A DNA stretch of 64,000 nt from Paraneptunicella aestuarii (GTDB taxonomy: Bacteria > Pseudomonadota > Gammaproteobacteria > Enterobacterales > Alteromonadaceae). Below the pieces are notes generated by a model that ran no database searches, was not told the origin of the DNA, and worked only from the letters and a program-made list of their open reading frames with translations. The position numbers were made by a program, and so were the translations under genes. This document shows, one piece after another, positions 1-64,000 of this stretch. The DNA lies in contig NZ_CP074570.1 in the NCBI RefSeq assembly GCF_019900845.1, positions 992,001 through 1,056,000 on the forward strand, given 5' to 3'. Within the stretch, counting starts at the first letter, position 1, and every line of letters starts with the position of its first letter.

Positions 1-896
1 CCAGTTTTCGTCGCTATTTCCGATTTCAGTCTCAAGGAGGCTCTTTTATAGGTGTCGATGCTCCGCCCGATAAAGAGAAAAACCACGAGTTTGTTGCGTT
101 AGCGCGTGAGTATCGAACCAACAATGTGCCGGTTCCCCAAGTGTTGCATTCAAATATGGATCTGGGATTTTTGATGTTGCAGGATTTCGGCGATTGCCTG
201 TTTTCACAACGTATTGAAACTGAAGACCCCACACATTGGTATCAACAAGCCTTGTCTCATTTACCCGCTGTGCAAAAAGTGCGAGCAACGGCAGGTGAGC
301 CTTTGCCAGCGTTTGACCAAGAGCTATTGGCGAATGAATACAGCCTGTTCAATGACTGGCTATTGCAGACCCACCTAAATCTGACGTTGACTGACAGCGA
401 ATGGAAAGTCATTCATGAAGCGCAAGCCTTTCTCAGCGAAGTGTTCTTAAGCCAGCCGCAAGTGGGTGTGCATCGTGATTATCATTCCCGCAATTTGATG
501 ATCCTGCCAGACGACAGTATTGGCATTATTGATTTTCAAGACGCCGTTACCGGGCCTATTACCTACGATGCGGTGTCTCTTCTTCGTGATTGTTATGTAG
601 TGTGGCCGATAGAGTTTGTCATGGGGCAACTACAGGAACTACATGTTGCCCATTATGCGGAACACGACTGGGAAACCTTTAAACACTGGTTTGATTGCAC
701 CGGTATGCAACGACATATTAAAGCCAGTGGCATTTTTGCTCGCTTATGTCACCGTGACGGAAAAACGGGGTATCTCAATGATATTCCCAGAACGTTGCAA
801 TATTTGGTGACGGTAGGCCGGACAATTCAGGAATGTACTGAATTTGCCGAATTAGTCGCGAACAAAATCCTGCCTGCCGTCGAGGCCAAGCAATAA
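1..896 (+). CDS. amgK: AmgK-type aminoglycan (MurNAc/GlcNAc) anomeric kinase, 5'-truncated by window
   Basis: Phosphorylates MurNAc (and GlcNAc) at the anomeric carbon in peptidoglycan recycling, feeding MurU. The reading frame is open from base 3, so the gene begins upstream of the window; the first visible residues SFRRYFR are the family's N-terminal motif, so only about 25-30 residues are missing. The kinase catalytic loop is visible as HRDYHSRN and the metal-binding motif as DFQDAV, typical of the aminoglycoside phosphotransferase fold. The stop codon overlaps the murU start by one base (A896 shared), implying translational coupling. The internal ATG at 126 is not the start because coding similarity continues before it. 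Confidence 0.9.
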   Translation, partial: SFRRYFRFQSQGGSFIGVDAPPDKEKNHEFVALAREYRTNNVPVPQVLHSNMDLGFLMLQDFGDCLFSQRIETEDPTHWYQQALSHLPAVQKVRATAGEPLPAFDQELLANEYSLFNDWLLQTHLNLTLTDSEWKVIHEAQAFLSEVFLSQPQVGVHRDYHSRNLMILPDDSIGIIDFQDAVTGPITYDAVSLLRDCYVVWPIEFVMGQLQELHVAHYAEHDWETFKHWFDCTGMQRHIKASGIFARLCHRDGKTGYLNDIPRTLQYLVTVGRTIQECTEFAELVANKILPAVEAKQ

Positions 897-1633
897 TGAG
901 TCATGCTGGCACTAGCAAACAATCGGCGATCACTACTGCCATGATTCTAGCTGCTGGGCGTGGTGAACGTATGCGCCCTCTGACGGATACGATCCCCAAG
1001 CCTTTGCTGGAAGTAGCTGGCAAATCGTTATTGCAATGGCATCTGGATAAGCTGGTTGCTGCTGGTATTAAGCGCGTGGTGATCAATCTGCATTGGCTTG
1101 GCGAGAAAATAGAACAAGCTTTGGGAAATGGCAGTCAGTTTGGTGTCGAGCTGGTTTACTCGAAAGAGAATCCTGTCTTGGAGACTGCCGGAGGCATCGC
1201 CAATGCATTGCCATTGCTAAATCTGGCTGACAGTGAAGCCTTTTTAGTGGTGAATGGTGATGTGTGGAGTGATATCGATTACGCATTGCTATGCCAGCAG
1301 GCTAATGAACGGTTAGGTTCAGATGATAAAGCCTGTTTGGTGATGGTCGACAATCCTGAACATCATCCTGAAGGTGATTTTGTTTTGTACCATGATCGAT
1401 TGATACAGCATGCAGATGCATCGAATGCTCGACTTACTTATTCAGGCATGGGCGTTTTCAAGCCACATTTGTTTACAGATTTAGCCATTGAACCTGTGCC
1501 ACTGGGACCAATATTAAGACAGGCAATTTGCAATGACCAGTTAGCTGCAATTCATCATCAGGGGCGTTGGAGTGACGTTGGCACCCCTGAGCGATTGCAG
1601 CAACTGGATAAGCAGTTACGGGCAGGAGAGTAA
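896..1633 (+). CDS. murU: N-acetylmuramate-1-phosphate uridylyltransferase MurU
   Basis: Makes UDP-MurNAc from MurNAc-1-phosphate and UTP, the step after AmgK in the cell-wall recycling route that bypasses de novo MurNAc synthesis. The nucleotidyltransferase signature MILAAGRGERMRPLTD begins at residue 16, followed by the IPKPLLEVAGK substrate loop; NGDVWSDID carries the metal-binding aspartate. It is 245 residues, with about 13 extra N-terminal residues against the usual start, but the ATG overlapping the amgK stop is the natural coupled start. Same operon as amgK and djlA (2-base gap to the next gene). Alternative reading: a related sugar-1-phosphate nucleotidyltransferase, less likely given the amgK partner. 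Confidence 0.9.
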   Translation: MSHAGTSKQSAITTAMILAAGRGERMRPLTDTIPKPLLEVAGKSLLQWHLDKLVAAGIKRVVINLHWLGEKIEQALGNGSQFGVELVYSKENPVLETAGGIANALPLLNLADSEAFLVVNGDVWSDIDYALLCQQANERLGSDDKACLVMVDNPEHHPEGDFVLYHDRLIQHADASNARLTYSGMGVFKPHLFTDLAIEPVPLGPILRQAICNDQLAAIHHQGRWSDVGTPERLQQLDKQLRAGE

Positions 1634-1635
1634 CG

Positions 1636-2652
1636 ATGTCGATTTGGGGCAAGGTATTAGGCACATTATTCGGGTTTATGTTTGGACGTTTACCCGGCGC
1701 CATACTTGGCTTCATTGTCGGCCACATGTTTGATAAAGGTTACAGTCAGGATTTTAACCAACTGGGTGGTTTCGGACGTTTTTTTACCAGCAGTGAAGCA
1801 GTAAAAAGTCAGGCTATCTTTTTTCATGCCTTGTTCTCTGTATTGGGGCACATCGCCAAAGCCGACGGTAGAGTCACTGAAGAAGAAATTAAAGTCGCAT
1901 CGGATCTCATGGATCAGATGAATCTGACAGGCGATACTCGCCGTGAAGCGCAACAAGCATTCCGCGAAGGTAAAGCCGCCGACTTTCCTTTAAAAGGCAT
2001 TCTTAAGCAGTTCAGCGAATCCTGCTACGGACGCAAAGACATCTTGCAGATGTACCTGGAGATATTGATTCAGGCGGCTTGTGCTGATGGTGTTGTCGAT
2101 AAAGATGAAATGCGAGTGCTTGACGAAGTCGCCAAACATTTGGGCTTTAAGCAGCACCATTTACGATTCCTGATTTCATCATTTGAAGCGGAAACACGTT
2201 TCCGTCGAGCATGGAAAAATGCGTCACAACGCAGCAATCAGAGAACATCATCCAGCTCGTCTTCTGGCTCATCATCGCAATCGTCTTCTAGTTCGTCATC
2301 GAACTGGTCTTCTCGCTCCTCTCACAGTTCATCCTCGCAGTCATCAAGCAGAAGTTCCAATTCATCAAGCTGGCAGCATCGGCAACGCTCGCACTCTCAT
2401 TCGCATCAGCAACAAAGAGAGCCCCAATACACGCAACAGCAATCTATCGCCGATGCATTTCGTATTCTTGGTGTAAAAGAAAGTGACGACGCGAAAACCA
2501 TCAAACGTGCCTATCGCAAACTCATGAGCGAGCACCACCCCGATAAACTGGTATCAAAAGGTTTACCCAAGCAAGCAATGGAATTAGCGAAGCAGAAAAC
2601 GCAGGATATTCAGGCGGCGTATGAGTCCGTCCGAAAGCACAAATCTTTTTGA
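1636..2652 (+). CDS. djlA: DjlA, membrane-anchored DnaJ-like co-chaperone
   Basis: Type III J-protein that stimulates DnaK from the inner membrane. Residues about 6-30 form the Gly-rich membrane anchor with spaced small residues typical of the DjlA dimerising segment; residues about 55-175 are a TerB-like helical domain; residues about 270-338 are the J domain with the HPD motif at 301-303. Between them, about residues 200-265, lies a low-complexity linker made mostly of Ser with Gln, Arg and His, longer and more Ser-biased than the Gly-rich linker of enteric DjlA. The start ATG at 1636 is two bases after the murU stop. The J domain placed at the C-terminus confirms the DjlA architecture. Confidence 0.93.
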   Translation: MSIWGKVLGTLFGFMFGRLPGAILGFIVGHMFDKGYSQDFNQLGGFGRFFTSSEAVKSQAIFFHALFSVLGHIAKADGRVTEEEIKVASDLMDQMNLTGDTRREAQQAFREGKAADFPLKGILKQFSESCYGRKDILQMYLEILIQAACADGVVDKDEMRVLDEVAKHLGFKQHHLRFLISSFEAETRFRRAWKNASQRSNQRTSSSSSSGSSSQSSSSSSSNWSSRSSHSSSSQSSSRSSNSSSWQHRQRSHSHSHQQQREPQYTQQQSIADAFRILGVKESDDAKTIKRAYRKLMSEHHPDKLVSKGLPKQAMELAKQKTQDIQAAYESVRKHKSF

Positions 2653-2693
2653 TGGTGGGAAATGGTCTTTTCTCGTTTACTCTGCGTTAGGAG

Positions 2694-3145
2694 TGCTCAT
2701 GTACTATTCGTACACTCCGCCCTCCCGCCTTGATTAAACAAGAAAATCCTCATTTCCGATGGCTTGGGTTAAGTAAAACTTTAAGCTGCATGTACACTCA
2801 GTCTTTTTTCCTTGCTCTCAAGCTGACTAGTCGTTTTTTGGGGTCGTGATAATGCTCATGTACTATTCGTACACTCCGCCCTCCTGCCTTGATTAAACAA
2901 GAAAATCCTCATTTCCAGAATAATAAATGGTTTTTACTTTCCAATTCTTCGTTGGAAGTGCTTATGTATCATTCATACATTCCGCGCTTCCGCCTCAACT
3001 TGAAAAGCAAATTCTCATTTCCGATGGCTTGGGTTAAGTAAAACTTTAAGCTGCATGTACACTCCGTTTTTTTCCTTGCTCTCAAGCTGACTAGTCGTTT
3101 CTTGGGGTCGTGATAGTGCCCATGTATGACTCATACATTCCGCAT
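2694..3145. repeat. Higher-order intergenic repeat: four copies of a palindromic element in two alternating spacers
   Basis: A palindromic element with the core TGCTCATGTACTATTCGTAC or a variant, ending in CTCCGC or TTCCGC, starts at 2694, 2853, 2959 and 3117. The spacings are 159, 106 and 158 bases, so the order is long, short, long unit. The 64-bp stretch 2694-2757 recurs at 2853-2916 with one difference. The segment 2750-2850 recurs at 3015-3114, nearly identical. The two later copies (2959, 3117) share a variant core with CATTCATACATTCCGC-like sequence. No coding potential is evident. Confidence 0.85.
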
Positions 3146-3170
3146 TCATGTAGATGTTTCAATGGTTTGT

Positions 3171-3205
3171 CATACCGGAAACGCTTTGCGTTATCCGGTA
3201 TCCAG
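3171..3205. repeat. REP-like palindrome
   Basis: ATACCGGA (3172-3179) pairs with TCCGGTAT (3194-3201), and the inner AACGC pairs with GCGTT. The same ...CCGGAAGCGC...GCGC...TCCGGTATCCA palindrome occurs several times at 62.2-62.8 kb, so it is a dispersed repeat family of this genome rather than a local terminator. It lies just beyond the 3' end of the cyclophilin gene. Confidence 0.75.
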
Positions 3206-3254
3206 ACCGAGGCTTTTCTATGGAATACGCTGGTTCTTATGTGAACTGAGGCGG

Positions 3255-3878
3255 TTACTGGCCTTCTGGCAAAACAGTCGCTTTCAGCAAAATAACGGGT
3301 TCTACGGGTACGTCTTTCCAGCCGAGTTTTATGTCATAGTGAGTTTCGGTTTCGGCCATTTTGTCCAGTATTTCTGTACCTTCAACCGCTTCTCCAAATA
3401 CGGTATATCCCCAGTTCTTACCGGGATCCAGATTTGTCGTATCGTTGAGGTTGAAATAAAACTGGCGGTTGGCTGTGTGTGGGTCTTCCTTACGCGCCAT
3501 GGCGATAGAGTAAGTAGTGTTTTTCAAGCCATTTCCCGACTCATTGATAATAGGCGGATAGCTGGGAATTTCACGGAAATTAACATCGTAACCACCGCCT
3601 TGAACGACGAAGCCGGGAATAATGCGATGAAAAATAGTGCCGTTGTAACTGTCTTTGGCTACGTAGCGCAGGAAGTTGTTTACCGTTATTGGGGCTTTGG
3701 AGCGGTTTAGTTCAATAACTATATTGCCAAAATTGGTTTCCATTTTTACTTTTGGAAACAGGTTCTTAGGTTGTATCCGGGCTCCTTCTTCAATGACTAG
3801 AGGGTCATGAGCCTGCGCGTTGCTGATGGTGAAAAGTGTGAGGATAAGAAGAAGGAAACGTCGTGTTATTGTTTGCAT
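3255..3878 (-). CDS. Periplasmic cyclophilin-type peptidyl-prolyl cis-trans isomerase
   Basis: Catalyses proline isomerisation during folding of exported proteins. Residues 1-23 are a signal peptide with cleavage expected after AQA. The cyclophilin core is clear: NFLRYVAKDSYNGTIFHR and IPGFVVQGGGYD carry the catalytic Arg (in FHR) and the Gln of the VQGG motif, followed by MARKEDPHTANRQFYFNL and GYTVFGEAVEG. At 207 residues it matches PpiA-like periplasmic enzymes. It is monocistronic by context, with rlmG upstream on the same strand 57 bases away. The symbol ppiA would be reasonable but paralogues are common. Confidence 0.9.
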   Translation of the reverse strand: MQTITRRFLLLILTLFTISNAQAHDPLVIEEGARIQPKNLFPKVKMETNFGNIVIELNRSKAPITVNNFLRYVAKDSYNGTIFHRIIPGFVVQGGGYDVNFREIPSYPPIINESGNGLKNTTYSIAMARKEDPHTANRQFYFNLNDTTNLDPGKNWGYTVFGEAVEGTEILDKMAETETHYDIKLGWKDVPVEPVILLKATVLPEGQ

Positions 3879-3934
3879 TGTGCTCTCTGTCTGATATTGG
3901 ATGGTTAAACAACCGTGCTTATTCGGTTAAATCT

Positions 3935-5263
3935 TTACCGCTTAATAGCCGATAAAATACTGAATTTTTCATTACTTGCAATCACCTGATAGCCACCAAA
4001 CAAACGCTTTAACTTGTCATGATGTTGCAAATGACGGTTTGCCACCACTCGCAATTCCCCCCCTTTATGCAAAGCCTGTTTGGCATCCTGGAACATTTGC
4101 CAGGCAATATGGTCGGTAATGGTGTTTTGCTGATGAAAGGGTGGATTACAAACCACGATATCCGCTTTCTGCTCGGGTAAGTCTTCAAGACAGTTGCTGG
4201 CAACGAATTCGCACTTTTGCAATTGTTGTGGCAAATTTTCCTCAACATTGAGTTTGGCAGATGCAATTGCCATGTAGGATTCATCAACGAATATCATCTT
4301 TTTCACGTCGTTGTCATGCAGCATGGTGAGACCAAGAACACCGTTACCACAGCCTAAATCAATGACGGTTTTGTTGCTTGCCTCGGGTAAATGTTCCAGT
4401 AGTAGGCGTGCGCCAATATCTAATTGACCTCGAGAAAACACGTTGGCGTGATTGGCAATGGTGAATTCTGGCGATTCGGTTTTCCAAATGGTTGGGTAGG
4501 GTGAGGGCTTTGCTGTGTTTAACTCTCCCACTTTGGAAAATATTAAGCGTGCCTTTTTCACTGCCAATGAGGTGGTGGTCTCAACCAGATATTTCTCAAA
4601 TAACTCCAGCACTGAAGTTTGCACCGCTTTTACTTTGCCTCCTGCAATCACCGGAGTTTGTGCTGGCAGCTTTTGCAGCATGGCTAACTGATGTTCCAAT
4701 AAGGCATGACTTCTTGGTAGTTTGATCAAAACTAAATGCGGGGTAGGAAAATCAGCGCTTGTTTCATTCATATCTGCCAGTGAATTCATCATGTACACAC
4801 TGGCATCAGAGATTTCATTGAGCTCCAGGTTTTGCCGTAATGCCTTCTCGGCAATGATGGAATCGGATTGCCAAAGAATGCTGACTTGTGATTGTTTCAA
4901 TGTCGATAAAGCACAGGCAATTGCGCCAAATTCATCATTTAGAATGAGAATGGTTGCGGTCTCAGGTAGTTCCATCTCATTAACATGTTGAATCAAATAC
5001 TCGTCGGCAGCGTCCCAGGCTTGCAGGCTGACATGTTGTCGTTCTTTCGGGTAGCGAAAGAGTTGCAATTTTACGGATGCTTGATTGTCACTCTCTTTAT
5101 TTTCCTGATTTCCATGAGTAGGAAATGCTATGACAAGTTCGCTATTTGGAACTTGTTGAGCTGAGTCTGATTTGATCTCGGAATGCTTTCTTTTTACTCC
5201 GGAATAACCCCGTTTTCTTCCTGAGTTACTTGAATTGTTAGAGCGGCGAGTTTTACTTGTCAT
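3935..5263 (-). CDS. rlmG: RlmG, 23S rRNA (guanine1835-N2)-methyltransferase
   Basis: Methylates G1835 of 23S rRNA. Two tandem Rossmann-like halves: a degenerate N-terminal half (about residues 70-260) containing LQAWDAADEYL as in E. coli RlmG, and a catalytic C-terminal half with the SAM-binding motif VIDLGCGNGVLGL and the NPPF catalytic motif at 373-376 followed by HQQNTITDHIAWQMF. The tail VVANRHLQHHDKLKRLFG distinguishes RlmG from RsmC. It is 442 residues against about 378 in E. coli; the excess is a basic, Ser/Lys/Arg-rich N-terminal extension of about 60 residues. No internal Met offers a shorter start before the core. The Shine-Dalgarno sequence is weak. Confidence 0.88.
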   Translation of the reverse strand: MTSKTRRSNNSSNSGRKRGYSGVKRKHSEIKSDSAQQVPNSELVIAFPTHGNQENKESDNQASVKLQLFRYPKERQHVSLQAWDAADEYLIQHVNEMELPETATILILNDEFGAIACALSTLKQSQVSILWQSDSIIAEKALRQNLELNEISDASVYMMNSLADMNETSADFPTPHLVLIKLPRSHALLEHQLAMLQKLPAQTPVIAGGKVKAVQTSVLELFEKYLVETTTSLAVKKARLIFSKVGELNTAKPSPYPTIWKTESPEFTIANHANVFSRGQLDIGARLLLEHLPEASNKTVIDLGCGNGVLGLTMLHDNDVKKMIFVDESYMAIASAKLNVEENLPQQLQKCEFVASNCLEDLPEQKADIVVCNPPFHQQNTITDHIAWQMFQDAKQALHKGGELRVVANRHLQHHDKLKRLFGGYQVIASNEKFSILSAIKR

Positions 5264-5339
5264 GATATAGTTCTTAGTCTGGCTCGGCTTGGAGTGTTCG
5301 AGCCATGCGCTTAAATCGGTTTTGGAGTGGGCATTATAT

Positions 5340-5996
5340 ATGAAGCAGCAAAGCTTGTTCGATAGTGAGTTGCAAAATCAAGATGATAATGAGCTTGAAT
5401 TGATCCGCTTTCCACAATTGCCTGACGCAGAATTGGCGTATTACCCTCAATTTCTGGCAGTAGAGCGTGCTGATCATTATTTGACTGTGCTTCGTGAGTC
5501 GTTGGCGTGGAAACAGGAACAGATTCAGTTGTACGGAAAGTCTCATCTTATTCCTCGGCTTCAGGCCTGGTACGGCGATCCAGAAGCTAAATACCAATAT
5601 TCAGGGTTACCTATGCAGCCGGTTCCCTGGACAAAAGAACTGCTGGAACTGAAACTCCAATGTGAGTACCAACTAACTTGTTCTTTCAATAGTGTATTGG
5701 CTAACTGGTATCGAGATGGAAACGATAGCATGGGGTTCCATGCGGACAATGAGCCTGAATTAGGGGCTCAACCTGTCATTGCTGCCGTGAGTTTGGGGCA
5801 GGAAAGGGTAATTCGCTTTCGCCATAAAAATAAAAAAGATACACTCGCGCTGCATTTGCAGCATGGAAGTTTATTGGTCATGGCTGGCAATACCCAGTCT
5901 TACTGGCAACATGGGATTAGTAAGTCCAAACGTACCTTAAATGATCGCATTAGTTTGACCTTTCGCAGGGTCTTTCCAAGCTTAATAACAGGCTAA
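5340..5996 (+). CDS. AlkB-family Fe(II)/2-oxoglutarate dioxygenase (DNA/RNA repair type)
   Basis: Oxidative demethylase of alkylated nucleic-acid bases, closest in layout to the ALKBH2/3-like bacterial group. From the chosen start (MKQQSLFD) it has 218 residues. The iron ligands are visible as H134 and D136 (GFHADNE) and H191 (WQHG), with the 2-oxoglutarate-binding arginines at R203 and R209 (NDRISLTFR). A reading frame extends upstream to 5289, but the sequence from 5340 fits the family and the upstream residues look non-coding. It is divergent from rlmG with 76 bases between the starts. No Ada-like regulator is nearby. Confidence 0.88.
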   Translation: MKQQSLFDSELQNQDDNELELIRFPQLPDAELAYYPQFLAVERADHYLTVLRESLAWKQEQIQLYGKSHLIPRLQAWYGDPEAKYQYSGLPMQPVPWTKELLELKLQCEYQLTCSFNSVLANWYRDGNDSMGFHADNEPELGAQPVIAAVSLGQERVIRFRHKNKKDTLALHLQHGSLLVMAGNTQSYWQHGISKSKRTLNDRISLTFRRVFPSLITG

Positions 5997-6190
5997 GTTA
6001 GACTAAAAAAATATATTGCGAACACTCAAATGTTTATCAAAATGCAAGCTGTTTTTCTGCAATTTGCAGTGTCTATTTTGACAATACAAAGCTAAATTTA
6101 GCAGTACGCCAGTAACGGAAATCGCCACAAAAATGTGGCAGGCATACAGGTCACTGTTGCACTTGGAAGCATTCATTATCAGGAGCGGAT

Positions 6191-6514
6191 ATGAACATAC
6201 AAAACAGTATTGAGCAGAAGTTAGCTGAACACTTCGAGCCTGCTTTTCTAGAGGTGACAAACGAAAGTTCTCAACATAACGTGCCTATGGGTTCTGAGAC
6301 TCATTTTAAAGTGGTATTGGTTTCTCCCCAGTTTGATGGAGAGCGTTTGTTGAATCGCCATAGAGCAGTGAACTCGGTATTACGTGAAGAGATTGAAAAT
6401 CATATTCATGCTCTTGCGTTACATACTTACACTGGGTCTGAGTGGGAAAGCCTGTATGGCGATATCCCAAGTTCGCCTTTGTGTATGGGTGGTTCGGCTA
6501 GAAAAGCCTCTTAA
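6191..6514 (+). CDS. bolA: BolA-family protein
   Basis: Small BolA/IbaG-fold protein of 107 residues. BolA proteins partner monothiol glutaredoxins in iron-sulfur/iron signalling, and E. coli BolA also acts as a morphology regulator. The family core is visible: HFEPAFLEVTNESSQHNVPM, then ETHFKVVLVSPQFDGERLLNRHRAVN (His and the RHR region), then HALALHTYTGSEW. A good Shine-Dalgarno (CAGGAGCG) precedes ATG 6191. The C-terminal tail (SPLCMGGSARKAS) is variable in the family. It is alone on its strand between alkB-like and the TRAP operon. Confidence 0.92.
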   Translation: MNIQNSIEQKLAEHFEPAFLEVTNESSQHNVPMGSETHFKVVLVSPQFDGERLLNRHRAVNSVLREEIENHIHALALHTYTGSEWESLYGDIPSSPLCMGGSARKAS

Positions 6515-6661
6515 ACAAACATATTGGGCGTAATTCTGGATTTTTGTTGTTTAGTGAAAATTCAAATCAGTATTTCATGAATTACGCATTCCGGTGGCAT
6601 CTCGGTTCAAGTTGCCACTTAGTTTTTTTGAGTCTTTTTTCGCCACTTTAACTATCCGTAA

Positions 6662-6678
6662 TTCCGAAATATTCGGAA
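6662..6678. promoter_or_regulatory. 17-bp perfect palindrome upstream of the TRAP operon (possible operator)
   Basis: TTCCGAA-ATA-TTCGGAA lies 123 bases before the dctQ-type gene. A perfect 7-bp dyad around an AT-rich centre in a gene-free upstream region is operator-like. No T-run follows it, so it is a poor terminator candidate. The binding protein is unknown; no regulator gene is adjacent. The rest of 6515-6800 is AT-rich with no open frame of note. Confidence 0.35.
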
Positions 6679-6800
6679 AACGAGTAGTTCCTATCATCAA
6701 TTTTCATTTATTTTTATCCCTGCAATCGAGATAGAAATTTCACATTAGAGCGTTTTTTTGTTAAAACGCAGCAACAAGAACAACAACCATATTGTGACTT

Positions 6801-7346
6801 ATGTCCTTTCTTGCATCTCTGCAATTGATTATTGATAGATTTCATCGTCTGCTAGGTAAGGTAGTTAGCTGGTTTACCATTTTCATGGCAGTGCTTACTT
6901 TTTTTATTGTCGTACTTCGTTATGGTTTCGATATGGGGTGGATAGCCCTGCAGGAAACCGTGATGTATTTGCATGCTGCTGTTTTTATGCTTGGCGCTGC
7001 TTTTACGTTAAAAGAAGATGGGCATGTTCGTGTGGATATTTTCTATCGCAATTTCTCTCCCAGAAAACAGGCTTTTGTAGACATCTTTGGCAGCCTGTTT
7101 TTATTGATGCCTATTTGTATTTTCATTTTGAGCATGAGCTGGAGATATGTTGCTAACTCCTGGCAATTGATGGAGTCTTCGCAGGCCGCTGGTGGTTTAC
7201 CTTTTGTCTTTGTTCTTAAAACCCTGATCCTGCTCTTTGCCTTTACCTTACTGCTGCAAGCTATTGCTGAACTGGCGGGTAATTGCCTGGCACTTAAAAC
7301 GGGTAAAGGCTTACCGCATCATTCACAACCTACTTCGGGAGCATAA
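6801..7346 (+). CDS. TRAP transporter small permease (DctQ family)
   Basis: Small membrane subunit of a tripartite ATP-independent periplasmic transporter; joins the large permease to form the sodium-coupled inner-membrane module. The 181-residue protein has four hydrophobic segments (about residues 18-40, 50-70, 92-113, 133-158), typical of DctQ. GWIALQETVMYLHAAVFMLG and KEDGHVRVDIFYRNFS match the family's conserved central region. It is followed by the large permease after 5 bases and the binding protein after that, so the three genes form one operon in the order Q-M-P. Confidence 0.9.
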   Translation: MSFLASLQLIIDRFHRLLGKVVSWFTIFMAVLTFFIVVLRYGFDMGWIALQETVMYLHAAVFMLGAAFTLKEDGHVRVDIFYRNFSPRKQAFVDIFGSLFLLMPICIFILSMSWRYVANSWQLMESSQAAGGLPFVFVLKTLILLFAFTLLLQAIAELAGNCLALKTGKGLPHHSQPTSGA

Positions 7347-7351
7347 GGCTA

Positions 7352-8725
7352 ATGGAATATATGTCGTTATTTATGTTTGCCGCAGTATGTTTGGTCTTAC
7401 TATTAGGATATCCCGTGGGATTTTCCCTGGCTGGAACCGCGTTGGCCTTTGCCGGTTTCGGTATTATGACAGGAAGCTTTGATGCTTCTTATCTACATGC
7501 TGTACCGAATCGACTGTATGGCATTATGTCGAATCAAACCTTGTTGGCTGTGCCACTCTTCGTGTTGATGGGCGTTATTCTGGAAAAATCCAGGGTTGCC
7601 GAAGAGTTACTTATAGCCATGTCGCAATTATTTGGTCGTTTAAAAAGTGGTTTGGCGATATCTGTGGTCTTGGTTGGAATGCTCTTGGCGGCCAGTACCG
7701 GGATTGTTGGTGCAACCGTGGTGACAATGGGCTTGCTGTCGCTACCAACCATGTTGAAACGGGGCTACAGCGCAGAATTGGCAACAGGTACTATTTGCGC
7801 CACTGGTACGTTAGGGCAAATCATACCGCCTTCAATTGCGTTGGTTTTACTTGGTGACGTGCTTTCCAGTGCTTATCAGCAAGCGCAATTGGATATGGGG
7901 ATTTTCTCGCCTGACAGTGTTTCCGTTGGCGATTTGTTTGTTGGCGCGATTATTCCGGGTATGTTGCTGGTTGGTTTGTATGTCATTTATGTGTTGTCGA
8001 TGTCGGCATTGGGCAAAGTCGGTGACACGGGTGTTATGCAGAATGAAAATGCCAACAGCGATGATGAGCCTTCAATTTGGGGAGCGTTAATTCCGCCTTT
8101 GGCGTTAATTATTGTTGTGTTGGGCAGCATTCTGGCTGGTTATGCGACGCCAACTGAGGCTGCTGGTGTGGGGGCAGTTGGTGCGCTTTTACTGGCTATT
8201 GCTAAACAGAAATTGAACTTTCTGGGGCTAAAAGAGGCCATGCTGGACACCACGAAAGTCACATCAATGGTGTTTGTTATCTTAATTGGCGCTTCTATCT
8301 TTTCACTGGTTTTCCGAGGTTTTGGCGGTGAAGAACTGATCGACGAGTTCTTTTCTAATCTGCCGGGTGGTGTATTTGGAGCCATGCTGGTGGTGATGGT
8401 GATCATCTTCCTGCTCGGTTTTATCTTGGATTTCATTGAAATTACCTTTGTTGTTGTTCCTCTTGTGGCTCCGGTATTGTTGGCTATGGGAGTTGATCCT
8501 GTCTGGTTGGGAATTATGATAGCTGTCAATTTACAGACTTCTTTTCTTACCCCTCCATTCGGATTTGCACTATTCTATTTGCGGGGTGTGGCTCCAGAAA
8601 CGATTCGAACTGAGCAAATTTATCGTGGAGTTGTGCCTTTTATCGGACTTCAAGTCTTGTTGTTAATCGCCCTGGCTATTTGGCCAGAACTGGCAACCTG
8701 GCTTCCTGAAACGGTGTATAAGTAG
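7352..8725 (+). CDS. TRAP transporter large permease (DctM family)
   Basis: Large membrane subunit (457 residues, about 11-12 hydrophobic segments) that forms the transport path. Family motifs: SNQTLLAVPLFVLMG near residue 55, AASTGIVGATVVTMGLLSLP, GTLGQIIPPSIALVLLGD (the conserved GxxxxxIPPSI motif), ATPTEAAGVGAVGALLLA, and LQTSFLTPPFGFALFYLRG near the C-terminus. Start ATG 7352 is 5 bases after the dctQ-type stop. Part of the same operon as the binding protein at 8809. Confidence 0.93.
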   Translation: MEYMSLFMFAAVCLVLLLGYPVGFSLAGTALAFAGFGIMTGSFDASYLHAVPNRLYGIMSNQTLLAVPLFVLMGVILEKSRVAEELLIAMSQLFGRLKSGLAISVVLVGMLLAASTGIVGATVVTMGLLSLPTMLKRGYSAELATGTICATGTLGQIIPPSIALVLLGDVLSSAYQQAQLDMGIFSPDSVSVGDLFVGAIIPGMLLVGLYVIYVLSMSALGKVGDTGVMQNENANSDDEPSIWGALIPPLALIIVVLGSILAGYATPTEAAGVGAVGALLLAIAKQKLNFLGLKEAMLDTTKVTSMVFVILIGASIFSLVFRGFGGEELIDEFFSNLPGGVFGAMLVVMVIIFLLGFILDFIEITFVVVPLVAPVLLAMGVDPVWLGIMIAVNLQTSFLTPPFGFALFYLRGVAPETIRTEQIYRGVVPFIGLQVLLLIALAIWPELATWLPETVYK

Positions 8726-8808
8726 AGGGATCTCGATAAAGTTTGAATAGAGTCGAATAAAATAAATTTTTGTATCTGACACTCACTTGATTATTGGAGA
8801 ACCTATTG

Positions 8809-9927
8809 ATGAAAGGTTTACTTAGTTTGGTCAAATCGTCCCGTTTGGTGGTTTGGCTTGTTGCGTTGTTTATGTTGGCTTCCTGTGGTGGTGAGCAAAC
8901 AACAGCAGGAAATACTACTGCCGCACCAGAAGCGAAAACCTATGAGTGGAAACTAATCACCAGCTGGCCGAAGAACTTCCCTGGATTGGGGAAAGGGCCG
9001 GAGACATTTGCCAAATATGTGAACGAAATGTCCAATGGGCGTTTGAAAATCAAGGTTTATGGTGCCGGTGAGATTGTGCCGGGATTTGAAGTATTTGATG
9101 CGGTTTCTCAAGGTTCCGCAGAAATGGGGCATTCAGGCCCTTATTACTGGAAGGGTAAAGCGCCTGCAGCGCAAATTTTCACGGGTGTTCCTTTTGGTAT
9201 GAATGCTCAGGAAATGAATGGCTGGTTGCACTACGGCGGTGGTATGCAGTTGTGGGAAGAGCTATATAAGCCATTTGGTTTGATCCCGTTTGCGGGTGGC
9301 AATACTGGCGTGCAGATGGCGGGTTGGTTCCAGAAGGAAATCAATTCGGTTGAAGATTTAAAAGGTTTGAAAATGCGTATTCCGGGTCTGGGCGCGGAAA
9401 TCCTGAAAAAAGTGGGTGGCGTACCTGTCTCTTTAACCGGTGGTGAGCTATTCACTTCACTGCAAACGGGAGCCATTGATGCGACCGAGTGGGTGGGCCC
9501 ATACAACGATTTGGCATTTGGTTTATATAAAGCCGCGCCTTATTACTACTACTTCGGTTGGCATGAACCGGGCACAACGCTTGAGTTTATGGCGAATGAA
9601 AAAGCGTTTAACAGCTTGCCGAAAGATCTTCAGGCGATTATTCGTGTTGCTGCTCGTGCGGTAAACCAGGATATGTTGGACGAATACACGGCGCGTAATA
9701 ACAATGCCTTGCAAAGCTTGATTCACGAGCACAAGGTGAATGTTCGTGCGTTGCCTGATGATGTGCTGGAAGCGCTTCATGGCGCAGCCTTGGAAGTGTT
9801 AGATGAACAAGCGAAAGCAGACCCTATGTTTGCCAAGGTTTATGGGTCTTACAAGAAGTTCCAGACTGAAGTTGCGCAGTTCCACGCGTTAACGGAAGCG
9901 CAGCTGTATCGTTCTCGTTCAAAATAG
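8809..9927 (+). CDS. TRAP substrate-binding lipoprotein, 2-oxoacid-binding (TakP-like) type
   Basis: Captures the substrate and delivers it to the DctQM-type permease. From ATG 8809, preceded by GGAG at 8796-8799, the protein is 372 residues and starts with a lipoprotein signal with lipobox LASC, Cys26 being the lipid-attachment site. This fits an outer-leaflet tethered binding protein. The core with WKLITSWPKNFPGLGKGPE, GPYYWKGKAPA, KGLKMRIPGLGAEI (conserved Arg) and TGAIDATEWVGPYNDLAFGL resembles TakP/lactate-type binding proteins that bind 2-oxo or 2-hydroxy monocarboxylates with a cation. The specific ligand (for example pyruvate) is inferred. An in-frame TTG at 8794 is less likely as start. 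Confidence 0.88.
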   Translation: MKGLLSLVKSSRLVVWLVALFMLASCGGEQTTAGNTTAAPEAKTYEWKLITSWPKNFPGLGKGPETFAKYVNEMSNGRLKIKVYGAGEIVPGFEVFDAVSQGSAEMGHSGPYYWKGKAPAAQIFTGVPFGMNAQEMNGWLHYGGGMQLWEELYKPFGLIPFAGGNTGVQMAGWFQKEINSVEDLKGLKMRIPGLGAEILKKVGGVPVSLTGGELFTSLQTGAIDATEWVGPYNDLAFGLYKAAPYYYYFGWHEPGTTLEFMANEKAFNSLPKDLQAIIRVAARAVNQDMLDEYTARNNNALQSLIHEHKVNVRALPDDVLEALHGAALEVLDEQAKADPMFAKVYGSYKKFQTEVAQFHALTEAQLYRSRSK

Positions 9928-9940
9928 TAAATTTTCTTCT

Positions 9941-9981
9941 AACCAACGCATCCCGCTAAAAATAAAGGGGATGCGTTGGTT
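9941..9981 (+). terminator. Strong hairpin after the TRAP operon
   Basis: A 14-bp perfect stem (9941-9954 with 9968-9981) around a 13-base loop lies 14 bases after the binding-protein stop. There is no strong U-run behind it, so it may act as a terminator with help or as an mRNA-stabilising 3' structure. Confidence 0.6.
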
Positions 9982-10122
9982 AATCTTCAAATTTGTAGCT
10001 AAATCTTGGCCTTAGGTGAAATAAAAGGTCTGCTCCGATTTGCCTCTTTTGGTTACAGCATTACAATAGCGCCAGCAAAAAGTAGAGCAGTCTCTATACT
10101 GTTATCTGCATTCGTCTTTTTT

Positions 10123-10140
10123 AGTACCAATAAGTACCAA
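10123..10140. promoter_or_regulatory. Two direct AGTACCAA repeats before fabV (possible regulator site)
   Basis: AGTACCAA occurs at 10123-10130 and again at 10133-10140, ten bases apart, i.e. about one helical turn, immediately before the fabV ribosome-binding region. Such phased direct repeats can be binding sites for an activator or repressor. No known motif was recognised. Confidence 0.3.
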
Positions 10141-10161
10141 CACTGTTAAGGATCGTCGGAT

Positions 10162-11343
10162 ATGGTGATTAAACCAAAAATTCGTGGCTTCATTTGTACC
10201 AACGCTCACCCTGTGGGTTGTGCCGCTAACGTTCAGCAACAAATAGCCTATGTTAAAAATCAAGGTGATTTGGGCGATGGGCCCAAAAACGTGTTGGTTT
10301 TAGGATGTTCAACTGGATATGGTTTGGCATCACGAATTGTGAGTGGTTTTGGTTATGGCGCCAAAACATTGGGTGTGTGCTTTGAAAAGGAACCTTCCGA
10401 AAAGAAAACCGGAACTGCCGGTTGGTATAACACTTCTGCCTTTCATCAAGCGGCTTCTGACGCTGGTTTGTACGCCAGAACGTTAAACGGCGATGCCTTT
10501 TCAAAAGAGTGTAAGCAAAGCGTTATTGCGGCCATTAAAGAAGATTTGGGTAAGGTCGATCTGGTCATTTACAGTTTGGCTTCACCACGTCGTACCGATC
10601 CTGAAACGGGTGAAGTGTATAAGTCGACTTTGAAACCTGTCGGTCAGGCTTACACCACCAAAACCTACGACACTGATAAGAATCTGGTTCATGAAGTGTC
10701 TTTGGAACCTGCCAATGATGATGAAATCTTCAACACGGTTAAAGTGATGGGCGGGGAAGATTGGGAGCTTTGGATGCAAGCGTTAAATGACGCTGATGTC
10801 TTGGCTGATGGCTGTAAAACCACAGCTTACACCTATATTGGTAAAGAGTTGACATGGCCAATTTATGGACATGCCACTATTGGTAAGGCGAAGGAAGATT
10901 TGGATCGTGCCGCCGCTGCTATCATTACAGACTATGCATCTAAAGGTATTCATGCATGGGTGTCATCTTTGAAAGCCTTGGTAACTCAGGCGTCTTCTGC
11001 CATTCCTGTGATGCCTCTGTACATTTCATTGATTTATAAAGTCATGAAGGAAGAAGGCACACATGAAGGTTGTATTGAGCAAATTACCGGGTTGTTTAAT
11101 GAAAAACTGTTTGCTGATGCACCTGAAACCGATGATGTGAACCGTTTCCGCATGGATGGTAAGGAAACCAATGATGCGACTCAGGCGAAGATTAAAGCGC
11201 TTTGGGATCAGGTGACTCAGGATAACTTCCATGAGCTAAGTGACTATGCAGGTTATCATCAGGAATTTTTGCATTTGTTTGGATTTGGATTTGATGGCGT
11301 TGATTATGATGCGGATGTGAGTCCGTTGGCTGATTGGAGCTAG
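10162..11343 (+). CDS. fabV: FabV, NADH-dependent trans-2-enoyl-ACP/CoA reductase
   Basis: Last reductive step of fatty-acid elongation; the FabV type of enoyl reductase is insensitive to triclosan. At 393 residues it is close to the usual 395-405. The N-terminus MVIKPKIRGFICTNAHPVGC is characteristic of FabV, followed by the NADH-binding VLVLGCSTGYGLASRI. The active-site pattern Tyr-x8-Lys is visible in YGHATIGKAK (about residues 235-244). An SDR-superfamily member with an extended Rossmann fold. Monocistronic: terminator hairpins lie on both sides. Confidence 0.95.
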   Translation: MVIKPKIRGFICTNAHPVGCAANVQQQIAYVKNQGDLGDGPKNVLVLGCSTGYGLASRIVSGFGYGAKTLGVCFEKEPSEKKTGTAGWYNTSAFHQAASDAGLYARTLNGDAFSKECKQSVIAAIKEDLGKVDLVIYSLASPRRTDPETGEVYKSTLKPVGQAYTTKTYDTDKNLVHEVSLEPANDDEIFNTVKVMGGEDWELWMQALNDADVLADGCKTTAYTYIGKELTWPIYGHATIGKAKEDLDRAAAAIITDYASKGIHAWVSSLKALVTQASSAIPVMPLYISLIYKVMKEEGTHEGCIEQITGLFNEKLFADAPETDDVNRFRMDGKETNDATQAKIKALWDQVTQDNFHELSDYAGYHQEFLHLFGFGFDGVDYDADVSPLADWS

Positions 11344-11380
11344 TTATTTCCTGAAATTTAGAGAAATTTCAAAAACATCA

Positions 11381-11412
11381 GGGTGTGGTTAATAATTAAT
11401 CACACCCTTTGC
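11381..11412 (+). terminator. Rho-independent terminator of fabV
   Basis: GGGTGTG (11381-11387) pairs with CACACCC (11401-11407), with further A/T pairing inside, followed by TTTGCTAT. It sits 38 bases after the fabV stop. Confidence 0.65.
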
Positions 11413-11738
11413 TATATTTAGCAAGTGTTAACGTAAAGTTAATGAAAAATTACGAGTTGTTTCGTGTTGTTTAAAAGATGAGCAACTGTGGTCGGGGATG
11501 CAATTTAGCTTGGCGAAATGTCGCCGGATAATGCTAAAATCCCGAAGTTAAGTGCGGCGGGTTTCCTTGCTTTTTTGTTGTTGGGTTTTAGGTGGTTAAA
11601 ACCTTTACCTGCCTGAAGTGATAGCGTGCCGATCGTCCAAATTTAAATTCTGAATGTTGTATTTGCATGAGGATTGTGTTGTTAGCGATCACAGCACAAT
11701 CCTGATGCGTATATAAACTTTAAATGTAGTGCTAGAGT
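11413..11738 (+). other. Leader region of the nqr operon, no gene seen
   Basis: 326 bases between the fabV terminator and nqrA. It should contain the nqr promoter; I could not assign a -35/-10 pair with confidence. A weak 7-bp AT-rich hairpin lies at 11584-11603. No riboswitch class was recognised. Confidence 0.5.
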
Positions 11739-13079
11739 ATGATCAAAATAACAAAAGGGTTAGACCTCCCAATTGAGGGAGCACCCAAGCAACAAATCGA
11801 GGATGGGCCTAAGGTCTCTCGTGTTGCGATACTGGGTGAAGAATACATCGGCATGAGACCAACCATGTCGGTTCAAGAGGGTGACAAGGTCGCAAAAGGT
11901 CAGGTTCTTTTTGAAGATAAGAAGAACCCAGGTGTTAAATTCACCGCTCCTGCTGCCGGCACCGTTACTGAAATCAACCGTGGTGCGAAGCGTGTTCTGC
12001 AATCAGTGGTTATTACCATTGAAGGCGACGAGAAAGTCAGCTTCGACAAACACTCATCTGACAGCTTATCTGGACTGGATCGTGAAAAGGTTCAATCTCA
12101 GCTTGTTGATTCAGGTTTGTGGACAGCGATTCGTACCCGCCCATACAGCAAGATCCCTGCGATTGGTTCTACACCAAGAGCAATCTTCGTTAGCGCGATG
12201 GATACCAATCCTTTGGCAGCCGACCCAGCAATCATTATTGCTGAGCGCTCTGAAGACTTTATCAATGGTTTAGCTGTTCTGGCTCGTTTAACTGACGGTA
12301 AGTTGTACGTGAGTAAAGCTCCGGGCGCTAACATTGCAACGGGCAACGTTGGTGTAGAGAGCAACGAGTTTGCAGGCCCACACCCAGCTGGCCTGGTTGG
12401 TACTCACATCCATTTCCTTGATTCTGCAGGCGCAGGCAAGGTGGTTTGGCATGTTGGCTATCAGGATGTTATCGCTATCGGTAAGTTGTTTGTTACTGGT
12501 GAGTTGGATTCTTCCAAAGTCGTTTCTATCGCTGGCCCAGCAGCTAAAAACCCTCGTCTGGTTCGTACCCTGAACGGTGCAAGCACCGAAGAGTTGGTTA
12601 AAGGCGAAGCTAAAGACGGTGAAGTTCGTGTTATTTCCGGCTCAGTACTACACGGAAGTCATGCGCACGGTGCACATGCTTATATGGGACGCTACCACAC
12701 TCAGATTTCTTTAGTGAACGAAGGCCGCGAGAAAGTATTCCTCGGTTGGTTGAAGCCCGGTTCAGATATGCATTCTATTACCCGTGCTTATCTTGGTCAC
12801 TTAAGTCCTAAACGCTTATTTGGTATGACAACCAGCACAAATGGCTCTGATCGTGCCATGGTGCCAATTGGTAACTATGAGCGCGTAATGCCTCTGGATA
12901 TCCTTCCTACCTTGTTGTTGCGTGATTTGCTTGCGGGCGATACTGACGCAGCTCAAACCTTGGGATGTCTGGAACTGGATGAAGAAGATTTAGCACTGTG
13001 TAGTTATGTTTGCCCAGGCAAGTACAACTACGGTGAAACCCTTCGCGATTGTTTGAACAAGATTGAGAAGGAAGGATAA
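11739..13079 (+). CDS. nqrA: NqrA, Na+-translocating NADH:ubiquinone reductase subunit A
   Basis: Cytoplasmic subunit A of the Na+-pumping NADH:quinone reductase, involved in quinone binding. It has 446 residues, as expected. The start [14 protein letters not shown] is the family's hallmark, followed by [20 protein letters not shown] and the ALGRYHTQ-like region ([19 protein letters not shown]). The C-terminal [20 protein letters not shown] motif is also typical. First gene of nqrABCDEF; nqrB follows after 3 bases. Confidence 0.96.
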
Positions 13080-13082
13080 AAC

Positions 13083-14291
13083 ATGGGCTTGAAAGCTTAT
13101 TTAGAAAAGATTGAACCGCATTTTGAACATGGCGGTAAATATGAGAAGTGGTATGCCCTGTACGAAGCTGCTGCAACCATTTTCTATACACCTGGTAAGG
13201 TGACGACTTCTTCTACTCACGTACGTGACAGCATCGACTTGAAACGTATCATGATCATGGTTTGGATGGCGACATTCCCGGCTATGTTCTACGGTATGTT
13301 TAACGTTGGTCAGCAAGCTCACAATGCTATTGTGGCTGGTGCCTCGTTGCCAGACGTTTGGCAAGCAGCCTTGTTTACCATGTTTGGTGGGCAACTGGGT
13401 GTTGATGGTGTTAGCTGGCTAGGCATGATGTTCTACGGAGCCTGTTTCTACCTGCCAATTTATGCTGTTACTTTCGTTGTCGGTGGCTTCTGGGAAGTGT
13501 TGTTTGCGTCTATTCGCAAGCACGAGATTAACGAAGGTTTCTTCGTTACTTCGGTACTTTTCTCGCTGACATTGCCTGCAACCATTCCTTTATGGCAAGT
13601 GGCTTTAGGTATTACTTTCGGTGTGGTTATCGCTAAAGAAGTCTTTGGTGGCACTGGACGTAACTTCCTTAACCCAGCGTTGTCTGGTCGTGCATTCTTG
13701 TATTTTGCTTATCCTGCTCAAATTTCAGGTGATGCAATCTGGACTGCGGCAGACGGCTTCTCTGGTGCAACTATGTTAGCTCAAGCTGCGGCGGGTAATA
13801 TGGACTACAGCAATATGGATCTGTGGTGGAGTGCATTCCTTGGCAACATTCAGGGTTCTGTTGGTGAAGTATCTACTTTGATGTTATTGATTGGTGGCTT
13901 GTTCATCATCTACATGCGAATCGCTTCCTGGCGTATCGTGTTGGGTGTGATGTTTGGCGCCATGATTTTCAGTACCTTCCTGAACATGATGGGTAGCGAC
14001 TCTAACGCTATGTTTGCTATGCCTTGGTATTGGCACCTGGTTACTGGTGGTTTTGCCTTCGGTATGTTCTTCATGGCAACAGATCCGGTATCTGCTTCAT
14101 TTACAAATCAGGGCAAGTGGGCATATGGCTTACTTATCGGCTTTATGTGTGTTCTGGTTCGCGTGGTTAACCCGGCCTTCCCGGAAGGTATGATGTTGGC
14201 GATTCTGTTTGCTAACTTGTGGGCACCGTTATTCGACTATTTTGTCGCTCAAAGCAATATCAAGAGGAGAGCAGCACGTGTCGGCGCATAA
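13083..14291 (+). CDS. nqrB: NqrB, membrane subunit with covalent FMN
   Basis: Large membrane subunit (402 residues, about ten hydrophobic segments) that carries riboflavin and a covalently bound FMN and takes part in Na+ translocation. The flavinylation motif SGAT is visible in [12 protein letters not shown], the Thr being the expected FMN attachment residue. The start [19 protein letters not shown] is typical. The 3' end overlaps nqrC by 14 bases, so translation is probably coupled. Confidence 0.96.
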
Positions 14292-15033
14292 AGAAACTTT
14301 AGGAAAAACCGTTGGCGTTGTCGTCGCGGTCTGTCTGGTTTGTTCTATCATCGTATCGGCTGCTGCAGTAGGTCTTAGAGAACAACAGAAAGTTAACGTT
14401 GCTCTGGATAAGCAAACCAATATTTTGGATGCGGCAGGTTTGCTTGATACCGCGGGCAAAAATATCGGTGCTACTTACGACAAGTATATCGAAGAGCGTT
14501 TTGTTGATTTAGCTACTGGTCAGTATGTGGAAATGCAGCCTGGTTTTGACATGTTCAAAGCGGCTAAAGATCCTCAATACATGGTTAAGCCAAGCCCTGA
14601 TACAGCAAGCATCTTCCGTCATTCCAAGATCGTGAGCGTTTTTCAGGTGAAAGATGACAACGGTCATGTTAACCGTTTGGTTCTACCTGTTTATGGTAGT
14701 GGCTTGTGGGGCATGATGTATGGCTTCCTGGCCGTTGATAGTGACGGTAAAACAGCGCGTAATTTAGTGTATTACGATCACAAGGAAACTCCAGGATTGG
14801 GTGGTGAAGTACAAAACCCTAAATGGAAAGCGATGTGGGATGGTAAGCAGCTTTACAAAAATGGCGATGTTGCAATTCGTGTAATGAAAAACCCTGTTCA
14901 GGGAGACGTACATGCAATTGACGCGCTATCAGGTGCGACACTGACCAGTAATGGTGTTCAACATACATTGGATTTCTGGTTGAGCAAAAGTGGTTTAGGT
15001 ACATTCCTGGCCAATCAACCTTGGAAATCGTAA
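14278..15033 (+). CDS. nqrC: NqrC, subunit with covalent FMN
   Basis: Membrane-anchored periplasm-facing subunit carrying covalent FMN. The chosen start is GTG 14278 ([13 protein letters not shown]...), preceded by a strong Shine-Dalgarno AGAGGAGA at 14262-14269 and overlapping nqrB by 14 bases; a longer open frame upstream to 14209 lies entirely inside nqrB and is not used. It gives 251 residues with one N-terminal membrane segment (about 11-32). The flavinylation motif is visible as [13 protein letters not shown], with the Thr after GA the expected attachment residue. Confidence 0.95.
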
Positions 15034-15044
15034 GGGGGTCTACA

Positions 15045-15680
15045 ATGTCTGCAGATTCAAAAGAAATGAAAAAGGTGTTATTTGGCCCTCTTCTGGACAA
15101 TAACCCTATCGCGTTGCAGGTTTTGGGTATCTGTTCTGCCCTTGCTGTAACATCTAAACTGGAAATCGCACTGGTTATGTCATTGGCGTTAACCTCGGTA
15201 ACGGCGTTTTCTAACTTGTTTATCTCGATTATTCGTAATCACATCCCTTCCAGTGTGCGTATCATCGTACAGATGACCATTATCGCCTCACTGGTAATTG
15301 TGGTTGACCAAATCCTGAAAGCTTATTCTTACGAAATTTCCAAGCAGTTAACGGTATTCGTTGGTTTGATTATTACCAACTGTATCGTAATGGGACGCGC
15401 GGAAGCTTATGCCATGAAGAGTCCTCCTATGATGAGTTTCCTCGACGGCATCGGTAATGGTTTGGGCTATTCGCTGGTTCTTATCGTTGTAGGTATCGTT
15501 AAGGAAATCACTGGCTTCGGCACCTTGTTGGGTTATGAGATTTTGCCTCTGATTCAAAACGGTGGCTGGTATCAGGCTAACGGTTTGCTTATTTTGCCAT
15601 TCAGTTCTTTCTTCCTGATTGGTGGTTTGATTTGGTTCATCAGAACCATTCGTCCAGCACAAGTCGAACCTAAGGAGTAA
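15045..15680 (+). CDS. nqrD: NqrD, membrane subunit
   Basis: Integral membrane subunit (211 residues, six hydrophobic segments), homologous to NqrE and RnfE/RnfA, contributing to the Fe centre and ion path at the membrane interface. Start ATG 15045 ([20 protein letters not shown]) with AAGGGGG upstream; the in-frame ATG at 15021 overlaps nqrC and is disfavoured. Cys residues in the conserved positions are visible in [14 protein letters not shown] and [15 protein letters not shown]. Confidence 0.95.
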
Positions 15681-15685
15681 TATCA

Positions 15686-16294
15686 ATGGAACATTATATT
15701 AATTTGTTTATCCGTTCTGTTTTCCTTGAAAATATGGCGCTGTATTACTTCCTGGGTATGTGTACGTTTCTTGCGGTATCCAAGAAAGTTAAAACGGCAA
15801 TGGGACTGGGTGTAGCGGTTGTTGTGGTACTGGGTATTGCAGTACCTGTGAATCAGCTGATTTATGCCAACATTCTGGCTCCTGGTGCGTTGGAATGGGC
15901 TGGTTTCCCAGAAGCTGATTTGAGCTTCCTTAACTTTATTACTTTCATTGGTGTTATCGCTGCTTTGGTACAGATTCTGGAAATGGCTTTAGATAAGTTC
16001 TTCCCTGCACTGTACAACGCGCTGGGCATCTTCTTGCCTCTGATCACTGTAAACTGTGCCATCTTCGGTGGTGTGTCGTTTGCAATTCAGAAAGAATACG
16101 ATTTCGCTGAAAGCTTCGTATTTGGCTTGGGAAGCGGTGTTGGCTGGGCAATCGCAATTACGTTGCTGGCCGCGGTACGTGAGAAACTGAAGTATGCTGA
16201 TATGCCGGATGGGATCCGTGGTTTGGGTTCTGTATTTATGATTGCTGGATTAATGGCGTTAGGCTTCCAGTCTTTCACTGGTATAACCATTTAA
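15686..16294 (+). CDS. nqrE: NqrE, membrane subunit
   Basis: Integral membrane subunit (202 residues, six hydrophobic segments), paralogous to NqrD with inverted topology. The conserved Cys motifs are visible in [18 protein letters not shown] and [38 protein letters not shown] is the family N-terminus. It sits 5 bases after nqrD and 31 bases before nqrF. Confidence 0.96.
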
Positions 16295-16325
16295 GCAACT
16301 GACACCAAGTAGGAGTTTTTTAAAG

Positions 16326-17558
16326 ATGAATCCAACAGACATCTACCTTGGCGTAGGTATGTTTATCGCCATTGTCTTGGCGTTGGTCTTTGTGATCATG
16401 TTCGCAAAGTCCAAATTAGTACCTTCTGGCGATGTAAAAATATTAATTAACAACGACCCTGATAAAGCCATTACGGTTTCTCCGGGTAGTAAGTTGCTTG
16501 GTGCCTTGGCATCAAACGGTATCTTCGTATCATCCGCTTGCGGTGGTGGTGGTTCTTGTGGTCAGTGTCGTGTGAATATTCACTCTGGTGGCGGTGAAAT
16601 TCTGCCAACTGAACTTGACCACATTACCAAGCGTGAAGCGCGTGAAGGTTGCCGTTTGTCATGTCAGGTTGCTGTTAAGCAAGACATGGACATTGAATTG
16701 CCAGAAGAAGTGTTTGGCATCAAGAAATGGGAATGTACTGTTATCTCTAACGATAACAAGGCCACGTTCATCAAAGAATTGAAGTTAGGCATTCCTGATG
16801 GCGAATCTGTACCTTTCCGTGCGGGTGGTTACATTCAAATCGAAGCGCCGCCTCATCATGTTAAGTACAAAGATTTTGATATTCCGCAAGAGTACCGTTC
16901 TGACTGGGAACGCTTTGGCTTCTTCAATATCGAGTCTAAAGTAGACGATGAAACAATTCGTGCATACTCCATGGCGAACTATCCTGAAGAGGAAGGTATC
17001 ATCATGTTGAACGTACGTATTGCTACGCCTCCACCTAATAATCTGACCTTGCCGGCTGGTAAAATGTCTTCATTCATTTGGAGCTTGAAAGCGGGTGATA
17101 AAGTGACGATTTCTGGCCCATTTGGTGAATTCTTCGCGAAAGACACTGATGCAGAGATGGTCTTCATTGGTGGTGGTGCGGGTATGGCTCCAATGCGTTC
17201 TCATATCTTTGACCAACTACGTCGTATCAAGACAAATCGTAAGGTTAGCTTCTGGTATGGTGCTCGCTCTTTGCGCGAAATGTTCTATGTTGAAGATTTC
17301 GATATGTTGGCAAAAGAGAACGACAACTTTGAATGGCACGTTGCTTTGTCTGATCCACAGCCTGAAGATAACTGGGAAGGTTACACTGGCTTTATCCATC
17401 AGGTATTGCTACAAAACTATTTGAAAGATCACCCTGCGCCGGAAGATTGTGAGTTCTACATGTGTGGACCTCCTATGATGAACGCAGCGGTTATCGCCAT
17501 GCTGAAAGATTTGGGCGTAGAAGATGAAAACATCTTGCTTGATGACTTCGGTGGCTAA
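16326..17558 (+). CDS. nqrF: NqrF, NADH-oxidising subunit with FAD and [2Fe-2S]
   Basis: Entry point for electrons from NADH. The 410-residue protein has an N-terminal membrane segment (about residues 6-27), a ferredoxin-like domain with [2Fe-2S] ligands C72, C78, C81 and C113, then an FAD-binding domain (RAYSMANYP) and an NADH-binding domain ([26 protein letters not shown]). The ending LLDDFGG is typical. AGGAG lies just upstream of ATG 16326. Last structural gene of the operon before a terminator-like hairpin. Confidence 0.96.
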
Positions 17559-17583
17559 TTAACCATACTGTTAAGTTGGTTAG

Positions 17584-17615
17584 GATGGGGGGGTAATAGC
17601 CCCCATCTTTGTTTT
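17584..17615 (+). terminator. Rho-independent terminator between nqrF and nqrM
   Basis: GATGGGGG (17584-17591) pairs with CCCCCATC (17600-17607) around an 8-base loop, followed by TTTGTTTT. It lies 25 bases after nqrF and 26 bases before nqrM, so nqrM expression would need read-through or its own promoter. Confidence 0.8.
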
Positions 17616-17640
17616 CACACTTTATATTCAGGGCATTATT

Positions 17641-17874
17641 GTGAGTACATTTATTCTGGCTTTTGTCTTTTTCCTGATTATTTTTCTTATCATGGCCGTG
17701 GGCTATTTGTTTCAGAGAAAGACCATATCTGGCAGTTGTGGTGGATTAGGTGCATTGGGTATAGAGAAAGCCTGTGATTGTCCTGAGCCTTGTGATCGTA
17801 AAAAAGCACGTATGGAAAAAGAGCGCATTCGTGAGGAAAAATTGAAAGAATGGAAAGATAATCAGATTATTTAA
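17641..17874 (+). CDS. nqrM: NqrM, Na+-NQR maturation protein
   Basis: Small membrane protein (77 residues) needed to assemble Na+-NQR, thought to deliver Fe to the NqrD/NqrE centre. One N-terminal membrane segment (about 3-24), followed by the Cys-rich cluster SCGGLGALGIEKACDCPEPC with four or more Cys, then a basic helix. The start is GTG 17641 (VSTFILAF). The flavin transferase gene apbE, which often sits between nqrF and nqrM in vibrios, is missing here. Confidence 0.92.
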   Translation: MSTFILAFVFFLIIFLIMAVGYLFQRKTISGSCGGLGALGIEKACDCPEPCDRKKARMEKERIREEKLKEWKDNQII

Positions 17875-18087
17875 TTGCTGATATGTGCCTGTTTTCGAGT
17901 TGTCTATAATATCTCCAAACTCCGACGTGTGAATTAAAATTACCTAAGTGGCAGCTAAAGTTAACGAACGTGCTGCCATCCTTCAAGAAATCTTCAACTG
18001 TACAAAATTAATACTTTACAGCCATATGACATTTGCTGAAAATGTTACCCCTTCACTTATAACAATAAAGCAGTAACAGGGTTTTTC

Positions 18088-20085
18088 ATGTGGTATCAAA
18101 AATCCATTAGCCAGCGTTTGATTGCTGGTTGTGTTGGTAGTATTGCCGTTCTTTTTTTCCTGTACGGTATTTGGCAAGTACAAACTGTAAAAAGCAGCAC
18201 GACTTCAAGAGTTAACAATGATTTAGCGAATTTGGTGGCTCAAAAAGCGACAGAAATTCAGGGATTTTTTGATGCAAAGGGACAAGTAATTCATAGCGTA
18301 TTTGCTAATCCCTACATATTAGATTGGTTCAAAAACTACGATCAGCGTGGTAGCGATATTAGTACCGATCCTGGTTATATTCAGATCCGCGAATATTTCA
18401 AATTCTTCTCCGATAAAGACGATTCGATCAAGAGCGTATTTCTTGGTTCCGCCAATACCTTTGAATACTTTGATTTGAATGGTCGCTATGACGGCGATCC
18501 GAACTATTACACCAATAAACGTCCCTGGTGGTTTGAAGCGCAAGAAAAGAACCGTATGTATGTGTCTGACCCTGCGGTAGATGCCAATGATGGTTCTATT
18601 TCGGCGACAGTAAAAACCGTTGTTCGTGATAACGGTCAATTTGTTGGCATCGGTGGGATGGATATTCTGATCACAACTATCGGTGAGGACTTACTAAGCA
18701 AGATTAAGTATGAAGGTGCGGGTAATGCCTTTCTTGTTACCGATAAAGGTGTCTTGGTGTATTTCCCCGGTTTTAATAAAGATTTCCCTCCCGGTAGCGA
18801 CATCACCAAAGTAGACAGTTTATTCAAAGATACCGATGGCTTTTCTGCTTTAAAGCGCCAAATGAGTAACCAACAAAAAGGTACTGCCGTGGTGGAATGG
18901 AAAGGTGAAGAACATCAGGTTGTTTTTGACAGTGTTGCCGATGATTACCCTTACCTGAACTGGCGTTTGGGATTCTTGTTGCCAACCGAAGTTAGCCAGA
19001 AGCCTGTAAACAATGCTGTTATGTCGGTCACATTTTACATGGTTGTCATGTTGGGCATTATTGCAGTAGCCATCTATTTCATTATTCAACCCATGTTGAA
19101 ACCATTGCGTGGCATGTTATGGGCAATGCGTGATATTTCTCAGGGCGAAGGGGATTTGACCAAGCGTATTAATGTTGAACGCCAAGACGAAATAGGTCAG
19201 TTGGCTCATGAATTTAATGTGTTTGTTGACAAGATCCGCGAGTTGGTTGCCCAAACCATGGATATCACTACAGAAGTGAAGAACTCCACGGAAACCGTGT
19301 TTAAAACCACGGCTCAAAACGTGAACCTGGTTAATAACGAAAAGATTGAAATTGAATCGGTTGCCAGCGCCAGCTATGAAATGGCCGAAACCAGTAAGGA
19401 TGTATCACGTAATACATCAGGAGCAATGGATGTCGCTGATAGCGTTAAGGTTGATATGGAGAACGGCGGTACTGTCGTTAGAGCAGCAGTAGAAGATATC
19501 AAATTGCTCTCACAGCATATTGGTGATGCCGCAGAGGTTGTCACTGCGCTGGAAGGGCAAACTGATAAAATTGGTGAAGTGTTGGATGTGATCACCGGTA
19601 TCACAGAGCAAACCAATTTGTTGGCTCTGAACGCGGCTATTGAGGCAGCCAGAGCCGGAGAAATGGGTCGAGGCTTTGCCGTTGTTGCCGATGAGGTAAG
19701 AACCTTGGCAAGCCGTACTCAGGAATCGACACGTCATATTCAAGAGATTATCGGCGCTTTACAAACTACCGCTAAACAAGCTAGTCAGACAATGAAATCC
19801 AGCAATGAAAAAGCGGATCGTGGTGTTGTCAGAGTCGGTGAAATTCAAAATGTACTGGACAATGCATTCTCGGGTGTTGAAAAAATCCAGCAGCAAATGC
19901 AAAGCATTGTGGTTGCCAACACTCAGCAATCTCATACTGCCGAGGAGATCGCCAAAAACGTGTCTCATATCACTGAGCTGGCAGACGAATCGGTAAAAGA
20001 ATGTCGTGAAGTTGAAAGCCATATTCACCAGTTACAGCAACTGGCTTCTGAGTTGGATAGAGCTTTGCGTCAGTTTAAGGTTTAA
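18088..20085 (+). CDS. Methyl-accepting chemotaxis protein with double-Cache sensor
   Basis: Transmembrane chemoreceptor of 665 residues. First membrane segment about residues 12-30; periplasmic double-Cache-type domain about 35-305 with the signature [17 protein letters not shown] and GIGGMDILI; second membrane segment about 312-335; HAMP about 335-390; then the signalling domain with the conserved hairpin tip [19 protein letters not shown]. No C-terminal NWETF-like CheR pentapeptide is seen. Cache-type receptors commonly sense small carboxylates or amino acids; the ligand is not predictable here. It is monocistronic with its own terminator. Confidence 0.92.
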
Positions 20086-20140
20086 GGGAAGTCATTGCTA
20101 TTTGTAACACAACGGCGAATGAATCCGATTAGCCTATCTA

Positions 20141-20176
20141 AAAAGCACTGATGTTTAAAAGGATCAGTGCTTTTTT
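20141..20176 (+). terminator. Rho-independent terminator of the chemoreceptor gene
   Basis: AAAAGCACTGAT (20141-20152) pairs with ATCAGTGCTTTT (20163-20174), followed by more T; 55 bases after the stop. The rest of 20177-20430 is AT-rich with no gene seen and should hold the promoter of the next gene. Confidence 0.85.
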
Positions 20177-20430
20177 CATTTCTGCTCTTCTTTTAGCAAT
20201 ATTCTATGTTTGAACATAATCGTTTTGATCTGTGATCTCACTACTTGAATGAATATTGCGCAATTCCATAGTTGTACTTATCTTTTAATAAGATACAGAG
20301 TGAACCGAATAACTCGGTAAAAGAAACCAGATTATTAAATGTTTTATCTGCTCTTATCGTTTGTGGGTAATAACACTCGCCGTTTGCGTCTGTAAGTCAA
20401 ACATTTCACGGTTATTTTTGAGGTGCCAAG

Positions 20431-21321
20431 ATGCAATTGTTACCTAATCAAGATGTTGATCCTGTTATAAAACGCCTTGATCAAGCTGTTGAGTATCACA
20501 GAAGATGGCTTAAACACTTATTAAGAACGGTTGTTTGTGATTTGGTACATCTTGATGAAGATAAACGTCCAGATGCTCATACCCGGTGTGAGTTTGGCCA
20601 GTGGTACTACAGTGAAGAGAACGAATTTCTGAAAGACAATCATTCTTTTAAAAATATTGAAAAACTGCATCAGGGAATGCACCAAATAGCGGCGAACATG
20701 CTACTACTTAAGGAGTCAAATCAAACAATTTCCCCCTCACAATTCAATGATTTTTCTTCTTATGTGGATGCATTTACGGCAGAAGTTGAGAAGTTAAAAG
20801 AGCTTCTGCAAAAGCTTCATTACAACCGTGATCCATTAACCGGAGCTTATAATCGTGCAACATTAAAAGATGAGCTTTATCAGGTAAGAGAAATGGTTTC
20901 ACGCAAAGTCTGTACGGCATACATTGTGATGATGGACATCGACTTTTTTAAATCCGTCAATGATAGTTATGGACATGCTTTTGGTGATCTTGTGTTGAAA
21001 AGTGCCACTGAATTTGTTCAAACCCATTTGCGTGCATTTGATAAGTTTTTCCGAATTGGAGGGGAAGAGTTTTTATTAACCTTGATTAATACGAATGTTA
21101 ATAGTGCTACTGCGCTTACCGAGCGTATAAGAAAAGGATTAGCTGAGTTAGAGATAAAAGACAACGACAAGCATTCAGTATTAATTACCGCCTCTTTTGG
21201 TATTGCAGAGGTTCAGGCCGATATGGATATGGATGAATGTTTAAAGCGGGCTGATCAGGCAATGTATCATGCTAAGCATAATGGTCGGAATCGAACCGAA
21301 GTTTGGCATAGTGATAGTTAA
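20431..21321 (+). CDS. dgcZ: DgcZ-like zinc-sensing diguanylate cyclase (CZB-GGDEF)
   Basis: Synthesises c-di-GMP. The 296-residue protein has the same length and layout as E. coli DgcZ. The N-terminal CZB domain (about 10-125) shows the expected zinc ligands H23, C53, H80 and H84 (EYHRRW, RCEFGQW, LHQGMH), so zinc should inhibit the enzyme as in DgcZ. The GGDEF domain (about 133-292) has an intact GGEEF active site at 210-214, and RAFD at 201-204 forms an RxxD inhibitory site five residues upstream, allowing product feedback. Soluble; no membrane segment. It has its own gene-free upstream region. The symbol is by architecture, not a proven orthologue. Confidence 0.88.
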   Translation: MQLLPNQDVDPVIKRLDQAVEYHRRWLKHLLRTVVCDLVHLDEDKRPDAHTRCEFGQWYYSEENEFLKDNHSFKNIEKLHQGMHQIAANMLLLKESNQTISPSQFNDFSSYVDAFTAEVEKLKELLQKLHYNRDPLTGAYNRATLKDELYQVREMVSRKVCTAYIVMMDIDFFKSVNDSYGHAFGDLVLKSATEFVQTHLRAFDKFFRIGGEEFLLTLINTNVNSATALTERIRKGLAELEIKDNDKHSVLITASFGIAEVQADMDMDECLKRADQAMYHAKHNGRNRTEVWHSDS

Positions 21322-21445
21322 AAGAATTCGATTGGCTATTTCCCTCTACTTGTGAAAACGAAATGAGAAAACCCTGATTGGGAGCTTGGCAACTTCTGTA
21401 TTTGAGATTAATATTCTTGATGCTAGATGGGCAATGGAATGAATT

Positions 21446-22087
21446 ATGTTTGAGTTTTTTACGGCGACGGGAAACCTTCCTTATACTTTTGGTCTCTTTC
21501 TTGTTTTGGGTATTGCACTGATTGAAGGTGTCGGCCTTTTGATTGGCTTGTCTGTGATGAGCTGGATCGACGAACTAACCCCTTTTGATCTCGATGTAGA
21601 CGCAGATGCTGACGTAACCGCAGTACCTGGCTTCATGGCGTTTCTGGGCTGGTTATGTTTATCCAAACTGCCGTTGCTGGTTTGGTTGATCCTGTTCATT
21701 GGTAACTTCTCGGTTGCCGGTTATATCATTAACTACTTCTGGCTCAATCTCACCGGAGACATTCTCTGGCAAGCAATATCTGTTGTCCCTGCCTTATTAG
21801 CCGCTATGTATCTTACTCATTTGCTGGGTGGATGGATCGCGAAAATCATGCCGAATACCACAACCGATGCTGTCAGTGTTGAGAGTTTTCAAGGCACTGT
21901 GGCGGTGCTGGTTCAAGATGGTTGTCGAAAAGGGCGTCCAGTGGAAGCCTCCATGCACGACAGCTTTGGTACTCAACAGCAGGTTTTGGTTGAACTGGTG
22001 CAAGAGCATCTGGAATTGAATACGGGTGCTCAGGTTGTGCTAACGGAGTTGGATGAACGCGGAATTTGGCGGGTCATTCCTTTTTAA
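21446..22087 (+). CDS. yqiJ: YqiJ-family membrane protein (NfeD-like OB-fold), flotillin partner
   Basis: 213 residues with an N-terminal membrane segment (about 14-38), two more (about 65-88, 98-118) and a C-terminal OB-fold domain (about 140-213). It ends WRVIPF as in YqiJ proteins. YqiJ pairs with the flotillin YqiK, and the pair is adjacent here (yqiK starts 111 bases downstream), so it is expected to act in membrane microdomain organisation. The acidic loop DLDVDADADV (about 50-59) between the first segments is conspicuous. Confidence 0.82.
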   Translation: MFEFFTATGNLPYTFGLFLVLGIALIEGVGLLIGLSVMSWIDELTPFDLDVDADADVTAVPGFMAFLGWLCLSKLPLLVWLILFIGNFSVAGYIINYFWLNLTGDILWQAISVVPALLAAMYLTHLLGGWIAKIMPNTTTDAVSVESFQGTVAVLVQDGCRKGRPVEASMHDSFGTQQQVLVELVQEHLELNTGAQVVLTELDERGIWRVIPF

Positions 22088-22198
22088 CTTCTTTTTAAGA
22101 GGTTCAATTTTACTTTCTAAGCAATTTAAAACTGATTGGTGGTGTTTAGTTGTCCAATCAATGAGTCATTTCTATGAGTAATCAGGAGATTTTATAAA

Positions 22199-23983
22199 AT
22201 GGAAACAGCAGCAAATACTAACTTCGATCTAATCTTTATGGCAGTTATTGCCGGTATTGTCCTCATCGTTTTACTCACCACTGGCCTAATGCTGGCCAAA
22301 CTGTTCAAGCGTTCCACCAAGGAATATTCATTTGTTCGTACAGGATTTGGTGGTGAAAAAGTGGTGATGAACGGAGGCGCAATCGTATTACCGGTATTGC
22401 ACGATATGGTATACGTGAAAATGAGCACCTTGCGTATTGAAGTCGAGCGCTCTAAAGAAGAAGCTTTGATTTCAGCTGATCGCTTGCGTGTTGATGTAAA
22501 GGCTGATTTTTACATCCGTGTTCAACCGACCATTGACGGTATTTCTAAAGCTGCCACTACATTGGGCAACCGAACACAGAATCCGGAAGAAGTGAAAATG
22601 CTGATGGAGTCTAAATTCGTTGACGTACTGCGTGCCGTTGCCGCGGAAATGACCATGCAGGAAATGCATGAGCAGCGCCCTGAATTTGTACAGAAAGTTC
22701 AGGTAGCTATCGTCAATGATCTCCAGAAGAACGGACTTGAATTAGAGTCGGTATCTCTTACCAGCTTCGATCAAACCAATGTGGAATATTTCAATCCCAA
22801 TAATGCCTTTGACGCAGAAGGTTTGGCTAACGTAACCAAGATCACCGAAGCCAAGAAAAAAGAAACCAACGATATTCAACAGCATAACCGTATTGCCATT
22901 GAAACGCGCAATTTTGAAGCTGAGCAGGAATCTTTACTGATCAAGCAGCGTCAGGAAGAAGCGCGTTTGGCTCAGGAAAAAGCCGTTGCGTTGGCGACCG
23001 CAGAGCAGAAAGCACAAATAGCAGCACAGCGAGCCGATAAAGAACGCGAAGAACGTGAAGCAGAAATTAGAAAGGAACAGAACATTGAAGCGGCTGAAAT
23101 TGCCAAACAACTTGCGATTCAGCAACAACGCATTCAACAGCAAAAGGCTGCTGAGGAACAAGAAATTGCCAGAATGCGTGATATTGAAGTTGCGCGTCAG
23201 GATCAGAAAATCATTATAGCGAAGAAATCAGAAGAAGAATCAGCAGCTAGAGCTCAAGCTGCTGAAGCAGAGAAAACACGCGTTGCCAAGGAAGAAGAAG
23301 TTATTACGACGCAGAAATTGGCCGAAGCCGAGCGTGAGCGATTAATTGCGACAACCAAAGCCAAACAGGAAGCTGAGGAAGAGGCCGTAACTATTACTGT
23401 TCAAGCGGAAGCGGGGCGTAAAGCGGCAGAAGACAAAGCAGAATCGGTTCGTATCGAAGCTCAGGCACAAGCTGATGCGGCAAGACTACGAGCCCAGGCT
23501 GACAAGGTTGTTTATGAAGTGGAAGCAGAAGGTAAACGAGCCATTAATGAAGCAGAAAATGCTGTGCGTGACGAGGTGTTAGAACTGAAACGTGCGCTTG
23601 AAATGATCCGTATATTGCCTGAGTTGGTTGCTCAAACAGTGAAACCGTTTGAGAAAATCTCTGACATCAAGGTGTTACATGGATATGGTGCGGCTGGGGT
23701 ATCTGGCAATGGACAAAGTGACAGTGGCTCCAGTAAAGGCTTGGCCGATGACATAACCAGTGCGGCTTTGGCCTACCGAGCCAATGCACCGTTGGTTGAT
23801 AACATGCTAAAAGAACTGGGTATCGTCGGTGACAATGGTTCTCTGGACGATTTGGTTCAAGGTCGTGTTAGCGTGCCTTCATCATTAGCCGGGGCTCAGG
23901 ATAAAGTAAAAGAGCATCTTGATGAGGTTGTGTCTGTGCCAGAGTGTTCAGAGAAAACAACAGTTATGACAGAAAAAGAATAG
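22199..23983 (+). CDS. yqiK: YqiK-type flotillin (SPFH domain)
   Basis: Membrane scaffold protein of 594 residues. One N-terminal membrane segment (about 12-34), an SPFH/PHB domain (about 45-210), then a long charged Ala/Glu/Lys/Gln-rich coiled coil (about 215-460) and a C-terminal flotillin region ending in a variable Gly/Ser-rich linker and tail. Flotillins oligomerise through the coiled coil and organise membrane microdomains. Operon with yqiJ. Ends in a terminator shared with the convergent gene. Confidence 0.9.
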   Translation: METAANTNFDLIFMAVIAGIVLIVLLTTGLMLAKLFKRSTKEYSFVRTGFGGEKVVMNGGAIVLPVLHDMVYVKMSTLRIEVERSKEEALISADRLRVDVKADFYIRVQPTIDGISKAATTLGNRTQNPEEVKMLMESKFVDVLRAVAAEMTMQEMHEQRPEFVQKVQVAIVNDLQKNGLELESVSLTSFDQTNVEYFNPNNAFDAEGLANVTKITEAKKKETNDIQQHNRIAIETRNFEAEQESLLIKQRQEEARLAQEKAVALATAEQKAQIAAQRADKEREEREAEIRKEQNIEAAEIAKQLAIQQQRIQQQKAAEEQEIARMRDIEVARQDQKIIIAKKSEEESAARAQAAEAEKTRVAKEEEVITTQKLAEAERERLIATTKAKQEAEEEAVTITVQAEAGRKAAEDKAESVRIEAQAQADAARLRAQADKVVYEVEAEGKRAINEAENAVRDEVLELKRALEMIRILPELVAQTVKPFEKISDIKVLHGYGAAGVSGNGQSDSGSSKGLADDITSAALAYRANAPLVDNMLKELGIVGDNGSLDDLVQGRVSVPSSLAGAQDKVKEHLDEVVSVPECSEKTTVMTEKE

Positions 23984-24011
23984 CTTGAAAGGTTTGTCTA
24001 TTTTTTTAATG

Positions 24012-24041
24012 CAGCCTGCTAATTAGCGGGCTGTTTGTTTT
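24012..24041 (+). terminator. Terminator of yqiJ-yqiK, overlapping the 3' end of the convergent gene
   Basis: CAGCCTGCTAA pairs with TTAGCGGGCTG (one wobble pair), followed by TTTGTTTT. The hairpin runs over the last codons and stop of the convergent KamA-like gene at 24019. Confidence 0.75.
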
Positions 24042-25365
24042 CGAGTTCAAAGAAAAATTTCTCTTCACCAAAAGCAGGCTTAAGGTCATTCAGCCAAACG
24101 GCTTTTTCGCAATATTTGGCAAAGAAGGGGCGTTGTACCCAGTCAGGGTTTCTGGCCTGAATAAAACGCAATACAAAGACCTTTTCACCTGCAATTTCTG
24201 TTACACCGGCAATTTCTACTTTACCGGGTTCGGTGCTCATTGATGGGCCTCGAACCGTTCTACTTATACCGGAAACCTGTTTATACGCTTGCTGGAAAAT
24301 TTCCCAGGTTTTGTACAGAGGCAACTCAAAATAGCGTTTTGCTCCGGTGTCTCGTTCGACAAACATGTAATAAGGAACCATTCCCAAACGGGTTTGCTCT
24401 TTCCACATGTCAGCCCACATATCGGCATCGACATTTACATGGTTAAGCAGTGGCGCTTGAGTGCGAATTTGAGCTCCTGTGGCGCGAATTCGGCGAATGG
24501 CTTCGTGCGTGACTGGCGAACGTAGTTCTTGAATATGGTTAATATGCGCCATGATCGAAACATGCTTGCCTGCTTTTACCAATTCACTGAGCAGTGCTAA
24601 CAACTCCTCTGCATCCGGATCAGTAACATAGCGATAAGGCCAGAAGGTGAGTGACTTGGTGCCAATACGTATGGTTTGAATATGAGCGAAGTCTTTATGC
24701 ATTAAAGGTTGTAGGTAATGCTCAAATTTCGACGTTCGCATTACCATTGGGTCGCCACCCGTGAGCAATAAATCGGTGATTTCCTTATGCTCACGCAAGT
24801 AGGTATGAAGTTGCTCAGCATCGTTACTGTTCATGCGAGTAGCTTTACCCACAAATTGAGCCCATCGGAAGCAGAAAGTGCAATAGGAGTGGCAATATTG
24901 CCCCTGGCTTGGGAAGAAGAGCAGCGTCTCTCGATATTTGTGCTGCATTCCTTTTATAGGTTCACCTTGCAGTTTAGGGACATTCTTATCCATTTGACCT
25001 GAAGGATGCGGATTGAGTTTAGCGCGTATCTGTTGCGCTAACCCTTGCACTTCTGCGTGAGTCGCGGCGGGTGTCTTCTTCAACAGCGCCGCCATCTGCC
25101 CATAGGATGTTGCATCGAGCATGTCGCGTTGCGGAAATGTCAGTTGGAAGATGGGATCGTCAGGTACTTTGTCCCAATCAATCAACTCGTTAATCACAAA
25201 GTCGTTTACCCGAAATGGAAATACAGTAGATACTACGCGCATATCAAACATTAACGCTTCCGGTAGCTTTTTGAGTTGCGTTATTTTGTCGATTTGCGCG
25301 TTTTGATAAGCTTTAAATTGAGGCGCGGAAGTATCGACAATTTTTATGCTTGCGGAGTTTTCCAT
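24019..25365 (-). CDS. KamA-family radical SAM protein (lysine 2,3-aminomutase-like)
   Basis: 448-residue relative of lysine 2,3-aminomutase. The radical SAM cluster motif CxxxCxxC is at C158, C162 and C165 (YCHSYCTFCFRW), followed by LLLTGGDPMVM, the GGDP motif of this family. A candidate PLP lysine is K382 in STEPGK, replacing the PGGGGK motif of true lysine 2,3-aminomutase. The C-terminal Cys cluster that binds zinc in the clostridial enzyme is absent (only one Cys near the end). It is larger than EpmB (about 342). The substrate is therefore uncertain: another amino-acid mutase is as likely as a lysine one. Convergent with yqiK. Confidence 0.8.
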   Translation of the reverse strand: MENSASIKIVDTSAPQFKAYQNAQIDKITQLKKLPEALMFDMRVVSTVFPFRVNDFVINELIDWDKVPDDPIFQLTFPQRDMLDATSYGQMAALLKKTPAATHAEVQGLAQQIRAKLNPHPSGQMDKNVPKLQGEPIKGMQHKYRETLLFFPSQGQYCHSYCTFCFRWAQFVGKATRMNSNDAEQLHTYLREHKEITDLLLTGGDPMVMRTSKFEHYLQPLMHKDFAHIQTIRIGTKSLTFWPYRYVTDPDAEELLALLSELVKAGKHVSIMAHINHIQELRSPVTHEAIRRIRATGAQIRTQAPLLNHVNVDADMWADMWKEQTRLGMVPYYMFVERDTGAKRYFELPLYKTWEIFQQAYKQVSGISRTVRGPSMSTEPGKVEIAGVTEIAGEKVFVLRFIQARNPDWVQRPFFAKYCEKAVWLNDLKPAFGEEKFFFELENKQPAN

Positions 25366-25488
25366 TATTGTTGGTGTCTTTGTTTGATGAATTTTTAGTG
25401 TCTAATGGATCGATTTTCTGACCGATATTCTAACATTGAAATTGTGATCCCGGATTCGAGATAAAATAATAAATTTATAAAACACGGC

Positions 25489-26469
25489 ATGAGTAAGATG
25501 AATAAACACTCATTACAACCTGTTATTCCTCTGATCGGAGACTTCTCTGAACAGATGCAAGGATTATGGTTGCAACAATTGAGCTTGGCAATGCCAGAGT
25601 TTAAGGTTGTCTTTTGGGATGGCTTGAGCGAGCAAGAAAAAAGCCGGGTGGAAGTGGCTGTTGTGACCAATATCCAGCCTGAGAGGATTAAGCAGTACCC
25701 CAACCTGAAATGGGTGCAAAGCCTGTGGGCTGGAGTGGAAACCTTGCTTCCAGCCATTCAGGATCTGAACTTAAAAGTCGTGCGCATGAACGATCCTCAA
25801 CTGGCACAGAGCATGTCTGACAGTGTTCTACTCTGGACGTTATATTTGCATCAACAAGCGCATGTTTACCGACAGCAACAAAACATCGCGCTTTGGCAGC
25901 AGTCACCTACATCGCTATTTACATTGTTACCTCATGCAACACGCGTTGGTATTTTAGGGCTAGGCAACCTCGGCAAAGTTGCTGCGAACAGATTAAAAGA
26001 TAATGGCTTTACTGTTCAGGGTTGGAGCCGCACCGCTAAATCGCTTCCCGGTATTCCTACTTATTCGGGTGATACCGGGTTGCAACAATTACTTAGCACC
26101 AGTGATATTCTGGTTGTGTTACTTCCATTGACACATTCAACTCGTTATTTACTGAATCAGCAACGTTTACAAATGCTGCCTGATGGTGCTGCGGTGATTA
26201 ACTTTGCCCGCGGTGCAATTATTCCTGAACCCGATTTATTGCAGTGTTTGAATAATGGCAAATTGAGCCATGCTGTTTTAGACGTTTTTGAGCAGGAACC
26301 TTTGCCGTCGAATTCACCTCTTTGGCAACATCCTAACATTACAGTGTTACCTCATATCTCAGCACAGACTAACCCTGTCACAGCGTCTAAAGTGGTGGCA
26401 AAGAATATTAAACCGTATTTTCAGAATGGAGAAATACCTGAATATATTGATGTCTTGAAAGGGTATTAG
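25489..26469 (+). CDS. D-2-hydroxyacid dehydrogenase, glyoxylate/hydroxypyruvate reductase A-like
   Basis: NAD(P)-dependent reductase of 2-oxoacids (326 residues), GhrA-like group. Dinucleotide-binding motif GILGLGNLGKVAANRL at about 149-164; the catalytic triad region is visible as INFARGA (Arg), DVFEQEPLP (Glu) and LPHISAQT (His). Shorter N-terminal domain than PdxB/SerA, matching GhrA. Start ATG 25489; a second ATG at 25498 is possible. Exact substrate not deducible. Divergent from the KamA-like gene. Confidence 0.85.
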   Translation: MSKMNKHSLQPVIPLIGDFSEQMQGLWLQQLSLAMPEFKVVFWDGLSEQEKSRVEVAVVTNIQPERIKQYPNLKWVQSLWAGVETLLPAIQDLNLKVVRMNDPQLAQSMSDSVLLWTLYLHQQAHVYRQQQNIALWQQSPTSLFTLLPHATRVGILGLGNLGKVAANRLKDNGFTVQGWSRTAKSLPGIPTYSGDTGLQQLLSTSDILVVLLPLTHSTRYLLNQQRLQMLPDGAAVINFARGAIIPEPDLLQCLNNGKLSHAVLDVFEQEPLPSNSPLWQHPNITVLPHISAQTNPVTASKVVAKNIKPYFQNGEIPEYIDVLKGY

Positions 26470-26485
26470 GTTTGATTTAGCTCTC

Positions 26486-26531
26486 TTGCACATCCTGAAA
26501 AAAAGGATACTATAACTGTATAAATAACCAG
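26486..26531 (+). promoter_or_regulatory. dinB promoter with LexA box
   Basis: TTGCAC (26486-26491) and TACTAT (26508-26513), 16 bases apart, form a plausible sigma-70 promoter. Immediately after it lies CTGTATAAATAACCAG (26516-26531), which fits the LexA operator CTGT-N8-ACAG with one change in the right half and has the same CCAG ending as the operator in front of E. coli dinB. LexA would cover the transcription start. This places dinB under SOS control. Confidence 0.8.
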
Positions 26532-26548
26532 TTAAGTTATCTCCCTCT

Positions 26549-27616
26549 GTGCGTAAAATTATTCATATCGACATGGATTGTTTCTATGCTGCTGTCGAAA
26601 TGCGGGATAACCCTCGTTATCGTGATATTCCTATTGCGATTGGTGGGCGTTCGGATCGGCGCGGGGTGATTTCTACCTGTAACTATATTGCGCGTAAGTT
26701 TGGGGTGAAGTCTGCCATGGCAACTGCGCAGGCAATGAAGTTGTGTCCTAACTTGGTGGTTGTTCCCGGGCAAATGAAAAAGTACGTGGAAGTGTCTCGG
26801 CAAATTCGGGATATTTTTGCTCGTTATACATCGCTTATTGAGCCTCTTTCCCTGGATGAAGCGTATCTTGATGTTAGTGATTCTGACTTGCTTGGTGGTA
26901 GCGCTACGCTTATTGCTCAGCAAATTCGCAGGGATATCCTGAATGAAACCCAACTTACAGCGTCTGCGGGTGTCGCATCGTGTAAATTCGTTGCTAAAGT
27001 CGCGAGTGATGTGAACAAACCCAATGGTATTTGCGTTGTGACTCCTGATGAACTGGACAGCTTTGTTGCCAGCCTTCCTCTGGGTAAAATTCCGGGCGTG
27101 GGTAAAGTCACGCTGGAAAAGCTGCATAATCTGGGGTTATACCATTGCCGTGATGTCAGGGAGTATTCACAGGAGTTGCTGAGCAAACGCTTCGGCAAAT
27201 TTGGATTGGCGTTGTGGCAATATTGTCATGGCAAGGATGAACGACGTGTTAGCGTAGAACGTAAGCGCAAGTCTGTCGGGGTTGAGAGAACTTTACCTCA
27301 CGACATTCATTCTGCCGAAGAATGTTGGCAGGTAATCGAAAAATTATTGCCAGAACTACAGCAACGACTTCAGAATGTGCGTCCTGATATGGATATTCAT
27401 TCGCAAGGGATTAAACTTAAGTTTTCTGATTTTCAACTCACCAGCATTGAGCAGAGACAACTTCATTTAGTACCCGAGTTGTTTAAAAGCCAGCTACAAG
27501 AGATTTTGCAACGACAGCGAAATCGTGGCATTCGGCTGGTGGGATTACAAGTAGGGCTACCTGATGAGCAGACGGTTCGGCAACTGCCTTTGCCGTTTCC
27601 ACAACAAGTTATTTGA
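26549..27616 (+). CDS. dinB: DNA polymerase IV (Y family)
   Basis: Error-prone translesion polymerase of the SOS response, 355 residues. Start GTG 26549 gives MRKIIHIDMDCFYAAVEMRD, matching E. coli DinB from the first residue. Catalytic acidic residues are visible in DMDCF (palm) and SLDEAYLDVS. The steric gate aromatic lies in FYAAVEM. RGVISTCNYIARKFGVKSAM is the finger region. The C-terminus QLPLPF resembles a beta-clamp-binding motif. LexA operator upstream. Confidence 0.96.
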   Translation: MRKIIHIDMDCFYAAVEMRDNPRYRDIPIAIGGRSDRRGVISTCNYIARKFGVKSAMATAQAMKLCPNLVVVPGQMKKYVEVSRQIRDIFARYTSLIEPLSLDEAYLDVSDSDLLGGSATLIAQQIRRDILNETQLTASAGVASCKFVAKVASDVNKPNGICVVTPDELDSFVASLPLGKIPGVGKVTLEKLHNLGLYHCRDVREYSQELLSKRFGKFGLALWQYCHGKDERRVSVERKRKSVGVERTLPHDIHSAEECWQVIEKLLPELQQRLQNVRPDMDIHSQGIKLKFSDFQLTSIEQRQLHLVPELFKSQLQEILQRQRNRGIRLVGLQVGLPDEQTVRQLPLPFPQQVI

Positions 27617-27694
27617 TACTCAAAGAATCAGGTGAACCAAAAAAATAATAGCCCAATACAACATTTGGAACGAATTAACGATAAAAGGGGTTTT

Positions 27695-29218
27695 ATGTCT
27701 TATCCAATCGCAGTAAGAGCGACAGTAGACGCTATCACTGATGTAAACGGAACCTGGGATGCGGTTATCTATATTTCTCCCAGCGCCACTTCCGGTACAT
27801 CGTCTGTTATTTCTGAAGCCATTTTCAAGTATGCCGATATCGACAAACGAGTCGGCGTGCAGCCTATGTTGCTACCGGCAGAAGGTGTTGCTGGCGGACG
27901 TATTATTTTTGCGCCAACGGGCAACCTGATGCGTTATTTTGATGATGTTCGTCGCTATGGTGATGCGGCACACAAGGCTGCTAAAATCGCCAAAGATGCC
28001 GGTATCGTGAATCCCTTACTGGTTGTGGAAACGCCCAATGATTGGCGCTTCCAACACGCATTGGAAGTGGCTTATCTACAAGCTTGCCAGTCTCTTTGGC
28101 AGCCTCTGGAAGCCAGAGAAAGTCTAAATGAAGCCGAATTGGAACCTGTAAATCAGATCGGTTTGGTGCACGAAAGTGTTGATGCTGATTGGTTGGTTGC
28201 TGTTGAAGGCGGACGTCGTTTGGCAAGAGATCTCTGCGGTACTAACCCCGAAAGAATGGCACCTCCGGGATTTGCTGATTATTGCGTTGACGCTTTTGCT
28301 GGAACCGATGTGAAAGTTGAAGTGATTTCCTCGCAAGAACAATTGCAAGAGGAGTATCCATTGCTTGCTGCTGTGGCGCGCGCTGCAGTGCAAGTGGAGC
28401 GCCATCATGCTCGCGTTGTAACCCTGACTTATGAACCGGAAGGGGAAGTGACCCAAAGCCTGTATTTGGCGGGTAAAGGTGTCACTTACGATACTGGCGG
28501 TGCAGACTTGAAAACTGGTGGTTTCATGGCGGGTATGAGTCGTGACAAAGGTGGTGCTGCCGCCGTTGCTGGTTTAATGAAAACCGTTGCCATGTTAAAA
28601 CCCAAAGGTATCAAAGTCGTTGCTGAGTTAGGCTTGGTGCGTAACAGTATTGGTTCCGATGCGTTTGTTTCTGATGAGATCATTACCAGCCGTGCTGGTG
28701 TGCGTGTGCGTATCGGGAACACCGACGCAGAAGGTCGCTTAGTGCTGTCTGATGTGTTAACTCATTTGAAAGAGTTGGCGGAAGGCGATGATAAGGCTGA
28801 GTTTTTCTCTGTGGCAACCTTGACTGGGCATGCTGCTCGTGCTGTAGGGCCTTATACCGCATTGGTAGAAAACGGTTTTGCCAGAGCCAATCGAAGTGCT
28901 CAAGCATTGTCTGACGTTGGTGATTTATGGGGCGATGCCGCTGAGGTTTCTCGTTCTCGCCGAGAAGACTTTGATTTCGTTGCGCCTCGAAGCAAAGCTG
29001 ATGATGTATTGTCTTCAAATAATGCTGCTTCCGCAGTGACTCCTCGAGGCCATCAATTCCCAATGGCATTTTTATGCATATCGTCCGGTCTGGACAAGGT
29101 TAACGCTCCTTACACTCATGTTGATATTGCGGGTAGTGGTGTGGAGAAAGGTGATTGGCAGCACGGTAAACCAACGGCTTCGCCTGTGACTATGCTGGCG
29201 GCAAGATACTTTAAATAG
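27695..29218 (+). CDS. M17 leucyl aminopeptidase-family metallopeptidase
   Basis: Two-metal cytosolic aminopeptidase family (507 residues from ATG 27695). Start chosen because AAGGGG lies just before ATG 27695; an upstream GTG at 27632 would add 21 residues with no family similarity. Metal and catalytic motifs: KGVTYDTGGADLKTGG (Lys and Asp), MSRDKGG (the usual Asp-Met-Gly-Gly is Asp-Lys-Gly-Gly here), and NTDAEGRLVLSD (Asp, Glu, Arg) which is diagnostic of M17. It differs from PepA in the N-terminal domain and probably belongs to a subgroup with unknown preference. Confidence 0.88.
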   Translation: MSYPIAVRATVDAITDVNGTWDAVIYISPSATSGTSSVISEAIFKYADIDKRVGVQPMLLPAEGVAGGRIIFAPTGNLMRYFDDVRRYGDAAHKAAKIAKDAGIVNPLLVVETPNDWRFQHALEVAYLQACQSLWQPLEARESLNEAELEPVNQIGLVHESVDADWLVAVEGGRRLARDLCGTNPERMAPPGFADYCVDAFAGTDVKVEVISSQEQLQEEYPLLAAVARAAVQVERHHARVVTLTYEPEGEVTQSLYLAGKGVTYDTGGADLKTGGFMAGMSRDKGGAAAVAGLMKTVAMLKPKGIKVVAELGLVRNSIGSDAFVSDEIITSRAGVRVRIGNTDAEGRLVLSDVLTHLKELAEGDDKAEFFSVATLTGHAARAVGPYTALVENGFARANRSAQALSDVGDLWGDAAEVSRSRREDFDFVAPRSKADDVLSSNNAASAVTPRGHQFPMAFLCISSGLDKVNAPYTHVDIAGSGVEKGDWQHGKPTASPVTMLAARYFK

Positions 29219-29227
29219 ATATTAAAC

Positions 29228-29473
29228 ATGACTGAATTGAACGAACAGCAAGCAATGGAATTAAAGCCCGGGAAGTATCGCCATTACAAAGGCAATGACT
29301 ATCAGGTGATTGATGTTGCCACTCATTCTGAAGATGAAAGTAAACTGGTGGTATATCGGCCTTTGTATGGTGAAGGTAAGCTATGGGTAAGGCCGTTGGA
29401 AATGTTTGTTGAAGAAGTTGAATTGCCTGATGGGCGCAAAGTACCACGCTTTGCGTTTGTTGGTGAATGCTAA
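29228..29473 (+). CDS. DUF1653 small protein
   Basis: 81-residue cytosolic protein matching the DUF1653 family: PGKYRHYKGNDYQVIDVATH near the start, LVVYRPLYG and LWVRPLEMFVEEV in the middle. The function of the family is not known. It lies 9 bases after the M17 peptidase stop, probably the same transcript, followed by an exported MBL protein 30 bases later. Confidence 0.85.
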   Translation: MTELNEQQAMELKPGKYRHYKGNDYQVIDVATHSEDESKLVVYRPLYGEGKLWVRPLEMFVEEVELPDGRKVPRFAFVGEC

Positions 29474-29503
29474 ATATTCATTCTGACTATTGGATATGAC
29501 TTT

Positions 29504-30367
29504 ATGAAAAAATTTGTGTTGTCTTTATGTTCTGTTGCTTGTCTGCTAGGCATTAGCACTGCGTCAGCAAAAATGGATTTTGATACGGTTGAAATTAAAC
29601 CCGAACAAGTGACTACTTCCGTTTATATGTTAACGGGCTACGGCGGTAATATCGGTGTCTCTGCGGGTGAAGATGGTATTTTGATTATTGATGATCAATT
29701 TGCGCCCTTGGCTGACAAAATATCAGCAGCCTTAAAAGGCATCGCCAATACCAAGCTTCGATACATTATCAATACCCATTTTCATGGCGATCATACTGGC
29801 GGTAATGGGGAAATGAAGCATCATCATGAGGCTACTGTTTTTGCTCATGATAATGTGCGAGTTCGTTTGCAAAACGACCCCGAGCAAAAGCCTGAAAATC
29901 TTCCTGTAGTGACTTATGCCGATGGCGTGAAGTTCCATTTTAATGGTGATGTATTGCATGTGAAGCATTTGCCGGGCGCGCATACCGACGGCGACAGCTA
30001 TGTGATTTTTGAGAAGCAAAATGTGCTTCATACTGGCGATATCATGTTCAACTATATGTTCCCTTACATTGATTTGGATGCTGGAGGTTCTGTACCCGGT
30101 TATATCAAGGGCGTTGAAGTTCTGTTAAGCGAAATCAACGATGACACCAAAGTGATGCCTGGTCATGGCAAATTGGCGAGTAAAAAGGATGTTGAAGTTT
30201 TCCTGGATATGCTGAAAAGCACGCGCCAATTAGTGATGGACATGAAATCGGAAGGCATGACATTGGAACAGGTGACAGAGAAAGGATTGGGTGAAAAGTG
30301 GCAATCCTGGTCATGGAGTTTTATTCCTGAGGCGAAATGGATCGCCACCTTGTACGATGGTCGATAG
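29504..30367 (+). CDS. Periplasmic MBL-fold metallo-hydrolase
   Basis: Metallo-beta-lactamase fold hydrolase (287 residues). Signal peptide residues 1-22, cleavage after ASA. The zinc motif HFHGDH is at 92-97 (His92, His94, Asp96, His97), with further ligands in LPGAHTDGD, TGDIMFN and MPGHG. It belongs to a broad secreted MBL group; substrate unknown. I see no argument for beta-lactamase activity. Second part of the run M17 peptidase, DUF1653, MBL, GNAT on one strand. Confidence 0.85.
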   Translation: MKKFVLSLCSVACLLGISTASAKMDFDTVEIKPEQVTTSVYMLTGYGGNIGVSAGEDGILIIDDQFAPLADKISAALKGIANTKLRYIINTHFHGDHTGGNGEMKHHHEATVFAHDNVRVRLQNDPEQKPENLPVVTYADGVKFHFNGDVLHVKHLPGAHTDGDSYVIFEKQNVLHTGDIMFNYMFPYIDLDAGGSVPGYIKGVEVLLSEINDDTKVMPGHGKLASKKDVEVFLDMLKSTRQLVMDMKSEGMTLEQVTEKGLGEKWQSWSWSFIPEAKWIATLYDGR

Positions 30368-30416
30368 TCGTCGTTTTCCTTCTTTCACATCATTAACATC
30401 ATTGAGGGCAGTGGCA

Positions 30417-31010
30417 ATGGTCACTGCTCAACCTGAACACATAAAACAACTTTTTCACTGGTTCGATTCCAAAGCGTCCATGTTTACCTGGGGTGGGCCT
30501 GGCATGCGTTATCCCTCTAATCAAACCTTGTTCTTACGCGACATTGGCTGGTTGCGTTTGGCTAGCGTGGCTCTGATCCCCCAGGATGATGTGTTTTTAC
30601 CCAGTGAGGAGCAACGGCTAATGGGTTTTGCCCAGATTTATCCCAGATTGGGGCGCTATCATTTTGGCCGGGTTGCCATTTCTCCGAATGTTCGAGGGCA
30701 GGGGCTGGGAAGCCGATTTCTGGCGCGTTTAATCGAAAGCATTGAACTTGGCGCTTATGTACCGGAACAGAAATGGGATGCGGTAGAAAAGAACTGTAAT
30801 CCACAAGGTTTTATTGATACCACGACACAAAAGATTTATCTGCCTTTTGTGGCTGCGGGCTTTTCGCTATTTGTACTAACACATAATCAGGCGGCGATTC
30901 ATTGTTATCAAAAACATGGTTTTCGAGAGCGAGAATACCCAGAGGCTCTACCCGGGAATATGCAAGATTGCTTGTATATGGTTCGTGGTATGGCGACCGA
31001 GATTAGTTGA
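30417..31010 (+). CDS. GNAT-family N-acetyltransferase
   Basis: Acetyl-CoA-dependent N-acetyltransferase of 197 residues. The acetyl-CoA-binding motif A is visible as VAISPNVRGQGLGSRFLARL (R/QxxGxG/A), and the C-terminal NQAAIHCYQKHGFREREYPE is the usual motif B. Start ATG 30417 preceded by GAGGG at 30404-30408; earlier in-frame ATGs at 30357 and 30291 overlap the MBL gene and lack family similarity. Substrate unknown. A WGGPGMRYP segment near the start suggests a RimJ/RimL-like relative. Confidence 0.8.
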   Translation: MVTAQPEHIKQLFHWFDSKASMFTWGGPGMRYPSNQTLFLRDIGWLRLASVALIPQDDVFLPSEEQRLMGFAQIYPRLGRYHFGRVAISPNVRGQGLGSRFLARLIESIELGAYVPEQKWDAVEKNCNPQGFIDTTTQKIYLPFVAAGFSLFVLTHNQAAIHCYQKHGFREREYPEALPGNMQDCLYMVRGMATEIS

Positions 31011-31013
31011 GTA

Positions 31014-31370
31014 TTAGTCGCGGCAGCTCATTAATATATCCACCAAGTCAATGTGTTCAGACATATTCTGAGTCAGCCTGCCTTTATGATTTAAAATCGC
31101 AATATGATTACCTTGGCGAGGTAAGTTGAATGCTTTGCGTAACTGATTGCGTTCCCGCCCTGATAACGTCGTTTTTTGCCAGTCATTGAGATCCTGCATT
31201 TGAATTCCTTGACGTTTTATTTGAGAGCTTAAGGCTTGCTTCTGCTCCTCAAAGTCCTCGGCAATATTGCCATGTAAGCTGTATAGCACTGTGCATCGAG
31301 CATTAGCCAAAGCATTGGCTTTGAATGTCAATGAAATGAGAGTAATTGTAAATAACAGAATATACCGCAT
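31014..31370 (-). CDS. Exported DUF4174-like small protein
   Basis: 118 residues from ATG 31370 (MRYILLFTITLISLTFKANA...), where a signal peptide begins; the frame is open to 31427 but the extra residues look non-coding. After the signal: CTVLYS, then a LNDWQKTTLSGRERNQLRKAF stretch and a final thioredoxin-like strand (HIAILNHKGRLTQN) that suits DUF4174 proteins. Function unknown. Convergent with the GNAT gene, 3 bases between the stops. Confidence 0.6.
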   Translation of the reverse strand: MRYILLFTITLISLTFKANALANARCTVLYSLHGNIAEDFEEQKQALSSQIKRQGIQMQDLNDWQKTTLSGRERNQLRKAFNLPRQGNHIAILNHKGRLTQNMSEHIDLVDILMSCRD

Positions 31371-32422
31371 AAGCGATATTGTAGGCTGATACTGCCAATA
31401 AGTCCTGCGGCCTTTAATATTTCTCACAAAAACAATTTCATTTAATTAACGCTATGGTTTTTATTAGATAAATCCAGTGAAACTTCAAGAGTAACGATAT
31501 TTCTTATCCCGAGTTCAGGTTAAATAGCTTATTTGAACTTTCTGTGAGGAATTAAGCAATTATGTGAAGCAGAGGTTATTGGGATAAAAGAGGTCAATTA
31601 CACACTATTGTTCAACATCGATATCCTTGATTTCATGAACTCACTAATAACGTTTCTTAGGTATTTAAGGTTATAAATATGTGGGCTCCAACTTCATTTT
31701 TGCTTGTCAGTTAACATAAAAATTAGCTTGTAATTTAATCAGTTAAATGAACTTTAATATTTTGGCTTAAGTGCCAAGCTATTACGCTATTTTCTTTGTT
31801 TATTGATATTTAAGGTAATTAATTGGGCGGAGTGCGTTCTTGATATTGTGTTTGTGACTTTAGTCGATTAGTGAATGGTGTTGCTATTTAACGTATTGAT
31901 ATAAATAAATTATTTTTCATTTTCTTATCTGCTTTTAATGCATTTTCTCTGTAAAAACAAATAGGCTTAACTCTCATTTTGTTACCAAAAATGATACGTA
32001 ATAGAGAAGTCATAATGGGTTTGTGTATGTAAAAAAACCGTCTTTAAACAGTCAAAAATCGAATATATAATGCGCAAATTGAATAGCCGAGAATGTACTG
32101 GATGTGATCACAAGTATGTGAAAAGGGTACGTTGTAGTCTTGGATGATTATCATCAACTTCCTAAAAAATCCTTGCAGTAAAAGGACTTTCCTCGACCAA
32201 AAAATGGTCAATCTCTTAAATACGTGAATAACTAATTTCCAGACCGGAATTTTTTTATTAGTTATGCCGTTTTTGAATATTACTTAAAACCCGATTTCCG
32301 TGCATAAACATGCGTGGACAGAAAAAATTTGACCATTTATATTTCTTATTAAAACAAATACAAAAGTATTAATAACAATAATATCAATTAAAAAAACAAG
32401 TGTTGCTGTAGGAGAAACAAAT
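31371..32422. other. Gene-free AT-rich region with a hairpin, upstream of the PLD gene
   Basis: About 1.05 kb with no credible reading frame, markedly AT-rich. One large imperfect hairpin lies at 32228-32265: ATAACTAATTTCC pairs with GGAA...ATTAGTTAT across a T-rich bulge. A second small stem (GACCA-aaaaa-TGGTC) lies at about 32197-32211. These could be operators or leader structures for the secreted protein gene that begins at 32423. No known RNA family recognised. Confidence 0.5.
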
Positions 32423-33880
32423 ATGAAAACTAACATCAAGAGCATTGCGTTTGCTTTAGTAAGCACCGTTTTTACTGGCCTCACGACGAGTGCTTACGCT
32501 GACGACATTAAAGTTTATTTCAACCATGATGTGAATTTGCCGGCGATGAAGGCTAATTTAGAGAATGAGATCATTAAGGTGATTAATTCTGCAAATTCCA
32601 CCTTATATATGGCTGTTTATGATCTGGATTTGCCAGGTATTGCACAGGCAATGGTGGCTGCAAAAAACCGTGGCGTTGATGTTCGTTTTATTACCGATGA
32701 AGACAATATTGCAGGTGAAAACGTCGAAGCATTAGGTATTCTTGATGCTGGCAATATTCCCTGGATTGATGACACTGAAAACGGCAGTGCAGGATCCAAA
32801 ATCCAACACAATAAATTCATTATTGTTGATGGCGCTCGTGTATTAACGGGAAGCACTAACTTTACTCAATCCGGTATCCATGGCGATTTGGATGCGACTG
32901 GAAACCTGATTAGTGCAGGTAATGATAATCACATTGTGGTGATTGAATCACAGCAACTTGCTGGTGTGTATACCACTCAGTTCAACATCATGTGGGGTGA
33001 TGGTGCGGGTGGTGCTAAAGATTCTTTGTTTGGTTTGGGTAAACCTGATCATCAGATGGAGACGGTTTATACCACTAATGACAACATTCGTATCGACGTT
33101 CAGTTCACACCTCAATCTCCTAGCCTGTTTGCCGGCTCTACGTTAGAAAACATGGTTAACTATGTTGCATCAGCAAAACAGCGTATTCGCCTGGCTCAGT
33201 TCGTTATTAGTGCTCAGGATGTTGCTGATGCAATGAAAGGCAAAAAAGAGGCGGGTGTTGATATCCAGGGGATTGGCGATTCCAGCTTCTTCTTCCGCTA
33301 TTACTCAGAGTTTATGGATATGTCGGGTCAGCAGGAATTGAACACTAATGGAGTCTATGAAACCGATTCTTATACCGGTGCACCTAATAACCCTTGGCAG
33401 AATACCGCAGATGTAAGAGTGGCGAATATGGATGGTGGCGACAAATGGCACCATAAATACATTATCGTTGACGACACGGTCTTGACCGGCTCTCATAATA
33501 TCAGCGGTGCAGCCGCGTTTGGTAACGACGAGAACGTTGTGATTATTCATGATTCTCAAACTGCCGCAGAGTTTGAAGGTCATTTCAGCCGTTCATTTTG
33601 CAATGCCGGCTCTGGCGGTTCCTGTGGGGTGACTTATCAGGGCGGTACTTGGGACGGTGTTGCTCTCTCTGCCGATGAGGTGGCGACTGTTCTTGAAATA
33701 GTTAACTATGCAACGCTTGAGCAATTGGATATTCAAGCCGCTATGAACAGACGTGCTGTTGATAATATTTTGGCAGCTCGCACTATTACCAGCATGGATC
33801 AGCTTGCAGCAGTATCTTATGTCGGTACAGCGGCAATGCAAGCTCTGAAAGATTACATCCCGGTCTGGTTGTCGTTGTAA
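32423..33880 (+). CDS. Secreted phospholipase D-superfamily protein with C-terminal helix-hairpin-helix
   Basis: 485 residues, signal peptide 1-26 (cleavage after AYA). Two HKD catalytic motifs: HNKFIIVDGARVLTGSTN and HHKYIIVDDTVLTGSHN, so one chain contains a complete active site. The C-terminal part (about 425-485) with NYATLEQLDIQAAMNRRAVD and DQLAAVSYVGTAAMQAL looks like a ComEA-type helix-hairpin-helix, a DNA-binding fold. Together with the first domain this points to an exported PLD-type nuclease rather than a lipase; inference. AGGAG precedes the ATG. Ends in a strong terminator. Confidence 0.85.
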   Translation: MKTNIKSIAFALVSTVFTGLTTSAYADDIKVYFNHDVNLPAMKANLENEIIKVINSANSTLYMAVYDLDLPGIAQAMVAAKNRGVDVRFITDEDNIAGENVEALGILDAGNIPWIDDTENGSAGSKIQHNKFIIVDGARVLTGSTNFTQSGIHGDLDATGNLISAGNDNHIVVIESQQLAGVYTTQFNIMWGDGAGGAKDSLFGLGKPDHQMETVYTTNDNIRIDVQFTPQSPSLFAGSTLENMVNYVASAKQRIRLAQFVISAQDVADAMKGKKEAGVDIQGIGDSSFFFRYYSEFMDMSGQQELNTNGVYETDSYTGAPNNPWQNTADVRVANMDGGDKWHHKYIIVDDTVLTGSHNISGAAAFGNDENVVIIHDSQTAAEFEGHFSRSFCNAGSGGSCGVTYQGGTWDGVALSADEVATVLEIVNYATLEQLDIQAAMNRRAVDNILAARTITSMDQLAAVSYVGTAAMQALKDYIPVWLSL

Positions 33881-33914
33881 ACAGTTTCTTTATTCAAAAT
33901 CGATGAATGTGTTT

Positions 33915-33938
33915 GGGGCTTTTTAAGCCCCTTTTTTT
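33915..33938 (+). terminator. Rho-independent terminator (bidirectional position)
   Basis: GGGGCTT (33915-33921) pairs with AAGCCCC (33925-33931) with a 3-base loop, followed by seven T. It ends the PLD gene and sits just beyond the convergent dehydratase stop. Confidence 0.9.
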
Positions 33939-33953
33939 GATCTTAAAACTGTT

Positions 33954-34943
33954 TTAAAGAGAAGGAACCCGGCTTAAATGATCTTCTGCCCAGATGTTAC
34001 GCATACTGGCTTCTGAGATGTTGCCACCAGAGAGAATCACCAATACTCGTTTTGGTTCAGACTGTTGTTTCAACCATTCGACAACACCACCCATACACAT
34101 GGCACTGGTCGGTTCAACATGAAGCTTCAACAAGTGTTGCAGCCATTGTGTCCAATAAGCGATATCGTTTTCATTGACCTCAAAAAAGCCATCCAGCTGT
34201 TGTATATAGGGGAAGGTAATATTGCCGACCGCCGGAGTTGCTGCTCCATCGGCCAATGTCACGGGCGTTTCGGTTAAGCTTTGAATGCTGCCTTTGCGGC
34301 GAGATTCTGCGGCGTCATTGGCGTTTAGTGGCTCACAGCCTATTACTTTGGCTTTGGGTGATAAGGCGCGCGTTGAAATGAAAGTGCCCGATACCAAGCC
34401 GCCACCACCACAGGGGGCGAACACAGAATCTACATCACCGATTTCCATTAGTGCTTCAAAGGCTGCTGTGCCTTGGCCTGTAATAATATCTTCATGATTA
34501 AACGGTGGGATCCATACTGTGCCCGGCTCTTGGCTGGCTTCCTGAACTGCGGCATCGGCTTCAGCTCGGGTGGCAAAACGTCTTACTTCTGCGCCATAGC
34601 TTTCAGTTGCAGCGGCTTTCACTGAGGAGACATTCTGAGTAGTGAATATGGTGGCAGGTATGCCATAAAGCCGGGCGGCGTAGGCCACTGCCTGGGCATG
34701 ATTGCCTGAGCTATTGGCGACGATCCGTTTCGGGAGCGAATCTGTTTCCGCTAATTTGGTGACGACATTGACCGCACCACGAATTTTAAATGCCCCGATG
34801 GTTTGTAAGCATTCAGCCTTGAAATAGATTTCGTGCCCCAGCCACTGATTCAGCAATGAGGATTCAACAACAGGTGTTTCATGAATATAGGGTGCGATAC
34901 GTCTATGAGCCTGCACTATGTCTGCGATGCTTAAATTCGACAT
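33954..34943 (-). CDS. PLP-dependent threonine/serine dehydratase family protein
   Basis: Fold-type II PLP enzyme (329 residues) that deaminates Ser/Thr or a related hydroxy amino acid. PLP lysine K53 in GAFKIRGA; substrate/cofactor motifs SGNHAQAVAYAARL and the phosphate-binding GGGGLVSG; SGGN near the C-terminus. It lacks the ACT-like regulatory domain of biosynthetic IlvA, so it is the short catabolic or serine-racemase-like type; the exact substrate cannot be told. Same strand as the DPP4-like gene but 54 bases downstream of it. Confidence 0.88.
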   Translation of the reverse strand: MSNLSIADIVQAHRRIAPYIHETPVVESSLLNQWLGHEIYFKAECLQTIGAFKIRGAVNVVTKLAETDSLPKRIVANSSGNHAQAVAYAARLYGIPATIFTTQNVSSVKAAATESYGAEVRRFATRAEADAAVQEASQEPGTVWIPPFNHEDIITGQGTAAFEALMEIGDVDSVFAPCGGGGLVSGTFISTRALSPKAKVIGCEPLNANDAAESRRKGSIQSLTETPVTLADGAATPAVGNITFPYIQQLDGFFEVNENDIAYWTQWLQHLLKLHVEPTSAMCMGGVVEWLKQQSEPKRVLVILSGGNISEASMRNIWAEDHLSRVPSL

Positions 34944-34997
34944 TTAAAGAGATTCCTTTGCTAATTAACCCGTGCTCAGTATGTTGCTCCGAAGCGC

Positions 34998-37220
34998 TTA
35001 GTGCGCTTCGGGATGCAAGTTACGATCAAAGAAATTGGTGATGGTTTTGTACAAATGGATGCCGGTTTCCTTGCCACGAATACTATGCTTCTTACCAGGG
35101 TAATCCATCACTTCGAACGGCAGGCTCAGATCTTGAAGGTGCTTATACAAACGAGTGCTGTGAGTGAAAAGCACGTTGTCGTCAGCCATGCCGTGGTAAA
35201 TCAACAGCTTGCCTTTAAGGTTCTTGGCATAAGGGAACACGGATGAATTGGTGTAGGCATCGGCATTGGTTTTAGGATTGCCCATGTAACGTTCGGTGTA
35301 ATGTGTGTCATATAATAACCAATCGGTCACTGGTGCGCCGGAAACGCCGGCAGAAAAGTAGTCTCCCGCTTTGAACATTGCCATCAAGGCCATGTAGCCG
35401 CCATAGCTGTGACCATAAATACCAATTCGTTGCTTATCAACATAGGGAAGGGTATGCAGGAATTTCACGCCAGCAACCTGGTCTTGAACTTCAATTTCGC
35501 CCATGCGCTCGTAAATCGGTTCTTCAAAGGCTTTGCCGCGATAGTTGGAACCGCGATTGTCTACCGTAAACACGATATAGCCTTTGTTTACCCAATGTTG
35601 CATTAGCAAGCCGCGCTGCTTATACCATTCATTGGTAACGATTTGCGCGTGTGGGCCGCCATATACAAAGACGATGACAGGGTGTTTGCCTTTAATTTCT
35701 TTCGGCTTCCATAAGCGGTAATGCAAGGTAACGCCATCCTGGGTTTTAAACTTGCCAAATTCCGGGGCAATCCAGTTCGCCATATAAGGATATAAAGGAT
35801 GGCCTTCTGTTACGGCGTTTTCATGTAGCCATGCAACTTGTTCGCCGTCTGCTTTATGTAAGCTGACTTGCGGAGGTGTATTCACTGTCGAGAAATCATC
35901 AACATAGACGCTGGCATCGTCGCTGAATGCGATTTTATGGAAGCCGCTACGCTGACTGATTCGAGCCAGTCCTGAGCCATCGAATCCAACTTTGTACAGG
36001 TGTTCTTCGATTGGCGTATCAACGCGGCCGGTGAAATAAAGGGTTTTGCTGGCTTCATCTACAGCTGCAATTTCATTCACCACCCAGTCGCCTTTAGTGA
36101 GCTGTTTAACCAGGCTACCGTCGTTATTGTGCAGATAGATATGTTTAAAGCCGTCTTTTTCCGACAACCAGATAAATTGCTCAGTGGAATTCAGGAAACG
36201 TAGGCCGTTATGCAGGTTGACCCAGGTGTTGCTTTTCTCTTCTAAAAGCTGTTTTTGTTTCCCGGTTTTGGTATCAAAGGATCTTAACTGCAATGTTTTT
36301 TGATCGCGGCTTTGCCATTGATAGGTGAAGTGCTGGTTGTCGTTCATCCAGTTTCCGCGAGCAAAATAGATATCTTGCTCTTTACCCATATCAACCCAAT
36401 CGGTTTTACTCGCCTTCAGGTCGTAAATAGCCAGTGCAACCTTGGCATTGGGTGTGCCTGCCCGGGGGTAACGCTGTTCGATCATCTTGATGCTGTCAGC
36501 ATAGATTTCACTACGGGTAATGATCTCAACCGGGGTTTCGTCAATTCTGGTGAAGGCGATTTTTGACTCGTCTGGAGACCACCAATAGCCAGTCATTCGC
36601 TCCATTTCTTCCTGTGCGACAAATTCCGCCATGCCGTTTTTGATGTTACCACCACCCTCTTTGGTGATAGGGAATTCTTCACCCGATGCGATATCCATCA
36701 CGTATAGATTTTGCTCTCGAATGTAGCTGATATAGTGACCTTTAGGGGAGAACTGGATGTCGGTTTCGAATTCCGGCGTATTGAGCAAGCGCTTGGCTTT
36801 TTCGTCACCAATGCGGTAGTAGTATGCGTCGCCAGCGAGTGGGAAAAGCAATGCTTTACCATCTTTCGACCATTCGTAGTACATGATGCCACTACCGTAT
36901 TCTCTCATGCGTTCACGGCGAGCTTTTTCTTCATCAGAGAGCGATTCGTTGCCTGTGTGCAGGTCGTCAGCGTCAAACAATAACTGGGTTTTGCCACTGG
37001 CAATGTTGTATTCCCATAAATCATAACGCTCGTAATCATTTTCTTTGCCTTGAATAAAGGTGATACGTTGCCCGTCGGGTGAAACTTTAAGGTTTTGCGG
37101 TGCTGTGCCATCTAAAGCGGGGGAACCATAAATACGTTCTATGGTGAGTTGCTCTGAGTAACCATAGCCAGAAAAGGCCAGGCCGGTGAGTAAAGAGAAG
37201 ATAACCGTTTTATTCTTCAT
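34998..37220 (-). CDS. S9B-family dipeptidyl peptidase IV, exported
   Basis: Serine peptidase that removes X-Pro/X-Ala dipeptides, 740 residues. N-terminal signal peptide about 1-22. Beta-propeller domain (about 30-480) with the DPP4 S1/S2 double-Glu region (EFVAQEEMER at about 205-214), then the alpha/beta hydrolase domain with nucleophile S605 (GHSYGGYM), acid D680 (GMADDNV) and H712 (KKHSIRG). The EE motif in the propeller binds the peptide amino terminus and indicates dipeptidyl release. Divergent from trmN6. Confidence 0.93.
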   Translation of the reverse strand: MKNKTVIFSLLTGLAFSGYGYSEQLTIERIYGSPALDGTAPQNLKVSPDGQRITFIQGKENDYERYDLWEYNIASGKTQLLFDADDLHTGNESLSDEEKARRERMREYGSGIMYYEWSKDGKALLFPLAGDAYYYRIGDEKAKRLLNTPEFETDIQFSPKGHYISYIREQNLYVMDIASGEEFPITKEGGGNIKNGMAEFVAQEEMERMTGYWWSPDESKIAFTRIDETPVEIITRSEIYADSIKMIEQRYPRAGTPNAKVALAIYDLKASKTDWVDMGKEQDIYFARGNWMNDNQHFTYQWQSRDQKTLQLRSFDTKTGKQKQLLEEKSNTWVNLHNGLRFLNSTEQFIWLSEKDGFKHIYLHNNDGSLVKQLTKGDWVVNEIAAVDEASKTLYFTGRVDTPIEEHLYKVGFDGSGLARISQRSGFHKIAFSDDASVYVDDFSTVNTPPQVSLHKADGEQVAWLHENAVTEGHPLYPYMANWIAPEFGKFKTQDGVTLHYRLWKPKEIKGKHPVIVFVYGGPHAQIVTNEWYKQRGLLMQHWVNKGYIVFTVDNRGSNYRGKAFEEPIYERMGEIEVQDQVAGVKFLHTLPYVDKQRIGIYGHSYGGYMALMAMFKAGDYFSAGVSGAPVTDWLLYDTHYTERYMGNPKTNADAYTNSSVFPYAKNLKGKLLIYHGMADDNVLFTHSTRLYKHLQDLSLPFEVMDYPGKKHSIRGKETGIHLYKTITNFFDRNLHPEAH

Positions 37221-37467
37221 TCCTGCATCCGTAATCTGAAATCATAATCTGCGTCCCTTCACTTTATTGTGCCTGTCATTAGATGGCTGTATGGATTAAT
37301 CAGTTATTAATCGAAAGATGAAGGTGGACGCGTTTAAACATAGTTTAATCATTGTGCCTGCAATAATGAAGATTCTCTTACGGGATGCAAGGACAATTCG
37401 GTATTCCTGTTGAACAAAGTGTAAAGTATTGTCAAAAAGCCGTGTTTTTGTCTGGATAAGGAAAAAT

Positions 37468-38292
37468 ATGCCTAATAATGGTTTCCAATTTAAACAGTTT
37501 TTTATCGCTCATGATCAATGTGCCATGAAAGTGGGCACTGACAGTATCGTGCTAGGAAGCTGGGTTGAATTTCATCAAGGGCTGTTTTCTGGCGAGGCAA
37601 GAAGCAATGCCGATCAAGATGATGGGAATCGTGTAATCAACCTGTTGGATATCGGTACGGGAAGCGGTTTGCTTGCCGTCATGATGGCACAAAAGATTGC
37701 TGAATATAGTCAAACGCATCAGGTCGACATACTTCCTTATATTCAAGCCATTGAACCAGATGAAGCCGCGTTGCTACAAGCTCGTGAAAATATGGCAGCA
37801 AGCTTATGGAAGGATTGGTTTCAGCTTCATCATGGACGTATTCAAGACATTGCTTTCCAGCCAGCTTCCATGGATCTGATTGTTTGCAATCCTCCTTATT
37901 TTCAATCGCAACAGATGAGCCAAAACGATATTAATGCTGAGCGGTTTAGTCAGCAACGCAGAATGGCGCGTCATCAAGACTCTTTATCTTTGCATGAACT
38001 GGTGAATCAAGTGGCTCTTTTGCTAAAGCCTTCTGGTGAGTTTTACTGTGTTTTACCTTATGAACAAGCTGAGGACTTTATTCAGATATTGGCTGAGCAC
38101 TCTTTGCATATAAAAAGTCGGCTATCTGTTAAGGCGACCAGCATGAAACCTGTTAAGCGCATTATTTGGCGTGTCGTTAAGGAGCCGCCAACGGATGAAG
38201 TGCAAGAGCTGGAATTAGTGATCCACGATGCCAGTGGTGGATACAGTGATGATTACATTAAGCTGTGTCGCGCGTTTTATGTGAATTTTTAG
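37468..38292 (+). CDS. trmN6: TrmN6, tRNA1(Val) (adenine37-N6)-methyltransferase
   Basis: Methylates A37 of tRNA-Val. From ATG 37468 (MPNNGFQFKQFFIAHDQCAM) the protein is 274 residues, with AAGG upstream; an in-frame TTG at 37429 would add 13 residues without similarity. FIAHDQCAMKVGTDSIVLGSW is the family's N-terminal mark, followed by the SAM-binding LLDIGTGSGLLAVMMAQ and the NPPY catalytic motif of N6-adenine methyltransferases. It is slightly longer than E. coli YfiC (245). The central basic insert (about 40-60) may be species-specific. Confidence 0.9.
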   Translation: MPNNGFQFKQFFIAHDQCAMKVGTDSIVLGSWVEFHQGLFSGEARSNADQDDGNRVINLLDIGTGSGLLAVMMAQKIAEYSQTHQVDILPYIQAIEPDEAALLQARENMAASLWKDWFQLHHGRIQDIAFQPASMDLIVCNPPYFQSQQMSQNDINAERFSQQRRMARHQDSLSLHELVNQVALLLKPSGEFYCVLPYEQAEDFIQILAEHSLHIKSRLSVKATSMKPVKRIIWRVVKEPPTDEVQELELVIHDASGGYSDDYIKLCRAFYVNF

Positions 38293-38335
38293 ATGATTAT
38301 AGTGAAGAGGAAAGTAGTAAAAGAAAAGGAATGAC

Positions 38336-38370
38336 AGGTAGACACGAGCTAACAACATCTACCTGGGTTT
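38336..38370 (+). terminator. Possible terminator after trmN6
   Basis: AGGTAGA (38336-38342) pairs with TCTACCT (38358-38364), followed by GGGTTTTG. Long loop (15 bases), so moderate support. It also abuts the 3' end of the convergent CheW-like gene. Confidence 0.4.
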
Positions 38371-38378
38371 TGCGTTAA

Positions 38379-38756
38379 TTAAACGAAATCTTTCACGATG
38401 TGTTTTACAGAGCGATGATAGAAAGGCAGGCTAACATTTGGATCAACATTATCTGCTGGATAACCAAATAAACCGAAACGATTACCTTTACAGTGACTAA
38501 CAACCACCACATGCTTGGGTTCTTCATTTAAACTGCCGCGAAATGGGTCAATGACCGGAATCACATAGTTCTTAACTTTAATTAACCCAACACGGCGCTT
38601 GTCTCTGTACATAAAGCTGTCAAAGACTGGCTGATCCAAAATGGCATATACAGCAAATTTGGGGATCTGAATTGGCACATTTCGCCAGTGTAGCTGGACA
38701 ATCTGTAAATTCTTCACCAGATCTGACATAGCGTCGGGTAATTGAATTTCGCGCAT
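38379..38756 (-). CDS. Single-domain CheW-like protein
   Basis: 125 residues; a good Shine-Dalgarno (GAGGAGAGG) lies before the ATG. The fold reading is by pattern: YAILDQPVF...RRVGLIKVKNYVIPVIDPFRG, then HVVVVSHCKGNRFGLFGYPADNV resembles the CheW core, where the V-IP-V-D-rrG strand and the GLxVDxV strand recur. If right, it would couple receptors to a CheA, though the gene stands alone and no chemotaxis cluster is near. I cannot exclude another small beta-barrel family. Function otherwise unknown. Confidence 0.45.
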   Translation of the reverse strand: MREIQLPDAMSDLVKNLQIVQLHWRNVPIQIPKFAVYAILDQPVFDSFMYRDKRRVGLIKVKNYVIPVIDPFRGSLNEEPKHVVVVSHCKGNRFGLFGYPADNVDPNVSLPFYHRSVKHIVKDFV

Positions 38757-39099
38757 AACCGCCTCTCCTCAATATTAATACCGCAGGCTACGGCTTCCAG
38801 CCATTTTTCACCTCTTAAAACCTATCGAGTGATAGATTTGTTAAAAGTTCATTTTTGTAACTTTTACGTTATTAAATATAGCAAGGCAAATAATTATTGG
38901 AACTAATAATTGCACAAAAATTAATTAACCCGAGTGGAATAAAATCGACATTTTTAATTTTTTATGACAGGTTATTTTTTATTAAAAAAATAAATACTGT
39001 TTATCTTTCAAATGGATAGCTTGAAAATTTTAATTTTAAACATCCAAACGAAATCATCTATAAATGAATATTTTTATAATTTCTTGGTTAAATTCAGGA
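38757..39099. other. Gene-free AT-rich region
   Basis: 343 bases, very A/T-rich with runs of A and T around 38930-39090; no gene or clear regulatory element seen. It must contain the promoter of the CheW-like gene (reading leftward) and the end of the GNAT transcript. Confidence 0.5.
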
Positions 39100-39546
39100 T
39101 TATTTTGCGACTAAAGTATAGTAATCAAATTCAGTCATTTTCTTAAATCCCAACTTTTCATATAACGCTTGAGCATTAAAATTGTTTTTTGCTGTGGCTA
39201 ATTTTATGGAAAGCGCTTTTGTTTCTATTGCGTGCTCTCTTGCTGCGCCGATTAATGATGTTGCGACCCCCTGTTTGCGAAACGATTCATGGACATATAG
39301 GTCATTCAAGATCCAAACGTTGCGCATGGCAACCGATGAAAAACTTGGATAAAGCTGTGTAAATCCAGTTCCCTTGCCTGAATTGTCCAGTGTGATAAAA
39401 AACACAGAATCTTCATTTTCCAGGCGTTGCGCTACAAATTTACGTGAAGCTTCGATATTTGTTGGTTGCTGATAGAATTGACGATATAAATCAAAGAGTT
39501 CGCTAAGCTGAGATAGGTCATTAAGATTGGCTTGTCTGGTGTTCAT
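39100..39546 (-). CDS. GNAT-family N-acetyltransferase
   Basis: 148-residue acetyltransferase. Motif A is visible as LNDLYVHESFRKQGVATSLI (QxxGxA), with NAQALYEKLGFKKM as motif B. Typical small single-domain GNAT acting on a small molecule; substrate unknown. ATG 39546 lies 8 bases after folM, so it ends the fldB-folM-GNAT transcript. Confidence 0.85.
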   Translation of the reverse strand: MNTRQANLNDLSQLSELFDLYRQFYQQPTNIEASRKFVAQRLENEDSVFFITLDNSGKGTGFTQLYPSFSSVAMRNVWILNDLYVHESFRKQGVATSLIGAAREHAIETKALSIKLATAKNNFNAQALYEKLGFKKMTEFDYYTLVAK

Positions 39547-39554
39547 GGGGAACC

Positions 39555-40277
39555 TTAAGGTAGTTTTAGGTTGCGTCCCCCGTTGAGGGCAAGAACCTGT
39601 CCAGTAATATAGTGGTTGGTGAGCAAATAAAGTACAGTTTGGCTAAAGGTTTCTGCGCCCGCTTCGACACCTAATAGGGATTTTTGCAGTGCCTTGTGGC
39701 GATATTCTTCATCATCGGCATCATTAAAGATAATCATGGAAGGCGCAATGCTGTTTACCCGTATTTTGGGAGCCCATTTGCGTGCAAATGAACGGGTCAG
39801 ATTATCCATCGCCGCTTTCGAAGCAGCATAGGCGATATGCTTTTCACTGCCCGCTTCTGCAACAAAATCGCTAACGTGGATAATGTTCTCTAGCGTTTCA
39901 TGAAAATGCGCCTGCAAAGCCAGATTGATTAAATAGGGCGCTTTGGCATGAACTTGCATCATGGCATCAAATACAGATTCGGGTTGCTCCAAACTATCTC
40001 GATGCCAGCTTGAAGCATTATGGATAATGGCATTGAGGTTTGGGCATTGTTGTTTGGCAAGCTGAATGAAGTCTTTTACGCCCTGATCGGTACTGAAGTC
40101 GGCGAACAAGCATTGCACGCCCTGTTGTTGCAACATTTTTAGAGAATCATGCTGGGTGCGATAGGTGATCGTGACTTGATAGCCTTGTGCAACCAGTGCT
40201 TGCGCGCAGTGTAATCCTAAACGCTGAGCTGCTCCTGTAATAAGAAGGTGTTTCAACAATTGCTCCTCATTCCTCAT
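39555..40277 (-). CDS. folM: FolM, dihydromonapterin/dihydrofolate reductase (SDR)
   Basis: Short-chain dehydrogenase that makes tetrahydromonapterin and has side dihydrofolate reductase activity. 240 residues; the NADP motif TGAAQRLG is at about 14-21, HNASSWHRD follows, the catalytic Y150-xxx-K154 is in IAYAASKAAMDNLTRSFARK, and NSIAPSMIIFNDADDEEYR matches FolM of E. coli closely. Located 34 bases after fldB on the same strand, so fldB and folM likely share a transcript. Flavodoxin and pterin reductase side by side is suggestive but may be coincidence. Confidence 0.9.
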   Translation of the reverse strand: MRNEEQLLKHLLITGAAQRLGLHCAQALVAQGYQVTITYRTQHDSLKMLQQQGVQCLFADFSTDQGVKDFIQLAKQQCPNLNAIIHNASSWHRDSLEQPESVFDAMMQVHAKAPYLINLALQAHFHETLENIIHVSDFVAEAGSEKHIAYAASKAAMDNLTRSFARKWAPKIRVNSIAPSMIIFNDADDEEYRHKALQKSLLGVEAGAETFSQTVLYLLTNHYITGQVLALNGGRNLKLP

Positions 40278-40311
40278 TTAATCAATGTGCCAGCTCAGGC
40301 TATTGAGCTTT

Positions 40312-40878
40312 TCAGTCGTTCTTGAGCACGTCTTCAACCGCATCCATTTCAGCCAGAATCTGATCTACCCAAATAGCGATGCGCTCATCGGTTTTATCGA
40401 ACTGAGTTTCATCATCAAGGCTTAAGCCGACAAATTGAGAACCATCTTCGGTCAGGGCTTTGGAGGCGTTAAATTCATAACCTTCAGTAGGCCAATATCC
40501 AATAAAATGGCAGCCTTGAGGAGCAATTTTGTCGTGTAACATGCCAATAGCATCTTGGAACCAGTCCGGGTAACCTTCTTGATCACCTAAACCATAAATT
40601 GCCACGATCTTGTCTTGCAGATTCACCTGTTCGATATCATCCCACTGCGATTCCCAGTCTTCTTGCAATTCGCCAAAGTCCCAGGTGGAAATGCCGAAAA
40701 TGATGATGTCGAAAGCTTCAGCTTTCTTTAAATCCACATCTTTAATGTTGTGAACAGAAACTCTGTCATTGCCATTACAAGCTTCTTTAATTGCTTCCTG
40801 AATTTTTTCTGCTGCCATTTCAGTGTAGCAAGTGGTTGAACCGTAAAATAAACCAATGGGAGTTGCTGAATTTGACAT
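40312..40878 (-). CDS. fldB: FldB, flavodoxin 2
   Basis: Long-chain flavodoxin, FMN electron carrier, 188 residues from ATG 40878 ([20 protein letters not shown]). [18 protein letters not shown] and [17 protein letters not shown] match E. coli FldB almost residue by residue, as does the [20 protein letters not shown] region. An open frame extends about 98 residues upstream to 41172, but that part overlaps xerD on the other strand and shows no similarity. Starts 127 bases from xerD, divergent, as in the enteric fldB/xerD arrangement. Confidence 0.94.
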
Positions 40879-41005
40879 AGTCTTTGAATGATAAAAAACG
40901 TGTTGCGATAAATTATGGTGCGCGATTGTAACATGGTTGAGCAAATAAACACTGCAACGTGTTACTATTCTTAGACTCCTGAAATATAACCACTTTAATT
41001 CTTTT

Positions 41006-41947
41006 ATGACGCGTCCAGATCGCCGAGTTAAGCCTCGTAACCTATCCGAATCTAATGCTGAAATAATAGAGCAGTTTATCGATTCGTTATGGCTGGAAAA
41101 GGGGTTAAGTAAGCACACACTTAGTGCATATCGTACGGATTTATCCAAATTCGCTGAGTTTTTGAAAGTCAATCAAGGTGCGAGTGAGTTATGTGATATT
41201 CAAGGGGGAGATATTAATCATTATCTGGCTCAGCGCTATGAGCAGGGATTTTCTGAGCGCAGCACTGCGCGATTTTTAAGTAGTCTCAGAGCCTTTTTCA
41301 AGTGGCTGCATGAACAGCAAATGCGGGAAGATAATCCACTGTCTCTGATCCATAATCCCAAGCTTTCCAAACCCTTGCCTAAAGTGATATCCGAAGCACA
41401 AGTACAAGACTTACTGGAAGCTCCACTTTATGAAGAAGACAGCGTGCAATTGCGCGACAAAGCAATGCTCGAACTGTTGTATGCCTCTGGTTTGCGGGTA
41501 TCTGAATTAATCGGTTTGTCGCTGAATCAGGTGAGTTTACAACAAGGATTGATTCGGGTGACGGGTAAGGGAAATAAAGAACGTTTAGTGCCAATGGGAG
41601 AATTGGCGATTGAATGGATCAATGAATTTTTACGTAAAGGACGCCCAGATTTGCTAAAAGGACGTAGCGATATTTTATTTCCCAGCAGCCGAGGCACAAT
41701 GATGACCCGGCAAACCTTCTGGCATCGTATTAAGTATTATGCTCAAAAAGCCAATATCGACTCGCGAATTTTATCGCCTCACACACTTCGTCATGCGTTT
41801 GCTACTCACTTGTTGAACCATGGCGCAGACTTAAGAGCGGTACAGATGCTGTTAGGGCATAGCGACCTTTCCACAACGCAAATTTACACTCACATTGCCA
41901 CGGAGCGCCTACAAAAACTGGTTACAGAGCATCATCCCAGAGGGTAA
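41006..41947 (+). CDS. xerD: XerD, site-specific tyrosine recombinase
   Basis: Resolves chromosome dimers at dif together with XerC. 313 residues: N-terminal SAM-like core-binding domain (about 18-105), catalytic domain with the full tyrosine-recombinase set R164 (SGLRVSEL), K188 (GKGNKE), H259-xx-R262 (HTLRH), H285 (LGHSDL) and Y294 (TTQIYTH). Followed downstream by dsbC and recJ, the same order as in E. coli. The N-terminus has about 15 extra residues against XerD of enterics. Confidence 0.95.
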
Positions 41948-42152
41948 ATTTAAAGCTGAACAAAGAGTAAAGGCAAGCTAAGCAAACGACCTAAACCAAA
42001 GCTGAATACTATAAGTAATATGTTAATTTGCGTAGAAATCCGTTCTCTGCGGAAATATAATGCCAAATCTTGGGTCTAATACTTTGAATATTCATGTTTA
42101 GACAACAGCAGATACAACGAGTGGTACAACACCACGTTAATCGGGATTTTTT

Positions 42153-42878
42153 ATGCAAATCATAACTCGTGTCATGGCTTTGGTATTGGTTGCTTTTGCC
42201 TTTGTGGCTCAAGCGCAAGAAGTAGCCGCCGTTGACGGTAAAACAGCCGTTAAAGAAAAAATTGAAAACCTGTTGAAAATGGACGTTATCAGCGTTACTC
42301 CATCACCCATTGATGGCTTATATCAAGCGATGACCGAACGTGGTTTGTTTTATGTCAGTGCCGATGCCAGGTATTTTGTTCATGGGCGCATCTTCAACCT
42401 TGATGAAGGCATGCGCAATATGACAGAAGAAGCGCTTTCCGGAGCTCGCCTTGATGGTCTTAAAGCTTTCCAAAACGACATGATTGAGTTCAAAGCTAAA
42501 GATGAAAAATATGCTGTAACCGTATTTACCGATATCACATGTGGTTACTGCCGTAAGTTGCATAACGAAATGGACGAATATAACAAGCGTGGTATCACTG
42601 TTCGTTATTTGGCGTTTCCTCGTGGTGGCCCTCAAAGCCAGGGTTTCAGTGATATGCAGTCAGTTTGGTGCGCTAAAGATAAGCAGGCTGCTTTGACCGC
42701 TGCTAAAAATGGTGGAGAAGTTGAACCTGCTGTGTGCGACGACAAGGTTCATGAAGAATATATGTTTGGTCAGCAAGTGGGCGTAACCGGTACTCCTGCC
42801 ATTGTTTTGGCTGATGGAACCATGATGCCAGGCTATCAGCCGGCTGCTCAACTTGAGCAACTGCTGAGCGCAATGTAG
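42153..42878 (+). CDS. dsbC: DsbC, periplasmic disulfide isomerase
   Basis: Rearranges wrong disulfides in the periplasm; V-shaped dimer kept reduced by DsbD. 241 residues; signal peptide about 1-22 (cleavage after AQA). The dimerisation domain (about 25-85) precedes the thioredoxin domain with active site C130-GY-C133 (FTDITCGYC) and the cis-Pro in TGTPAIV. A second Cys pair in VWCAKDK and AVCDD matches the structural disulfide of DsbC. Confidence 0.95.
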   Translation: MQIITRVMALVLVAFAFVAQAQEVAAVDGKTAVKEKIENLLKMDVISVTPSPIDGLYQAMTERGLFYVSADARYFVHGRIFNLDEGMRNMTEEALSGARLDGLKAFQNDMIEFKAKDEKYAVTVFTDITCGYCRKLHNEMDEYNKRGITVRYLAFPRGGPQSQGFSDMQSVWCAKDKQAALTAAKNGGEVEPAVCDDKVHEEYMFGQQVGVTGTPAIVLADGTMMPGYQPAAQLEQLLSAM

Positions 42879-42909
42879 TTTTAACCTGACTTTATAGCAT
42901 TATTAAATC

Positions 42910-44625
42910 TTGAATATTCAACAACGCCCGTCTGTTACGACAGATGGGCTTTCTTCTGATTTACACCCTGTCATTCAACAAATCTATGCCCGTCGAGGAG
43001 CATTAACTGACGCTGATGTGCAGCGAACTACTTCTCATTTACAGCATTATCAAGGCTTGAAAGGTATTTCCGAAGCAGTGGCTATTTTGGCGTCGGCCAT
43101 GGCTGAGCAGAAGCATATTATGGTGGTGGGTGATTTCGACGCCGATGGCGCAACAAGCACTGCTCTGGTCATTCGTGCTCTTAATCAATTAGGCAATAAA
43201 AAGCACAGTTATTTGGTGCCGAACCGATTTGAATTTGGTTATGGTCTGAGCCCTGAAATTGTCACCATGGCGTATGAGCAGGGCGCAGAGCTAATTATCA
43301 CAGTAGATAACGGCATTAGCTGTATTGAAGGTGTGGCGTTGGCAAAACAGAAGGGAATGTCGGTAGTGATCACCGATCACCATTTACCCGCTGAGCAGCT
43401 ACCCAATGCTGATGCCATAGTTAACCCCAATCAATCCGGTTGCGAGTTTGCCTCTAAAAACCTTGCCGGAGTGGGCGTTGCTTTTTATCTCATGATGGCA
43501 TTGCTTCGACATTTGCAGCAGTCGAACTGGTTTGCCGAGCGGCAAATAAGCCCGCCTAATCTAACTAATCTGCTGGATTTAGTGGCTTTGGGTACGGTTG
43601 CTGACGTAGTGAAACTGGACGGCAATAATCGCATTTTGGTACATCAGGGCATTCAACGTATTCGAGCCGGGCAATGTTGCGCGGGGATTAATGCCATGTT
43701 GCAAGTTGCCAAGCGGACTAACTCCGATATCGACGCTTCGACAATGGGCTTTGTGTTAGGCCCTCGACTCAACGCCGCTGGGCGCTTGGATGATATGTCT
43801 TTGGGCATCCAGTGTTTGCTTACCGATGACGAGTACACGGCGATTCATTTAGCCAGCCGTTTGGATAGTTTGAACAGTGAACGCCGTGAAATTGAATCCA
43901 GTATGCAAAAAGATGCAGACGCATTTTTGGCGCAGTTTGCTTTAGGCAATGACACCATGCCAAGTGGCATTGTGCTTTATGAAGAAACCTGGCACCAGGG
44001 TATTATTGGTATTCTAGCCGGGCGTGTTAAAGACAAGTACAACCGACCAACTGTGGCAATGGCGTGGCAAGACGAAACCACCTTAAAAGGCTCTGCTCGC
44101 TCTATTCCCGGTGTACATATTCGTGATCTGCTGGACGAACTCTATAATCGCTACCCCGGCATTATTCAGAAATTCGGTGGTCATGCCGCTGCCGCTGGTT
44201 TAACCATTAATGCAGATAAACTGGCGGCATTTATTAAAGTCTTCGACCAGTTATGTGAAGAATTTCTTGAAGGCATGGAATTGCAGGATGTGATTTTAAG
44301 TGACGGCCAGCTACAGAAAGAATGCTTTAATTTACCCTTTGCTCAGCAACTAAAGGCCGCAGGCCCTTGGGGACAAGGTTTTCCTGAACCTGTATTCGAT
44401 GGTGAGTTTCACATTGTGCAGCAGCGACTGGTGGGAGCCAAACACTTAAAGCTGGTACTGCGTAGCGAACAGGGCGAGGTTGTTGACGGTATTATGTTTA
44501 ATGTTGATTTGGACGTATGGCCTAACGAAGCTCAGAAAGCACAAGTGGCTTACAAGCTGGATATCAATCGCTTCCGCAATAACGTTTCTTTGCAATTGAT
44601 GATTGAGGCAATCGAGCCTGTTTAG
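42910..44625 (+). CDS. recJ: RecJ, 5'-3' single-strand DNA exonuclease
   Basis: Exonuclease of recombination and mismatch repair. 571 residues. DHH-family motifs: VVGDFDADGATSTAL, ITVDNGISC, ITDHHLPAEQ (the DHH motif), LDLVALGTVADVV, and GPRLNAAGRLDDM; DHHA1 region KFGGHAAAAGL. The start is TTG 42910, which gives alignment with E. coli RecJ from the first residues; no ATG lies in a suitable position and the Shine-Dalgarno is weak. 31 bases after dsbC. Confidence 0.94.
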   Translation: MNIQQRPSVTTDGLSSDLHPVIQQIYARRGALTDADVQRTTSHLQHYQGLKGISEAVAILASAMAEQKHIMVVGDFDADGATSTALVIRALNQLGNKKHSYLVPNRFEFGYGLSPEIVTMAYEQGAELIITVDNGISCIEGVALAKQKGMSVVITDHHLPAEQLPNADAIVNPNQSGCEFASKNLAGVGVAFYLMMALLRHLQQSNWFAERQISPPNLTNLLDLVALGTVADVVKLDGNNRILVHQGIQRIRAGQCCAGINAMLQVAKRTNSDIDASTMGFVLGPRLNAAGRLDDMSLGIQCLLTDDEYTAIHLASRLDSLNSERREIESSMQKDADAFLAQFALGNDTMPSGIVLYEETWHQGIIGILAGRVKDKYNRPTVAMAWQDETTLKGSARSIPGVHIRDLLDELYNRYPGIIQKFGGHAAAAGLTINADKLAAFIKVFDQLCEEFLEGMELQDVILSDGQLQKECFNLPFAQQLKAAGPWGQGFPEPVFDGEFHIVQQRLVGAKHLKLVLRSEQGEVVDGIMFNVDLDVWPNEAQKAQVAYKLDINRFRNNVSLQLMIEAIEPV

Positions 44626-44646
44626 GGGCTCAAAGCAGGAAAAATC

Positions 44647-44922
44647 ATGGCAACCGAGACACAAAAGTTATTGGCGAAACATCAGAAGCTGATCCAGTCA
44701 GATGGTCGAAAAGTAATATCTCATGTGCAACGTGAAGATGGTGAATGGATACAACACACCTTAATGTTGGAAGGGATGGAAGTACCGTTTAAGTTTAAAC
44801 GCAAAAAGAAATATCAGTCGCTAAAAGGCGCGCGGGTCAACCTGATCTACTATCCTGAAACCGAAAATGTTGCCGGGATGGAGTTTGAAATGATGAAAGT
44901 GGTGCGTTTAAAGCGGACTTAA
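44647..44922 (+). CDS. Conserved-looking small basic protein of unknown function
   Basis: 91 residues, no signal or membrane segment, about one quarter Lys/Arg with Glu, suggesting a small beta-rich protein (EGMEVPFKFKRKKKYQSLKG, then VNLIYYPETENVAGMEFEM). Family not recognised. It lies 21 bases after recJ and before recO, in what looks like a repair operon, so co-transcription is likely. Start ATG 44647 with AGCAGGA upstream. Confidence 0.7.
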   Translation: MATETQKLLAKHQKLIQSDGRKVISHVQREDGEWIQHTLMLEGMEVPFKFKRKKKYQSLKGARVNLIYYPETENVAGMEFEMMKVVRLKRT

Positions 44923-44980
44923 CTGTCTGTATAGAAGGCACTTAAAGGCCAACAGACTCAAGAGTAAGAGATTAACGATT

Positions 44981-45733
44981 GTGAGTATTCGTTCTGGTGA
45001 ACCTGTTACAGCGACGCTCTATGTTTTACATAGTCGGGCATACCGTGACACCAGCGCTATCATAACGGCCTTATCTGAGGAATTTGGCAAAGTCACTTTT
45101 GTTGCCAAAGGCATTCGGAGTAAGAAGAATGCCAAAATTGCATTATTGCAGCCGTTCGTTTCCCTGAGTGCGCAAATCTATGGCAGAAATGAGCTTAAGA
45201 ATTTAGCCAAGGTCGAAGCGTTAGGCATAGGACTATCGCTGTTCGATACCCGATTATATTCCGCCATGTATTTGAACGAATTACTAATGCGCTTGCTGCC
45301 TGTTGAAATGCCTTGTCCTGATATTTATCGACTCTATCACCAAGCGTTGCAAAAACTGGTTCATGGCAGTGATATTGAACCTGTTTTAAGAGAATTTGAA
45401 ATCGCCTTATTGCAGGATTTAGGCTACGGTATGGAGTTTCATAGCGATTGTATTACTGGTGATGAAATTCAGCCGGGAGTATTCTATCGCTTCGATTTGG
45501 AACAGGGGTTTAGCGCAACAGGCAATAATCAACCCAATGCGATTATTGGACAGGTGTTACTGAACATTGGTCAGCAGCAATGGGACACGGAAACCTTAAA
45601 GGTCGCTAAGAAAATCGTGCGTTTGGCTATGGCTCCGTTACTGGGAAACAAGCCGCTAAAAAGCCGGGAATTGTTTAGTCGGCCAGCCGGGCAAGTATCG
45701 AATTCGTCTGTTCAGCAGACAAAAAATGAATAA
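44981..45733 (+). CDS. recO: RecO, recombination mediator
   Basis: Helps load RecA on SSB-coated DNA in the RecFOR pathway. 250 residues; the N-terminal OB-fold is visible in ATLYVLHSRAYRDTSAIITA and GKVTFVAKGIRSKKN (family KGxR motif), followed by the helical C-terminal domain with RLYHQALQKL and QDLGYGMEF. Start GTG 44981. Next genes pdxJ and acpS keep the recO-pdxJ-acpS order of gammaproteobacteria. Confidence 0.93.
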   Translation: MSIRSGEPVTATLYVLHSRAYRDTSAIITALSEEFGKVTFVAKGIRSKKNAKIALLQPFVSLSAQIYGRNELKNLAKVEALGIGLSLFDTRLYSAMYLNELLMRLLPVEMPCPDIYRLYHQALQKLVHGSDIEPVLREFEIALLQDLGYGMEFHSDCITGDEIQPGVFYRFDLEQGFSATGNNQPNAIIGQVLLNIGQQQWDTETLKVAKKIVRLAMAPLLGNKPLKSRELFSRPAGQVSNSSVQQTKNE

Positions 45734-45845
45734 CCGTGTATCTGTGGCAAAGTACATTGATAGAAGATTAAAAGATGCAAGTCAGTAGAAGGCCACAGCA
45801 ACAAATATTGAGTTAATCGCAAAATAAGAAAAGGCATACTCACAC

Positions 45846-46577
45846 ATGAAAGACATTCTATTGGGCGTCAACATCGACCACATTGCCACATTACGTAATG
45901 CGCGTGGCACCAGTTATCCTGATCCTGTTCATGCTGCAGATATTGCTGAACGAGCCGGTGCCGACGGCATCACGGTTCATTTACGTGAAGATCGTCGTCA
46001 TATCGTTGACCGAGATGTGCGTATTCTTGCTCAAACCATCAATACCCGACTCAATCTGGAAATGGCTGTCACCGAAGAAATGATTGGTATTGCCTGTGAA
46101 GTTAAGCCGCGTTTTTGTTGTTTGGTGCCAGAAAAGCGCGAAGAGTTGACCACTGAAGGCGGGTTAGATGTGGTAGGTAGTTTCGATAAAGTGAAAGACG
46201 CCACGCAAAGATTGATGCAAGCAGGTATTGCCGTATCCCTGTTTATTGATGCTTCTCATGAGCAAATTGATGCTGCTAAAGCAACAGGCGCTGAATATAT
46301 TGAAATCCATACCGGACATTATGCCGACGCGACTACAGAAGAAGCACAACTCGCCGAGTTAGAGAAAATCACCGAAGGTGTGCGTTATGCTCATAATCTG
46401 GGCATTAAAGTGAATGCGGGTCACGGATTGAACTATCATAACGTAAAACCCATTGCGGCTTTGTTCGAGATTATTGAATTAAACATCGGGCATGCCATTA
46501 TCGCTCGCGCCGCTTTTGACGGCCTGGAAAAAGCAGTGGCGGATATGAAGCGCCTAATGTTAGAAGCAAGAGCCTGA
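45846..46577 (+). CDS. pdxJ: PdxJ, pyridoxine 5'-phosphate synthase
   Basis: Condenses 1-deoxyxylulose-5-phosphate with 3-amino-1-hydroxyacetone phosphate to give PNP in vitamin B6 synthesis. 243 residues, TIM barrel. [20 protein letters not shown] is the N-terminal signature; EDRRHI and the loop [11 protein letters not shown] with the C-terminal active-site His are visible. Length as in E. coli. Confidence 0.97.
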
Positions 46578-46641
46578 TAAGGGCTTTGCTTCCAGCAAAT
46601 ATCAACAGCGTGAACTTTCAATAAGAACAAACGGAAAAATC

Positions 46642-47022
46642 ATGGCGATTGTAGGTATTGGTACCGACATTGTTGAAATAGCTCGTATTGAAAAACAGCT
46701 TGTTAAGTCAGACCGATTAGCAAAGCGAGTGCTTACTCCCAATGAGCTTTCCGTGTTTGAAAATCATGGTTTCCCCGCTCGATTTCTGGCAAAGCGTTTT
46801 GCTGCCAAAGAAGCTGCGGTGAAAGCGATCGGCAATGGTATTGGCAATGGCGTGTCATTTCAGCATGTGGAAATTGCCAATCGAGACAATGGTCAGCCTT
46901 ATTTGCTTTTCTCGGGGGAAATGCAACGTTTATGTGAAGTGAGAGGCGTCACTCACAGCCATATCTCTATTTCCGATGAACAACATTACGCTATGGCTAC
47001 CGTAATCCTGGAGGCGCTGTAA
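46642..47022 (+). CDS. acpS: AcpS, holo-[acyl-carrier-protein] synthase
   Basis: Transfers the 4'-phosphopantetheine arm from CoA to acyl carrier protein. 126 residues. Signature GIGTDIVEIARIEK (metal-binding Asp9) and ARFLAKRFAAKEAAVKAIG (Glu/Lys of the catalytic helix), ending HISISDEQHYAMATVIL. Directly follows pdxJ as in many gammaproteobacteria. Confidence 0.97.
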   Translation: MAIVGIGTDIVEIARIEKQLVKSDRLAKRVLTPNELSVFENHGFPARFLAKRFAAKEAAVKAIGNGIGNGVSFQHVEIANRDNGQPYLLFSGEMQRLCEVRGVTHSHISISDEQHYAMATVILEAL

Positions 47023-47056
47023 ATGACATTGGTATTTAACACAAGGAGTTTGAACG

Positions 47057-48469
47057 GTGGTTAAAACCTTTCGTCCACCCAAAAAGCAACGTAAACCCAA
47101 TAGACAACATCAGGCTTCCCTGCCAGTGTTGGAATTGGATATTCAAAGTCTGGATCATGAAGGGCAAGGTGTCGTTCGTGAACATAAGCCCGTGGTTTTT
47201 GTTGATGGGGGCTTGCCGGGAGAACGCTGTCGCGTTGCCTTAACCGAGCAAAAGAAAAATTTCAGTAAGGGCAAGGTGGTGGAAGTGCTTTCTGCACATC
47301 CTGAGCGCCAGAAGCCATTTTGTCGTCATTTTGGTGAGTGTGGTGGCTGCCAGACCCAGTACATAGGGCATGCTGCTATGATGCAATTGAAGCAGCAAGC
47401 TGTGTCTGGCTTGTTGCAAAAGCTGGCAAATATCACCGATGATACGAGTGAACACTGGCAACCAGCTATTAGCGATAAGGGTACAGGTTACAGACGTAAA
47501 GCCAGATTAGCAGTGGATTTCCGTGATGATGCGCATCGCAAGGTAGGTTTTCGAGGTAAGGGTAGCAACAACGTTGTTGCCATTGATGAGTGCCCGGTTT
47601 TACAAGCAGGTCTGCAAGCCTTGCTTTCCCCCATACGTGAATTATGTGAACAGTTAGATGCTAAAAGTGCGATTGGTCATATTGATTTGCTTCAAGGTGA
47701 CCAACGAGTTAATGGTCTGGTGGAAGTAACTGATCCTCTGGTGGTTTTCCGGGTGACCCGAAACCTGTCTGATCAGGATAGACAGCGTTTAGTTAACTTT
47801 GCTCAACAGAATGCCTGTCAGCTGGTCTTGGAAGTGCGCCCCGGAGAGTACGAAAGCCTCGATGGACAGCGTATTGATGAAGGCGCTTATATCCACTATG
47901 CCTTACCAAATGATGTTCAGTTACAAGTGGGAAGCAATGATTTTATGCAGGTGAATGCCAGCGTAAACTGGAAAATGGTTGAAACTGCGTTATTGTGGTT
48001 AGAGCTTGAAGCTAGCGACAAAGTATTGGACTTATTTTGTGGTTTAGGTAATTTCAGTCTTCCTATTGCTCGTCATGTTGCTCATGTTACCGGCATGGAA
48101 GGTGTACCCGAAATGGTGCAACGAGCACAACAGAATGCACTACGAAATGGCATTCAAAATATTGATTTTATTTGTAAAGATTTGGAACAACCTGAAACTT
48201 TACATTATTGGCGCAAGCTTGATATCAATAAAGTGATATTAGACCCGTCTCGCCCCGGGGCTAAAGAGATGATGAGCCGGATTTTGGAACTTTCTCCGGA
48301 AAAAGTGCTCTATGTATCCTGTAACCCCGCCACTTTCGGCAGAGATATTGCAGAGTTGGTTGGTGTAGCCGGGCAAGGCAAGTATCGATTAGACAAAATC
48401 GCTTTACTGGATATGTTCCCCTATACGGCGCATACAGAACTGATTTCATTGTTTGTTCGCCAAGGTTAA
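47057..48469 (+). CDS. rlmD: RlmD, 23S rRNA (uracil1939-C5)-methyltransferase
   Basis: Methylates U1939 of 23S rRNA and carries a [4Fe-4S] cluster. 470 residues. TRAM domain at the N-terminus (DIQSLDHEGQGVVR), cluster ligands in CRHFGECGGCQ with the fourth Cys in IDECPVL, SAM site VLDLFCGLGNFSLPIA, DPSRPGA and the catalytic Cys in VSCNPATFGRD. The start GTG 47057 follows AAGGAG. The basic N-terminal stretch (KTFRPPKKQRKPNRQHQ) is typical. Confidence 0.95.
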   Translation: MVKTFRPPKKQRKPNRQHQASLPVLELDIQSLDHEGQGVVREHKPVVFVDGGLPGERCRVALTEQKKNFSKGKVVEVLSAHPERQKPFCRHFGECGGCQTQYIGHAAMMQLKQQAVSGLLQKLANITDDTSEHWQPAISDKGTGYRRKARLAVDFRDDAHRKVGFRGKGSNNVVAIDECPVLQAGLQALLSPIRELCEQLDAKSAIGHIDLLQGDQRVNGLVEVTDPLVVFRVTRNLSDQDRQRLVNFAQQNACQLVLEVRPGEYESLDGQRIDEGAYIHYALPNDVQLQVGSNDFMQVNASVNWKMVETALLWLELEASDKVLDLFCGLGNFSLPIARHVAHVTGMEGVPEMVQRAQQNALRNGIQNIDFICKDLEQPETLHYWRKLDINKVILDPSRPGAKEMMSRILELSPEKVLYVSCNPATFGRDIAELVGVAGQGKYRLDKIALLDMFPYTAHTELISLFVRQG

Positions 48470-48502
48470 GCGTTACAAAGGCCAAATAACGAAAGAATAA
48501 TT

Positions 48503-50659
48503 ATGGTTTCAATTCGCAAAGTACATCAGACGGATCGCCCATGTTTTGCAGAATGGTTAGAACAACTGAATCTGCCTGAAACCACCAAAGAAAAGCTTGC
48601 GACAATCTCTGAGCAGCCGGAAAGTTTGCTCATTGGGCAAGAAATGGTGGAAATATTACATGAATTGCAAATGGATGATGAAACCCTGCAAGCTGCGCTG
48701 GTTTTTCCCTTCTGCCAAATTCACGAACTCAATGAAGCTCAAATAGAAACTGAGTTTGGTGCCAATATTTGTCGCCTGGTAATGGGTGTCCGTGAAATGG
48801 ATGCCATCCGCAGTTTATATATCACCCAGCACGTTCGAGCCAATGAAGCTCAAATCGATAAAATTCGTCGTATGTTGTTGGCGATGGTAAAAGACGTGCG
48901 CGCCGTATTAATTAAATTGGCAGAACGGATTTGCCGATTAAGACAGTTAAAAGACGCGGATGAAGAATCCCGTGTAATGGCGGCGATGGAATGTTCCAGT
49001 ATCTATGCGCCATTGGCCAATCGCTTGGGCGTGGGTCAGTTAAAGTGGGAATTGGAAGATTTAGCCTTTCGTTACCTGCACCCTGAAACCTACAAGCAAA
49101 TTACTATCATGCTTAAGGAGAAGCGTTCTGATCGACAAGGCTTCATTGATGATTTTGTCGAGCATTTGCAAGATGAACTGGATAAAGGTGGTATTCAGGC
49201 CAAAGTTTACGGGCGTCCGAAACATTTTTTCAGCATCTGGAAAAAGATGCAGTCCAAGAATCTCGACTTTGAACAGTTATTCGATATTCGAGCAGTTCGG
49301 GTTATCGCTAAACGTGTTCAGGATTGTTATTCCACCCTTGGACTCGTGCATTCCATTTGGAGACATATTCCCAAAGAATTTGATGATTATATTGCGACCC
49401 CAAAGAGCAACGGCTATCAGTCCATTCACACAGTGGTATTGGGGCCGCAGGGTAAGACGGTTGAAATTCAGATAAGAACCGAGCAAATGCATGAAGACGC
49501 CGAATTAGGTGTTGCTGCGCATTGGAAGTACAAAGAAGGCAAGAGCGGAAGCGATGCCAAGTACGAAGAAAAAATCGCCTGGTTGCGCAAAATCCTGCAA
49601 TGGCAGGAAGAAATGGCTGCCGATGCTGAGCTGGTCGATGAATTACGTAGTCAGGTGTTTGAAGACCGGGTTTACGTGTATACACCTAAAGGTGATGTTT
49701 TAGATTTGCCGACAGGCAGCACGCCGCTGGATTTCGCCTATTACATTCACAGTAATGTAGGGCATCGCTGTACCGGAGCAAAAGTAGCCGGGCGCATTGT
49801 GCCGTTAACCTACAAATTGCAAACCGGTGATCAGATTGAGATCCTGACCAGCAAAAATATTAATCCAAGTCGTGACTGGATGAACCCGGCTACCGGATAT
49901 ATTCATTCTTCTCGTGCGCGCGCCAAGATCCAGGCCTGGTTTAAGAAGCAAGACAAAGACAAGAACCTTGCTGCTGGTAAGGAAATGCTGGAACACGAAT
50001 TAACGCGTTCCCGCCTGACTGGCGATGGATTAGAGAAGTGTATTGAACGCTTTAATGTGACTTCTCTGGACGATTTGTACGTCGCTATTGGTGCCGGTGA
50101 TATTCGTATTATGCAGGTCATCAACTTCCTGCAGCACTTGCATAAGCCCGAGCCTGAAATTGATCCTCGCGCTACACGACATAAACCTAAAACCACCGGT
50201 TCCGGTAAAGATCATATTATCGTGGAAGGTGTGGGTCGTTTGATGAGCCAGATTGCCGGTTGCTGTCAGCCATTGCCGGGAGATCCTATCGAAGGTTACA
50301 TCACTATTGGTCGAGGGGTGAGTGTTCACAAGCGTGACTGTGAACAATTGAAATCACTGTTGCAGCAACACCCTGAGCGAGCTATTGATGTTAACTGGGC
50401 GCATGATTTACATGAGAAATTCCAGGCCGTGTTGGATGTTTCCTGTGTTGATCGTAACGGTATATTAAGAGACATCACCACTATTCTGGCCAATGAAAGA
50501 ACCAGTTTGTTGGCAGTGGAAACCTACCCTCAGAAAGATGCGCAAAGTGCGCGTATTCGCTTGAGTGTTGAAGTGGCTAACGTCAATGCGCTGAGCAAAA
50601 CCATGCAGAAAATACGTAACGTAAATAGCGTTATTGATGTGCATCGGGTTGGTAAATAG
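48503..50659 (+). CDS. relA: RelA, ribosome-associated (p)ppGpp synthetase
   Basis: Makes (p)ppGpp on stalled ribosomes. 718 residues. An inactive HD-like hydrolase region lies in about residues 20-200, without the HD pair of SpoT, then the synthetase domain with IRAVRVIAKRVQDCYSTLG and the ExDD motif in KEFDDYIATPKSNGYQS, typical of monofunctional RelA. The TGS domain begins at about residue 392 (RVYVYTPKGDVLDLP), a Cys-containing zinc-finger-like region follows (IAGCCQPLPGDPI) and the ACT domain closes the protein. A mobile island begins 32 bases after the stop. Confidence 0.96.
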   Translation: MVSIRKVHQTDRPCFAEWLEQLNLPETTKEKLATISEQPESLLIGQEMVEILHELQMDDETLQAALVFPFCQIHELNEAQIETEFGANICRLVMGVREMDAIRSLYITQHVRANEAQIDKIRRMLLAMVKDVRAVLIKLAERICRLRQLKDADEESRVMAAMECSSIYAPLANRLGVGQLKWELEDLAFRYLHPETYKQITIMLKEKRSDRQGFIDDFVEHLQDELDKGGIQAKVYGRPKHFFSIWKKMQSKNLDFEQLFDIRAVRVIAKRVQDCYSTLGLVHSIWRHIPKEFDDYIATPKSNGYQSIHTVVLGPQGKTVEIQIRTEQMHEDAELGVAAHWKYKEGKSGSDAKYEEKIAWLRKILQWQEEMAADAELVDELRSQVFEDRVYVYTPKGDVLDLPTGSTPLDFAYYIHSNVGHRCTGAKVAGRIVPLTYKLQTGDQIEILTSKNINPSRDWMNPATGYIHSSRARAKIQAWFKKQDKDKNLAAGKEMLEHELTRSRLTGDGLEKCIERFNVTSLDDLYVAIGAGDIRIMQVINFLQHLHKPEPEIDPRATRHKPKTTGSGKDHIIVEGVGRLMSQIAGCCQPLPGDPIEGYITIGRGVSVHKRDCEQLKSLLQQHPERAIDVNWAHDLHEKFQAVLDVSCVDRNGILRDITTILANERTSLLAVETYPQKDAQSARIRLSVEVANVNALSKTMQKIRNVNSVIDVHRVGK

Positions 50660-51063
50660 AGCGAACGTTTACAATGGGAAAATCAGCAGGAGGAGTGACA
50701 TTTGAACTTCTGAAATGGATCCCGTTTCTCATAAAAAATATAATAAAAACAATTAGAAAGCAACATTTGATCCATTAGGTCGAGTACATAGGTTACTAAT
50801 GCTTTGTACTCGACTTATTTGGAAAATAATGAACTAAATTATCGTCTGTACTTGTACCTAATAGATACAAAAAAGTTATCTGTTAAATGCTCTGTTTTTT
50901 AATATGTTTGTCTCTGACTTCGTTAGACGAATCTATATTTTTGCGATTTGCCAGTGGGGTTGTCTCGATTGGTCATTTCAGTTAAACCGCTGTCCTTCTT
51001 ATGTGCGCCTTTCACGCTGGCGCTGCACACAAATCTGGCTTTGGCATTGTTCCCCTGTTGCCA
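50660..51063. other. Left end of the island, no gene seen
   Basis: 404 bases. Holds attL and, at 50779-50787 and 50806-50814, an inverted pair GTCGAGTAC / GTACTCGAC; the same nonamer GTACTCGAC recurs at 57481-57489 near the other end (see findings). The remainder is AT-rich, with only short chance frames. Confidence 0.6.
50691..50711. mobile_element. Putative left attachment repeat (attL) of the island
   Basis: AGGAGTGACATTTG (50691-50704), 32 bases past the relA stop, is repeated exactly at 57569-57582. Extending seven bases more gives 19 of 21 identities. The two copies bracket all the accessory genes, including the integrase. Confidence 0.75.
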
Positions 51064-51459
51064 CTAAACCTTTTTCCTGTTTTTCTTACGGGGCGTTCTT
51101 GCTGGTGGGTTTTTATAAGGTCTTTCAACCCCGACAACATCGGCGCGTCTGTTTACGTGCTCTTTGTATTCGTTAATGACAGGCTCCGCGTTTTTGCCTA
51201 CCTCGGCCTTACGTTTATGGTTTCTAAGGTGCAAGAAAGCCCAATGTAGCGTAAAACAAAGCGAGATAACCATTATCCATAGCTCATATATAACGTTCGA
51301 TATGAGCATTAACACTAAGACCATAACCAGATAAACATTGAGTAATCTAGATTCCTTTCTGACTTCTCGCATCTTTTCAATGTGGGGGTAAAACTTCTGT
51401 TTGTCCTGCCATAAGCGAAGCTGGTTTATTTCAAATTGACTCAGAGGTTTCTTGGACAT
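51064..51459 (-). CDS. Small membrane protein with basic C-terminus, island gene
   Basis: 131 residues. An N-terminal soluble stretch (about 1-40) precedes two hydrophobic segments (about 41-62 and 65-82), then a cytosolic tail that ends in a strongly basic cluster (RTPRKKNRKKV). No family recognised. No good Shine-Dalgarno at ATG 51459. It reads away from the other cargo toward the left end. The basic end could contact nucleic acid or membrane phospholipid. Confidence 0.55.
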   Translation of the reverse strand: MSKKPLSQFEINQLRLWQDKQKFYPHIEKMREVRKESRLLNVYLVMVLVLMLISNVIYELWIMVISLCFTLHWAFLHLRNHKRKAEVGKNAEPVINEYKEHVNRRADVVGVERPYKNPPARTPRKKNRKKV

Positions 51460-52077
51460 AATACAAAGCCGGGTCTGTGTGAATTAACAATGGTTCAACC
51501 AAAAGCGAAAGGCTAAGGCAAGTTAAGTAGTTGAGTAAGGAAACGCGCAGGATTTTAACCGAATAACGACGAGAATGAAATTTTGTGTCTGTGTTCAAGC
51601 TAAAAAAGCCCTGGGACATTTCCCAAGGCTGGCTTACTGTTTCGGCTGGTGGCATTTTGTGAGCTCTAGGGCAAATCTAGAGGGCGTTACTGTCTTCTAT
51701 ATACATTCCGATGAACCCAAGGTTATATAGATTAATATTATTACCTTGTGCTGATTTCTTATGGCTTTAATACTGGTCGCAAGATGCAACCATAAAGACT
51801 TGGCTTTGAGCTTTTCATTTGAATGGCAGGCAGCTAGAAAACCCGCTAAAACCCCTTGCAAATAAAGACTTCTAGGATGTTTCAGCATGTTAATGAATCA
51901 CCCAAAAGACCCACCAGTTAGATCAATAGACCGCATAAATATTAATCCTTAACCTAAAGCTTTCATGCAAACAAAATGACAGATATTAAATTTAACCATA
52001 AGTTGCAGGCGTGTTTCGTTCGGAGTAGTATAATTACCGTTTTAAAAAGCTTTATTTATTATCTAAAGGCTAAGTTT
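51460..52077. other. Island region without a convincing gene
   Basis: 618 bases. Contains the minus-strand terminator at 51602-51630, two weak minus-strand frames (51431-51655, 51697-51888), and, ahead of the next gene, a TATAAT element at 52029-52034 that could be its -10 box. A -35 at the usual distance is not clear. Confidence 0.5.
51602..51630 (-). terminator. Minus-strand rho-independent terminator
   Basis: Read on the minus strand, AGCCTTGGGA pairs with TCCCAGGGCT (10 bp, one G-U) and is followed by TTTTTT, at plus-strand positions 51602-51607. It would end a minus-strand transcript coming from 51.7-51.96 kb, where only a 63-codon frame (51697-51888) of doubtful value exists, or protect the gene at 51064 from upstream reading. 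Confidence 0.6.
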
Positions 52078-52359
52078 ATGAAAAAGATCAAGTTATGTTG
52101 TGTTGTTGTACTTGGATTGCTTGCTGTAACGCCTGTTCATGCTTCGGATAATTGGCTATCAAGTCTCTTTCCTTGGTTGAATGTTTCCGGCGTAGGTTTT
52201 GGCGGTGGTCATCCAGAAGTTAAGGATAAAGAAAGTATTTACACAGCAAATGGTGTTGGATTTGGGGGCGGAGATCCTGTTAGTGCAAGCGGTACTGTAT
52301 ACGTTCCAAACGGCGCTGGTAATAGTGGTGGTAATCCATCAATCCCAGACCCGAATTAA
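52078..52359 (+). CDS. Secreted glycine-rich repeat protein (island cargo, novel)
   Basis: 93 residues from ATG 52078, preceded by AAAGG at 52065-52069. A clear Sec signal peptide spans residues 1-22 (basic MKKIK, hydrophobic core, cleavage after VHA). The mature part of about 71 residues contains an amphipathic Trp/Leu/Phe stretch (DNWLSSLFPWLNV) and three approximate repeats of about 20 residues, each opening with G-V/A-G-F/N-G/S-G-G-H/D/N-P (at about residues 38-46, 59-67, 79-87). No cysteine in the mature part. No family recognised. It is 20 bases before a membrane-protein gene on the same strand. A secreted peptide effector, adhesin-like repeat or signal is possible; not determinable. 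Confidence 0.75.
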   Translation: MKKIKLCCVVVLGLLAVTPVHASDNWLSSLFPWLNVSGVGFGGGHPEVKDKESIYTANGVGFGGGDPVSASGTVYVPNGAGNSGGNPSIPDPN

Positions 52360-52379
52360 TTAAGAGGAACTTGCTAAAT

Positions 52380-53135
52380 ATGAGTACCAACCTTGCTTTC
52401 GTCTTGTCCTTGATATGGGTAATACTCTTGCTGGGCGCGACAGTATTGAATTACTTAAAAGGAAGAAGCCCGTTATTTTACAGTAGTGTGTTTTTACTTG
52501 CGATCTACGCTACTACACATTTAATCAATATTAACTGGTTAGCAACATTACCAGCTATTGAAGCAGTAAAAGTACATTATTTGTTTTATAGCGCTGTACA
52601 GGCTGTTATCGGCATTGGTTTATTTTGGTTAAACCGTAAAAACATGACATTGACGATGGGTCTAGCGATATTTCTGTTAGGTTTAGAAACCATTCTTAAC
52701 TTTGCTGTTCATGTAGACAGAAATGTAATGGCATTGAACTTTAATGCTGTTCCTAATTTGGCAAGTAGCAGTCAATGGTTTTTGTGGCACATAAAAGATG
52801 TTATAGCAACGTTGAACAACCCTGTACTTATCGTTGCTGTAGTCTTGCATAAGGTCTATAAATTTGAACCAGCAGACACGAATGAAGCGATTGATATTGG
52901 CGAAGATGTAGAACGCTTTGTTAAGGGTTGGAAGGACTCAACGCTGAAAGTAGAGCTTTTGAATATGCTGAATAAAGGCATTGCCGAATTGTTAGAACAT
53001 AATTTGAAAAGAGAAAAAACAAGGAACCTGATAGGTTTAACGCTTATAGAAAAGGCAATCGCTATTAGCTACTACGAGCCGGACAGAAGCAATTGCGGAA
53101 GGTTTGCCCGTTTCATGTATTGGTTAAGAAGCTAA
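52380..53135 (+). CDS. Five-segment membrane protein with cytosolic helical tail (partner of the secreted repeat protein)
   Basis: 251 residues from ATG 52380, with AGAGGA at 52363-52368. Five hydrophobic segments by eye (about 6-27, 32-54, 65-85, 90-112, 142-162), followed by about 85 charged, helical residues (DIGEDVERFVKGWKDS...) likely in the cytosol. No catalytic motif seen and family not recognised. Tight spacing to the upstream secreted gene suggests co-transcription and a joint role, for example export, sensing or immunity. The stop overlaps the convergent gene by 4 bases. Confidence 0.75.
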   Translation: MSTNLAFVLSLIWVILLLGATVLNYLKGRSPLFYSSVFLLAIYATTHLININWLATLPAIEAVKVHYLFYSAVQAVIGIGLFWLNRKNMTLTMGLAIFLLGLETILNFAVHVDRNVMALNFNAVPNLASSSQWFLWHIKDVIATLNNPVLIVAVVLHKVYKFEPADTNEAIDIGEDVERFVKGWKDSTLKVELLNMLNKGIAELLEHNLKREKTRNLIGLTLIEKAIAISYYEPDRSNCGRFARFMYWLRS

Positions 53136-53407
53136 TTTCTGAATAACTCATCGTTATCTACATTCACATCGAAAAGTCGGCGTAGGGAAACCTCGCCGAT
53201 TTTTGTTTTCTGAGACAGTAGATCCATAAATTCAACATTGACTATTCCTCTTTTAAGGAACATTTCAAATCTTCTTATTTCCCCTTCGTGGGTCTCATTG
53301 CCATATAGGTGACGGTAAAAGTCAGCAACCCCGTTATAGTCTGTCTGGATCAGGTATCTCATACGTCGTTTTATTTTCTCAGAACTATCGAGTGTAAACT
53401 CAACCAT
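53132..53407 (-). CDS. Small charged protein, possible DNA-binding regulator (island)
   Basis: 91 residues from ATG 53407 (MVEFTLDSSEKIKRRMRYLI), with an AGAGAG Shine-Dalgarno. A frame continues to 53482 but lies upstream of the natural start. Charged and helical; the last half (FEMFLKRGIVNVEFMDLLSQ then KIGEVSLRRLFDV) suggests a helix-turn-helix, as in small phage-type regulators, but I do not recognise a family. Convergent with the membrane protein gene and divergent from the frame at 53440. Confidence 0.6.
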   Translation of the reverse strand: MVEFTLDSSEKIKRRMRYLIQTDYNGVADFYRHLYGNETHEGEIRRFEMFLKRGIVNVEFMDLLSQKTKIGEVSLRRLFDVNVDNDELFRN

Positions 53408-53439
53408 GATTTTCTCTCTATCGGTAACAAAACAAGCCG

Positions 53440-53808
53440 ATGATAACACACCTAGACAACAAAGCTTTAAGGCCAACAACAAAAACTGTGTTGCTGAATT
53501 TGTCCCTCGTTGGCTACCTTAGAAGCTATGGTTTCCCTTGGCCTTACCTTGAAGCTTTAACCCGGACAACAACAAGTAGTGGTGATGGTCTAAAAATCCC
53601 TCCCAGAAATGAAACGACGAGGTGCGAATTACCCTTGGTTGAGCGTCTGGAAAGTACCTTAGCCACCATTAAACACCCTCTAAGGCTTTCTCAGAGGCAT
53701 ACTAATGGAGATTTTGACCTAAAGTTACGTCATTACATTACCAGAATGTCAAATCCTCTTAGAAAGGCTTACAGAAGCTTTCTTTATGTTGCCAACATTG
53801 AAAGCTAA
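53440..53808 (+). CDS. Weakly supported small reading frame (island)
   Basis: 122 codons on the plus strand, starting 33 bases from the divergent gene at 53407. The predicted protein is basic (ending RMSNPLRKAYRSFLYVANIES), with no signal peptide or membrane segment. No clear Shine-Dalgarno before ATG 53440 and no family recognised. It could be a real island gene or a chance frame. Confidence 0.35.
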   Translation: MITHLDNKALRPTTKTVLLNLSLVGYLRSYGFPWPYLEALTRTTTSSGDGLKIPPRNETTRCELPLVERLESTLATIKHPLRLSQRHTNGDFDLKLRHYITRMSNPLRKAYRSFLYVANIES

Positions 53809-53822
53809 ACAGCATAGACAAA

Positions 53823-53897
53823 TACCGGACGTAAGCCATAGAGGTTAACTAGGGGCTGGTTCTTCTTGGTTGGCCTCTATGGTGGGTCGTCCGGGTA
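53823..53897. repeat. Large imperfect inverted repeat
   Basis: TACCGGACG (53823-53831) pairs with CGTCCGGGTA (53888-53897, one extra G) and, after a short internal loop, CCATAGAGG (53836-53844) pairs with CCTCTATGG (53874-53882). It would form a cruciform or stem-loop RNA with a loop of about 29 bases. Part of the island control region. Confidence 0.7.
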
Positions 53898-54392
53898 TCT
53901 CTGGGTTGTTATTTTATTCTGCTACCACAACGAATAAATAACCCTCTAGGGTGGGCTTAGAGGGGGCTATAGAATAACGCCGGGGCTAATGCTTGTTTTA
54001 TCCGGGGGTTATGAAAATTGGCTGCTGCTGGTGGCTTTCCAAGTCTGGAACGTTGGTAATGCTTGAAGACATCATAAAGCCAACCTCATAGATAACTTTT
54101 GCGTGCCTTTGGTCTTGATATTCTTGATGTTCTTGGTGCTTATGTAGTCTCGGCTCTCGTTGGCTCATAGAACCCCCGTGGATGTCTCTCAAATACTTCG
54201 AGGCGGCTTTATGTCTCCTTCAAGCTTCAAGGGTTCTCAATCAAGAGAAATGATATTCGACTAAGAAGACAACGGCCTATCGGTTTCTCGGTTGGCCTTA
54301 AGGTTGTCTTGAAGGTGACACAAAGGATCTTAAGGTTAGTCTAAAGATAATGTTTCTTCTGATAGGATCTTAATAAGCTAAGTCTTACCTAT

Positions 54393-54452
54393 AGGTTATC
54401 CTAAAGGTGATCTCATAGTTGATCTTAAAGGTGATCTTATAGGTGTATCTTT
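54393..54452. repeat. Five tandem 12-bp repeats, iteron-like, with degenerate upstream copies
   Basis: Successive 12-mers starting at 54393, 54405, 54417, 54429 and 54441 fit the consensus AGGTGATCTTAT (variants AGGTTATCCTAA, AGGTGATCTCAT, AGTTGATCTTAA, AGGTGTATCTTT). Diverged copies appear at 54301-54312, 54313-54324 and 54333-54344. A T-rich tract follows immediately. Typical look of binding-site arrays (replication initiator, partition or multi-site regulator). Confidence 0.8.
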
Positions 54453-54670
54453 TGTTTTTTTGTTTTTCCTTTTATTTCTCCTGAATGAGGGGGAAGTAAC
54501 AAGTCATTGATTTTACTTAAGATTTCCATTGTTATTTTCTGTCTGATTCTGGGGCTGTCTTTAGGGATATTTAGACACAAGAATAAGACAGCAAACGTTA
54601 GGTTTAACCGGGTCTTTAACCAAAGTCATACCTCTAGGTAATTCAGGGGTTCCACCAGCAAGAGACAATC

Positions 54671-55537
54671 TTAAAAGTCTGCGTCTTCGTCATCCTCGTA
54701 ATACTTGGGTTCTTCAATGCGATGAACGGTTATGTTCAGGTCTCTATTGTTTTTGTGAGCGACTTTCTTCAAGGCTTTCAGGAAAACGATATAGTCTTCA
54801 TCTACGATAGCCTCTAGGGTTTTGGTCAATGCCGCAACTCTAGCCGTCTGAGTCGGTTCTCGGGTATTTGCTTTACGTTCCAGAATAAAACGATAGGTAG
54901 GGAACCTATGATCGTCTAACTTGAATAAACGAGCACCATCACTGCTATAGCAATTACGAGGAAGTCGATTTATCCAAGCGCCTATCTTTTCGTCTATCTC
55001 GTCGGGGTTATCGCTGGGGTTAATCTCGGCTTCTTTCTTTAGCTGTCTGGCGGCTTGGGTTATCTTCTGAGCTAATCTTTCCTTGATACCTTCCCTTTGT
55101 AACGCTTTCGCTTTTATGTCCTCGTGGCTGTATACACAACTCCTCAAGGCGGCTTGGGATCGCTCGGTGTCGTTGAGTCCTTCCCCGTGGGTTGTGTTGA
55201 CGTAATACCCTTTTGCTAAGGCTTCATGATAACTAAAGGGCATTATCTCTATGGCGACTTGAGGATCATCATTAGGGAAAGCTTCTTGGTAAGCCTTTAG
55301 GCGGTGATGTCCATCAAAGACGAGGTATTCACCACCATGACGAATAACCTTGATAGGCTCAATCTTTTGTCCTGCCTCTAGGCTGGTGGCTATACGATCA
55401 ACCATAGCTTCAAGTCTTAACCCTTTGACCTCTTTTTGTCCTCGTTGAAGCATGGCATCTGTACGAACTTGAAGACGAAAGTCCGTGGTGATCTCAGAAA
55501 GTGGAAGGTGAGTCTTAATACTCTGAGGTTTTTTCAT
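54671..55537 (-). CDS. ParB/Spo0J-type N-terminal-domain protein (island)
   Basis: 288 residues. The ParB-like nuclease/CTPase core is visible at about 42-115: LEAGQKIEPIKVIRHGGEYLV then D75-GHHRLKAY (the DGHHR box), as in ParB and sulfiredoxin-like proteins. The rest is helical and charged, ending in an acidic tail (YYEDDEDADF). There is no adjacent ParA-like ATPase. AAGGAT precedes ATG 55537. The nearby 12-bp array is a candidate binding site. It might serve partition, regulation, or nucleotide-linked DNA modification; not resolvable. Confidence 0.75.
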   Translation of the reverse strand: MKKPQSIKTHLPLSEITTDFRLQVRTDAMLQRGQKEVKGLRLEAMVDRIATSLEAGQKIEPIKVIRHGGEYLVFDGHHRLKAYQEAFPNDDPQVAIEIMPFSYHEALAKGYYVNTTHGEGLNDTERSQAALRSCVYSHEDIKAKALQREGIKERLAQKITQAARQLKKEAEINPSDNPDEIDEKIGAWINRLPRNCYSSDGARLFKLDDHRFPTYRFILERKANTREPTQTARVAALTKTLEAIVDEDYIVFLKALKKVAHKNNRDLNITVHRIEEPKYYEDDEDADF

Positions 55538-55726
55538 TATCCTTATGTCCTATTCTCCGGGGTGTCTTCAAGCGTAACTGTACGTCTTTCCTTTTAGACA
55601 CCAATTAAAAAACGCTGTGAGGCTTTATATTAAAGGCAAAGTTAAAAAACGTGAAGCCGTACAGAAAAATCCAAAATCAAGACTTTTTTACTTTTCATTG
55701 CTCTTTTCTTTAGCCCTCAAAGCCTC

Positions 55727-57409
55727 CTAAAACGCCTCAAATTCTATCATATCCAAATACCGTTTCTTTTCTGCCACGGGCAAGCCTGAGCCGTAGTCGT
55801 CAGCTACCGAGACCTTATCCACTGTCCAGCCTCCGAGTATTTCGGCGATCTCTTTGGGTATCTCCTGTGCCTTTGCCCTAAATGCGTCTCTGAATGTGTG
55901 CCGGAAGCTGTGGAAGGTGTAGGGCTGTTGTCCGTTACCATCTGGTTTACGAATGCCTAACGGAACAAGAGTTCTATTGAATTCCTGTGAAATTTTACTC
56001 GACAGGTAGCCGCCCGAGCTTTCGGAACTGAGATTAAATATCAAACCTTTATTGGGGCGTGTCGCTAGCCATTCCTCAAAGCCCAAATCGAGTATTTTTT
56101 GTGGAATGGGTAGGGTACGCCTAGAGGCTTTCGTTTTGGCTCTTTGGCCTTCAAGCGAGGCGATTTTAACGCACAAAATATTGTCTACTTCCTGAAAGTT
56201 GGCTTTCTCTAACTGGCAAATTTCATTCAGCCTTAAACCCATGCCTAAAGCCAATCTTGTACCCCACTTAAAGAAATCATCTTCCTGTCTGTTTCTTAAT
56301 ATCTTTTGTAGTTGCTCAGAGGTAAACGCTAGGCGCTTTTCAGCTCTTTTTACTTCGTCAGAAATTAGCAATTTAGGATCGTAAGGGTTAGACATGATCC
56401 AATCATTACGCACAGCAAAATCAAGCAGTTCTTTAACTTTTTGCATGTAAGCATTCACGGTCTTTGGGGATAGGCTGGGCAAATGATCGAACTTACCTGA
56501 CGGTATGAGTTTAAACACTTCCTCTAGCGGTAAATTGCGGGTTTCTCTTTTCAAATTGACATTAGAAGGAAATCGGATCAACAAGTCTCTAAAGATGCGC
56601 AGTTCCTTGTAACGAATGTCTTTTAGTTTGGTCTCTGCACCTAGCATCGCCACCAGCGCCCTTGCTGCTACCATTGGTTTGTCCATATATTTAGGGTTAC
56701 GGTATTTGGTTTTGTCGTTACGAATATCTTCGAGGTATTCCTCGGCGGCTTGCCCAAGCTCCGGGACTCTTGCATGGCTTATGTCTATTTTGTTGGCGCG
56801 TTTCTGTTCCCATGGCTTTGAATACTCATTGAGAAAACGTGTATAGACTTCAACCATGTTTCTTAACCAGTAAAAGACTAACCGTTGCTCTTTGTCTTTG
56901 GGTAGGTTCTTCGGGACTAGGTGACGTTCCTTAAGTTCGTCTAACTGCCAAGTAAGGTGCTTCAATTCGTTTGGATTGCCGTCAAGAGCATCTGAATATT
57001 GCTCTTTGGCTATGGATAGGTCATCAATCAGGTTTTCCCTTTCGCTTAATACCTTGCCGGAAATGTCTTTTTCTATTTGGTCAAACTGGTAGTTAGCTTC
57101 GTTCATAGCGATAACCTGTAAGTCGGAATCGCTGATTGCTTGAAGGCGTTCACGTTGGCGGCGTATGGCTTGAAACTTGGCGTCTAGCTCAACGCTGTGT
57201 AAACGGGCTTTAGCCTTGGCGGTTTCTCTGTCTTTGGTTCTAAGAGAAAATCCCAATTTCGTTTTACCGAAATCAGCTTGAAGATCGAGAGGGATCCGGC
57301 GCTGATAATAATAGACGCCAGTTTCTTGTCTTACTGTGTGCATTGGATTGCCCTCCCTATCCCTGTTTTCCTTTTCAGGTGAATCATGAGAAGACGATTT
57401 ATCAGACAT
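55727..57409 (-). CDS. int: Tyrosine recombinase (integrase) of the island
   Basis: 560-residue site-specific recombinase. N-terminal part (about 22-80) with TGVYYYQRRIPLDLQADFG, a domain shared by many phage-type integrases of this length, then a helical central region (about 90-310) and the catalytic domain: R393 (GLRLNE), K427 region (KTKASRR), H500-xx-R503 (FHSFRHTF), W528 in the place of the usual second His (LGGWTVD) and nucleophile Y539 (VADDYGSG). A complete active site. Its end of the island lies next to attR. Start at 57409; another Met at 57343 is possible. Confidence 0.9.
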   Translation of the reverse strand: MSDKSSSHDSPEKENRDREGNPMHTVRQETGVYYYQRRIPLDLQADFGKTKLGFSLRTKDRETAKAKARLHSVELDAKFQAIRRQRERLQAISDSDLQVIAMNEANYQFDQIEKDISGKVLSERENLIDDLSIAKEQYSDALDGNPNELKHLTWQLDELKERHLVPKNLPKDKEQRLVFYWLRNMVEVYTRFLNEYSKPWEQKRANKIDISHARVPELGQAAEEYLEDIRNDKTKYRNPKYMDKPMVAARALVAMLGAETKLKDIRYKELRIFRDLLIRFPSNVNLKRETRNLPLEEVFKLIPSGKFDHLPSLSPKTVNAYMQKVKELLDFAVRNDWIMSNPYDPKLLISDEVKRAEKRLAFTSEQLQKILRNRQEDDFFKWGTRLALGMGLRLNEICQLEKANFQEVDNILCVKIASLEGQRAKTKASRRTLPIPQKILDLGFEEWLATRPNKGLIFNLSSESSGGYLSSKISQEFNRTLVPLGIRKPDGNGQQPYTFHSFRHTFRDAFRAKAQEIPKEIAEILGGWTVDKVSVADDYGSGLPVAEKKRYLDMIEFEAF

Positions 57410-57579
57410 TTTAATACTACTTTACAACTAATTATCTTGGGAAATAGTAGCACGACAAAGACACCCAGAGTTAACTTAATGTACTCGACCCATGTACTAG
57501 AGTTGTCCTTTTGCAGCCCTTTATAAACGCTAAACCCAGCGATTATGGTAGGTTCAGCGATATTATAAAGGAGTGACAT
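57331..57579 (-). CDS. Possible small membrane protein overlapping attR and the integrase start
   Basis: 82 codons (MSLLYNIAEPTIIAGFSVYK...) on the minus strand, with GGAG about 7 bases before the ATG at 57579. The first four codons lie in the attR repeat, and the last third overlaps the start of int. It has one hydrophobic segment (about 28-47) and a basic end. It may be a chance frame; supported only by the ribosome-binding site and hydrophobic segment. Confidence 0.3.
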   Translation of the reverse strand: MSLLYNIAEPTIIAGFSVYKGLQKDNSSTWVEYIKLTLGVFVVLLFPKIISCKVVLKCLINRLLMIHLKRKTGIGRAIQCTQ

Positions 57580-57589
57580 TTGTGCTTCT
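57569..57589. mobile_element. Putative right attachment repeat (attR) of the island
   Basis: AGGAGTGACATTTG (57569-57582) is identical to the repeat at 50691; the full 21-base repeat differs at two positions. It lies 48 bases before mazG. Confidence 0.75.
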
Positions 57590-57636
57590 CCTGTGTACAT
57601 TCCATGCATCACCTGAGTAGATAAATTCTGATATCA

Positions 57637-58428
57637 ATGCAATTTCATAATGTATCCCGCTTATTGTGGGTTATGGAACAACTTCGCGATCCTGAAACCG
57701 GATGTCCTTGGGACAAGCAACAATCTTTCGCCACCATCGTCCCTTACACTATTGAAGAAGCCTATGAAGTCGCCGACGCCATTGAATATGGCGATATGAA
57801 CGACATCAAAGATGAATTGGGCGATCTCCTGTTTCAAGTGGTGTTCTATGCCCAATTAGGTAAAGAACAAGATGAATTCGATTTTGAATCTATCGCTGGT
57901 GCTGTGGCTGATAAGTTAATTCGCCGTCACCCCCATGTGTTTGCTGATACCAATGTGAATTCGACCGACGAGGTAAAGCAAAACTGGGAAGCAATTAAAC
58001 AGCAAGAGCGCGAAGATAAAGGACTTACCGACGATGCCAGTGTGTTGGCTAATATTCCCAAGGGAATGGCTCCATTGGTGCGAGCCCTTAAAATTCAGAA
58101 GCGGTGTGCTAAAGTTGGATTTGATTGGAAAGAATTATCTCCTGTTGTAGATAAAATCAAAGAAGAAGTTGAAGAAGTGCTTGAAGAAGCCAATCGTAAC
58201 CCACAAGATCACGAAGCGCTCACCTCAGAAGTCGGTGATTTGATGTTTGCTGTGGTGAATCTGGCCAGGCATCTCAATGTTGATCCGGAGGCAGCACTGC
58301 GAGCTACGAATAATAAATTTGAAAAGCGATTTCGGGCAATTGAGACAAGCTTAAAGGAACATGGCAAATCCGTTCAGGACGCCACGTTAGAAGAAATGGA
58401 AGCCATTTGGCAACAAGTGAAACGCTAA
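57637..58428 (+). CDS. mazG: MazG, nucleoside triphosphate pyrophosphohydrolase
   Basis: Hydrolyses (d)NTPs to NMPs and lowers ppGpp levels in E. coli. 263 residues with two MazG domains: GCPWDKQQSFATIVPYTIEEAYEVADAI with DELGDLLFQVVFYAQL (EExxE/ExxD metal set), then the second domain with KIKEEVEEVLEE and EVGDLMFAVVNLARHL. In relatives the gene follows relA directly; here the island separates them. Confidence 0.96.
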   Translation: MQFHNVSRLLWVMEQLRDPETGCPWDKQQSFATIVPYTIEEAYEVADAIEYGDMNDIKDELGDLLFQVVFYAQLGKEQDEFDFESIAGAVADKLIRRHPHVFADTNVNSTDEVKQNWEAIKQQEREDKGLTDDASVLANIPKGMAPLVRALKIQKRCAKVGFDWKELSPVVDKIKEEVEEVLEEANRNPQDHEALTSEVGDLMFAVVNLARHLNVDPEAALRATNNKFEKRFRAIETSLKEHGKSVQDATLEEMEAIWQQVKR

Positions 58429-58460
58429 AACATTAGCGCCAGACAGAGTGAGGTCAGTCC

Positions 58461-59156
58461 ATGAAACTGATTGGTTTATTGGGTGGCATGAGCTGGGAAA
58501 GCAGCGCCGTCTACTACCAGGCTATTAATGAAGGAATAAAACAACGATTAGGTGGACTGCACTCTGCCGAATTATTGATGTACAGCATCGACTTTGCCCG
58601 TTTGGAGAAGATGCAAAGAGAAGGTGACTGGCAAACGGCTGCACAATTGCTCATCGAAAAAGCGAAGCGCATTGAAGGCGCTGGAGCCCAGTGCTTGTTA
58701 ATCTGTACCAATACCATGCATATCGTGGCAGAGCAGGTGGCTAACGCGATATCCATTCCTCTGATACATATTGCTGATGCGGTTGGTGAAAAGCTGGTCA
58801 AGGCCAATGTCGATAAGGTTGCGTTGTTGGGAACCTCATTCACTATGACCGAAGCCTTTTACCGTGTGCGATTGCAGGAAAATTTTGGTTTGAATGTGAT
58901 CACGCCCAAAGCTGATGACCGTAAATTGATCCACGATGTGATCTATAACGAGTTATGCCTTGGGAAAATCCAGCCTGAATCTAAACAGGCTTACCTCGAT
59001 ATTATTGCCAAATTAAAAGAGCAGGGAGCGGAAGCTGTCATTCTTGGCTGCACAGAAATCGGCTTATTAATACAGCAAGATGATTGCCCTTTACCGCTTT
59101 ACGACACCGTAATGATTCACGCTAAAAAAGCCGTGGAATTCGCATTGCAGGAATAA
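58461..59156 (+). CDS. Aspartate/glutamate racemase family protein
   Basis: PLP-independent amino-acid racemase of the Asp/Glu racemase superfamily, 231 residues. LLGGMSWESSAVYYQAINEG at the start, catalytic Cys pair in LLICTNTMH and LGCTEIGLL. This is the YgeA/RacX-like branch; substrate (broad-specificity, e.g. Hom, Lys, Asp) is not predictable. 32 bases after mazG. Confidence 0.9.
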   Translation: MKLIGLLGGMSWESSAVYYQAINEGIKQRLGGLHSAELLMYSIDFARLEKMQREGDWQTAAQLLIEKAKRIEGAGAQCLLICTNTMHIVAEQVANAISIPLIHIADAVGEKLVKANVDKVALLGTSFTMTEAFYRVRLQENFGLNVITPKADDRKLIHDVIYNELCLGKIQPESKQAYLDIIAKLKEQGAEAVILGCTEIGLLIQQDDCPLPLYDTVMIHAKKAVEFALQE

Positions 59157-59158
59157 TC

Positions 59159-59187
59159 TCTGGATGCCACATCAAGTGTGGCATGAC
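59159..59187. repeat. 29-bp direct repeat (copy 1) with palindromic core
   Basis: Identical over 29 bases to 62104-62132. It contains TGCCACA (59165-59171) pairing with TGTGGCA (59177-59183), so it is itself a small hairpin. Located just after the racemase gene. Confidence 0.8.
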
Positions 59188-59227
59188 GGTAAAACGAGAT
59201 TTGCTTTCGTTATTTTTGGCCTTGTCA

Positions 59228-59247
59228 TAGCGGCCTGCGAGCCGCTA
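59228..59247. repeat. REP-like hairpin
   Basis: TAGCGGC pairs with GCCGCTA around 6 bases. Flanking words GTCATAGCGG and CTATCCAGC resemble the REP-like family at 3.2 and 62 kb. The surrounding 59188-59408 holds no gene. Confidence 0.55.
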
Positions 59248-59408
59248 TCCAGCAAAACCACAACCATTTTGATTCAAAACCCACCATAGATAAAAAAATT
59301 CTGTATAGAACGTCAGTAAAATACTTCTTATGCAAGCGGGATTACTAAGCGCAAAAGCGCAGAGATGGTATATACCCCTATATTTTAGTCTTTGGAAAAA
59401 TAGATGAG

Positions 59409-59630
59409 ATGAAAATATGGATGAGAAATAGCGCGATAAAATTCACTATTTTCTACATTTGTGTGCTGGTATTGATGCTCTCTTTTATTAATTCCTTCAT
59501 GGATGATGATGCGGAACGTTCGATGAATGCTGCCAAACAAGATTGCGTTGAAAGCGATGTAAAGGAAGAGGTTGAGTCTGGGCATTCTGAACAGAAAGAA
59601 AAACGTTTCTGCAATAATCTGATTCGCTGA
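59409..59630 (+). CDS. Small membrane-anchored protein of unknown function
   Basis: 73 residues: N-terminal hydrophobic segment (about 10-30), then an acidic and finally basic tail with two Cys (QDCVESD, FCNNLIR). No recognised family. A strong terminator closes the transcript 30 bases later. ATG 59409 lies near a second in-frame ATG at 59421. Confidence 0.5.
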   Translation: MKIWMRNSAIKFTIFYICVLVLMLSFINSFMDDDAERSMNAAKQDCVESDVKEEVESGHSEQKEKRFCNNLIR

Positions 59631-59660
59631 GTTCGTCGAAGGGCTTTTGTACTTTGATGG

Positions 59661-59692
59661 CGCTCTCCCAATTAAATGGGAGAGCGTTTTTG
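59661..59692 (+). terminator. Rho-independent terminator
   Basis: CGCTCTCCCA (59661-59670) pairs with TGGGAGAGCG (59677-59686), a perfect 10-bp stem, followed by TTTTT. Lies between the small membrane protein and the convergent serine hydrolase stop. Confidence 0.9.
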
Positions 59693-59712
59693 ATTGGAGT
59701 CTGTATCAGGGG

Positions 59713-61917
59713 TTACTGACAGAAGTTATAAATTTTGTTCAGTTCCACCACAGAATCTGAGAAAGAGTATTCAGAGTTGTCGCTAAAGTAGTAGTAGTTA
59801 ATTCCACCCGGCAACATCACCACACCAATACCACCGTAACCTGACATATAAGGGATCCAGGTGTCGTTAGTACAACCCAGTTTGGATTTGGCATTCCACG
59901 CCCAGAAGCTGTGTTGATACTTGGCAGTAGCACTGCCTGCTTCCAAACCGCGATTCGCTGTTTGCTGCAAGCCTTCAGCCAGCATAGTGGCATCTAACAT
60001 TTGCACACTGTTGATTTGCCCTGCATCGTTATTCAGGAATTCAGCCAGTTTGATGACGTCATCAGTGTGATAGGTCAAACCGTAGCCAGAATAAGCCTGT
60101 GCCGTGGTATCAAAGGTTCTCAATGTAGTGTAAGTGGTTGGGCTTAGATTCAACGGTTTCCACAATTCTTCCACCAGCATATCTGTGTAGAAATCCTTTG
60201 TACTACCTTCCTGATTACGGAAGTAAGTATCGATTGCTGTACCCAGAATGTAGGTGTCAGTGGTGTGATATACCCAGCTTGTTCCTGGTGTAACTTTACG
60301 TGTGTAGCCACATGAGAAGTTAGCTTTGCCTGTGTGAGTGTAGGTCAGGAAGAAATTATTCAACATGGCGGTAGAACCTTCATCCACTTCATAGCCTGCT
60401 GAGTCATAGTTACCTGTTGCCATATCCAATGCATTGAGCAGGGTAACGTCTTGCCATTGGCTACCAGAACATTGGCTAACCCAGTTGGAGACAGTCATGG
60501 TTTTTTGCGTTCCGGCATATTTCTGTTCCAGACGCATCAAACCAATGCCGCCCACAACAGATTTGGCCGTGGAGTAAGAAGGCAAGGCTAACACTTCACA
60601 GTATGGGTGAGTGCCGTAACGAGTATCACAGCCACCGACATAGTGAACGTTATTGATGGCGACACCAAAAGCACTACGATGCGCTGAGGTTTGCTCACTG
60701 CCGATGTTAGCAATAGTTACGCCAGCTGATGGATAGTCGGTAGCCAAAGCCGAGATGGGCTTGGTTGGCATACGTGCTGCCACTTCGGCTTCATAAGCGT
60801 CAGTAAGGGCTTGTTGACCACTAATTGCATAAGGCGTGTAAGTGGCAGACATTTGTCCCCACATATTGTATTTAAAGTAAGCGCAGGTCTCACTGGCGAT
60901 CTGATAAGACACCTTCGACATAGAACCATCGTCTTTAAATAGGAAGGTCATTACCCCGTTGTGAGTACAGTTCGCGCCATTTTCTTGCAGTGCGAAAGGC
61001 AGTGCCACACGGGAATAGCCATTGTCGTTGTTCTCTTTCCACACACGACCAGGCTCAAGAATGTAAGACCATGACGGGTGAGACGTTGAGATCAATCCGC
61101 GTTGCACCGGAATAATGTGAGTTCCGTGCTGGACGTATTCAAAAGAAAATTCAGGCAGATGCCCTGGGTCAGTATAGGACGAAGCCATATTCGTGCCTTG
61201 TTCCTGAAAACTGCCTGTGGAGCTTTCATTGACAAACTCCAGCAAACCACTAAAGGTATTGTCCGGGTTTGCCGCATTTGCGGGAACCGCAAAGGCGCTG
61301 TAGTTGGTCAGGCTATAAGTGCTGCCCATCAGGTTACTATAGGTGATGGAAGAGCGCGTTACTGCGCCTGTACCCGATAGTGAATCATAAACCGTTGGTG
61401 AGCCACCACCACCGCCGCCACTGATCACATCGCCTGTAACAGTGATGTTATCGGCCCAACAGTAATCGCTGGTCAGGTTTCCAGCTGAACGTAGGCGGAG
61501 AAGCAGATTGCTGCTGTCATCGTAAGATGCAGAGGAAGATGAACCAGTGTAAAGCGTTACCGCATCATCTTGTCCATCGACAACTTGCACAACCGTAGTC
61601 CAGTTGGAACCACCATCACTGGACACTTCGCCATAGCAGGCATCAGTAGTTTCCAGAGAGCTGGCTGCCAATTGCATGCTAACCGTCACATTCTCGTAAC
61701 CTGTGGTTGCGATACTTTGCTGAGCTTGACGTTGTTTAGTGAGTCGAAGGGAATAGTTTCCGGAGTACACGGTTACTTGATCGCCACCGCTTCCAGACAT
61801 GGCCCAGCCGTTGCTGTTACCATCTTGAAAATCTTCAGTGAACAGATTAACTGCCTGGGCATGGGTAGTTAATGCAAGTGTTGCTATGAGGCCGTATTTT
61901 ATACTGCTTGGTTTCAT
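59713..61917 (-). CDS. Secreted SxxK serine hydrolase (class C beta-lactamase-like fold) with N-terminal beta domain
   Basis: 734 residues. Signal peptide about 1-22 (THAQA). N-terminal region (about 25-170) beta-rich and Ser/Thr/Asn-rich like a carbohydrate-binding or jelly-roll module, then a GGGGGG linker (about 173-178), then the penicillin-binding/beta-lactamase-like hydrolase with S449-TA-K452 (PSYSTAKSVVGG); a candidate second motif is the Tyr in YHTTDTY. The long form with a Gly linker is unlike simple class C enzymes, so an esterase or D-aminopeptidase role is as likely as beta-lactamase. Flanked by a 29-bp direct repeat. Confidence 0.75.
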   Translation of the reverse strand: MKPSSIKYGLIATLALTTHAQAVNLFTEDFQDGNSNGWAMSGSGGDQVTVYSGNYSLRLTKQRQAQQSIATTGYENVTVSMQLAASSLETTDACYGEVSSDGGSNWTTVVQVVDGQDDAVTLYTGSSSSASYDDSSNLLLRLRSAGNLTSDYCWADNITVTGDVISGGGGGGSPTVYDSLSGTGAVTRSSITYSNLMGSTYSLTNYSAFAVPANAANPDNTFSGLLEFVNESSTGSFQEQGTNMASSYTDPGHLPEFSFEYVQHGTHIIPVQRGLISTSHPSWSYILEPGRVWKENNDNGYSRVALPFALQENGANCTHNGVMTFLFKDDGSMSKVSYQIASETCAYFKYNMWGQMSATYTPYAISGQQALTDAYEAEVAARMPTKPISALATDYPSAGVTIANIGSEQTSAHRSAFGVAINNVHYVGGCDTRYGTHPYCEVLALPSYSTAKSVVGGIGLMRLEQKYAGTQKTMTVSNWVSQCSGSQWQDVTLLNALDMATGNYDSAGYEVDEGSTAMLNNFFLTYTHTGKANFSCGYTRKVTPGTSWVYHTTDTYILGTAIDTYFRNQEGSTKDFYTDMLVEELWKPLNLSPTTYTTLRTFDTTAQAYSGYGLTYHTDDVIKLAEFLNNDAGQINSVQMLDATMLAEGLQQTANRGLEAGSATAKYQHSFWAWNAKSKLGCTNDTWIPYMSGYGGIGVVMLPGGINYYYFSDNSEYSFSDSVVELNKIYNFCQ

Positions 61918-62103
61918 CTTATACCTCTTGATGTTTTTTTGACCTTTAGTGCATCACTGTTGCTTATTCAAGCGCTATTGTTAAGTACCAAACGCTTGTT
62001 TTAAATGGATCCAGAGAACTCTTCTTACCTCACTCTTGCCTTACTCTTACCTCAGTTGGCGCTTTTCTTGATGAGCCTGTTATTCAACGTGACAGGAAGA
62101 CTT

Positions 62104-62132
62104 TCTGGATGCCACATCAAGTGTGGCATGAC
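62104..62132. repeat. 29-bp direct repeat (copy 2)
   Basis: Identical to 59159-59187. It begins the repeat region that leads into the 182-bp tandem array. Confidence 0.8.
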
Positions 62133-62226
62133 AGCGGAAAGCTAAATCAGAAGAATGTTGGATATCTCCACTACCGTTATGCCGGAAGCGCAAAATCAAA
62201 AAAATGGCAAATACACCCACTGCCGT

Positions 62227-62880
62227 CATACCGGAAGCGCGCAGCGCTGTCCGGTATCCATCTGGAAACCATCAACGCAACTAAAATAAAACAGTTTGTG
62301 CAATACACTGGATGGCGTATCAAGTGCGCCATGGCAGCGGAAAGGCTAAATCAACAAGATGGCAGATACTGCCATTGTCGTCATGCTGTGAGTGTACAAC
62401 TAACATTGTTATGCCGGAAGCGCGTAGCGCTATCCGGTATCCATCTGACAGTCATCAACTGAACTAAATAAAACAGTTTGTGCAATACACTGGATGGCGT
62501 ATCAGGTGTGTCATGGCAGCGGAAAGGCTAAATCAACAAGATGGCAGATACTGCCACTGTCGTCATGCTGTGAGTGTACAACTCACATTGTCATGCCGGA
62601 AGCGCGTAACGCTATCCGGTATCCATCTGGCAGTCATCAACTGAACTAAATAAAACAGTTTGTGCAATACACTGGATGGCGTATCAAGTGCGTCATGGCA
62701 GCGGAAAGGCTAAATCAACAAGATGGCAGATACCGCCATTGTCGTCATGCTGTGAGTGTACAACTCACATTGTCATGCCGGAAGCGCGCAGCGCTGTCCG
62801 GTATCCATCCGGCAGTCATCAACTGAACTAAATAAAACAGTTTGTGCAATACACTGGATGGCGTATCAGGTGTGTCATGG
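62227..62880. repeat. Tandem array of about 182-bp units containing REP-like palindromes
   Basis: Landmark AAACAGTTTGTG recurs at 62288, 62471, 62652 and 62835, i.e. periods of 183, 181 and 183. Each unit contains the REP-like palindrome (ATGCCGGAAGCGCG...CGCTATCCGGTAT, at about 62227, 62411, 62592 and 62775) and a hairpin-like GGATGGCGTATCAAGTG... segment related to the 29-bp repeat. Three full units and a partial one. A degenerate head lies at 62106-62226. Frames inside the array are artefacts of the repeats. Confidence 0.85.
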
Positions 62881-63261
62881 GGAGAAACGCGGAGTGATGG
62901 AGGTAGTGTTGGCACTCTGCGCTTCGATGCTACCGAGAGGCACTCGCTTGAGGTTCGTTATTGAACTTCAAGTGGAAATTCTTTCTTTCACACAGCAAAA
63001 GGCTTGTTTGTAACAGTGCGATGTTTCTATATGGTTGATAGTTGGAAGTAAATATATTAACCATTATATTTTAAGGGATCTTTGCAAATTGCAGTTCTCG
63101 CTTTCCTTAAAGTATCATCTTATAATAAGGTTGAAAAAAATGGCTAAAGTGATTGGGGCTGTAGGGTAAACTTGCGAAGTTACGAGCACGATATATTGCC
63201 AGAAACGGTATTACCGAGAATTCGCAGTAATATCCTGTTATGCAATCTAAATGGATAAAGT

Positions 63262-63690
63262 ATGGATGTTAAATTTGTTGTTGCATTAATTGGTTTAACT
63301 GGAGTACTGATTAGTGCTCTTGTTCAATTTTACCTAGGTCGTCGCGCTGATTTGAGTAAGAAAAATATTGAAGTTCGCACTGAAGCATATCTTGATTTAA
63401 TGAACTCAATATCAGAAATAGCCAGCTCAAGTAAGTACAATGAAGCGAGAAGTCTTGAACAATTACAAAAACTAAATCAAGCAAAAACAAGAGTAATTCT
63501 AATTGGAAGCAATGAAGTTGTAGAGACAATAAATAATTTTTGGTCAGAATTTGGTTCATTAAATAGTGCAGAGGCTTTTTCTTCATTTAGCCTAATTGTT
63601 TCAGCAATGCGTAAAGATTTGTCAGGTGAAAACTCTTTATCACTTAAGCTTATTTCAGAGGCACTGTTTGGAAAACAAACTAAGGCATAA
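63262..63690 (+). CDS. Small membrane-anchored protein, apparent gene-cassette ORF
   Basis: 142 residues: an N-terminal membrane segment (about 5-25: VALIGLTGVLISALVQFYLG) followed by a helical, charged cytosolic part (KNIEVRTEAYLDLMNSISE...). No family recognised. The stop TAA at 63688-63690 lies within GCATAACAA, the left end of an attC-like element, as often seen for integron gene cassettes. Short sequence before the ATG fits cassette genes. Composition is AT-richer than the neighbouring core genes. Confidence 0.65.
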   Translation: MDVKFVVALIGLTGVLISALVQFYLGRRADLSKKNIEVRTEAYLDLMNSISEIASSSKYNEARSLEQLQKLNQAKTRVILIGSNEVVETINNFWSEFGSLNSAEAFSSFSLIVSAMRKDLSGENSLSLKLISEALFGKQTKA

Positions 63691-63815
63691 CAAAAAATTC
63701 CAGTCGACCGTTGGCAACGCAGTTTGCTTTCAAAGGTCGTTTATTATCATTGTTCAGTGTGTTTGCAAAATTCGTCGTATATCTGCCAACGGCCACTGAA
63801 TTTAGCGTTGGTATG
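63685..63815. repeat. attC-like element (paired 31-nt arms)
   Basis: Left arm 63685-63715 begins GCATAACAA and ends CCGTTGGC; right arm 63785-63815 is GCCAACGG...GCGTTGGTATG. The right arm's complement aligns with the left arm over its length with a few gaps and mismatches, including CATA[A/C]CAA, AAATTC and AGT[..]CCGTTGGC. Central spacer about 69 bases. This is the layout of integron attC sites (R'' AAC box and R' GTT box, long imperfect dyad). No integrase gene in the window. Confidence 0.6.
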
Positions 63816-64000
63816 TAGTGAGCTAATAATCCCGGACACTCATTTGGGTGGTATTCTTACCGCTCTCTATAAAAGCGCCAACCTGAACGGGTTTCAGCTT
63901 CGCTCCTACAAATTGCTTTGCAAGCAATCAAAAAACAAACTCACTGCTGCATGATTACGAGCCTGTTTCTTTCTAATCGCTTCGAACTTGTTGGTGTAAT

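Follow-up and report, generated by a model that had tools for sequence, protein, structure and literature searches.

The window analysed here is a stretch of 64,000 nucleotides of the Paraneptunicella aestuarii genome (contig NZ_CP074570.1, positions 992,001 to 1,056,000), in which a small gene for a Gly-rich repeat protein (A) is followed by genes for a membrane protein (B) and a small HTH-like protein (C). The three genes are carried in a ~6.9-kb element with a DUF6538 integrase. The features are as follows, in coordinates of the window.

50691..50704 (+): left direct repeat, AGGAGTGACATTTG, att-like end of the element
52023..52039 (+): operator-like motif, GAGTAGTATAATTACCG, over a -10-like box, 55 bp before A (leave-one-out score 14.2)
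52078..52359 (+): gene A, 93-aa Gly-rich repeat protein (from the ORF, the reading of its units and the linkage in the family)
52078..52143 (+): putative signal peptide of A, MKKIKLCCVVVLGLLAVTPVHA (by eye)
52189..52215 (+): unit 1 of A, GVGFGGGHP
52252..52278 (+): unit 2 of A, GVGFGGGDP
52312..52338 (+): unit 3 of A, GAGNSGGNP
52380..53135 (+): gene B, 251 aa, five predicted transmembrane (TM) segments (residues 3-155) and a cytosolic helical domain (from the ORF, the family alignment and an AF2 model)
52854..53132 (+): cytosolic domain of B, which in relatives recombines separately from the TM part
53132..53407 (-): gene C, 91 aa, HTH-like, convergent to B
54671..55537 (-): 288-aa element protein next to the integrase, of no recognised family (Pfam)
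55727..57409 (-): DUF6538 tyrosine integrase (Pfam)
57569..57582 (+): right direct repeat, AGGAGTGACATTTG

Protein A carries three GxGxxGGxP units and is apparently Sec-exported, as residues 1-22, ending in VHA, read by eye as a Sec-type signal peptide. The aromatic stretch DNWLSSLFPWL directly follows the signal peptide, the mature part is devoid of Cys and has a net charge of -4, and the C-terminal residues are ..NPSIPDPN. Gene B starts at the ATG at 52380, exactly 20 bases past the stop of A; a longer start, the TTG at 52371, was unsupported by the family alignment. The AF2 model of B (mean pLDDT 83.6) contains five long helices (3-26, 30-52, 59-84, 91-116 and 134-155) and further helices at 167-182, 188-207 and 213-230, the cytosolic part of ~95 aa being modelled as helices only. 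Loops 1 and 3 bear two K/R each and loop 2 bears none, and we infer from the positive-inside rule an N-out/C-in topology. The invariant columns of the B alignment are Y67, D113, L119 and W136, with no Ser among them, and a loop of the form HxDRN...WWLW, which would face the periplasm in the above topology, is conserved as well.

None of the three proteins hit a Pfam family at E<=1, and their NCBIfam matches were all sub-threshold, including those of B to a NuoK model (E 0.019) and of C to a MarR-type model (E 0.041). The 34 relatives compared with Pfam gave nothing significant either (best E 0.015), and neither a kinase, a cyclase nor any other known output domain was found in B. C is predicted to form short helices, and TPR is absent from it in Pfam; two relatives of C match DUF6471 (Pfam), on which nothing was found in the open-licence literature. 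The original prediction had described an exported 93-residue protein with three Gly units, a Cys-free mature part and an aromatic stretch, followed after 20 bases by a five-segment membrane protein with a cytosolic helical domain, neither of a known family. This description of A and B held in full against the ORFs, the AF2 model and the family searches, but gene C, the operator-like motif and the paralogues had been overlooked.

Gene C overlaps the stop of B by 4 bp. Two layouts occur among the loci: in type I, as in the window, C is convergent with B, and in type II C, A and B lie in this order on one strand. The motif consensus GGTTAnTATnnTnACCG, derived from regions upstream of A, is an inverted repeat over a -10-like TATnnT. 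In leave-one-out scans, the motif was present at all 15 promoters of the 14 loci with C (scores 13.3-23.7; the A start used for L031 is off by a few bases) and at none of the six loci without C first tested, namely two rpoS-linked and four phage-type loci (scores at most 7.5), against a 99th percentile of 9.6 and a maximum of 14.2 in 170 control upstream regions. The association of motif and C has a locus-level p of 2.6e-5, and it is not independent evidence of binding because the loci without C are also distant in descent. The motif of the window (14.2, about the control maximum, though no control reached it), which is the second weakest of the 15 and falls outside the strict pattern, and that of L030 (13.3) are marginal. 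At L041, which has no A, the motif stands before B. The strict pattern occurs at 26 distinct sites in the P. aestuarii genome (29 strand-wise; one in the control), of which 12 belong to B loci, 13 lie in other places and the last (1324781) falls in the start of an A-like gene, L141.

In P. aestuarii, C stands beside nine of the ten B loci, the rpoS-linked locus being without it, and all 11 C profile matches adjoin a B. Alteromonas sp. a30 has eight C matches, seven beside a B and one orphan, and the C profile had no match in G372, G189 or G147. As C is also missing at the phage-type loci L097, L098, L100 and L103, at rpoS-linked loci and, by eye, at the B' and Idiomarina-like loci described below, it is not needed everywhere. 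Three side observations concern regulators. An XRE-like gene (HTH by eye) is found in both species with the same motif just upstream (L134, G000:C1:3444169; L115, G001:C14:25634), and its product may be a master regulator, or else the protein that really binds the motif. Another small XRE-like gene, of the type GLTTxQMAxxAGVKTRKTYENWEK (by eye), lies near A-B at L029, L031, L037, L040, L041 and L194; the L040 copy matches HTH_19 with E 4.5e-6, below the cut-off. The orphan C of Alteromonas sp. a30 (L142, 3754-4113, minus strand) has an XRE-like neighbour and neither A nor B, and is probably a decayed locus.

The element around A-B-C has flanking repeats at an otherwise empty site. Only 5.8e-4 matches like the 14-bp direct repeat are expected in the stretches compared, and just 75 bp separate relA from mazG in Alteromonas sp. 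a30, where the intergenic sequence differs from that of the window. The integrase scores 65.7 bits against DUF6538 (cut-off 27) and 33.3 against Phage_integrase (27.1). A protein of 131 aa with apparently two TM segments and of no known family is also encoded inside the element (51064-51459, minus strand). DUF6538 integrases stand beside three of the 16 B loci found by the searches described below (only three integrases, picked by eye, were checked against Pfam): in the window, ~2 kb from C at L027 (a30) and 0.5 kb before the first A at L029 (P. aestuarii). A 13-mer repeat around L027 was taken as chance rather than an element end. L028 (a30) lies, by eye, in a P2-like prophage, and two of the 16 loci adjoin rpoS (by eye). 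The idea that the genes travel as cargo of integrase-bearing elements is thus partly borne out, namely for the window locus, L027 and L029 on the basis of integrases picked by eye, and the prophages add another kind of mobile carriage.

Whole-genome searches identified ten B loci in P. aestuarii and six in Alteromonas sp. a30, and an A-type gene is directly upstream of B at 15 of the 16, L041 having none. A single-sequence search with B gave no match in 57 further genomes from the family and order, and in class-wide samples B was recovered from its own genome only (1/369 and 1/274). With a B profile, five of 395 family genomes gave a match, that in G147 being weak (E 1.1e-6); 6-18 candidates were scored per genome in such profile searches, and the copy numbers they give are lower bounds. 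The confinement to one genus suggested by the single-sequence search (2/59 genomes) was overturned by the B' branch, which was found via the motif. An order-wide search with profile A1 gave 2/394, one being its own genome, and the second match, 53 residues in a frame of 2764 aa, was taken as spurious. The B protein of L039 had no relative on plasmids; viral contigs searched with the g1 profile and L039 yielded none, and the single match in PHROGs, a weak one, was to a family without assigned function. At topic level, the abstract openings seen in the open-licence literature contained no recognised description of an A-B family.

The pairing of A and B extends beyond these loci. A small ORF with Gly units lies directly upstream of 47 of 52 B or B1 genes, compared with nine of 174 control genes (ORFs of 130 aa or more from the same loci), under a strict unit rule that was set after the sequences had been seen; two of the nine control matches are themselves B'-type loci (Fisher 1.5e-33, with paralogues that are not independent). 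The strict rule replaced a looser regular expression, which had matched 50/52 genes and 36/174 controls. The five misses are L041 and L192, which lack A, and L149, L153 and L194, which have weaker units; the match of L099 is doubtful, and L189 and L196 (G545 and G521 regions) are outside the 52-gene count. The unit of A and B proposed at the outset is therefore supported, although in this genus it usually comprises three genes, A, B and C, and a common motif. The genome searches found neither widespread unlinked housekeeping homologues nor an absence of co-occurrence, the two outcomes that had been named as counting against the pair.

Precursors contain one to eight units, and near-identical tandem units are seen at L193 (five of 20 aa), L197 (eight of 9 aa), L187 (eight) and L194 (eight). 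L193 and L197 apparently occupy one chromosomal place, with rsmI and mraZ near (by eye), so that unit length and number appear to change there while the core GGGVEP stays. A 172-aa tandem-repeat ORF between B and C at L031 (4288-4806, plus strand) is apparently an inserted repeat array. The leader of A reads by eye as Sec-type in g1 and some others, FlgM-like, with no signal peptide, in g18/g69 and L194, and double-glycine-like in L153 only. An export signal was not visible by eye in A of the Pseudoalteromonas phage HS6 either, and at HS6 and the g18/g69 B' loci, where A lacks a Sec signal by eye, secretion is only putative.

The B' branch is represented in P. aestuarii by L141, where the A-like gene precedes a 173-aa B1' with five TM-like segments and then a ~90-aa B2' with a single one (TM by eye). 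B1' occurs in 11 of 196 family genomes (5/52 genera), with three copies in P. aestuarii and seven in Alteromonas sp. a30, and the B1' profile matches 15 of 197 order genomes (6/80 genera), with at least four copies in P. aestuarii; this genome has at least 14 B and B' loci in total, one of which (L041) is without A. Tandem B1' sets were found in the small genomes of family f7, which we infer to be Idiomarina, and the Idiomarina-like copies lie between the housekeeping genes pyrF, rsmI and mraZ (by eye). A position weight matrix rescan of 30 further B'-type genes and two phage loci gave motif scores of at least 13.3 at two of the 30, both in the P. aestuarii genome. The motif lies inside the start of A at L143/L141 (score 20.1) and at -111 at L194 (score 14.2), C being adjacent in neither case. 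At L194 a stand-alone 79-aa protein (5701-5940, plus strand; no Pfam match) resembles the B cytosolic module by eye, with a CI-like repressor adjacent.

Phage HS6, described as transposing in a Mu-like manner (PMC5498523), carries at its end an A-like gene (58 aa, with GGGGHP), B1 and B2, which are unmentioned in the parts of that paper available to us. An IMG/VR contig (L103) resembles HS6 in A and B1, and two genomes of genus g18 have A and a fused B beside phage tail genes. The P2-like prophage at L028 holds, beside the fused A-B, a B'-type set with an NGGGLKPDP repeat peptide (3989-5130, minus strand). The B1' profile aligns with that of the phage/g18 B proteins (probability 95.8%, E 7.7e-9, 150 columns); as its direct match to the fused-B profile is weak (probability 5%, E 0.008), the link between B' and B runs through the phage/g18 proteins. 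HS6 B2 gave one short BLASTP match to fused B (20 residues, E 0.002). B' of L141 had no match among phages and matched phrog_31674 with E 5.7e-5.

Comparisons among related loci indicate independent recombination of the TM and cytosolic halves of B. Between L027 and L028, both of a30, protein identity is 53% in the TM half, 92% in the cytosolic half and 94% in C; DNA windows show 36-68% over the A region and TM half and 83-99% over the cytosolic half and C, and dS is saturated in the TM half versus 0.28 and 0.12 in the shared half. The exchange goes both ways, P0008 and P0009 sharing 92% in the TM half and 49% in the cytosolic half, and P0028 and P0029 63% and 99%. A of the window looks like a composite too, with units 1 and 2 L028-like and unit 3 L027-like by eye. 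Since dN is well below dS where defined (dN/dS pairs 0.035/0.28, 0.024/0.12, 0.15/1.17, 0.14/1.65, 0.37/2.39 and 0.31/2.32), purifying selection seems to act on the genes. Co-variation of C with a particular half of B was considered as a sign of functional coupling and rejected: C follows the TM half more closely at type II loci (rho 0.89, against 0.64 for the cytosolic half) and the cytosolic half at type I loci (0.52 against 0.34), a reversal which indicates that C follows physical proximity and leaves B-C contact without independent support.

The reading that we tentatively prefer, as it would bring together the computed gene linkage, repeats, motif, mosaicism, and phage and element carriage, is a peptide signal in multiple copies whose membrane receptor is not a kinase, together with a regulator encoded alongside. 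A would be the secreted precursor of a short Gly-rich peptide, present in one to eight copies and released by processing. B would bind the peptide as its membrane receptor, sense it at the periplasmic face and pass the signal on by way of its cytosolic helical domain, or, in the versions of the B' branch and the phage, by way of the separate B2. C would in this genus be an XRE-like DNA-binding protein that reads the state of B, perhaps while held at the membrane, and acts at the operator that covers the -10 box in the promoter of A-B. Many such channels would coexist per genome, multiplied by phages, integrative elements and recombination of sensor and output halves. We rank signal and receptor above toxin and immunity on account of the homogeneous repeat units, the mostly acidic peptides, the conserved periplasm-facing loop, the exchangeable cytosolic module and the regulator that tracks the motif. 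Counting against a signal are that B has no kinase, cyclase or known output domain, that C is missing at the phage-type, rpoS-linked, B' and Idiomarina-like loci and its contact with B lacks independent support, that two B' genes with no adjacent C have the motif, that 13 of the 26 motif sites are not at A-B loci, that A of HS6 and of the g18/g69 B' loci shows no Sec signal by eye, and that structure comparison of B was uninformative.

The strongest rival, which we regard as rather unlikely, is that A is a secreted antibacterial peptide (bacteriocin-like, for kin discrimination), B or B1 plus B2 the cognate immunity, and C the operon regulator. The charge of A speaks against it, as typical class II bacteriocins are cationic: of 19 mature A proteins from the fused-type loci, the g18 loci and L141 (60-100 aa), 18 have a negative net charge, as do 24 of 32 from B'-type and phage genes (51-261 aa) when the initial 22 residues are left off, L141/L143 being counted in both sets and the few neutral or positive ones including HS6 (+2) and L103 (+1). 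Many A proteins do have Trp/Phe/Cys hydrophobic cores, as a toxin might, and the toxin-then-immunity gene order, the close linkage (47/52), the many divergent paralogues per genome and the mobile carriage are all in keeping with such a system. Structure comparison of B gave no informative match; a weak lead is the pediocin immunity protein PedB at Foldseek rank 19 (probability 0.66, TMt 0.51, E 2.2, 87 aligned columns), the alignment being taken to cover the cytosolic bundle. However, near-identical repeats and an independently exchanged cytosolic half are unexpected for an immunity protein, and a dedicated exporter or maturase was not recognised by eye beside the loci read. Class II bacteriocins and microcins resemble A-B as small secreted peptides with an adjacent membrane protein, mobile and paralogous, and differ in that A is mostly acidic, its leader here is Sec-type, and the regulator and promoter motif are common to paralogues. 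The class II combination of a double-glycine leader and a C39 ABC exporter is absent here, with no exporter among seven window ORFs (Pfam).

It is improbable that A-B is an exclusion or defence module of prophages and mobile elements, altering the envelope of the lysogen or sensing phage, although the genes at the end of HS6, beside tail genes in two g18 genomes and in the L028 prophage would suit this role. A PADLOC-model match lies within ~2 kb of six of the ten fused-B loci in P. aestuarii; the neighbours are Mrr and type I RM (L031), a C5 methylase and an EcoO109I-like enzyme (L033, Pfam), a KAP/PifA-like protein (L034), PDC-M43 (L038), SIR2_2 with a ThsA match (L039), and Vsr and PDC-M33A (L040). 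As these neighbours come from ten proteins chosen by eye with no density control, they only show that the loci occupy variable spots. None of nine family proteins (A, B, C and six relatives) matches a family of PADLOC-DB 2.0 at E<=0.01, the Idiomarina-like copies sit between housekeeping genes, and the repeats and many paralogues are left unexplained by exclusion or defence. The surface material also envisaged by the original prediction, with A as a structural component of surface or matrix and B as an assembly or export factor, would agree with Gly-rich repeats of variable number, but is very improbable given that A is short with single units occurring, and that its five-TM partner has a cytosolic domain, swapped halves and often a linked regulator.

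Returning to a peptide signal with its receptor, we compared A-B with known systems. Peptide signals are textbook Gram-positive, and agr, ComQXPA and ComCDE are Gram-positive pherotype systems in which the peptide gene is next to the receptor gene. A-B shares this arrangement, as well as a variable sensor half and a separately conserved output half, but its hosts are Gram-negative, B is without a histidine kinase (it matches no Pfam family), and an AgrB/ComQ-type maturase was not recognised beside B or among seven window ORFs (Pfam), though host proteases may serve instead. Yeast alpha-factor and neuropeptides have multi-copy precursors, like the near-identical tandem units within one putatively secreted precursor here; A-B differs from these in being bacterial, in lacking recognised processing sites and in a partner with five TM segments (model) rather than a 7-TM GPCR. 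Arbitrium and other RRNPP systems are likewise phage-borne with a small peptide and a regulator, but C is of 91 aa with no TPR found (Pfam), and a membrane protein stands in between. In marine Gammaproteobacteria, GlyGly-CTERM/rhombosortase likewise has a Gly-rich signal to which a polytopic membrane protein is paired (PMC3237569); by comparison, A has no C-terminal TM segment or basic tail after the Gly residues and B has no invariant Ser.

We put forward, with considerable doubt, the possibility that A-B amounts to a new class of peptide communication among Gram-negative bacteria, with multi-copy pheromone precursors, a kinase-less five-TM receptor, an exchangeable cytosolic output module and over ten private channels in a genome, which transposable phages and integrative elements would have spread. 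The family would represent either a new mode of signalling or a new class of peptide antagonism in marine Gammaproteobacteria, in genera that are not known as pathogens. It is a fast-evolving, phage-carried pair of a repeat peptide and a membrane protein, with no significant Pfam, NCBIfam or PADLOC family among the members compared, save DUF6471 in the two relatives of C. Even if the mechanism differs from that proposed here, the superfamily and the module swapping are new facts to be explained.
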